Positions 1 to 35,565 of a stretch of DNA of 35,565 nt are shown one piece after another. Origin of the DNA: Geobacter sp. (lineage in GTDB: Bacteria; Desulfobacterota; Desulfuromonadia; Geobacterales; Pseudopelobacteraceae); NCBI GenBank assembly GCA_003151775.1, contig PLYK01000002.1, positions 1-35,565 on the forward strand, read 5' to 3'. Position 1 is the first letter of the stretch; every line of letters starts with the position of its first letter. A program made the position numbers and the translations under genes. The notes under the pieces were generated by a model. It was not told the origin of the DNA. It did no database searches and saw only the letters and a program-made list of their open reading frames with translations.

Positions 1-137
1 ACAAGCCCTCTGATTCGGGTGCAGGGTGGGGATTGGCCATCATGCGTGAACGGGCGGAATCGGTGAGGGCGCGTTTCAGCCTGGATTCGAGACCCGGCCG
101 CGGCACCGTGCTTTCCGTCGAAACCGGGGAGGTGTGA
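1..137 (+). CDS. Sensor histidine kinase, C-terminal fragment (NarX/NreB-like HATPase_c)
   Basis: Frame 3 reads KPSDSGAGWGLAIMRERAESVRARFSLDSRPGRGTVLSVETGEV*, the G-box end of a HATPase_c domain; 5' truncated by the window edge. Confidence 0.8.
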   Translation, partial: KPSDSGAGWGLAIMRERAESVRARFSLDSRPGRGTVLSVETGEV

Positions 138-266
138 TATAGGAGAGTGATCCATTACGGTTTCGTACGTCGGAACAGGGCCTCATGTCGGTACTTTTAA
201 ACATCTGATATTATGAATAAAATTAGTTTTGGGAGCTGTTTTGGACGTGAAAGTTGTGTTGATAAT

Positions 267-433
267 CTTGCAATAGAAAACATTGAAAAGAAAAACTATT
301 CAATTGAAAGTTGCATCGCTTCTCGCTATCGTTAAAAGACTTAAATAACAGAAAATGCAATGATACATGATATTTAATGCTGACTTAACATTCAACAGAA
401 TAAATATTCACACGTAATGTTTTCTATTGCAAG
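267..433. repeat. 18-bp perfect inverted repeat in AT-rich intergenic DNA
   Basis: CTTGCAATAGAAAACATT (267-284) and its exact reverse complement AATGTTTTCTATTGCAAG (416-433). Confidence 0.75.
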
Positions 434-563
434 TTTTGGAGAGCAATTTGTTAAGCTCATAATGAGGTTAAAACTAAAATAATCTTTTATTATAAAGAGA
501 TAGCAGTCGCGACATGAGACCCAGTTTCGACGTACAAAACCTATTGGTAAGTGGGAGGGGCAG

Positions 564-755
564 ATGGACCAGGAGGCGTTGGAAAAAGGGAAAGTCAAAA
601 TGCACGAATTCGTTTCCGGCGGCTGTTTGGTTACGAGTGAGTCGAAGACCTTTCTTAACGACTGGTACCGTACCGACCGAAACCCATGCTTGGTTTGCAC
701 GATGGACAAAGACCAGTGCCCGTTCTACGCAAAAATTCGCTCTCGGTCACAGTGA
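564..755 (+). CDS. Small Cys-containing hypothetical protein (63 aa)
   Basis: GGGAGGGG purine-rich SD upstream of ATG; product MDQEALEKGKVKMHEFVSGGCLVTSESKTFLNDWYRTDRNPCLVCTMDKDQCPFYAKIRSRSQ has non-random composition and a CxxC motif. Confidence 0.5.
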   Translation: MDQEALEKGKVKMHEFVSGGCLVTSESKTFLNDWYRTDRNPCLVCTMDKDQCPFYAKIRSRSQ

Positions 756-1003
756 CGCCCCGACCACCCCACCCAACCCCTGCACCGACAGGAACACCAC
801 CACCCCAAAATCACACAGAAACGACCCCAGAACGAACGAAAGCCCGCAACGGATGCCGCAGGCTTGCTTGACCCCGCAGAGGCGGGGAATAGGGTGCGTT
901 TAAACAAACGACACTAAAGTTGCATAGGATTCCGAACAATATAGTGGACCCCATTTCCTGGACAATAGTTTAAGATGGTGCCTGCGATAAAAAGGAGCAG
1001 GCA

Positions 1004-1297
1004 ATGAGCGAACGGAAACGCAAAAGCTTCACCAGTCAGTACAAGACAAAAGTGGCACTTGAAGCGATCCGAGGCGTCAAGACTGTGAACGAAATCGCCC
1101 AGGAATTTGGTGTCCACCCGACTCAGGTCGGCGAATGGAAACGAGAACTGCTCGCTCATGCGCCCACCGTTTTTGAGACTAAGCGCGGTCCTAAAACCGA
1201 TGATCCGTCAGCCAGCCCTGAGCGACTTTATTCCGAGATCGGTCGGTTGAAGATGGAGTTGGACTGGCTTAAAAAAAAGTCCGGGATCGACCAATAG
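1004..1297 (+). CDS. IS3-family transposase OrfA
   Basis: MSERKRKSFTSQYKTKVALEAIRGVKTVNEIAQEFGVHPTQVGEWKRELL: HTH of IS3 OrfA; ends after A8G slippery run (1271-1279). Confidence 0.92.
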   Translation: MSERKRKSFTSQYKTKVALEAIRGVKTVNEIAQEFGVHPTQVGEWKRELLAHAPTVFETKRGPKTDDPSASPERLYSEIGRLKMELDWLKKKSGIDQ

Positions 1298-1332
1298 CGG
1301 ATCGCAGACCTTGGGTTAGCCTGCTTGATCCC

Positions 1333-2222
1333 ATGGCGCTAACCCGGCAATGCGTACTAGCTGGCATCGCCCGTTCAACCGTTTATGCTCCACGTTTAGC
1401 CGCTGTCCCGGACAACTTGGAGTTAATGCTTCTCACATTGATTGATGCCGAGTATACGCGTCACCCGTTCTACGGTAGTCGCAGGATGGTGGTACATCTG
1501 GGCAAAGCCGGGCATCTGGTCAATCGTAAGCGGGTTCAACGGCTAATGGGGTTTCTGGGGCTGGCTGGCATGGCACCAGGCCCCTGTACCAGCAAGCCTC
1601 ACCCTCAGCACAAGATTTATCCGTACCTGCTCAGAGCGTTAATGTGACACGGCCCAACCAGGTCTGGAGTACCGATATCACGTATGTCCGCCTGGCACGT
1701 GGATTTGCCTATCTGGCAGCAGTAATCGACTGGTACTCGCGGAAAGTGCTGGCATGGCGATTGTCGAACACACTGGACAGCGATTTCTGTGTTGACTGCC
1801 TGGAGCAGTCGCTACGGACTTACGGCACGCCAGACATTTTCAATACTGACCAAGGCTGCCAGTTCACAAGTGATGCCTTTACCGGCGTCCTGAAGTTGCA
1901 CGACATTGCTATCAGCATGGACGGACGCGGTCGGGCGCTGGATAATATCTTCGTAGAACGGCTCTGGCGCAGCGTCAAGCACGAGGATGTGTACCTAAAA
2001 GGGTACGTCGACATGCTCGGATTACAGTGGGGCCTGGCCGAGTATTTCAAGTTTTACAACACGGAGCGGCCCCATCAATCGTTGGGCAACCGTACACCAG
2101 TTGAGGTCTACCACACGGCCAGCGGCGGCGGAGCAAGAATCGTAGACAAGTTTGTTGAGCGTAAAACCACGCTCAAAATCGGGGCAGCGCCGGTCAGCTG
2201 CGCGACCGGGGCACCACCTTAA
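1333..2222 (+). pseudogene. IS3-family transposase OrfB (DDE integrase), frameshifted
   Basis: 1333..1647 and 1644..2222 together form one OrfB (HPFYGSRRM ... TRPNQVWSTDITYVRL ... NTERPHQSLGNRTPVEVY); split at GCGTTAATGTGACACGG, where one missing base breaks ..YPYLLRAL-NVTRPNQVW... Confidence 0.88.
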
Positions 2223-2424
2223 ATTCGATGTTTTATTGTCTTGACTATAGGGTCCACTCAAGAGAATGGGCAAGAAAGTGGAAAATACTTGATGAATCAT
2301 ACGAATATGCTGTCCTGGGGTTAGAAAAACTTGGGAAAAGAATTGCTACTTCATTTCTTGAATTCGTTAAAGTGAAGTTTTCATTTTCACCGGAGGAGAC
2401 ATTTTATAAGGAGATGGGCTGATT

Positions 2425-2625
2425 TCACTGAATGCCCCACACGAGGCGAGTATCTGAATCCAGCAAAAGATCGAGGCAGGCCAGCTCGTCGTCGAAAGGG
2501 GTCAGGGGGTCCCGGGAATCGACAATGTCGCCCAGGGAAACGTGCTCCGCCTCGGGCTTGTAGGCGAGGAAGGCCCGGACCATGGACAGGTCACCGTGTA
2601 TGTCGCCGATTATGATTGCCATCAC
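2425..2625 (-). pseudogene. Truncated calcineurin-like metallophosphoesterase (N-terminal 66 aa)
   Basis: MAIIIGDIHGDLSMVRAFLAYKPEAEHVSLGDIVDSRDP...DTRLVWG-IQ*: GDIHGD and GDxVD motifs present; reading frame stops exactly where GNH(D/E) should follow. Confidence 0.75.
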
Positions 2626-2873
2626 GGCATCCCCATGAAGTGCAAAAACAATGTTAACCCGCCAACACTCACCACGAAAACAACCCAGCCAACCGCCGCC
2701 GCAACCAAAGCATCTTTATCTTTGTCAGTTCGTGTACAAGCTGCCATACCAAATATCAGCGCACACACCGCCGCAGATATCCCGATAGTCCAGTACAGGA
2801 CTGGCCTGAGGTATGGCCCCAACATGAGGAAGGGTATCCGGATTTTGAAGCCTCGACTTGGCATATCCCTCAA
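2622..2873 (-). CDS. Small two-TM membrane protein, hypothetical
   Basis: Two hydrophobic segments (VLYWTIGISAAVCALIFGMAA; ALVAAAVGWVVFVVSVGGLTLFL); start (TTG 2873 or ATG 2864) overlaps or abuts the stop of the upstream phosphoesterase. Confidence 0.65.
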   Translation of the reverse strand: MRDMPSRGFKIRIPFLMLGPYLRPVLYWTIGISAAVCALIFGMAACTRTDKDKDALVAAAVGWVVFVVSVGGLTLFLHFMGMP

Positions 2874-3673
2874 TCAACCGTCAACAACCGCTCAATCCGC
2901 GGTTTCTCGTACTCCGCCCCGGCGGTGAACACTCGCAGATTCGGCAGGATTTCAGCGTAACCTGAGCTATGCGTATGCCCGCAGTAGACCGAGATATCAA
3001 TAAGTGGGTAGTTCAGCGCGAACTCTCGCAATACCTCTCCGGTAGCTCGGCATCCGAAGTGAGGCAGGTACTCATCCGTTGAGTTCTTCCCCAGGTACCA
3101 GCAGGCCTCAGAGAAAGGAGGAACGTGCAGGGCGACGATGATCTTTCGGTATGATGCATCGATAGCTCGCGTCAGCTGCCCCCGCAGGTGCGCTGCGGCA
3201 TCATCGCCCAACTCATGCTGGACCTCCAGCCGGGCCCTCTTTGACGGTTTCACCAGCTCCTTGATCCGGTAATAGTCGTTGATCATCACCTCTGATCCCT
3301 CCGGATCTCCCATCCGGCCATCGGCCAGGCCCTCGTGGCCGACCAGGCAGGTGGTGTAGGTGAGGGGGATGCAGGCAGGGCAAGCCGATAGCCAGGTCAA
3401 GAGTGGGGTCTCTGATATCAGCTTACCAACGGCATCGTTAACCTCGCGGATTGAGGACCCGTAGTAGTCATGGTTGCCAAGGACAAAATAGACCGGCATC
3501 TGCAGGGTCGTCGCGAAGTGATCGAGATACCGTGTGATATTGAGCGAGGTTGCTATGTCCCCAGTGATCAACACAGCATCGGCGCCGGACGTGCGGATAT
3601 CGGCGCAGAGGCGGTTGACCTCTTCGCGGCCCACGAAGTTGAGATGTATGTCGGTTAGCCAGGCGAGTTGCAT
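2870..3673 (-). CDS. Calcineurin-like metallophosphoesterase
   Basis: LTDIHLN ... ITGDIA ... VLGNHDYYGSS ... ALHVPPFSEACW ... CGHTHSSG: complete metallophosphoesterase motif series. Confidence 0.88.
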   Translation of the reverse strand: MQLAWLTDIHLNFVGREEVNRLCADIRTSGADAVLITGDIATSLNITRYLDHFATTLQMPVYFVLGNHDYYGSSIREVNDAVGKLISETPLLTWLSACPACIPLTYTTCLVGHEGLADGRMGDPEGSEVMINDYYRIKELVKPSKRARLEVQHELGDDAAAHLRGQLTRAIDASYRKIIVALHVPPFSEACWYLGKNSTDEYLPHFGCRATGEVLREFALNYPLIDISVYCGHTHSSGYAEILPNLRVFTAGAEYEKPRIERLLTVD

Positions 3674-4428
3674 TAGGAATAAACCCCGTATTCGATGCGG
3701 GTCAATATTGCCAGGACCGATTTTACTCCTTCGTCGGTATCGAGCAAATCAGCAGGGACCTTGCCGCCAAGGGCCGGAATAGGAGAGTTGAGCCATTGAT
3801 TAGCATTATCAGGGGTTTCAAGGACCTCTATTGCACATGCCAAAACATCATCTCTCTCAATTATCCTTGCCATACGCCGTTTCGCTGTCCTGATTAGCAT
3901 TGTGAAGCGAGCTTCCGCATCAATCATCTCGTCAGAGTATATTCCTGATCCAGTATCTTCTGGAAAATTGTCCCATCCTCCGTCTTCTTTGACTATTTTA
4001 ACGAGATGTCTCTTCGCAAACGCCAGCACGCGCATATCCTCTTCACTGAGTTCATAATCAAAATTCCTCACCTTCCGCCCAACGTCCGGCCCGAAGTCGG
4101 TATCCACAGGATCAGACATATTCTCTGGTGTGATACTGGCGAGCAATTCTAAGCCACGCTCCTTCTTACCTAAGCCTCTTTTTGCCCGAATTATGAAGCG
4201 AGCTTTCGCGTCAACCCCCTCCAACATTTCCAACAGTTGGTCATCCTCCAGGTTGTACAGATCCGGAGGACATTCTTTTGACCCGATAGGAGAGACTATG
4301 AATTGCAGTTTATGTTTCTCAATGACCGCCATAAGCATCTGCCCCAGACGCATGTCCGGGTACTTCTCCCAAACCGCCTGGAGTTTTGCCATAACTGCCG
4401 GTATGCGCGATTTATCCCTCATTTGCAT
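3673..4428 (-). CDS. Protein with C-terminal MbcA/ParS/Xre toxin-binding-like (DUF2384) domain
   Basis: C-terminus WLNSPIPALGGKVPADLLDTDEGVKSVLAILTRIEYGVYS matches the conserved tail of Xre/MbcA/ParS antitoxins; N-terminus RIPAVMAKLQAVWEKYPDMRLGQMLMAVI. ORF is open to 4473; ATG at 4428 overlaps the upstream stop. Confidence 0.75.
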   Translation of the reverse strand: MQMRDKSRIPAVMAKLQAVWEKYPDMRLGQMLMAVIEKHKLQFIVSPIGSKECPPDLYNLEDDQLLEMLEGVDAKARFIIRAKRGLGKKERGLELLASITPENMSDPVDTDFGPDVGRKVRNFDYELSEEDMRVLAFAKRHLVKIVKEDGGWDNFPEDTGSGIYSDEMIDAEARFTMLIRTAKRRMARIIERDDVLACAIEVLETPDNANQWLNSPIPALGGKVPADLLDTDEGVKSVLAILTRIEYGVYS

Positions 4429-4711
4429 CGTCACCGTGTTCCCTGATGTCCTTTTCGAGTTTTTCAAACGCATAATCCGGCACGCGGTCTCCCGCTTCCC
4501 GGTGACGGCGCAGGTGCTCTATCATCTCAGTACGTGAGTCGGTATTGAAATTAGTATGGAATATTGCGCCATTCATACACTCGAATGGGCTACCCTTTTC
4601 GTGATGATGTACTTCGGTTGTCGGCATAAACTGACAGAGCATGCAGGTAATTCCGCCTTCGACATCGTAAAACACATAAACATCACTACTCACAAAACGA
4701 GCTAAAGCCAT
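4412..4711 (-). CDS. Cys/His-rich small hypothetical protein
   Basis: MALARFVSSDVYVFYDVEGGITCMLCQFMPTTEVHHHEKGSPFECMNG...SRTEMIEHLRRHREAGDRVPDYAFEKLEKDI; ATG 4711 overlaps the upstream ORF stop (aaATGgctTTAG). Confidence 0.65.
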   Translation of the reverse strand: MALARFVSSDVYVFYDVEGGITCMLCQFMPTTEVHHHEKGSPFECMNGAIFHTNFNTDSRTEMIEHLRRHREAGDRVPDYAFEKLEKDIREHGDDANEG

Positions 4712-5034
4712 TTCTTCTTCCGATCCATCAGCGGCAACGAGCGGGGCGTGTTGTACCAAATGTCGTATTGCGGTACGACAATCACTGACCACTGATCCTC
4801 TATAAATTCAGCTTCTACAGTACCTTCATCCCTATTGACCCCCACAGTTACAGCGTTTAGCTTTCTATGCAACTCCTCTATGTGAGGAATCGAGATCACA
4901 TAATCATGGCAAGCAGGGCACCGGCGTACCCTGATATCTCTGAGCACGATGTTGAGGATCATAAACCCGCCCACGGCGTAGTACGTGTCGTCTCGGGTCT
5001 CAATCAGCTCACTGTTACAGGTCAGGCATTTCAT
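4702..5034 (-). CDS. YgiT/MqsA-type zinc-finger protein
   Basis: MKCLTCNSELIETRDDTYYAVGGFMILNIVLRDIRVRRCPACHDYVISIPHIEELHRKL: CxxC...CxxC ribbon arranged as in YgiT-type domains. Confidence 0.7.
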   Translation of the reverse strand: MKCLTCNSELIETRDDTYYAVGGFMILNIVLRDIRVRRCPACHDYVISIPHIEELHRKLNAVTVGVNRDEGTVEAEFIEDQWSVIVVPQYDIWYNTPRSLPLMDRKKKWL

Positions 5035-5146
5035 CCCCCATTTTGTATCATCCCTCCCTGCCGGTCAACCGATAAGTTACCGGGAAATCAGGCTTCTTCG
5101 ACAACCTATTGTTGTCACTTTGGTCAATCGAGTGAGGTTATATGGG

Positions 5147-5162
5147 GGTTTTCGTGTGCAGG
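5147..5162. repeat. 16-bp direct repeat copy 1 (GGTTTTCGTGTGCAGG)
   Basis: Identical to 5872-5887; both lie upstream of minus-strand genes (4702..5034 and 5340..5837). Confidence 0.7.
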
Positions 5163-5339
5163 TTTGTCGTGGATATTTTGAGGATATTTCGTAAGGAGGG
5201 GGAGGGTGGTTGAAGATTAAACCATGAGTATAATACTGTTGGTTAAATGCTGTGCAGGCCCGGCGCCGGGGGACGGTGGGGTGGGGAAAACGCGAGACTG
5301 GCGGTCAGTAGTGACGGGGTCAGAGTGCAGGGGACTCCA

Positions 5340-5837
5340 TTACAGCAGCTCTCTACCGACTGGCTTGCTATCCAGCCAGGCGAGATCTTCTGCGCTGATC
5401 TCAGCCGATGCGTCACATTGATCCAGTAGCTCGTCCAGGCTGTAATGCGGGCGCGGCCCGCCGCTTTCAATCTCTAATTTGTTGCGAATCTTTGCGAGCC
5501 CTTCAAGAGACCACATCGAGTTAACCGGAGGTTCTCCATTGAACTCCCTTGATGGCCTTGTAGGCCAACTATCCGCGAGATCTGGCCGTTTCAGGCAGGA
5601 GCAATGGAGAATTTCATAGATAGTGACAATATGTAGCGCTCTCGTGACCATGTCCGTTTTCGATGGTAATGGTCTTTTCCCGGACCCGTATTCAGCCAGT
5701 ATTTCTCGACTGTCAGTGGCGATGCCTAGCAATTTGCATCGCTGTTCAACCGTAAGTTCCCAGGCATCAAATACTTTTGAGACCAACTGGCCAAGTTCTA
5801 TGCGAGCAGACTTATCGAGATCAGTATTTTTTCCCAT
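5340..5837 (-). CDS. MbcA/ParS/Xre-antitoxin-like (DUF2384) regulator
   Basis: VFDAWELTVEQRCKLLGI ... TDMVTRALHIVTIYEILHCS ... WPTRPSREFNGEPPVNSMWSLEGLAKIRNKL: helical layout and N..F.G..P...M....GL..VR motif of the family. Confidence 0.75.
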   Translation of the reverse strand: MGKNTDLDKSARIELGQLVSKVFDAWELTVEQRCKLLGIATDSREILAEYGSGKRPLPSKTDMVTRALHIVTIYEILHCSCLKRPDLADSWPTRPSREFNGEPPVNSMWSLEGLAKIRNKLEIESGGPRPHYSLDELLDQCDASAEISAEDLAWLDSKPVGRELL

Positions 5838-5871
5838 ACATTTATCATAATCAAAAACATGGACTCTGCAA

Positions 5872-5887
5872 GGTTTTCGTGTGCAGG
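5872..5887. repeat. 16-bp direct repeat copy 2 (GGTTTTCGTGTGCAGG)
   Basis: Exact match to 5147-5162. Confidence 0.7.
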
Positions 5888-5927
5888 CCCAGTCCCGGGT
5901 GGTTTTCGCGAGAACGCCGGACCGCGG

Positions 5928-5954
5928 CAGTTACTCGAAAATTTCGAATAACTG
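5928..5954. promoter_or_regulatory. 27-bp near-perfect palindrome, candidate operator or hairpin
   Basis: CAGTTA-C-TCGAAA-A-TTTCGA-A-TAACTG in the divergent intergenic region between the MbcA-like regulator and the abi gene. Confidence 0.65.
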
Positions 5955-6145
5955 GATCATGGCACCTGTCAGGTCTGGTCCCCGTGATGTTTTCGGGGGA
6001 TGGTGATGTCAGTGCCTCCAGTCTGTGGAGGAAAGTCAATTGTCGACATGATCATATGGAATATGGTAGAAGTTAATCATGTCAGTATCTTCTACGCATC
6101 TTTAAGATCTGTGTACCGTGGGGCTGAGTAATGTCTATTTTTTGC

Positions 6146-6174
6146 TTTACATCGAAAGCGATTATTGATATAAA
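6146..6174 (+). promoter_or_regulatory. Sigma70-type promoter
   Basis: TTTACA (6146-6151), 17-bp spacer, TATAAA (6169-6174). Confidence 0.7.
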
Positions 6175-6180
6175 AATAGA

Positions 6181-6229
6181 TAACACACCCGCCATGCCTC
6201 TCAACGATGCACACTTTGGTGGGTTTTTT
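6181..6229 (+). ncRNA. Putative abi-associated small RNA (about 49 nt), ending in an intrinsic terminator
   Basis: Begins about 7 nt after the -10; ends with ACCCGCC ... GGTGGGT hairpin (one G-U) followed by TTTTTT (6224-6229), immediately before the abi SD/start. Confidence 0.6.
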
Positions 6230-6246
6230 ACGTCTAGGGGCTGCCA

Positions 6247-7221
6247 GTGACAGCCTTCGATAAACCTGCAACTACTCCCTCCGAACAGCTCGACAAGTTA
6301 CGCCAACGCGGATTAATCATTGACGACGAACCTCGCGTCCTGCGTTATCTCTCCAATATCAGTTATTTCAGGTTATCCGCATATACCCGTCCTTTTTACG
6401 TGCCAGATGAAAAACCACATCGTTTTTTACCTGGAACCACTTTTGACAATGTTCTGACGTTGTATATTTTTGACAGGAAATTACGCCTCCTGCTTCTTGA
6501 AGCCATTGAGCGCTTAGAAGTCGCTTTGCGAGCACAGCTAACTAACGCTCTGGCTGAACATTACGGACCTCATGGATATCTTGACCCTGGAATATTTGAT
6601 ACTCGTTACAACCATAGCTGGCTGCTTGAAAAGATGGATAAGTTAGTACAAGAAAGGAATGTAGAGGTATTTCTTCATCATTACCGCTCACAGTATGCCA
6701 GTGCTCCTTCGCAGCCACCTGTCTGGATGGTCACAGAGCTTCTAACCTTTAAGGAAGTATCTATTTTATTAGCTAATCTTCGTCATGAAAAGGATACCCA
6801 GCGCATTGAACGGCATTTTGGTTGGAAATTCAGAGTTCTCAAATCTTGGTTTCGAAGTCTTTCGGATCTACGCAATCTGTGTGCCCACCATATGAGGATA
6901 TGGAATCGCGAATTTGGCAGTCGGCCTGAGATGCCTGTAAGACGTCCAGCCAACTGGCCCAACATTCCAGTAGCAATCCCTACCGGTTCCCAATTACATC
7001 CTGAACAGACTCTTAATCCGCAAAGCCGTTTATATATGCAGGTGGTGGTCATTGAATCTTTGATGAGGATAGTGAGCCCCAGAAGCAGTTGGTCTCAACG
7101 GTTTGTATGCTTGCTCGATCAACATAAAAATATATCCCGTCCTCACATGGGGTTTCCTTCAAATTGGGAGGAAGAACTTTTCTGGCTGGATATAGTGAGC
7201 AAAGCCAGGAGCCGAAGCTGA
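6247..7221 (+). CDS. Abi_2 family (AbiD/AbiF-like) abortive-infection HEPN protein
   Basis: Q.DKLRQRGLIIDDEPRVLRYLSNISYFRLSAYTRPF ... F.NVLTLYIFDRKLRLLLLEAIERLEVALRAQLTNALAEHYGPHGYLD ... LRNLCAHHMRIWNREF; HEPN-like RNLCAH (R-x4-H). GTG start with AGGGG SD. Confidence 0.9.
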   Translation: MTAFDKPATTPSEQLDKLRQRGLIIDDEPRVLRYLSNISYFRLSAYTRPFYVPDEKPHRFLPGTTFDNVLTLYIFDRKLRLLLLEAIERLEVALRAQLTNALAEHYGPHGYLDPGIFDTRYNHSWLLEKMDKLVQERNVEVFLHHYRSQYASAPSQPPVWMVTELLTFKEVSILLANLRHEKDTQRIERHFGWKFRVLKSWFRSLSDLRNLCAHHMRIWNREFGSRPEMPVRRPANWPNIPVAIPTGSQLHPEQTLNPQSRLYMQVVVIESLMRIVSPRSSWSQRFVCLLDQHKNISRPHMGFPSNWEEELFWLDIVSKARSRS

Positions 7222-7340
7222 CATCACCTCACCAGCCCCACCAAATACTCCCTCACCAGCCCCTCGATGACCTCTATAATCTCCGATTGCCCGGTTGATT
7301 GCCCCTTCCCTTGTCCGGTCGCTGGGCCGGTTTTGACCGG

Positions 7341-8254
7341 TCAGGAGTATTTCCCAACTTCAAATCCTGCCCAGTCCGTTATCTCCGGAATGTCGTTAAA
7401 ATTTATATCTTCTTCCGGCATCGCTTCCAGGGCTTCCAATTCTGCCAACTGTTTTTTGGTAAGTCCCTTCTTCACCCTGGACCTTTTGACGGCCTCTTCG
7501 ACATCGGCGGGGGTTAACCCCAGTTTTTCCATCTTGGCGCGAACACCTGTTAGAGAGGCTTCCCGCTGTCTCTTGATTAACTCCGCCGGCGAGATCGCAT
7601 TCATCCTGGCCATGTGGCCGGTCTTTGCCACGACAACCGCCGTTAACTGGTCTTTTCCCGCCTTCTCATAGTCCTTACGACTACCCAGCGGCTCCAGGTG
7701 GATACCACTCCTTACAGTGTCCGGACCCGGATCCACAATCTCCCACTTCAACCCCACGAGGTCAGCACCTGAAGACAGCAAGTCGGGCCGCAGACGAACG
7801 CCGGCCGCGGCTGCGTAGGCGTAGAGTGCATGATCGCTGGTGGCCACCGCGTTGGCGGGGAGGGAGGAGAGGGCGTCGACCAGCTGCCGGGGGGCCTGGC
7901 CGACGTAGAGAGCTTTGTTCATCCGCTGGTCGCGGACCAGTGCCGCGGTGAGACCTTTCAAACGGAATACCGCCATATCCTTGCGCTCGTTGAATTTCTT
8001 AAACACCTCCTCGGTCTCCGACGTCCGCCGGCCAAGACTCTTCTGTGAACCGTCGGCCGTAGTCCGGATCAGGTACTCCCTCTCTCCCTGGCGCTTCCAA
8101 AACATGCCGCCGGCGACGTCAGGCGAAGCGGCGTGCCGCCGAGCGTCTTCCCAGGCAGAGTAGCATGCTCGGGCGTCGATGTAGTGGCGGGCGGCGTCTT
8201 CGTCGAGGTCGGTCCAAGGGGGAGGGGAGGGCGGGTGTTGAGTATGTCATTCAT
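7341..8254 (-). pseudogene. GSU2403-like nucleotidyltransferase-fold protein, frameshifted and apparently lacking its core
   Basis: Same frame upstream of ORF 7341..8105 reads WTDLDEDAARHYIDARACYSAWEDARRHAASPDVAGG-MFWKRQGEREYLIRT...KSLGRRTSET; the ATG start (MNDILNTRPPLP) is in another frame, separated at a C-rich run (about 8216-8232). Confidence 0.7.
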
Positions 8255-8453
8255 CGGCTTTCTCATAACTGCTAACCTATACGGAAAATAGTGGTGCATC
8301 AAGTCTTACGATGAGTGGTTGAGAGATCTGGATGGAATTGACAGTCGAATGAAGGGAAATAATAAGTATTATAAGAATAAGCTTGAAGTATCTGGTATTA
8401 TAACTTATATGAATTATACGTAGCTCATTATCTAACTTGGAAGGACAACGCGA

Positions 8454-9005
8454 ATGGCGACATTGATTGAAATGGCATCTGAAATTGTATCTGCGCACGT
8501 ATCAGCAAATCAAATGAGTACTGAGGAATTGCTTGCCGAAATCCAGAAAGTACACGCAGCTCTGAAGTCGCTTGAAGCAGGTCAAACAGTTGAAGGTGGG
8601 GCTTTTGAGGCTAAACCGGCACTTACTATAAAGCAGGCGTTCAGGAAGGACGAAGTTATCTGTATGATATGTGGGAAAGGCGGTTTCAAAACACTTACCC
8701 GCCACCTGAACCAGGCACATGAGCTGAAGCCCGGCCAATACCGCAAGCAGTTCAATATCCCTTCTTCACAGTCCCTGACAGCCAAGAATTACAGCGAAGC
8801 AAGACGCCAGTCGGCTCTTGATCGTGGCCTTGGTGACAACCTGGCGAAGGCACGGAAGGTGAGAGCCGAGAATATTGCGGCTGCAAAGGCTCCAGCAAAA
8901 GCAGCGAAACCCGCAAAAGCCATAAAGGCTGTAAAGGAAGAGAAACCGGCTAAGCCGGCGAAAGCAACTACCGTTGTGCGCAAAGCTGCAGCGAAGGCAA
9001 AGTAA
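8454..9005 (+). CDS. MucR/Ros-family zinc-finger regulator with Lys/Ala-rich C-terminal tail
   Basis: ICMICGKGGFKTLTRHLNQAHELKPGQYRKQFNIP (C2H2 Ros/MucR signature) followed by AKAPAKAAKPAKAIKAVKEEKPAKPAKA tail; SD GGAAGGA upstream. Confidence 0.92.
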   Translation: MATLIEMASEIVSAHVSANQMSTEELLAEIQKVHAALKSLEAGQTVEGGAFEAKPALTIKQAFRKDEVICMICGKGGFKTLTRHLNQAHELKPGQYRKQFNIPSSQSLTAKNYSEARRQSALDRGLGDNLAKARKVRAENIAAAKAPAKAAKPAKAIKAVKEEKPAKPAKATTVVRKAAAKAK

Positions 9006-9109
9006 CGTAGACTGAAAAGCCTGCGGTGTAGGTTGAGAGGGAGCTTGGTTATAAGGCTCCCACTTTTTGTTTGGGAGTCACACTATACCTACCTTTAAAA
9101 TTAGGGTTT

Positions 9110-9409
9110 TTACGCGGAATGAGGAGAAACACATCCTAACCGTTTCTCCTGTCTTGAATAATTGGCTGCCAGCAGAGTCCATGTAATGTTGGCAAGAGAC
9201 AAGAAAACTCCACCGGCAAAAGAGAACCACTGCCCCAGTGCCGGATAAAAGTAGAGGTTCCATATCCCCCATACAGCGAAGAAAGCTTGGGTCGGCCAGT
9301 AGAAGCCGGTGACTGACTTGTCCCGCAAGATCTGCCTGACGTTGATCCAGCAAAGGAGTCCGCCAAGGATTTCAAAAGTTCCGTTTATCATATCAGGTGT
9401 TAATTTCAT
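9110..9409 (-). CDS. Small membrane protein (phage/island-associated type)
   Basis: MKLTPDMINGTFEILGGLLCWINVRQILRDKSVTGFYWPTQAFFAVWGIWNLYFYPALGQWFSFAGGVFLSLAN; ATGA overlap with the stop of the recombinase gene. Confidence 0.65.
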   Translation of the reverse strand: MKLTPDMINGTFEILGGLLCWINVRQILRDKSVTGFYWPTQAFFAVWGIWNLYFYPALGQWFSFAGGVFLSLANITWTLLAANYSRQEKRLGCVSPHSA

Positions 9410-10056
9410 TGCTCCCCAATCCTCTCTAAACCACGTTCCCCCGCCTGATGCATCGCCCAAATCCGCGTGACCTGGCTTATGCTGCACCCGGCCAGTTTGG
9501 CCGTCCGGCTTATCGAGTGTTTGGCCGTACGTAAAGCAACTATGCGCTCATGCATTGTCGGGTCCGCCTTCCGGCCAGCGTACTTACCTTCGTCCTTGGC
9601 AATCTCTATACCCTGCCGCTGCCGGTCGCGCCTGGTCTCGTAATCGTCAAGGGCCATTTGAAGTGCCAGCTTCAACAGCATCTCCTGGATCGCCTCCAGT
9701 ACGATCTTCGACACACCGTCGGCCTCGGCCGCCAACTCGGACAGATCCACAACACCCGGGACGGACAGCTTGGCGCCCTTGGCCCGGATCGATGCTACCA
9801 GCTGCTCGGCCTCGTCGAGAGGAAGCCGGCTGATCCGATCGATCTTCTCGGCAATGACTACGTCACCCGGCCGGAGATCAGCGATCATGCGCAGCAACTC
9901 AGGCCGATCGGCCCGGGCACCGGAGGCCTTCTCCGCATAAACCCCGGCAATATAATATCCAGCCGCCTGGGTATCGATCTCGATCTGGTGCTGCCGGGTG
10001 AGATCCTGTTCTTCGGTCGAGACTCTGAGATATATTCGCGCGACTTTCATGATCAC
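9406..10056 (-). CDS. Serine recombinase (resolvase/invertase)
   Basis: ARIYLRVSTEEQDLTRQ ... EKASGARADRPELLRMIADLRPGDVVIAEKIDRISR: catalytic Ser and resolvase motifs, C-terminal HTH. Likely ATG at 10050. Confidence 0.93.
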   Translation of the reverse strand: MIMKVARIYLRVSTEEQDLTRQHQIEIDTQAAGYYIAGVYAEKASGARADRPELLRMIADLRPGDVVIAEKIDRISRLPLDEAEQLVASIRAKGAKLSVPGVVDLSELAAEADGVSKIVLEAIQEMLLKLALQMALDDYETRRDRQRQGIEIAKDEGKYAGRKADPTMHERIVALRTAKHSISRTAKLAGCSISQVTRIWAMHQAGERGLERIGEQ

Positions 10057-10081
10057 CCCTATATAATATGGGTATACCTCA

Positions 10082-10166
10082 TTTGGATAGCAGAAAAGTA
10101 CCTATCCAAAAATACAATGAGCAACTTAAAATGTATAGGTGATTATTAGATACTCAAATTGGATAG
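10082..10166. repeat. TTTGGATAG repeats upstream of the recombinase (candidate res/crossover sites)
   Basis: TTTGGATAG (10082-10090), inverted CTATCCAAA (10102-10110), third copy TTGGATAG (10159-10166). Confidence 0.55.
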
Positions 10167-10611
10167 GTTGAGCAAAATGGACCTCGAATTTTGAGCAAAA
10201 CCGTCCATTGAAAATACGTGAACCACAAAACTGTCAAAAAGAGGTTGAGTGGACCTTAGACTGACAAGAATTTCAGATCAACCAGGTCCCCTTTTCAGGT
10301 GTACCACAAATTGACATTTACAGCCGATTCATTCCCCGGCCACGGTTTGGCTATTCGCCATGCCTTCAGGAGGGGCCCTCACATAAGTGAATAGTAGCAA
10401 TGAATTATTAATATCGTCACGTTAGCGAAACATTCCTGGTCTATACTTCTCCAGAACTTGGTTAATTCTTCGACATCTCCGGAAGGACCGGGAAGCCTGC
10501 TACTGACGTTTTTTTGTTGCGGGCTTTTCCTGTTTACAACCTCGCGAAGCTGGCATCTGTGGTGCCTTGGCGACGTAGGTAATGAATCTCTTAGGGTCAT
10601 ATCCAAAACAT

Positions 10612-10640
10612 ACCCCGCTGCTTGCGGCGGGGTGCTTTAT
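10612..10640 (+). terminator. Intrinsic terminator-like hairpin
   Basis: ACCCCGC-tgcttgcg-GCGGGGT followed by a weak T-rich tract gctttatta. Confidence 0.5.
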
Positions 10641-10681
10641 TATAGAGACTGAAAAAGTCTTTATGAAAATGGAGAATCTCT

Positions 10682-11068
10682 ATGGGCAGAGTGAAACAAT
10701 TGGTCAAGGCAATTACTGTTCTGTTGTTGGTGCTGTCTATTTCGGCATGTGTTACAAACACTCACCAACAATTCTCCAAGGCAACCATTGTTGCAAGGAC
10801 AGGTGCCACCATACACCTTTTTAATGGTGTAAAGAATATGGCAAAGAAAGAATTCTGTTTTAACGAAATAATTACAGTATATCGTTATTTTGGCTGGCGC
10901 TACAAGTGCCCCGGTGAAGTTGGAAAGATCAAAATTACGGGCTATGTGGGTGACCACTACCTTGAAGGGATTGTTGTCGAAGGGAATATACAAGATGATG
11001 ATGTCGCGATGAAACCCAACGATGAGTATACGAGCATCATAATATTGCAGGAATCGGGTTATAAATGA
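10682..11068 (+). CDS. Putative lipoprotein, hypothetical
   Basis: Signal with lipobox MGRVKQLVKAITVLLLVLSISAC; SD GGAGA upstream. Confidence 0.75.
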   Translation: MGRVKQLVKAITVLLLVLSISACVTNTHQQFSKATIVARTGATIHLFNGVKNMAKKEFCFNEIITVYRYFGWRYKCPGEVGKIKITGYVGDHYLEGIVVEGNIQDDDVAMKPNDEYTSIIILQESGYK

Positions 11069-11278
11069 GTTTATGGGGTAGTTACAGAAAACGGATTGTA
11101 GAGTACGTTAAGGAGGGCGGGAGTCAAAGAAACGGTAGTAGATTTATTGTTTACAGTTTGACAAGAGTTTTTAAACGGGCTAGTCACACTATTTGGTAGG
11201 ACGAATATAAGAATAGTAACACATTGAATACGCGCTGGAATATATTTATAACACGATTAGATTTGAGAAATCAGCATA

Positions 11279-12058
11279 ATGAATAAATTGAAGATACAAA
11301 ACCTCCCCATTATGAACGCAGTTATGGTTTCGCTGACACTCCATGTCCTGGCAGGATGGGTTTTCCTGCAAGTTTCGCGAGACATAACGAATCATAGAGT
11401 TGTACCGCCTGTCGAATTTTTCGTCGTCCCCCCCCCGACACCTGAACACGTAACACCGGTTGTACCCCAGCCTGCGGTGAAACCGGCACAAAAAAATGTG
11501 GCTGCACGCCTTCAGCAGGTTCCTCCGCCAACGCCGGTCGCAACAAGCAAGCCGGCCAACGAAAGCCCCGTGGTACCGAGCCAGATAAAGCAAAAGATTG
11601 AAGCAGCGCCTCCGCCATCTGCCGTCCCACCCATTGCAGCATCCCCGCAAGCTAAGGCACCGTCTCCCCTCCATGCTGCCGGCCCGGCATCAGCGGCCGT
11701 CGCTGCCGCTCCTTCCGCTTCAAGTTCACAGGCTTCCTCGCGGAGCACCACGGAAAGAAACAATGACACCGGAACGGTCATCGGACCGAGCTTCGATGCC
11801 GGCTACCTGAACAACCCCGTTCCGCCGTATCCCGCCGCCGCCAAAAAACTGAAGCTGCAAGGGACCGCCGTTGTTCGGGTACTCGTCTCTCCTGAAGGGC
11901 AACCGAAGAATGTCGCATTGGAAAAAACGTCGGGGGTACGGATACTCGATGAGACCGCCGTGGAAACGGTAAAGCGTTGGTCGTTCGTTCCGGCACGGTG
12001 CGGTAGCAACCGCATTGCGGCATGGGTCGATGTCCCCATCAAGTTTCGATTGAACTGA
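11279..12058 (+). CDS. tonB: TonB-family energy transducer
   Basis: N-terminal TM, Pro-rich linker, C-terminal PYPAAAKKLKLQGTAVVRVLVSPEGQPKNVALEKTSGVRILDETAVETVKRWSFVPAR. Confidence 0.93.
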   Translation: MNKLKIQNLPIMNAVMVSLTLHVLAGWVFLQVSRDITNHRVVPPVEFFVVPPPTPEHVTPVVPQPAVKPAQKNVAARLQQVPPPTPVATSKPANESPVVPSQIKQKIEAAPPPSAVPPIAASPQAKAPSPLHAAGPASAAVAAAPSASSSQASSRSTTERNNDTGTVIGPSFDAGYLNNPVPPYPAAAKKLKLQGTAVVRVLVSPEGQPKNVALEKTSGVRILDETAVETVKRWSFVPARCGSNRIAAWVDVPIKFRLN

Positions 12059-12083
12059 ACTTCTATTTCACAGGAGACAATTA

Positions 12084-14183
12084 GTGGGTGCGGAGCGCAG
12101 AAGATGGGTGTTGTTCAAACAATGTGCTGTATGTATTCGAAGACTCTTGGTAGTGATTATGGCTTCTTTTCCGATGACCGCTTTTGCCGGAGGCGTACAG
12201 ACGCTGGTGCCGGTGGAGGTGATCGACTCGGCGGAGAACCTTATCGGCAGCGCCGACTCCTCAACAGAAGGCACGGTCACCCCCAAGCAGATGGAAACCC
12301 GGCCACTGCTCCGCACCGGAGAACTCCTGGAAATGGTTCCCGGACTGGTGGTCAGCCAGCACAGCGGCGAAGGGAAGGCAAACCAATATTATCTGCGGGG
12401 ATTCAACCTCGACCATGGCACGGATCTGGCGACCACGGTGGCGGGCATGCCGGTCAATATGCCGACCCATGCCCACGGCCAGGGGTACTCCGATCTGAGC
12501 TTCCTGATTCCGGAGCTGATCAGCGGCATCCAGTACCGCAAGGGGCCATACTATGCCGACGAGGGGGACTTCTCCGCTGCCGGTGCAGTGCATATGGATT
12601 ACATGAACGAATTGAGGAAGAACATCGCTTCGACGACTGTCGGCACGGACGGATATGAGCGGCTGTTTGCCGCCGCTTCCAACAATCTGCTGAAAGGCAA
12701 ACTGCTCTACGCGCTGGAACTGTCTCACAATAACGGCCCATGGGAAAATCCGGATAACTACCGGAAGATCAACGGCGTGCTTCGCTACAGCCAAAACAAT
12801 GGACGGGATGACTTCGACATTACCGCCATGGCGTATTACGGCAAATGGAACGCCACGAACCAGGATGCGGACCGCGCCATTGCGGAAGGTCTGATATCCC
12901 GCTTTGGGACGCTCGATCCAAGCGACCAGGGGAATTCATACCGTTACAGTCTGTCCGGTAACTGGCAGCATACGGAGGAAAGCTCCGTCACCAAGGTGAC
13001 CGGCTACCTGATCGCCTATGGCATGGACCTGTATAATGATTTTACCTATTTCCTGGATAATCCCTCCCAGGGAGACCAATTCCATCAAGAGGACAAACGA
13101 ATCATTTCCGGCCTGAAGGCCAGCCGGACATGGCTGGGCAAACTGGCCGGCCATGACATGGACAACACCATCGGCGTGCAGATCCGCAACGACAATATCC
13201 CTTCGGTAAGCCTGTACAACACCCAGGCGACCAATCTGCTCGCAACCATCGTTCAAGACCATGTTTCGCAAACCAGTATCGGATTCTATTTCCAGAACGG
13301 CTTCAAGTGGGCGGAGAAGTTCCGGACCGTGGCAGGCGTGCGCGGCGACTATTACCACTGGCAGGTGAACGCCAATGTCCCGCAGAATTCCGGTGAAGCC
13401 GATGCCTTCCTCGCCAGCCCCAAACTGAGCATGATCTTCGGCCCTTGGGAAAAGACGGAGTTCTTTATCAACGGCGGTTACGGCTTCCACAGCAATGACG
13501 GAAGGGGCGTGACCGAAACGGTCGATACGTCGTCAGGCCAGCCGGTCTCCAAGGTTACCCCGCTGGTCAAGGCGTACGGAGCCGAGGTCGGCACACGTAC
13601 CGCCATAATCCCGCACCTGCAAAACGAACTGACGTTCTGGTTCCTCAACATTGGTTCGGAGCTCACCTTTGACGGTGATCACGGGGTCATCTCGCACAGC
13701 TATCCGAGCCGCCGCTATGGCGTAGAATGGGCAAACTTCTATACGCCGGTCCCCTGGTTCACGCTGGACGCCGACTTTGCCTGTTCCTATGCCCGCTTTA
13801 AAGATGATCCCTTCGGCTCCTACATTCCCGGGTCTCCGGAAGGGGTCATCTCCGCAGGCGCTGCCATCGACGATATCCGCGGTTTTTTCGGGAGCCTTCG
13901 GCTGCGATACTTTGGGGCACGCCCACTGATCGATGACAACAGCGTCCGCTCAAATCCCAGCACAATCGTCAATGGCCGTGTCGGCTACAAATTTCATGAC
14001 AAGCCTTTTGCAGGGTGGCGGCTTTTTGTGGATGTGTTCAACATCTTCAACGTGAAAACAAGCAATATCGACTATTACTACACCTCAAGACTCCCCGGGG
14101 AACCGCCCGGCGGCGTAAACGATGTCCACACGCACCAGGAAGAGCCTCTAGAAGCGCGGGTCACCCTGGAAATGAAATTTTAG
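12084..14183 (+). CDS. TonB-dependent receptor
   Basis: Plug (MVPGLVVSQHSGEGKANQYYLRGFNLDHGTDL...YRKGPYYADEGDFSAAGAVHM) and barrel with terminal aromatic residue (LEARVTLEMKF*). Confidence 0.93.
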   Translation: MGAERRRWVLFKQCAVCIRRLLVVIMASFPMTAFAGGVQTLVPVEVIDSAENLIGSADSSTEGTVTPKQMETRPLLRTGELLEMVPGLVVSQHSGEGKANQYYLRGFNLDHGTDLATTVAGMPVNMPTHAHGQGYSDLSFLIPELISGIQYRKGPYYADEGDFSAAGAVHMDYMNELRKNIASTTVGTDGYERLFAAASNNLLKGKLLYALELSHNNGPWENPDNYRKINGVLRYSQNNGRDDFDITAMAYYGKWNATNQDADRAIAEGLISRFGTLDPSDQGNSYRYSLSGNWQHTEESSVTKVTGYLIAYGMDLYNDFTYFLDNPSQGDQFHQEDKRIISGLKASRTWLGKLAGHDMDNTIGVQIRNDNIPSVSLYNTQATNLLATIVQDHVSQTSIGFYFQNGFKWAEKFRTVAGVRGDYYHWQVNANVPQNSGEADAFLASPKLSMIFGPWEKTEFFINGGYGFHSNDGRGVTETVDTSSGQPVSKVTPLVKAYGAEVGTRTAIIPHLQNELTFWFLNIGSELTFDGDHGVISHSYPSRRYGVEWANFYTPVPWFTLDADFACSYARFKDDPFGSYIPGSPEGVISAGAAIDDIRGFFGSLRLRYFGARPLIDDNSVRSNPSTIVNGRVGYKFHDKPFAGWRLFVDVFNIFNVKTSNIDYYYTSRLPGEPPGGVNDVHTHQEEPLEARVTLEMKF

Positions 14184-14193
14184 GAGTATTGCG

Positions 14194-15111
14194 ATGATAC
14201 GTATAATGATGGTCATAGCTTTGATCCTGTCCCTTGCTGGTTGCGGTGACAGCGGGTCTGCTCCCACTTTTACCGAAACGGCAACCGGAACGGTGATGAC
14301 TTCTTCCGACGGCAGCACATGGTCCGGCCCGGTATCGATAACGGCAGACAAGGAGTTGAATAGTATCACCTACGGCAGTAGCCAATTCGTTGCAGTTGGT
14401 CAGGATGGAACCATTTTGACCTCTGCCGACGGCGCCGCCTGGACCAGCCAAAAATCAGGCACCATAAATTCTCTCTATGGGATCACCTTCGCCAACGGGC
14501 AATTTGTCGCTGTGGGGGATGCGGGCACTATACTCACCTCTCTCGACGGCGTCTCCTGGTCTGGGCAGAGCTCCGGCGCGCCGGCCCAATTAACCGGCGT
14601 AACCTTCGGCAACGGTAAATATATTGCGGTCGGGGCAAGCGCCATCCTGACCTCTCCCGACGGCGTGACCTGGACTACGCAGCTTTATGGCCCGACACGG
14701 TACTTTTACAGCGTTGTCTTCGGAAACGGTCAATTCGTTATTGCAAGCGATTCCGGCGGCATCATGACCTCCACCGACGGCGCTACCTGGACTGGCCGAA
14801 AATCGGGTACCGCCGGCAACCTGTACGGCATCACTTTCGGTGGCAGTCAGTTTGTTGCCGTGGGCGTGGAGACTATCCTTACCTCTCCCGACGGTGTTGT
14901 GTGGACAGCCCGTTCATCAGGTTCGACAAGCAATCTGGTCGGCTTAACCTATGCCAACGGCCAATATATTGTCGTCGGTAATACCATCGCAATAAACAGC
15001 ACAGGGTTCATCCTGACTTCTCCCGATGGCGTCAACTGGACCAGACAAGCGACGACAAGCAATCTGTATGGGGTTGCTTTCGGCGCCGGCAAATTTATCT
15101 CGGTTGGATAG
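14194..15111 (+). CDS. Lipoprotein with about 40-aa beta-propeller-like repeats
   Basis: Lipobox LILSLAGC; repeated units ILTSPDGVTWT...SGT..NLYGITFGNGQFVAVGD. Confidence 0.8.
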   Translation: MIRIMMVIALILSLAGCGDSGSAPTFTETATGTVMTSSDGSTWSGPVSITADKELNSITYGSSQFVAVGQDGTILTSADGAAWTSQKSGTINSLYGITFANGQFVAVGDAGTILTSLDGVSWSGQSSGAPAQLTGVTFGNGKYIAVGASAILTSPDGVTWTTQLYGPTRYFYSVVFGNGQFVIASDSGGIMTSTDGATWTGRKSGTAGNLYGITFGGSQFVAVGVETILTSPDGVVWTARSSGSTSNLVGLTYANGQYIVVGNTIAINSTGFILTSPDGVNWTRQATTSNLYGVAFGAGKFISVG

Positions 15112-15164
15112 TCGGATAGCGGAACGATACGCGGTTTGGTGCTCGGACGGGTTATTTAAAACTA

Positions 15165-15857
15165 ATGTTCTCGGAGGTATTTCTTGTGGGCCTTTTGATC
15201 GGCACCGGTGTTGTTGTCAGGATTGTCCTGCTCATTCTCATGGGGTTCTCGGTCCTGTCGTGGACCATCATCATGTTCAAGTTTTTCCAGATCCATAAAG
15301 CCAACAGCAATTCCGAGAATTTCATGGATTTTTTTTGGAAATCCAAACGCTTTGACGCCATCGCTTCCCAGGTGGACCGTTTCAACAGTTCGCCTTTGAC
15401 GATGCTCTTCAACGAGGGATACGGCGAGTTGGGCAAGTTTATGGAAGGGAGAGACAAGGCCGACACCAGCATCCTCAGCACCGACCTGGGGGGTATCGAA
15501 AACGTCTCCCGCGCCTTGCGCCGCGCCACCAATTCGGAGATCACCCGTCTCGAAAAATACACCACCTTCCTGGCGACCACCGGCTCCACCTCGCCGTTCA
15601 TCGGCCTGTTCGGGACGGTCTGGGGCATCATGACCGCCTTTCAGGGGATCGGCAAAACCGGTTCCGCCTCGCTGGCCGTGGTGGCCCCCGGTATCGCGGA
15701 GGCGCTGATCGCCACTGCCATCGGCCTGGTGGCCGCCATCCCGGCCGTCATGGCCTACAATCATTTCCAGCACAAGATCCGGGTGATGATCAATGAGATG
15801 GACAGCTTCTCCACCGAGTTTCTCAATATAGTGCAACGAAACGTGGCAGGGAAATAA
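15165..15857 (+). CDS. MotA/TolQ/ExbB proton channel family protein
   Basis: TTGSTSPFIGLFGTVWGIMTAFQGIGKTGSASLAVVAPGIAEALIATAIGLVAAIPAVMAYNHF. Confidence 0.95.
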   Translation: MFSEVFLVGLLIGTGVVVRIVLLILMGFSVLSWTIIMFKFFQIHKANSNSENFMDFFWKSKRFDAIASQVDRFNSSPLTMLFNEGYGELGKFMEGRDKADTSILSTDLGGIENVSRALRRATNSEITRLEKYTTFLATTGSTSPFIGLFGTVWGIMTAFQGIGKTGSASLAVVAPGIAEALIATAIGLVAAIPAVMAYNHFQHKIRVMINEMDSFSTEFLNIVQRNVAGK

Positions 15858-15860
15858 GCG

Positions 15861-16274
15861 ATGGCGATGGGCGGACGTAATGACAACAGGGGCACGATGT
15901 CGGAGATAAACGTCACCCCGCTGGTTGACGTCATGCTGGTGCTCCTGGTTATCTTCATGGTGACCGCGCCGATGATGCAGCAGGGGGTCCAGGTAAACCT
16001 TCCCAAAGCCGACACCAAGGCCATGAATCCGGCGGAGGAAACGGTCGTGGTCACCGTGGACAAGAACAACAAGGTCTTCATCAACAAGGAGGAAACCCCG
16101 GTAGGTGATCTGCGCTCCAAGCTGACAGACATGTTCGCCACGCGGACCAAGAAAGAGGTTTTCCTCAAGGCCGACGCGAGCGTCCCCTACGGCGAGGTCG
16201 TCAGGATCATGGCCGACATCAAGGGTGCCGGGATTGAGCGGCTCGGCATGGTGACGGAACCGGCTCCGAAATAA
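15861..16274 (+). CDS. ExbD/TolR family biopolymer transport protein
   Basis: MSEINVTPLVDVMLVLLVIFMVTAPMMQQGVQVNLPKA. Confidence 0.95.
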   Translation: MAMGGRNDNRGTMSEINVTPLVDVMLVLLVIFMVTAPMMQQGVQVNLPKADTKAMNPAEETVVVTVDKNNKVFINKEETPVGDLRSKLTDMFATRTKKEVFLKADASVPYGEVVRIMADIKGAGIERLGMVTEPAPK

Positions 16275-16320
16275 TCCAAAACCGGTAGCGTGAAGGTGCG
16301 CTCCAAGGAGGCAGGTATCA

Positions 16321-16950
16321 ATGGGACTCATAAGAATCTTACTGATGGCGGTGGTGCTGGTCATATTGGCCTCAGCCGCAACATTCGGGCATGGTCTCGG
16401 TATAGAAATGGATCAGCAAGGCAGGGAACTCTCCAGCAAGGACCAGTCAGACCTTGCGGAATGGGAAGCATTGGATCAGCAAGTCAGGGACTTCTCTAAT
16501 AAAGGGCAGTACGACCGTGCTATGGTGGCGGCGGAAAAGGCGCTGGAGATTGCCAAACAAAGCGCTTATCTCAGCGAAGCGGGCGCTGTGGGCGTGAGCA
16601 CATCCAGTCTGGCAATCGGTTACTATAATCAGGCCCAATATGCGCAGGCCGAACCGCTATTCCAATTATTGTTAAACATGTATGAAAAAAAGCCGGGTCC
16701 TGATAACCCCACGGTCGCCGCCATCCTCAACAACCTGGGGAGTGTTCATGAACACCAGGGCCACATTGCGCAGGCCGAAACACTATACAAACGCGCACTG
16801 GAAATTGATGAAAACGTTCTTGGTCCCGATCACGCCAATGTGGCTGTCGCTCTCAAAAATTTAGCAGGCATATACAGGTTGACTCATCGAGATGTTGATG
16901 CCGCCAGACTCGAACAACGGGCGGCAGCCATTGAGGCTATCAAGCGATGA
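16321..16950 (+). CDS. Exported tetratricopeptide repeat protein (kinesin-light-chain type)
   Basis: Signal peptide then A.PLFQLLLNMYEKKPGPDNPTVAAILNNLGSVHEHQGHIAQAETLYKRALEIDENVLGPDHANVAVALKNLAGIYR. Confidence 0.9.
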   Translation: MGLIRILLMAVVLVILASAATFGHGLGIEMDQQGRELSSKDQSDLAEWEALDQQVRDFSNKGQYDRAMVAAEKALEIAKQSAYLSEAGAVGVSTSSLAIGYYNQAQYAQAEPLFQLLLNMYEKKPGPDNPTVAAILNNLGSVHEHQGHIAQAETLYKRALEIDENVLGPDHANVAVALKNLAGIYRLTHRDVDAARLEQRAAAIEAIKR

Positions 16951-16976
16951 CGGGTCATTGTCAAAGGAGAATCTGC

Positions 16977-19208
16977 ATGTACTCGCGCGTTTTTGACATT
17001 CTTATTGTCATGTTTTGCCCTTGTCCGGTCATTCGCTTTGTCGGAACCGGTTTCCGTGCCGGCCGGCACGTGAGCCTGTCCGCGTTAGTGGCATGCCTGC
17101 TGGGGAGCGTTGGCGCCCAGGCCCAGGAACTATCCGGGCAACAGACAGGTACGGACCAGGCGCAAACCAACATCACCACCCTTCCCACGGTTACAGTAGA
17201 GGAAAAGGCCCTGGACAACGCCCGTGCCCAGATCTCCCCCAATCTTGGCGCAACCAGTTATACGCTCGACAGCGAAAAGATCGATTCGCAATCGCAAGGA
17301 GAGTTCGCACCGTTCGACCAGACCTTCTACCGTTTTCCCGGTGTGGCTCAGGACGAACTCGACAAACGTCTTCATGTGCGCGGCGAGGAAGCCAACCTGC
17401 AATATCGTATCAATGGCCTGCTTCTTCCGGATGGGCTTTCCGGTTTCGGACAGGAACTTTCCTCGAAATTCCTCGATTCCGTATCGCTGATAACCGGCAC
17501 GCTGCCGGCCCAGTACGGCAACCGGACTGCCGGGATTGTCGACATTCAGACTAAGAGCGGCCAGGACCTGCATGGCGGCACGGTATCGGTTTATGGCGGC
17601 GGTTACAGCACGCTTATGCCGACAGTCGAATACGGCGGCAGCAGCGGCCGATTCTCAGGTTATGGGATTGCCGGCTATCTGCACAACAGCATCGGCATGG
17701 CCAACCCGACCCCGAGTTTCCGACCGTCGCACGATGATACGGACCAATTCAAGGGGTTCGGCCATTTTTCCTATCTGATCGACGATACCAGCCGGCTGAC
17801 GTTGATCCTCAGTGGCGCCTACGGCACGTTTCAGCTCCCCACGACCGGCGGCCAGGCGCCGCAATTCCCCTATGGCCCGATTACCGCCTTCAACTCCTCC
17901 AACGTGAACGAGAACCAGTACGAGCAGGCATATTACGAAATTTTAGGTTACCAGAAGATCTTAGGGGATATCGACCTGCAAGTGACCCAAACGACCCGTT
18001 ACAGTAATATCTCCTTCAAGCCTGATACGGTTGGCGACGTGATCTTCAACGGCATCGCTACGGATACCAGCCATCAACTTGTTTCCAACAACCTGCAATT
18101 CGACGTCAGCGACCGCATCAACGATCAACACACCCTGCGGGGCGGCATGTCCATCAGTGTGCAGCAAGCAAGGGTAAACTCCACGGATACAGTGCTGCCG
18201 GTCACTTCGACCGGCTCAGGCTCGCCCGCCTATGGCTTGCCCTTTCCGATTGTCGATAACTATCATAAAACCGCAGAGCTTTATGGTGCGTACCTGCAGG
18301 ACGAATGGCGTCTTACTCCTAAGTTTACGGTCAACTACGGAGTGAGGGGCGATTTATGGACCGCCTTTATCACCGAGTCTCAAATCAGCCCGCGCATCAA
18401 CTTCGTCTACAAGCCGGTCCAGCCGACAACGCTGCATGCGGGCTACGGCCGCTATTTCACCCCTCCGCCCCTCGAACTCATCCAGTCTGCGGACGTGGCG
18501 AAATTCAACGGCACGACCAACGCCGTGGATCCCTCCTTTGCTGCAAACGCGGCGGTTGCGGTTAAAAGCGAGCGCTATCATTACTTCGATGTGGGGGTCA
18601 ACCAGGACATTACGCCCAATCTCCATGTCGGAGTGGATGCGTACTATAAGATTAAAAAGTATGTGCTCGATGAGGGACAGTTTGGCCCGGCAATGATCTT
18701 TTCGCCGAATAACGGGGATCAGGCTCACGTCCGCGGCGTGGAAGTGACCGTTTCCTACGAAAAAAACGGTTTTTCGCTCTGGGGCAATGCCGCACGCAGC
18801 CAAGCCATGGCGAAAGGCATTGTAACCGGGCAGTGGCAGTTCACGCCCGACGAAGTCGCTTATATGCAAAACCATTGGTATCACCTGGATCACGATCAGG
18901 ATTGGACCGCCTCGGCCGGAACATCCTATAAATGGGACAATACCAAGGTGTATGCCGACATGCTGTACGGAAGCGGGCTCTACGGCGGCCCCAACAATGC
19001 GACTGAGATGCCGAGCTATGAGACGGTCAACCTCGGCATGACCCACACCTTTGTCCTGAGCCCCGGCAATGAGCTTAAAGTGAGGCTCGATGTGACCAAC
19101 GTGGCGGATCTCAAGTATGAGATCCGGGATGGGGGCGGGATCGGGGTTTTTGCGCCGCAGTATCTTCCCCGGCGAGCAGTTTATGTTGGGCTCTCGAAGA
19201 ATTTTTAA
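16977..19208 (+). CDS. TonB-dependent receptor
   Basis: Plug (YRFPGVAQDELDKRLHVRGEEANLQYRINGLLLPDG...SLITGTLPAQYGNRTAGIVDIQTKSG), barrel, C-terminal F (AVYVGLSKNF*). ATG 16977 preceded by AAAGGAGA; ORF open to 16947. Confidence 0.93.
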   Translation: MYSRVFDILIVMFCPCPVIRFVGTGFRAGRHVSLSALVACLLGSVGAQAQELSGQQTGTDQAQTNITTLPTVTVEEKALDNARAQISPNLGATSYTLDSEKIDSQSQGEFAPFDQTFYRFPGVAQDELDKRLHVRGEEANLQYRINGLLLPDGLSGFGQELSSKFLDSVSLITGTLPAQYGNRTAGIVDIQTKSGQDLHGGTVSVYGGGYSTLMPTVEYGGSSGRFSGYGIAGYLHNSIGMANPTPSFRPSHDDTDQFKGFGHFSYLIDDTSRLTLILSGAYGTFQLPTTGGQAPQFPYGPITAFNSSNVNENQYEQAYYEILGYQKILGDIDLQVTQTTRYSNISFKPDTVGDVIFNGIATDTSHQLVSNNLQFDVSDRINDQHTLRGGMSISVQQARVNSTDTVLPVTSTGSGSPAYGLPFPIVDNYHKTAELYGAYLQDEWRLTPKFTVNYGVRGDLWTAFITESQISPRINFVYKPVQPTTLHAGYGRYFTPPPLELIQSADVAKFNGTTNAVDPSFAANAAVAVKSERYHYFDVGVNQDITPNLHVGVDAYYKIKKYVLDEGQFGPAMIFSPNNGDQAHVRGVEVTVSYEKNGFSLWGNAARSQAMAKGIVTGQWQFTPDEVAYMQNHWYHLDHDQDWTASAGTSYKWDNTKVYADMLYGSGLYGGPNNATEMPSYETVNLGMTHTFVLSPGNELKVRLDVTNVADLKYEIRDGGGIGVFAPQYLPRRAVYVGLSKNF

Positions 19209-19333
19209 CCCAGATTTTCCATTAAGGCACGAGATGCTGCCGAGGCAATTCCGCGTAGCTTGTCGTCCGGTTGACGAGGCAATATCAGGGCTGCTTACAC
19301 CCCACGCGCCCTACCGGGCGCACCATGAAAAAA

Positions 19334-19354
19334 GCCCCTAGAGTCTCTAGGGGC
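19334..19354 (-). terminator. Intrinsic terminator for the minus-strand PEP-CTERM gene
   Basis: GCCCCTAGA-gtc-TCTAGGGGC perfect hairpin; A-run on its left gives a U-tract on the minus strand. Confidence 0.8.
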
Positions 19355-19443
19355 TAGATGATAAATTTATACACTCTTTAAGGTATTGACTCAGCCAAAA
19401 GGGGCAATTTTATATCATCATACAACAGCTTTATTTGTTTCAA

Positions 19444-20073
19444 CTACACCAGTTTGCGGCGTTTGCCGTAAACGCAGAGCCCGAACAGGCCGACGCCCAG
19501 CAGTGCGCAGGTGGCCGGCTCCGGAACCGGGGCTACGTTGGTGGTTGCATCCAGTGACGTGGCAGAGGTGTTGCCGTCATTATTCAGATTGATCATGGCC
19601 ACAGTCCCCGGAATACTGGGATCGGTGACGTTGAGCAGAGGGGTGCTGCCGAAAGCATCACCATACAGGCCGAGAGACAAGGTGCTGACAGCCGGGGTGT
19701 TTGCAACAGGGGTAGATGTGAACGAAACCAGGAAGCTGAGGGTGTTGCCAAAGGTGATGGCCTGGTTGTAATCGTTGATGCTGTTGGTGTTTTGGAAAGC
19801 GACGCTGCCGGGCAGAGTACCGGAAACAGCACTGCCGTTCACAACGTCAACGGTATCCTGAGCGCCTAGCGTGCCGTCGGTTGCGAAACCGGAAACCGTA
19901 GCTGTAGAAGCGACCGCTTTGTCGATGGTAGCATACTGAAGGTACAGATAGCCGGTATCGCCGTTGAGGCTGGAGGTATCAACCGTCACGTCGTAGCTCT
20001 GCAAAGCGAAGGCCGAGCTGGCCGCGAACATGACGATGGCTATGACGAGAAACTTGATCTTGAGAAAGTTCAT
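19444..20073 (-). CDS. PEP-CTERM sorting-domain protein
   Basis: Signal peptide and C-terminal VPEPATCALLGVGLFGLCVYGKRRKLV*. Confidence 0.93.
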   Translation of the reverse strand: MNFLKIKFLVIAIVMFAASSAFALQSYDVTVDTSSLNGDTGYLYLQYATIDKAVASTATVSGFATDGTLGAQDTVDVVNGSAVSGTLPGSVAFQNTNSINDYNQAITFGNTLSFLVSFTSTPVANTPAVSTLSLGLYGDAFGSTPLLNVTDPSIPGTVAMINLNNDGNTSATSLDATTNVAPVPEPATCALLGVGLFGLCVYGKRRKLV

Positions 20074-20105
20074 TGGTCTATTCTCCTATTGGTTGGAAGA
20101 TTGTA

Positions 20106-21914
20106 TTATTCCTGGAAAACAATTGGGTTAAAGGTAATAGCGGCGTTAGTCGTGTTGCTGAAGGTCAGCGGTACGGTTACCGAAGTGCCGGCGGGAATGC
20201 CGTTGGACGTAGCGCGGATCATCGGCTCGCCGTTTTGCGAACCGGTAGCGTTGGTCAGCCTGGCGTTGCTTTTGAGGGCAACGCTGCTGGCGTTGACGGT
20301 GGATTTGCCGGTGGCCGGATTGTTAGCGATCATCGAGGTTTGAATAGAAGAAACACCTGCATTTTGCGTTATTTTGCTGGAGGTGGCGTACATGTTGGAC
20401 GGGGTGCCGATCATGTTGAGGTCGATCATACCGTCCAGGACCACGTCGACGGCACCGTTGATGTCCGTCGTGCTGTTGTTGGTAACGGTCAAGGTGCCGT
20501 AGTAGAGCTTGGTGGCGCGGTTGTAGACGAGGTTGCTGGTGGTCGCGGTGACCTGCGGCGTAACGTTGGCGGTGAAGTGATGGAGCACGGTGGTCTCAAT
20601 CGGTTGGAGGTACAGATGGCCGGAGATTCCGTCGTTTGCCGGGAAGGTATTCGACAACGGGTAATCCGTAGTTAGTGATGTTTGGCCGGTGACCTGGTTG
20701 GCGGTCATGGTTAAGGTATTGCCCTCCACGTCGAAGGTCATGAACTCATCGGCCGGCCAGGCGGTGATGACGTGCGGGTAGGAGCCGGTGTTGGTCATGT
20801 CGGGCTGATAGATCGGTGCGCCGCCGCCGCCGCTGGTCATGTGCGGCATGTTGAGCGCGATCGGGTCGGTGCCAGCCTGTGCGGCGTTATAAGCGCCGGC
20901 GCGGGCATAGTTGTGGCTGTGGCCGCCGTAGAGGAAGTCCACATTGTACTGCTGGAATATCGGCGACGATGCCTGCTCATAAATTCTCATGGCGGTACTG
21001 TCGGCGTCGGAACCGGCGGTATAGGTTCCCTCATGGAAACAGACGATCTTCCACGGTTTGGTGGTGGCGGCGAGATCGGCGGTAACCCAGTTATACTGTG
21101 CGGAGCCGGGGGTGAGGGGAGAGTACACGTCGATGAAGGTGATGTGAACCGGGCCGTAATCCATGGACCAGTACAGGTTGTTGTAGGTTGACGTCTTGCC
21201 GCTTTGAAGCGTCTCGTTCGGATACGGGAAGGGGAAGTACTTCGGGAAGGTGGTGCTGTAGCCCGAGGTGTTGTCGTGGTTGCCCTTGACGCCGTCGATC
21301 GGGGTGCTTGCGGTGAAGGCGCGGGAGGCGCGTTTGGTCAGGTCGAACCACTCGGTGGTCCAGTTGCTTTCGGCGTCAGAGGCTACCCAGTCGCCGTTGT
21401 GAATGGACAGACGCTGATAATCGCCATTGCCGGGCAGGCCATAAAAGCCGGTGATGGCCTTCATGATGTCGTTCAGGACGAACGGGTTGCCCCTGGAGTC
21501 GCCCTGGCCGATGAATCTGACAGACGTTGCGCTTTCTGAAGGGGCGGTAATGAACGAACCGGTGCCGTAGACGCCGTTGGTGTCGTCGGCCACCTGGTAG
21601 TAATACATGGTGTTCGGCTGCAGCCCGGTGATCTTGTAGCGGTGCTGGTTGACCACGCCGCCCCTGCCGGGGGTGGTGTTGCTCTCTTCCGGTACGGTCA
21701 CGCTGTTCAGGCTGTAGGTGGTGTCGGTGCCCCAGCTCAGTGTGTTGGTTGTCTCTGTGGCGCTATCCTGCCAGAGCACGGTCATCGTGGTGTTGGGCAT
21801 CTCGTAGATGAGATAGGGTGATTTCAGGATGCCGGCGAATGCGCTGGTGCCGAGCAGGGAGAAGGCCGAGACGAGGCCCAGGGTCTGCAGGGTTTTCTTT
21901 GTAGTGAGTTTCAT
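20106..21914 (-). CDS. Exported metallophosphoesterase (purple acid phosphatase-like, fibronectin-type N-domain)
   Basis: GQGDSRGN ... HNGDWVA ... GVKGNHDN ... CFHEGTY ... YGGHSHNYAR; N-terminal TMTVLWQDSATETTNTLSWG...HRYKITGLQPNTMYYYQV. Confidence 0.9.
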   Translation of the reverse strand: MKLTTKKTLQTLGLVSAFSLLGTSAFAGILKSPYLIYEMPNTTMTVLWQDSATETTNTLSWGTDTTYSLNSVTVPEESNTTPGRGGVVNQHRYKITGLQPNTMYYYQVADDTNGVYGTGSFITAPSESATSVRFIGQGDSRGNPFVLNDIMKAITGFYGLPGNGDYQRLSIHNGDWVASDAESNWTTEWFDLTKRASRAFTASTPIDGVKGNHDNTSGYSTTFPKYFPFPYPNETLQSGKTSTYNNLYWSMDYGPVHITFIDVYSPLTPGSAQYNWVTADLAATTKPWKIVCFHEGTYTAGSDADSTAMRIYEQASSPIFQQYNVDFLYGGHSHNYARAGAYNAAQAGTDPIALNMPHMTSGGGGAPIYQPDMTNTGSYPHVITAWPADEFMTFDVEGNTLTMTANQVTGQTSLTTDYPLSNTFPANDGISGHLYLQPIETTVLHHFTANVTPQVTATTSNLVYNRATKLYYGTLTVTNNSTTDINGAVDVVLDGMIDLNMIGTPSNMYATSSKITQNAGVSSIQTSMIANNPATGKSTVNASSVALKSNARLTNATGSQNGEPMIRATSNGIPAGTSVTVPLTFSNTTNAAITFNPIVFQE

Positions 21915-22092
21915 TGTATCTCCTTTTACATTGGATAGTTGGCTTTGTTGCGTTTCGTGATGCTCTCCTATTCTTCATCCGGTTGTGCTCGAGGTATTTT
22001 TGTGATCGAAGCCCCCCTTTCATTGAATTTCCACTGTGCTGTCCATTACGGCGAACATGACACGGTCAGTGCTGGACGAAAAAGCTGATGGA

Positions 22093-22782
22093 TTAATCTT
22101 GTGTAAACCTTCCTCTCGATTGCGACATCTCCTGGGTTCTTGTGCCCGACGGCAACGGTTGGGGCGCAGACGTCGCCCCTGTGACCGTAAATTCCCAGAT
22201 TCGGGCTATTGCGGAAAACTCGAACTGTCCTTTCGCCGGAACAGAGTCGAACAGCCTCTGCAGGGCGTCGCCCGAGGCGTTCGAGCGGTACAGATAGGCC
22301 AGATTCAGGTGTTCGTTCTTTACCTCGTCAAACAGCATGTTGTATTCGATCCGCACTGCGTTTTGCGGGCGGTCAAAGTGGATGTTCTCGATAGAAAGCC
22401 AAATGGAGTAGATTGCGATGTCATTTCTCGTCACCCTGGTGACCTTCACCGGATATTGTTTGCCGTTGACCGACACCGACAGCTTTTTATCCAGATACGG
22501 CTGAATGAATTCGGTCGCTATCCGTTGCAGTTGAGCATCTGAAGCTGACGCATAATTGGAATATCTGTGCTTCAGACCGCCCATATCGGAAAAGAGCGGT
22601 TCATTCAGGTCGATCGTAGCAATGATGCCTTTTGTCCCCACACGCCATTTCGATCCGCCCAAGGGCGTCTTGTAGGTGCTGCCGGGCATGGCTGATCCAA
22701 GAAGAAAGACCGCGCCGAGAAGCAAGAAGAGCAGTAAGTAATATTTTTTCCCCAGTGAACGTATCACGTCAGTTCTCCTCAT
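22093..22782 (-). CDS. Membrane-anchored/exported hypothetical protein
   Basis: N-terminal hydrophobic segment YLLLFLLLGAVFLLGSAM; long ORF in operon-like context. Confidence 0.7.
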   Translation of the reverse strand: MRRTDVIRSLGKKYYLLLFLLLGAVFLLGSAMPGSTYKTPLGGSKWRVGTKGIIATIDLNEPLFSDMGGLKHRYSNYASASDAQLQRIATEFIQPYLDKKLSVSVNGKQYPVKVTRVTRNDIAIYSIWLSIENIHFDRPQNAVRIEYNMLFDEVKNEHLNLAYLYRSNASGDALQRLFDSVPAKGQFEFSAIARIWEFTVTGATSAPQPLPSGTRTQEMSQSRGRFTQD

Positions 22783-22815
22783 TATTTCGATTCAATATGA
22801 AAACGACAGTTATTT

Positions 22816-22931
22816 ACCGCAAAGACGCAAAGGACGCTAAGAAACCAAAAGCTTATGAAAATAACCGGGGTTATGGACTTTAATCCAAATATGATTTTGT
22901 TTTTCCTCCGCGTTCTTTGCGACTTTGCGGT
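22816..22931. repeat. 116-bp inverted-repeat element of the CCGCAAAGACGCAAAG type
   Basis: ACCGCAAAGACGCAAAGGACGC (22816-22837) versus complement of GCGTTCTTTGCGACTTTGCGGT (22910-22931), 20/22 matches. Confidence 0.75.
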
Positions 22932-22949
22932 TCAAATGCTTTTTAAAGA

Positions 22950-24002
22950 TCAATTCGTCACGATTGCAATTTCCGCCGCCTTGCCGTGTGAAGCATTTCC
23001 CGAATCCGCCAGGTAGTTTGCGGTGAAAATGTATTCGATTAGAACCTGACGGTTTGGTTTGCCTTCCCATGTGCCTGCGGCGACCCGTTCGGTACGGAAG
23101 CGGTCAAGCTCGGCAAGGAAATTCTTCTCGGCGATGCCGTTGTCGATCTTGACTTGGGGAGCCACCACCAGGGGAAGTTCGTATATCTTCCCGCCGGTCC
23201 TGATAATCAGCCTGGCATCCCAGGTGCCTTTGTTCGGCAGCGCGGTTATTACCCAACCCCTTCCATCCTCCTTCGCCAGGTTCACCAGTTTCGCATCCGA
23301 CAAGGCGATATCCGGCGTATCTGCCGAGTCCCGCAGCAGGGCGGGAGCGATCCTAACGAGCGTTTTCCCGTCGGAAAGGAGTACGGTCGGTTCCTGAATG
23401 TTCCTGTCGCCCGGACTGCGATTAAAAAGCGCGGTAAAGGCTTTCAGCCCTTTTTTCCCTTTGAAATCCTTGAAACGCTGCAGTACGCTTTGCCCTGGAA
23501 TCACCTGTTCAGCGCTGCCGCCGGCGGCTCCGGTCTCAGCTAACGCCGCTTTTTCCTCATCCTGTGGCTGTGGCAGCAAGACATCAGGGGAGGAAGCGTA
23601 CGGAAGGGTTTGGGTGGGGGAGACGGTCCCGTCCGGACCGGCAATAGTGCCGGTCACGGAATAGATCCTTCCCGGCCGATCACCCTTTTTATCGAAGCTC
23701 AGATGGTATGTCTGCGTGTCGAAATCTCCTTGGACCGCCTTGATGATCAGCGTGTCGGTGATGGCATCGTTGATGTCGGTCACGGAACCCTGCTCCACGC
23801 TCACCCGGGGGTTGGTAAAACCCAGTGAATCATAGGCAATGGTCAGTTCGACCTCCGAATTGGGTTTGATATCGGCTCCTTCGATGATGAATTCCTTGTC
23901 GCCGTCCGCGGCGACGTAAAAGGTTACCTGCGCCAATGACGGCGTCGGGTGCAGGAGGGCAAGCAAAAGGCCCATGAGGCATAGATGTTTTTTCGTCTTC
24001 AT
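22950..24002 (-). CDS. Exported hypothetical protein
   Basis: ATG 24002 with upstream GGAGAAGAG SD; signal MKTKKHLCLMGLLLALLHPTPSLAQ. ORF open upstream to 24173 through the riboswitch terminator, so the inner start is preferred. Confidence 0.8.
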   Translation of the reverse strand: MKTKKHLCLMGLLLALLHPTPSLAQVTFYVAADGDKEFIIEGADIKPNSEVELTIAYDSLGFTNPRVSVEQGSVTDINDAITDTLIIKAVQGDFDTQTYHLSFDKKGDRPGRIYSVTGTIAGPDGTVSPTQTLPYASSPDVLLPQPQDEEKAALAETGAAGGSAEQVIPGQSVLQRFKDFKGKKGLKAFTALFNRSPGDRNIQEPTVLLSDGKTLVRIAPALLRDSADTPDIALSDAKLVNLAKEDGRGWVITALPNKGTWDARLIIRTGGKIYELPLVVAPQVKIDNGIAEKNFLAELDRFRTERVAAGTWEGKPNRQVLIEYIFTANYLADSGNASHGKAAEIAIVTN

Positions 24003-24096
24003 AGGGCTATTCTCTTCTCCATTGCTGATGCCGGAACCTGACACAACGGAGGGGCTGTTGCCGGCTACACTGCCGGGCCGAAGTACAGAACGGCGC

Positions 24097-24141
24097 AAAA
24101 AAAGCCGGGCGCGCTTTCCTGAGAGAAAGGCAACCCGGCTT
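24097..24141 (-). terminator. Riboswitch expression-platform terminator
   Basis: Minus strand AAGCCGGG...(nested CTTTC..GAAAG)...CCCGGCTTTTTTT. Confidence 0.8.
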
Positions 24142-24195
24142 TCCGCTTGGGACCCGTGGCTTTCCGTCCCCACCTCGCGATGGGTTTGGCGAATA
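24129..24195 (-). ncRNA. GEMM-I-type cyclic dinucleotide riboswitch aptamer
   Basis: Minus strand TTCGCCAAACCCATCGCGAGGTGGGGACGGAAAGCCACGGGTCCCAAGCGGAAAGCCGGGTTGCC: CAAACC, GGACGnAAAGCCaCGGGTC and AGCCGGGTTGCC signature blocks in order. Confidence 0.85.
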
Positions 24196-24205
24196 TGATA
24201 TGGCT

Positions 24206-24252
24206 GAAAAAAGACAAAAGCCCGCTACAAATGTCATTTCATAGCGGGCTTT
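24206..24252 (-). terminator. Intrinsic terminator downstream of the radical SAM gene
   Basis: Minus strand AAAGCCCGCTA...TAGCGGGCTTTTGTCTTTTTT. Confidence 0.85.
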
Positions 24253-24443
24253 CCGAGACCTCGGGGAGGTCGGCAAAGTACCCAAAATCAGGGGTTCATT
24301 ATTTTTTAGTTCAAACTGTGACGCACAATAACATGAGATTATTTCGTCAGTGTTACAACACAGATAATATTAGAAAACATAAAAAATATCGGCTTATATC
24401 CTGTTACCTTCTGAAATTAACCTACCTTTAGTGGCCCCATTAC

Positions 24444-25589
24444 TCAGATGTTCAGAAACGGGCACTCCGGGTCGGGGGCGTCGAAATCGCCGGCAACGAA
24501 CCCGGACACGGCGCGGCACCCCCCCTTGCAGATCTCCAGGTAATCGCAGGAGATACAGGGCTCCGGGGCGCGTTTGGGCCATGCGCGCAGGCGCGTGAGC
24601 TGTTCCGAGCCGCTCCAGAGACGGGGAAGATCAAAGATGCTTTCCTCCCCCTTCAAAAAGGAGCAGCCGGCAAATCTGCCGTCGGAGCGGACTCCCAAGA
24701 GGACGTTGGCGGCCTCGCAGCCGTAGACCGAGAACTGTTCCATCAGCGCCTTGTCCGGTTTGTGCCAGCAGAACATCGGGACGAACGAACAGTCGATCTT
24801 GGCCGCAACCCCGTACTTACGGGAAAGGTCCCTGATCATGGGGTAGAATTCCCGGTTCTGCGCCGGCGTCAACCGCCTTTCGAAATAGTCCGCGGTCGCC
24901 CGCCCGGTTGGTTTGAGCCGGAGGAACTCCACGTCGGTAAGCCCCCTCCCTGCGGCAAAGCCGAACACGCTTGTCAGCCGGTCGAAATTGACGCGGCTGA
25001 CTACGCAGTTAATGCCGACCTTGATCCCGGCAGCGAGCAGGAGATCCACCGCCATCACCCTATCCGCGAGCGGCCCCGTTCCCTGGGCAGCTTCAGCCAG
25101 GGCCTCGCTGTCGTCGATGCTGACGTTGACCTGGCCGAAGACGCGGCACTGTTCGGCGATCTCTCTGGTTATCAGGTGGCCGTTGGTGGTCAGGTTCGGG
25201 ACCATGCCGCGCTCGCGCACGTAGGAGGCCAAGTCGAAGAAGTCCGGCCGCTCCAGGGCCTCGCCACCACCCAGCGCCATGTGGAAGACACCCATCCCGG
25301 CAAGGAGATCGACGGCCCTGCGGAAATCGTCGGCCGACATCTCACCAGTATCCCTCTCCCCTGAGTCCATGTAGCAGTGTCCGCAGTTCTGCGAGCAGGC
25401 GTTGGTGACGGAAAAATGGACCTCCAGTGGGGCGCTGAGCAGGGCGGTCGTTGCATCATCTACCCAGAGCGGGCTCTCGGAGTGACCCAGACTGCGCATG
25501 AAGTCCTGGTCCACGTGCACGAGCATGGGAGGCTCTTCCAAAGCCAGGACCCCTCCGAACGACTCCAGGCGGTACTTCATTCCGGGCAT
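24444..25589 (-). CDS. Radical SAM/SPASM-domain protein (peptide-modifying type)
   Basis: CSQNCGHCY [4Fe-4S] motif, GGGEALERPD, C-terminal SPASM CISCDYLEICKGGCRAVSGFVAGDFDAPDPECPF. Likely ATG at 25580. Confidence 0.92.
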   Translation of the reverse strand: MPGMKYRLESFGGVLALEEPPMLVHVDQDFMRSLGHSESPLWVDDATTALLSAPLEVHFSVTNACSQNCGHCYMDSGERDTGEMSADDFRRAVDLLAGMGVFHMALGGGEALERPDFFDLASYVRERGMVPNLTTNGHLITREIAEQCRVFGQVNVSIDDSEALAEAAQGTGPLADRVMAVDLLLAAGIKVGINCVVSRVNFDRLTSVFGFAAGRGLTDVEFLRLKPTGRATADYFERRLTPAQNREFYPMIRDLSRKYGVAAKIDCSFVPMFCWHKPDKALMEQFSVYGCEAANVLLGVRSDGRFAGCSFLKGEESIFDLPRLWSGSEQLTRLRAWPKRAPEPCISCDYLEICKGGCRAVSGFVAGDFDAPDPECPFLNI

Positions 25590-25795
25590 CCCTGTTCCTC
25601 TCCGAGGGGGGGCGTCTCCGCCGACTCCTCCGGCAGCTTTGCCTCTTTTGGTTTTGTCGAGCAGATGATCGCGGCCATGGTGTTGAAGAGGACCGTGATG
25701 GCGGCCCCGGCAGTGAAGAAGACGATCATGTCGACGCCGATGCTGCTGGAGTTCGGGTTGTAGCCGGTTTTGATCTTGAGGATTTTCCCTTGCAT
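25577..25795 (-). CDS. Short precursor-like peptide with one TM segment
   Basis: MQGKILKIKTGYNPNSSSIGVDMIVFFTAGAAITVLFNTMAAIICSTKPKEAKLPEESAETPPLGEEQGCPE; overlaps the radical SAM ORF start. Confidence 0.75.
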   Translation of the reverse strand: MQGKILKIKTGYNPNSSSIGVDMIVFFTAGAAITVLFNTMAAIICSTKPKEAKLPEESAETPPLGEEQGCPE

Positions 25796-25799
25796 GTGG

Positions 25800-27020
25800 T
25801 TACATTCCTTTTCTGAATTCGCCGATGAGGTAGTCGTACTTGACGCCGAAGACGCTGACGATCTCCGGTCCGGCCGGGTTGTAGGCGATGAACAGGAAGA
25901 CGACCGCCACGGTCATCACCACGGCCAGCAGCGGGCTGACCAGGCGGAGCGCCCGGCGTCGGGTCTGCCAGAACTCTCCCCTGGTCAGGAGGATCAGCCA
26001 GACAATGACCGGAAGGTTGAGGGCGGCGAGCGTGTAGATCTGGGTATCCTTGATGACGTACTTATAGCCGTCGGTCTCCATGGAATAGAAGAACGGCATC
26101 TTGGCTGCCGAGAGCACGACCCATAGAACGGTCCAGATCAGGAGGGTCCTGATCGAGGCCCGGTCGATCCGTTGCCACGGTTTCATAAGCAGTACCGGGA
26201 ACCAGAGCGCCGCCACGATTACCCAGGCTACCCACTTCCAAGTCGAGTTCATCTCCCAGTATTTGTGGTTGTCATCTGCTATGATCTGGTCGGTGGACGA
26301 GAGTTTGTGCCCCGGAGTCTGTGCGGCGACGGCCTGCAAGGCGGCATAACTCTCCTTGGGTTTGTGCATGCGGTCGTAGGCGTAGGCGATTTCCTTCTCA
26401 ACATCAACCTTCAACGAGAAATCGGGGTAATCCTTGAGCAACTGCTCGTAGTTTGTTACCAGATACTGATCCCCCTTGTTGGCGAACCTGATTTTCTGGT
26501 AGCTCTTGAATGCTTGATCCTGGTTCGCCGTCTTTGCAAGGGCAGCAAGATTCTCCAGTTTCTGTTTGAATATGGGGGCCTGCCGGTAGTCGGCGTACTT
26601 CTTCAGGTACTCATGGTTCCATCTGATCGCTTTCTTCAGATCAACCAGGTTGTCCTCATAGATGGTGCTGAGCATCTGCACCGCGTAGCGGCGCTCAGTG
26701 CTTTTTGGGTATTTCCCGGCAATCTTCAAAAAGACGGACTCTGCCTCGGCATAGCGGCCATGGAGAAACGCATCCGAGGCCTTCTCCTTCAACGCGGCAA
26801 CCTCAGAAAGCTTCGGCTTTTGCTCGACAATCTCCGGAACCTTCGACTTTTGCTCGTTTGCCACGGGACTTTCCTGCTCCGCCAGGCCGGTTGCGGGCCA
26901 CCGGACAAGGAATACAAAAAACACCAGAACAAACAGTGAGAATGGCCTGGAGTACCGCATGGCAACACCCTTCAACGGCTGCATTTCAGTTTTTGTCGAC
27001 ATGTCCCTCGCCTCGCTCAA
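25800..27020 (-). CDS. TPR-containing multi-TM membrane protein
   Basis: Signal/TM, TPR-like FLHGRYAEAESVFLKIAGKYPKSTERRYAVQMLSTIYED, then C-terminal TM helices; immediately upstream of the short peptide. Possible alternate start at 26960. Confidence 0.82.
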   Translation of the reverse strand: MSEARDMSTKTEMQPLKGVAMRYSRPFSLFVLVFFVFLVRWPATGLAEQESPVANEQKSKVPEIVEQKPKLSEVAALKEKASDAFLHGRYAEAESVFLKIAGKYPKSTERRYAVQMLSTIYEDNLVDLKKAIRWNHEYLKKYADYRQAPIFKQKLENLAALAKTANQDQAFKSYQKIRFANKGDQYLVTNYEQLLKDYPDFSLKVDVEKEIAYAYDRMHKPKESYAALQAVAAQTPGHKLSSTDQIIADDNHKYWEMNSTWKWVAWVIVAALWFPVLLMKPWQRIDRASIRTLLIWTVLWVVLSAAKMPFFYSMETDGYKYVIKDTQIYTLAALNLPVIVWLILLTRGEFWQTRRRALRLVSPLLAVVMTVAVVFLFIAYNPAGPEIVSVFGVKYDYLIGEFRKGM

Positions 27021-27278
27021 TTATTGCTGTTTAATTTGTGCGCAAACTTTATTTTTCATATGATTTTGGAAGTGAATGAATATCTAAGCAGGAGCATGTC
27101 CCTGCGCATAGCTGCAAGACATTAAGAGGTTCTTCAGCGCATTTCCTGATTGAGTTGTCGGAAAAATAATCTTACGAATAGCTCTGGACTATAGTCGTGA
27201 AATATTGCAGGTACATTTCGGAAGAGTTACTATTTAGTGTCCATCCGGAAACCCCAGTTTGAGACGCACTGGACGGAG

Positions 27279-27436
27279 AGTGGTCCATTCCGGGGGCTGA
27301 ATTCATTTGAATTCAAAGTCTCAGCTTAACCAAAACACTGCTAAATCTATTTTCATCAATAATTATAGCTAGATATACTGAAGTCGCAGGCGCTCGAAAA
27401 GTATGCTGATATTTCCAGCCCCCGGAATGGACCACT
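27279..27436. mobile_element. 158-bp MITE-like element with 21-bp perfect terminal inverted repeats
   Basis: AGTGGTCCATTCCGGGGGCTG (27279-27299) and exact complement CAGCCCCCGGAATGGACCACT (27416-27436); AT-rich, non-coding interior. Confidence 0.75.
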
Positions 27437-27746
27437 TCCCTGCATACTGAAAACTCATGCTGCTGATGCCGATCAACCCGGGGCAGAACTTAGTCAAATA
27501 TTCCTTCAACCAGACACGGATATTTTTATGTACCAGCACCAGATCGACAATCCGGACCTCATGTTCAGTGAGATGAGCGGCGATGGAGCAGAGCCCCAGG
27601 TTGGGCACCTTGATGATCCGATGAAAATTATTGGCCGCATCAGGCATGGCCAGGAGCAGTATCTTCAAGGTTACTTCCTTCTTGGGGTTCTGCGCCCAAA
27701 CCGGCGAAAATTTCAGCCCCCCGGTTTTTACCGTCACTTCGAGCAT
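27369..27746 (-). pseudogene. N-terminal fragment of a cobalamin-binding (B12-type) radical SAM protein
   Basis: KILLLAMPDAANNFHRIIKVPNLGLCSIAAHLTE-HEVRIVDLVL...FCPGLIGISSMSFQYA, then switches into the MITE-like sequence (GKWSIPGAG...). Confidence 0.72.
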
Positions 27747-27838
27747 CCTTCACGAGACTTTGTCGACGTGACGGGCAATGTGACTGAATTTGGTCAAATC
27801 TGGTCTTGTTTTATGGTGTCACGCGAACAGTCGTTTAG

Positions 27839-28468
27839 GTGACACTTATGCTCATTGGCTATATGCGGGTATCAAAGGCTGATGGCTCGCAGACCACAGA
27901 TCTTCAGCGCGATGCGCTCATCACAGCGGGTGTTGCTGCTGGTCATCTATATGAAGATAGGGCATCAGGCAAACTTGACGCCCGACCCGGGTTGGATGCC
28001 GCTTTGAAAGCTTTACGAGAAGGCGATACGTTGGTTGTCTGGAAATTGGATCGGCTTGGACGGAATCTCAGGCACCTGGTCAATACGGTTCATGATCTGG
28101 AAAAGAGGGGGATAGGATTTAAGGTTCTGTCCGGGCATGGGGCTTCGATTGACACAACAACCCCTGCCGGCAAGTTGGTGTTTGGCATCTTTGCCGCCCT
28201 CGCTGAGTTTGAACGGGAGCTTATATCCGAACGCACAAAAGCTGGTCTGGCATCAGCCCGTGCCCGCGGAAGGTCCGGCGGGGCGCCCTATAAGATGACT
28301 GCAGCTAAACTGCGACTCGCTATGGCGGCAATGGGACAACCGGAAACCAAGGTGGGAGAACTCTGCAAAGAACTAGGGATAACACGCCAGACTCTATACC
28401 GTCATGTAGCACCTGATGGCAGTCTGCGAGACGACGGAATGAAATTGTTGGGAGAAAGACGGAAATGA
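27839..28468 (+). CDS. Serine recombinase (Tn3-type resolvase/Hin-like)
   Basis: IGYMRVSKADGSQTTDLQRDAL ... YEDRASGKLDARPGLDAALKALREGDTLVVWKLDRLGRNLRHLV ... C-terminal HTH. Confidence 0.95.
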   Translation: MTLMLIGYMRVSKADGSQTTDLQRDALITAGVAAGHLYEDRASGKLDARPGLDAALKALREGDTLVVWKLDRLGRNLRHLVNTVHDLEKRGIGFKVLSGHGASIDTTTPAGKLVFGIFAALAEFERELISERTKAGLASARARGRSGGAPYKMTAAKLRLAMAAMGQPETKVGELCKELGITRQTLYRHVAPDGSLRDDGMKLLGERRK

Positions 28469-28635
28469 TAGTTTAATAATATATAGTTGTTTCAATTCTT
28501 AATCAGCAGTTTTCGTTTTTAGTGCGAATGTTGGGGTTCCCCCATGTTGTATGCTTTTCCGTCAATAAAAGGTTAAAATTCATGCCACCTACTGGCACGG
28601 AATTTCCGGCGGTTAGGGCTTACACCCCCCTACTT

Positions 28636-28804
28636 TCGGCATTTTTTACACATTTTTACATATTTTACCATGATAGGTATCTGGTATTGGTTAGTTAATT
28701 CAGCCAAACCCAAAGCCCACCTGCATTAAGAACCCTTCGTGTTACCCAGCAGCAAAATATCTTACGTCGGCATTTTTTACACTTTTTTACACGATGTACC
28801 ATGA
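28636..28804 (+). repeat. Two 38-bp imperfect direct repeats, candidate upstream activator sites
   Basis: TCGGCATTTTTTACACATTTTTACATATTTTACCATGA (28636-28673) and TCGGCATTTTTTACACTTTTTTACACGATGTACCATGA (28767-28804), 33/38 identical. Confidence 0.75.
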
Positions 28805-28851
28805 GCGTAATTAAAGTTAATAAAATTCTTCAATATCAGTATCTTACGTTG

Positions 28852-28869
28852 TCGGCACTAATTATGCTG
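28852..28869 (+). promoter_or_regulatory. Sigma54-type promoter
   Basis: TCGGCACTAATTATGCTG with exact GG-N10-GC spacing. Confidence 0.6.
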
Positions 28870-28920
28870 TAACATTAATATGAAATTAATTTTAGTAGTA
28901 GTTTTAAAGGAGCGTAGAAG

Positions 28921-29214
28921 TTTGAAGAGAACCGTAGCATTATTGACAGGGGTACTGATGATGGCAGCTGGGAGCACTTGGGCGAATCCCACTCTGGTCC
29001 TTCAGCCTTGGCTATGATCACTCGATAGTCGGCAGGGTGAAAGAAAACGGTAGCTACCTGCAAGGGACCATGATCGCCCAATTGGGAACCCTTCTCATTG
29101 GGTATGCATCCCGCGCGAGCGACAAGGTCAGCTTCAACGTCACACTTGGCGCTGGACTGACCGATGCCGCCCCCAGGCGTCCAACTAACGTTCAAGATTC
29201 CCCACAGCCTGTGA
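28921..29214 (+). pseudogene. Decayed outer-membrane transporter-like gene (PF13557-like)
   Basis: SD AAGGAG + TTG start gives signal peptide KRTVALLTGVLMMAAGSTWANPTL; later frames give LGYDHSIVGRVKENGSYLQGTMIAQLGTLLIGYASRASDKVSFNVTLGAGLTDAAP / PGVQLTFKIPHSL*, a barrel end after a frameshift. Confidence 0.65.
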
Positions 29215-29281
29215 GGCGGCACAGCCATAAAACAATAATAACGGCGGCCATCGGTCTCTACTCATCAGATTGGAGTAAACA

Positions 29282-30775
29282 ATGCCGCGACTGGATATCA
29301 GACTCAAAACCGATCTCTCTGCCACTACGGTTTGTGGCACCGGTCCGGAACGAACCGAAGAAAAGGTCCGTTGTAAGGAGCTGAGCCTCTCTGGCTGCCT
29401 GTTGGTGGGGCTGAAGACCGAGCCTCAATCTATTTTTGCTTTAAGCCTCGTGCTCCCGGTGCAGGGGCGGATCGAGCTAGCCGCCGAACTGGTCAAGACA
29501 TCTCGAAATTGCGCAGTGGTCCGTTTTTTCTTCCCCAACCGCCAGGCGTTGTCCTCCCTTTGGGGCTACATGAGGAGACAGGCCGTCGAACTGGACATCT
29601 GCCCCTACTGCGGCAAAGGATTGGACGGCGCCCGGGACACCTGCACCGTCTGTGGCCAATACCTGCGGTTCACCGAAAACAGCTATCTGGACCAGCACCT
29701 GCAGGCGACCTTCCCCGACCGGATAAAGGACCGGCTCACCAAGCTCGATCCGAGCTTCTTGCAGCAAGTGATCGCATTCATGGACAACAATATCATGGGA
29801 CTTAACCAGGAGGCCTCGGAGGAGGAGTTCGTCGGAACCGCACCGGCAATCCTCAAGGTTTTCGACATGATCAGGCGGGCGGCGTCTACCGAGATGAACA
29901 TCCTGATCCTGGGCGAGTCCGGCACCGGCAAAGAGCTGACCGCCCAGGCCATTCACGAGAAGAGCGTAAGAAAAGACAAGCCATTCATCATTGTCAACTG
30001 CGCGGCAATTCCTGATGGGCTCTTGGAGGCAGAGCTGTTCGGCTACGAAAAAGGCGCCTTTACCGGAGCCGTGGCCTCCAAACAGGGGCGTTTCGAATTG
30101 GCCGATGGCGGTTCTATCTTTCTCGACGAGATTGGCGACCTGCCGGCAGGGCTCCAGGCAAAACTGCTTCGTTTCCTTGAGGATCGGACCATCGAGCGTG
30201 TCGGCGGAAAAGCCGGAAGACGGATCGACGTTAGGATTATTGCTGCCACGAATTGTGATCTCGCCGCCATGGTTAAGAAGCAGAACTTCCGAAATGATTT
30301 GTTCTTTCGTCTTAACAGCTTCACCATTGGGCTGCCGCCCCTGCGCGAGCGGGGCGAGGACAAGGTTATCTTGGCCAAGTACTTCTTCACCAAGATCGGC
30401 CGGGCCGAACAGACCCATCTGGCTGGGTTTTCCGAGGCCGCTCTGAGGACGATCCGAAGCTACGATTGGCCCGGCAACGTCCGCGAACTGGAGAACCTCC
30501 TCGAACGTGCGATGATCGTCGCCGAGAGCAACGTGCTGGATATCGATCCGAGCTGGATTTGCTCCCCTCTCCCCCTGGGAGAGGGGCCGGGGGTGAGGGC
30601 GAGAGGCTCTCTTCGCGATCAGGAAAAGCAAAGCATCCTCGACGCCCTCGAATCGTGCGGCGGCAAGATCTACGGCGCCGATGGCGCGGCCGCGCGGCTC
30701 GGTTTGAAACCGACGACACTCTACGGCAAGCTACGCAAGCACGGCATCCGCAGTCCCAAAAACGATGGACAATGA
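29282..30775 (+). CDS. PilZ-like/zinc-ribbon sigma54-dependent transcriptional activator
   Basis: N-terminal PilZ-like segment, CPYCGKGL...CTVCGQ, Walker A GESGTGKE, GAFTGA sigma54-contact loop, C-terminal Fis-type HTH. Confidence 0.92.
   Translation: MPRLDIRLKTDLSATTVCGTGPERTEEKVRCKELSLSGCLLVGLKTEPQSIFALSLVLPVQGRIELAAELVKTSRNCAVVRFFFPNRQALSSLWGYMRRQAVELDICPYCGKGLDGARDTCTVCGQYLRFTENSYLDQHLQATFPDRIKDRLTKLDPSFLQQVIAFMDNNIMGLNQEASEEEFVGTAPAILKVFDMIRRAASTEMNILILGESGTGKELTAQAIHEKSVRKDKPFIIVNCAAIPDGLLEAELFGYEKGAFTGAVASKQGRFELADGGSIFLDEIGDLPAGLQAKLLRFLEDRTIERVGGKAGRRIDVRIIAATNCDLAAMVKKQNFRNDLFFRLNSFTIGLPPLRERGEDKVILAKYFFTKIGRAEQTHLAGFSEAALRTIRSYDWPGNVRELENLLERAMIVAESNVLDIDPSWICSPLPLGEGPGVRARGSLRDQEKQSILDALESCGGKIYGADGAAARLGLKPTTLYGKLRKHGIRSPKNDGQ
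30563..30600. repeat. Palindromic repeat encoding SPLPLGEGPGVRA, inside a CDS
   Basis: CCCCTCTCCCcctgGGAGAGGGG-CCGGGGGTGAGGG within 29282..30775. Confidence 0.8.
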
Positions 30776-30967
30776 CCAACCATCGTCGCGCCGACCAAGG
30801 CGCGTTGTTTTCGTTTATCACGCTCAAATGCATCTCTTCTCGCGGACGACCTTCAACTCCTTTTGTGTCATCCACATCAGATCAATTTGCCAAGGGATGA
30901 TTCCATCGGCATCGGCTTTGCATTGGTTGCTGTGGATTTTGATTCACAACCCGAACGGAGCCGAGTC

Positions 30968-31279
30968 ATGGCGTATGTCGTCTGCGAACCGTGTCACGAT
31001 TGCAAGTACACCGATTGCGTGGTCGTGTGTCCGATGGAGTGCTTTTACGAGGACGGATCGATGCTCTATATTGATCCAGTGAACTGCATTGATTGCGAGG
31101 CATGCGTGCCGGAATGCCCGGTGGAAGCGATCTATCATGAGACGAACGTGCCACCCTTGTGGGCACATTTCGTCGCGCTGAACGCCGAGCGCTCGGCGGC
31201 GCTGATCGCCTCGGGCAAGGGGCATATCCGTGAGAAGCAAGAGCCGAAAGAAGGGATCGGTTGCAAGAGACGCGCGTGA
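30968..31279 (+). CDS. fdxA: Ferredoxin (7Fe/FdxA type)
   Basis: [56 protein letters not shown]. Confidence 0.93.
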
Positions 31280-31297
31280 GATGCGAGACCGACGCCG

Positions 31298-32365
31298 CTA
31301 GTTCATGTTCCCATCAATCTCCCGCAACCGATCCCTCAAGAAGCGGGCCCGTTCGGAATTGCGTTCCTCGCTGTCGAGTTCCTTGCCGAGGATTTTCTGC
31401 AAGTGGGCCGGCTGGGTGTGGATGAAGAGATCGTTGACCTCGTTGATGTTGATGTCGTCGATCAGGCCGAGGTTGACGCCGAGGCGGACGCTGGAAAGGA
31501 GGTCCATCGTTTCCTCGGAGGTCATCATCGCCGCGTTCTTCAGGACGCCGAAGGCGCGCTTGACGCGGTCGAGGACTTGGGCGTGGTTTTCGCGCGTCAG
31601 CGTCTGGCGCGCCTGGCGTTCGTAAGTGATGATCTGCGGGATGACGTCGCGGATCTCGTTGATGATCGTCGTCTCGCTTTTGCCGAGCGTTACTTGATTC
31701 GAGATCTGGTAGAAATCGCCTGACGCGCGGCTCCCTTCGCCATAGAGGCCACGGACCGCGAGGTTGATCTTTTGCAGGGCGCGGAAGACCTTCTCGATCT
31801 GCTTGATCAGAACCAGCGCCGGCAAGTGGAGCATGACGCTGGCGCGCAGGCCGGTGCCGACGTTGGTCGGGCAGGCGGTGAGATAGCCCAGCTCTTCGCT
31901 GAACGCATAGGGGACGCGCTCTTCAAGCTTGTCGTCGAGGCGGTCTGCGTCTTGCCAGGCTTCGTCGAGGGTGAAGCCGGAGCGGATCACCTGGAGGCGA
32001 ATGTGGTCCTCCTCGTTGACCATGACGCTGATGATTTCGTTGGGGGCGACCGCGACGCCGCGCGGGCCTTCGCTGTTCGCCAGCTCCCGGCTGATGAGCT
32101 GGCGTTCGACGAGCAGCTGGCGGTCCAGCGGCGTCAGGTTGGCAAGGGTGAGGTAGACGAGCCGCGGGTCGAATTCGAGCTTTTCGAGGCGTGCTTTCAA
32201 GTACGTCTCAATCTCGGCCTTCTGGTGGGTATTCGCGCGGTTGGTGAACGGGAACGACGACAGATTGCGCGCGAGCCGAATGCGACTCGAGATGACGATG
32301 TCCGCCTCGGGGCCGAACGCGCGCAGCCATTCACCGCTCGAGTGGGTCATGCTATCCAGGTTCAT
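31298..32365 (-). CDS. mcsB: Protein arginine kinase McsB (ATP:guanido phosphotransferase family)
   Basis: VISSRIRLARNLSSFPF ... LTACPTNVGTGLRASVMLHLPAL ... SVRLGVNLGL. Confidence 0.93.
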   Translation of the reverse strand: MNLDSMTHSSGEWLRAFGPEADIVISSRIRLARNLSSFPFTNRANTHQKAEIETYLKARLEKLEFDPRLVYLTLANLTPLDRQLLVERQLISRELANSEGPRGVAVAPNEIISVMVNEEDHIRLQVIRSGFTLDEAWQDADRLDDKLEERVPYAFSEELGYLTACPTNVGTGLRASVMLHLPALVLIKQIEKVFRALQKINLAVRGLYGEGSRASGDFYQISNQVTLGKSETTIINEIRDVIPQIITYERQARQTLTRENHAQVLDRVKRAFGVLKNAAMMTSEETMDLLSSVRLGVNLGLIDDININEVNDLFIHTQPAHLQKILGKELDSEERNSERARFLRDRLREIDGNMN

Positions 32366-32849
32366 CCGCGGTTTCCTTTTGCCTTATCAGGTCACGCAAT
32401 CGAGCGGCATCCTCGTAGGCTTCCTGCTCGACGGCGGTTCGCAATTGTTGTCGAAGATCGCGCAACTCAGTCTGCACGGCAGCGTGCCCCAGGGCGTGCG
32501 CCGGAATCTTGCCGACGTGCTTCACGCCGCGGTGAATCCGCTCCAGCAAGGGCAAGAGCGGCTCACGAAACACCTGGTAATCCAGCGGGCAGCCGCAACG
32601 TCCCGCCGCCTTGAACTCCATATACTTTATCCCGCACGATGGGCAGGTCAATCGCGACAGCTCATCGGTCTGCCCGCCGACGTGCTGGCCGATCACCGAC
32701 TGCAAGATTGCGGTCAGATTCATTTCCTGCTGCTTGAGCAGTTGCTGCTGCTGGGCACAGTCCTGGCAGAAGTGCGTCTCCTTCTTCTTGCCATTGACGA
32801 TCTCGGTCAGGTGGACCGTGGCCGATTGTCCGCAACTTTGACATTTCAC
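32352..32849 (-). CDS. mcsA: McsA-like UvrB/UvrC-motif zinc-binding protein
   Basis: MKCQSCGQSATVHLTEIVNGKKKETHFCQDCAQQ ... CPSCGIKYMEFKAAGRCGCPLDYQVF ... LRTAVEQEAYEDAARLRDLIR; 14-bp overlap with mcsB. Confidence 0.9.
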   Translation of the reverse strand: MKCQSCGQSATVHLTEIVNGKKKETHFCQDCAQQQQLLKQQEMNLTAILQSVIGQHVGGQTDELSRLTCPSCGIKYMEFKAAGRCGCPLDYQVFREPLLPLLERIHRGVKHVGKIPAHALGHAAVQTELRDLRQQLRTAVEQEAYEDAARLRDLIRQKETADEPG

Positions 32850-32865
32850 GAGAGAATCCTTACTC

Positions 32866-32913
32866 CTTGCCGCTTAGCGTTCGCAGGGCGCCCTGCGAAC
32901 GCTAAGCCGCAAG
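32866..32913. repeat. 48-bp palindrome with a 36-bp perfect core
   Basis: CTTGC-C-GCTTAGCGTTCGCAGGGC|GCCCTGCGAACGCTAAGC-C-GCAAG. Confidence 0.9.
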
Positions 32914-32917
32914 CGGT

Positions 32918-33403
32918 TCATGCTTCTTCCAGCGTCTTGAGCTGGTCGCGCAGGCGGGCGGCTTCTTCGTAGTCCTCGCGATCGACGGCGCGTTTCAGAC
33001 GTTGCCGTAGCTGGGTCATCTCCGCCTCGGCCTGCTTGTTTTTCGGGAAGTTGCGCGGCGTCTTGCCGCAATGCCGGGTCTCGCCGTGGATGTTTTCCAA
33101 TAATGGCATCAACTCGGCGCGGAAGACATCGTAATCGCGCGAGCAGCCTAGGCGATGATTGTTGCGGAAATCGACGAACTTGATGCCGCAATCGGGGCAC
33201 TCTTGCTGGCCGAAGAGCGCCTCGTCAAGTTCGCTTACGGGTTCGGCGGTCAGCGCCTTGCTGCCGGCGCCTTTGCCCTGGGTGTCCTGGAAGTATTTCT
33301 GCGCGCACCCTTCGCACAGGTGGTGCTCTTCGAACTTCCCCTCGCCGAGGATTTCGGTGATGTGCACCGTTGCCGGGCTGGAACAGCGTTCGCACTTGTG
33401 CAT
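32918..33403 (-). CDS. Second McsA-like UvrB/UvrC-motif zinc-binding protein
   Basis: MHKCERCSSPATVHITEILGEGKFEEHHLCEGCAQKYF ... CPDCGIKFVDFRNNHRLGCSRDYDVF ... LKRAVDREDYEEAARLRDQLK. Confidence 0.9.
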   Translation of the reverse strand: MHKCERCSSPATVHITEILGEGKFEEHHLCEGCAQKYFQDTQGKGAGSKALTAEPVSELDEALFGQQECPDCGIKFVDFRNNHRLGCSRDYDVFRAELMPLLENIHGETRHCGKTPRNFPKNKQAEAEMTQLRQRLKRAVDREDYEEAARLRDQLKTLEEA

Positions 33404-33445
33404 GGTCGATTCCCAGAGGCCTCGTTCTAGCGCCATTCTAACAGC

Positions 33446-33479
33446 GACGAGTGACAGGTGACAAGGGACAAGTGACAAG
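33446..33479. repeat. Short GTGACAAG-type microsatellite
   Basis: GACGAGTGACAGGTGACAAGGGACAAGTGACAAG. Confidence 0.7.
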
Positions 33480-33494
33480 AAATGGGCGCCATTC

Positions 33495-34382
33495 TCAGGG
33501 GAAGAAATGTAGCAACACTTCGTTGGATTCGATCGTGGTGAAACCGAGTTCTGAATAGAGGCCCAACGCCGGCGCATTGCGATCGTCCACGGCGAGGAGA
33601 AGTTTCGCGGCGCCCTCCGCGGCGAGGGCGTGCAAGGCATGAATCACCATGGCGCGGCCAAGACCCTGGCGGCGAAACTCCGGGACGACGCCGACATAGG
33701 CCAGCTCCCACGTCAGAGCGTCGGGCATCTCGACCAGCATCAACACGCCGACCGGTTGAGCGCCGAGATACGCCACGCGCCAGAAGTCGGCATGAAATTT
33801 CCCCTGCCCGCGATGGCCGGCAAGGATTTCGTCCATGGTGCGCTTGTCATTGAGTTCCGGGCAATCGAGAGTGCCCTCATAGGAGCGTTCGAGCGTGGCC
33901 GCGAAGTCACGGATCAAGGAAGGGCGATAGTTTTCGTAACGAAGTGCGGAGGGGAGGGGAGCCGGCAGGTCATCGAGATCGCGCTTCAATTGGTGGAGAC
34001 GCGTGATCAGGCGAAAGCCTCGCCGGACGAGCGGCGCGCTCCACGACAATTCTTCCGGCTTCGTCAGCGCCTGGGCAAGCTTGCAGCCGATCGATCGGCA
34101 CCAATCGAGCGCGGCTTGCACCAGCGCGTCGGCGATGTCATTGGTCGCCGTCGGCAGCCAGAACAAAGCCGACGCCCCGGCCAATGGCACGCAGACCTGG
34201 GCGCCGACGATGTCGCTACCGCTTTTCGCGATCCAGATGCCGCGCGGGTCGAGGACGCCGTTCTCCAGAAAGTTCACGCATTGGTTGACGCGCTCGGCGC
34301 GCTGATCGGCCGGTGTGCGCGCGAGAGCCCAGGTGAGCGCGGCGGTCCAGTCGTCGGGTCGAACGGGTTCGATGTGGATCAT
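33495..34382 (-). CDS. GNAT-family N-acetyltransferase
   Basis: LAYVGVVPEFRRQGLGRAMVIHALHALAAEGAAKLLLAVDDRNAPALGLYSELGFTTIE. Confidence 0.92.
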   Translation of the reverse strand: MIHIEPVRPDDWTAALTWALARTPADQRAERVNQCVNFLENGVLDPRGIWIAKSGSDIVGAQVCVPLAGASALFWLPTATNDIADALVQAALDWCRSIGCKLAQALTKPEELSWSAPLVRRGFRLITRLHQLKRDLDDLPAPLPSALRYENYRPSLIRDFAATLERSYEGTLDCPELNDKRTMDEILAGHRGQGKFHADFWRVAYLGAQPVGVLMLVEMPDALTWELAYVGVVPEFRRQGLGRAMVIHALHALAAEGAAKLLLAVDDRNAPALGLYSELGFTTIESNEVLLHFFP

Positions 34383-34460
34383 GGCTTGCGAGAGGTGCGC
34401 GAAACCGTCAAGCGAGCTACTACGACGCTTGACTGGCATCGGTAACGATCGATTACGCGC

Positions 34461-34910
34461 CTACCGGCACACTTCGGCGTGGAGATGCGCCTTCTTGCGG
34501 ACCTTACACATCGTCAGGCGATTGCCGGGCGGATGGACCGTCACTTCGGTCATGTAATGTCGCATGAGGAAAATGCCGCGGCCGGATGGGCTTTCGAGGT
34601 TTTCGTCGGCAAGTGGATCGGGAATGGCGTTGGGATTGTAACCAGGGCCTTCGTCGGTGACGCTGACATCGAAACGATCGGGAAGGATCCGATAGCGGAC
34701 CTGGACCTTTTTGCGGTGGTCCAGCCCGTTGCCATGTTTGATGGCGTTGACGATGGCCTCCTCCAGCGCCAGGCGGATGCCGAAGACCTCTTTGTCCTCG
34801 TAGTGGCATTGCCGCAATTGTCGTTCGATCATTTCCTGAAGATTGCGGGCTTCATTGAGATCGCTGGCGATGACGAATTCAACGGATCCATCCGGCAAGC
34901 TGGTTCGCAT
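34461..34910 (-). CDS. RsbW-like anti-sigma factor / serine-protein kinase (HATPase)
   Basis: IRLALEEAIVNAIKHGNGLDHRKKVQVRYRILPDRFDVSVTDEGPGYNP ... SGRGIFLMRHYMTEV. Confidence 0.9.
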   Translation of the reverse strand: MRTSLPDGSVEFVIASDLNEARNLQEMIERQLRQCHYEDKEVFGIRLALEEAIVNAIKHGNGLDHRKKVQVRYRILPDRFDVSVTDEGPGYNPNAIPDPLADENLESPSGRGIFLMRHYMTEVTVHPPGNRLTMCKVRKKAHLHAEVCR

Positions 34911-35118
34911 AAGGGGCCTCAAGAACCTCGTAGGCGATGAGAGTTTTACCTTCAGAGGAAATGGACGAGCCGTCCGTGAAACCGAATCTCGCTCCAGCAA
35001 CCTCTGATACCAACCGACAGGAGCCATCCGGACCCGGCAGGACGAAACGGACATGAAATCATTTCATCCTATCGGCCCGAGTCCGCGATATTATACACTA
35101 AATCCGCGCAAGTCCAGC

Positions 35119-35481
35119 CTAAAAAGTTTGCAGCGCGGTCTGTTCGTCCTTCTGGATGTTGAACAGCTTGTTCAGCTTGGTGATCTCGAAGACCTCGAAA
35201 ATGTCGTCATTGATATTGCACATCACCAGCTTGCCGCCGACAGCCTGGACCTTCTTGTTGAGCGTGATGAACTTGCCCAGGGCGGCACTCGACAGGTACT
35301 CGACGTTGCTGAAGTTGAGCAGCACTTTCTTGCGGCCCAGCTCTTCGACAAGGCTGAACAAATCTTCGCCGATCTTCTGGATATTCTGCTCGTCGAGAAT
35401 CTTGCGATCGATGAAATTCACGATGGTGATTTCGCCGGAATCTTCGACTTCCAGTCGACGGCGCCGCGGAGGGGTTGACAT
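35119..35481 (-). CDS. STAS-domain anti-sigma factor antagonist (RsbV-like)
   Basis: EEL..KKVLLNFSNVEYLSSAALGKFITLNKKVQAVGGKLVMCNINDDIFEVFEITKLNKLFNIQKDEQTAL. Confidence 0.92.
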   Translation of the reverse strand: MSTPPRRRRLEVEDSGEITIVNFIDRKILDEQNIQKIGEDLFSLVEELGRKKVLLNFSNVEYLSSAALGKFITLNKKVQAVGGKLVMCNINDDIFEVFEITKLNKLFNIQKDEQTALQTF

Positions 35482-35565
35482 GAAAGTTCTCCTTCGAGGT
35501 CAAATCCGGCCCGGTGGACGACTGGTGTCTAGGGATTTAACCCAGCTATGCCATGTTAAGCTAGA

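Follow-up and report, generated by a model that had tools for sequence, protein, structure and literature searches.

A compact AbiF/abiF RNA pair in a Geobacter genome and solitary abiF RNAs in phages as putative antitoxin mimics

The PbAbiF/AbiFr system of a Prevotellaceae bacterium is reportedly the subject of a study by Zilberzwige-Tal et al. (Cell 2025). The PbAbiF structure is described in a review as holding one non-coding RNA per monomer that blocks the single-strand RNase (PMC12737573). In the C. difficile AbiF/RCd22 system a short RNA predominates over a long read-through transcript, AbiF is toxic in two hosts in a manner that depends on two catalytic residues, and RCd22 binds AbiF directly and neutralises it both in cis and in trans; anti-phage activity was not demonstrated for this homologue (PMC12373285). 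An initial annotation of the DNA analysed here had described AbiF-type proteins as toxins with RNA antitoxins and as relatives of Cas13 ancestors; the C. difficile and Prevotellaceae systems, and the link to Cas13 ancestry, are indeed published.

We analysed a 35,565-nt stretch of a Geobacter sp. contig (hereafter the window) and compared one of its loci with these systems. On sequence evidence, this locus is very probably (roughly 0.9) a type III-like toxin-antitoxin and abortive-infection module in which AbiF is paired with an abiF RNA, and it adds one more pair to a class of systems that has already been published. The predicted toxin gene, abiF, is an intact reading frame on the forward strand from a GTG start at 6247 to a stop at 7221, encoding a 324-residue HEPN ribonuclease of the Abi_2 (AbiD/F) family. 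Abi_2 (PF07751, 2e-52) is its only Pfam match, PADLOC assigns it to AbiD (7e-71), and its only sequence match in the PDB is PbAbiF (8vz6; phmmer E 7e-50), with homology over 311 residues. The RNLCAH motif that had been remarked upon in the initial annotation (residues 209-214, positions 6871-6888) coincides with the HEPN catalytic motif, Arg-209 and His-214 being aligned with Arg-210 and His-215 of PbAbiF, and the RNxxxH pattern is found in every full-length AbiF homologue. The protein has a single Abi_2 domain and a single RNxxxH motif, and its gene is the only one in this genome (about 84% complete) to match Abi_2.

Upstream of the gene lies a sigma-70-like promoter, read from the sequence on the forward strand (6146-6174), in which TTTACA (6146-6151) and TATAAA (6169-6174) are separated by 17 nt; a match this good at the right position has a shuffle p of about 0.02, and the promoter recurs in homologues. 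Promoter-like pairs with at least 9 of 12 matching bases at the right spacing precede 17 of 34 abiF RNAs, compared with 5.5% of shuffles. An AGGGG Shine-Dalgarno sequence (6236-6240, forward strand) stands before the GTG, so that promoter, ribosome-binding site and start are all located where they had been annotated; the closest homologue (L003, a locus of an uncultured Fibrobacteres) has a GGAGG Shine-Dalgarno sequence and likewise a GTG in the corresponding position. Generic scans of the window for promoters and terminators missed both signals, the abiF promoter because its -10 box ends in A and the abiF hairpin because its closing stem encloses a longer loop than the terminator scan permits. 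Since such generic signals occur in the window at numbers near chance, we relied on tests of conservation instead.

Between promoter and gene we predict an RNA antitoxin of about 49 nt (6181-6229, forward strand), with its 5' end placed from the promoter and its 3' end from the U-run. Its core (6188-6224, forward strand) is a full-length match to the Rfam abiF RNA, RF03085, at 45.5 bits (cmscan), above the gathering score of 37, and it is the only such match found in the genome, again at about 84% completeness; the locus carries one copy of the motif and no tandem repeats. The RNA consists of an outer stem (6188-6193/6218-6223), an inner stem (6195-6197/6209-6211) and a conserved 11-nt apical loop, CUCUCAACGAU (6198-6208), and it differs from RF03085 in an inner stem of UGC/GCA instead of AGC/GCU, a compensated change, and in one G-U pair in the outer stem. 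The 49-mer has a folding energy of -15.6 kcal/mol (z = -3.5), a stability that none of 200 shuffles reached. A run of six U (6224-6229) directly follows the outer stem, giving an intrinsic terminator or attenuator (6188-6229, forward strand) before the toxin gene. The initial annotation had described an RNA of this length ending in a terminator; both elements are present, but they are not consecutive, antitoxin and terminator being one and the same hairpin. The locus is thus a compact single-motif AbiF pair whose antitoxin hairpin doubles as transcription terminator, and therefore antitoxin strength and toxin expression would hang on the same base pairs.

The homologues used for comparison were drawn from related genomes, MAGs, plasmids (Proteobacteria, Actinomycetota and Cyanobacteria) and the C. 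difficile phage phiC2. An abiF-like hairpin lies upstream of AbiF in 34 of the 35 loci read, window included, and hence beside 33 of 34 homologues, a count that includes several RNAs with weak scores or identified solely by visual inspection (L026, L028, L030 and L041); the absence of a conserved RNA beside homologous genes, which would have spoken against the annotation, is not what we see. The sole AbiF lacking an upstream RNA, in L043, has an abiF-like RNA converging on its 3' end (L043:2450-2512, reverse strand), which scores weakly (25.6 bits) and has its own TTGACA-N17-TATAAT promoter and a U8 run. With a promoter of its own, this convergent copy suggests that abiF RNA can function when transcribed apart from the gene. 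Moreover, the hairpin covaries upstream of homologous Abi_2 genes, a check proposed with the annotation: in a sequence-only MAFFT alignment the covariation score is 0.274 compared with 0.091 in shuffled alignments (0 of 500 as high), 94.6% of cells pair compared with 84.6% in shuffles, and pairing falls to about 42-44% when the partner is shifted by one column. One inner-stem pair, for example, is CG in 20 sequences, UA in six, AU in four and GC in one. At least five T occur in the 10-nt window from the last stem base in 31 of 33 homologous RNAs, as against 13% of random 10-mers drawn from the same regions. Our covariance model R1 was derived from these very loci, and its high scores on them are therefore not independent evidence; the Rfam match and the sequence-only alignment are.

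The window and L003 share a unit of promoter, RNA and most of the gene (6139-7092, forward strand; blastn, 72% DNA identity), and DNA similarity with two other homologues begins at 6182, the 5' end of the RNA. Because homology begins either at the promoter or with the RNA 5' end and continues into the gene, the abiF RNA and the AbiF gene, judged by these alignments, travel together across phyla. The two neighbouring reading frames (5340-5837 and 7341-8105) lie on the opposite strand, and the abiF unit therefore appears to stand alone. A genome of the same genus (G400) has an AbiEi/AbiEii pair and an NYN protein (PADLOC HEC-09) between flanks corresponding to 4709-5071 and 8453-9068, which makes the abiF site a variable one with defence-type cargo. 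Our search for a clean empty site found none, the G400 site being occupied by this other cargo, and several plasmid AbiF homologues sit among type I restriction-modification genes. The G400 locus syntenic to 4709-9068 (L060) also encodes a 1440-residue protein without a Pfam match. Within the window, the segment following the abiF stop (7218-7294) has several further copies of 84-93% identity elsewhere in the genome, a c-di-GMP-I riboswitch (55.3 bits) lies at 24126-24200 on the reverse strand, and a protein with an Xre/MbcA/ParS C-terminal toxin-binding domain is encoded at 2870-4473 (reverse strand) beside a calcineurin-like phosphoesterase.

Some strong abiF RNAs in our phylum sample have no intact AbiF within 1.5 kb. 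One lies between hsdM and hsdS (L007:1490-1561, reverse strand), another precedes a RelE-type toxin pair (L009:1490-1559, reverse strand), and others adjoin only an N-terminal AbiF remnant (L065/L087, L076 and L079); L062:4783-4852 (forward strand), L088, L080, L086, L097 and L102 are also listed as solitary, one listed case being an extra copy located 3' of a pair that is itself intact. The sample contains 7-11 of 23 RNAs without intact AbiF and 1 of 14 AbiFs without an upstream RNA (p = 0.013 on a loose and 0.12 on a strict count), and the only toxin-only case proved to possess a convergent RNA. Given these p values we do not use the counts as strong evidence; they are compatible with, and only suggestive of, a history in which the toxin was lost while the RNA was kept. 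Blastn of two abiF RNA queries against complete E. coli genomes gave no match, a search that diverged RNAs could escape.

Solitary abiF RNAs are also present in phages. The window RNA matches Aeromonas phage PZL-Ah8 by blastn (95.9% over 49 nt, E 4e-14), as well as vB_AhaP_PT2, T7-Ah, PZL-Ah152, Salicola phage CGphi29 and cyanophages. Queries with other members of the RNA family bring in Rhizobium phages as well as mycobacteriophages, for which 43 records contain a match; we examined three of these records. The 37-nt core of L003 is identical in PZL-Ah8 and CGphi29, and that of the window differs by one base. Searching whole records for PF07751 detected Abi_2 in none of the 14 RNA-bearing phage records tested and in none of three sibling phages, while the positive control, phiC2, was found; a tblastn search of the entire collection with the window's AbiF protein listed no match in those phage host groups. 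Four Aeromonas T7-like phages have the RNA in the leader of gene 9, the scaffold gene, where it directly follows a T7-type promoter, CTGACTATAGGG (L103:2997-3054, L104:2997-3054, L106:2997-3046 and L107:1997-2046), and would thus be strongly transcribed. At that position the relatives ICP3, Eco_Mak and JELG-KS1 carry sequence that is unrelated. Cyanophages S-CREM1 and S-SZBM1 carry the RNA within a tRNA cluster, the S-CREM1 copy having been annotated earlier as an abiF sRNA with no mimicry reading (PMC9964418). Beyond the Aeromonas phages, solitary copies without Abi_2 come from Salicola, cyano-, Rhizobium, faecal and mycobacterio-phages (L105, L108-L113 and L115-L117); L112 has two in tandem, the second weak (17.6 bits). 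In an alignment of the phage copies with the window and L003 included, 93.2% of cells pair compared with 80.3% in shuffles and the covariation score is 0.362 compared with 0.151 (0 of 500). Among 11 aligned phage copies, identity is 94% in the apical loop, 65% in the outer stem and 34% in the flanks. The phage copies are followed by 4.5 T per 10 nt, compared with 7.4 beside AbiF genes (p = 4e-6, an approximate value because related sequences are not independent).

The annotation's reading of the locus, in which an RNA antitoxin precedes a HEPN toxin of the AbiF type that is expressed through terminator read-through, is supported by the RF03085 match, the co-travel across phyla, the covariation and the fact that the C. 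difficile pair works in this way (PMC12373285). In the mechanism that we propose, one promoter would yield mostly the 49-nt RNA, because the hairpin with its U-run ends transcription, and occasional read-through of the hairpin would give the toxin mRNA; read-through is the most likely route, since the U-run ends just 17 nt before the start codon. The hairpin RNA would bind an AbiF homodimer and block its HEPN RNase site. Were the RNA lost or titrated, through loss of the element or phage takeover of transcription, AbiF would cut single-stranded RNA and arrest the cell. We infer all of this activity at the window locus, and the phage trigger as well.

The hairpin could instead be only a cis attenuator, that is, the terminator leader of an RNase defence gene with no protein-binding antitoxin, and its terminator-like form in nearly all loci directly before the gene would fit. 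A plain terminator, however, would not keep an apical loop nearly invariant among unrelated phages whose flanks have diverged, and the phage copies retain loop and stem pairing even though their T-tracts have weakened. In addition, solitary and convergent copies of the RNA exist, and RCd22 neutralises in trans by binding (PMC12373285); we consider attenuation alone improbable. Still less probable is a role for the RNA in directing AbiF to particular RNA targets, in the way that a crRNA directs Cas13. The single-stranded part of the RNA, the 11-nt loop, is conserved rather than variable, so that no spacer-like segment is present, and a review describes AbiF as being without RNA-targeting specificity (PMC12948488). 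Equally slight is the chance that the window locus is a degenerate remnant without function. The site does vary among genomes of the genus, and relatives have decayed AbiF copies beside intact RNAs, but in the window the 324-residue frame, catalytic motif, Shine-Dalgarno sequence, promoter, hairpin and U-run are all intact. The toxin-antitoxin reading of the window pair is accordingly the one that we retain.

Of these results, the putative phage mimics are the ones that merit following up. We lean towards the view, from sequence comparison, that the solitary abiF RNAs of several unrelated phage families mimic the antitoxin, binding the host's AbiF and thereby preventing abortive infection. By supplying the RNA half of the pair, the phage would keep AbiF inactive. 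Such mimicry is the simplest account of the phage copies, and would presumably amount to counter-defence. The RNA could instead serve mRNA stability in a leader, and the mycobacteriophage copies may have another use. Phage RNA halves with a constant loop, a compensated stem and weakened termination would be hard to explain unless AbiF-type toxins threaten phages. The mimicry idea was not found in the literature searched, whose coverage stopped short of the 2025 study of AbiF in Cell and of Weinberg's motif paper from 2017. If true, it would represent an RNA-only counter-defence aimed at AbiF, of a lineage proposed as the source of Cas13. Comparing these phages also offers a direct route to asking whether AbiF is a natural anti-phage system, a role that is still difficult to show in C. 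difficile (PMC12373285).

Precedents for such mimicry are the pseudo-ToxI of phage phiTE (PMC3475682) and the solitary-repeat RNA anti-CRISPRs, Racr (PMC10651486). Both resemble the phage abiF copies in being a solitary RNA part of a host defence system; the toxin family differs for pseudo-ToxI and the effector family for Racr, and abiF mimicry is putative. As to the window, it holds what characterizes an AbiF/abiF RNA system, namely an Abi_2 HEPN protein, the RNxxxH motif, a same-strand upstream RF03085 RNA and covarying structure. We rejected assignment to classical type III toxin-antitoxin systems (ToxIN, CptIN and TenpIN), which have a tandem-repeat antitoxin and a toxin of the ToxN/AbiQ fold, whereas the window has a single RNA motif and, judged from sequence matches, an Abi_2 toxin. 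Assignment to type VI CRISPR-Cas13 also fails, since that system pairs a CRISPR array with a protein containing two HEPN domains and the abiF locus has neither, its 324-residue protein having one Abi_2 domain and one RNxxxH motif beside a single RNA motif. PbAbiF/AbiFr (PDB 8vz6), compared by protein alone, is like the window in having a homologous protein whose catalytic Arg and His align. AbiFCd/RCd22 of C. difficile phage phi027 shares with the window an Abi_2 HEPN toxin with RNxxxH, an upstream RF03085 RNA, one promoter and a terminator before the toxin, read-through being known in C. difficile (PMC12373285). The two differ in host, neighbourhood and mobile context, and in their RNAs: RCd22, of about 100-130 nt, carries the abiF motif twice and has its terminator in a distinct hairpin, whereas the window RNA has one motif whose own stem terminates within about 49 nt.
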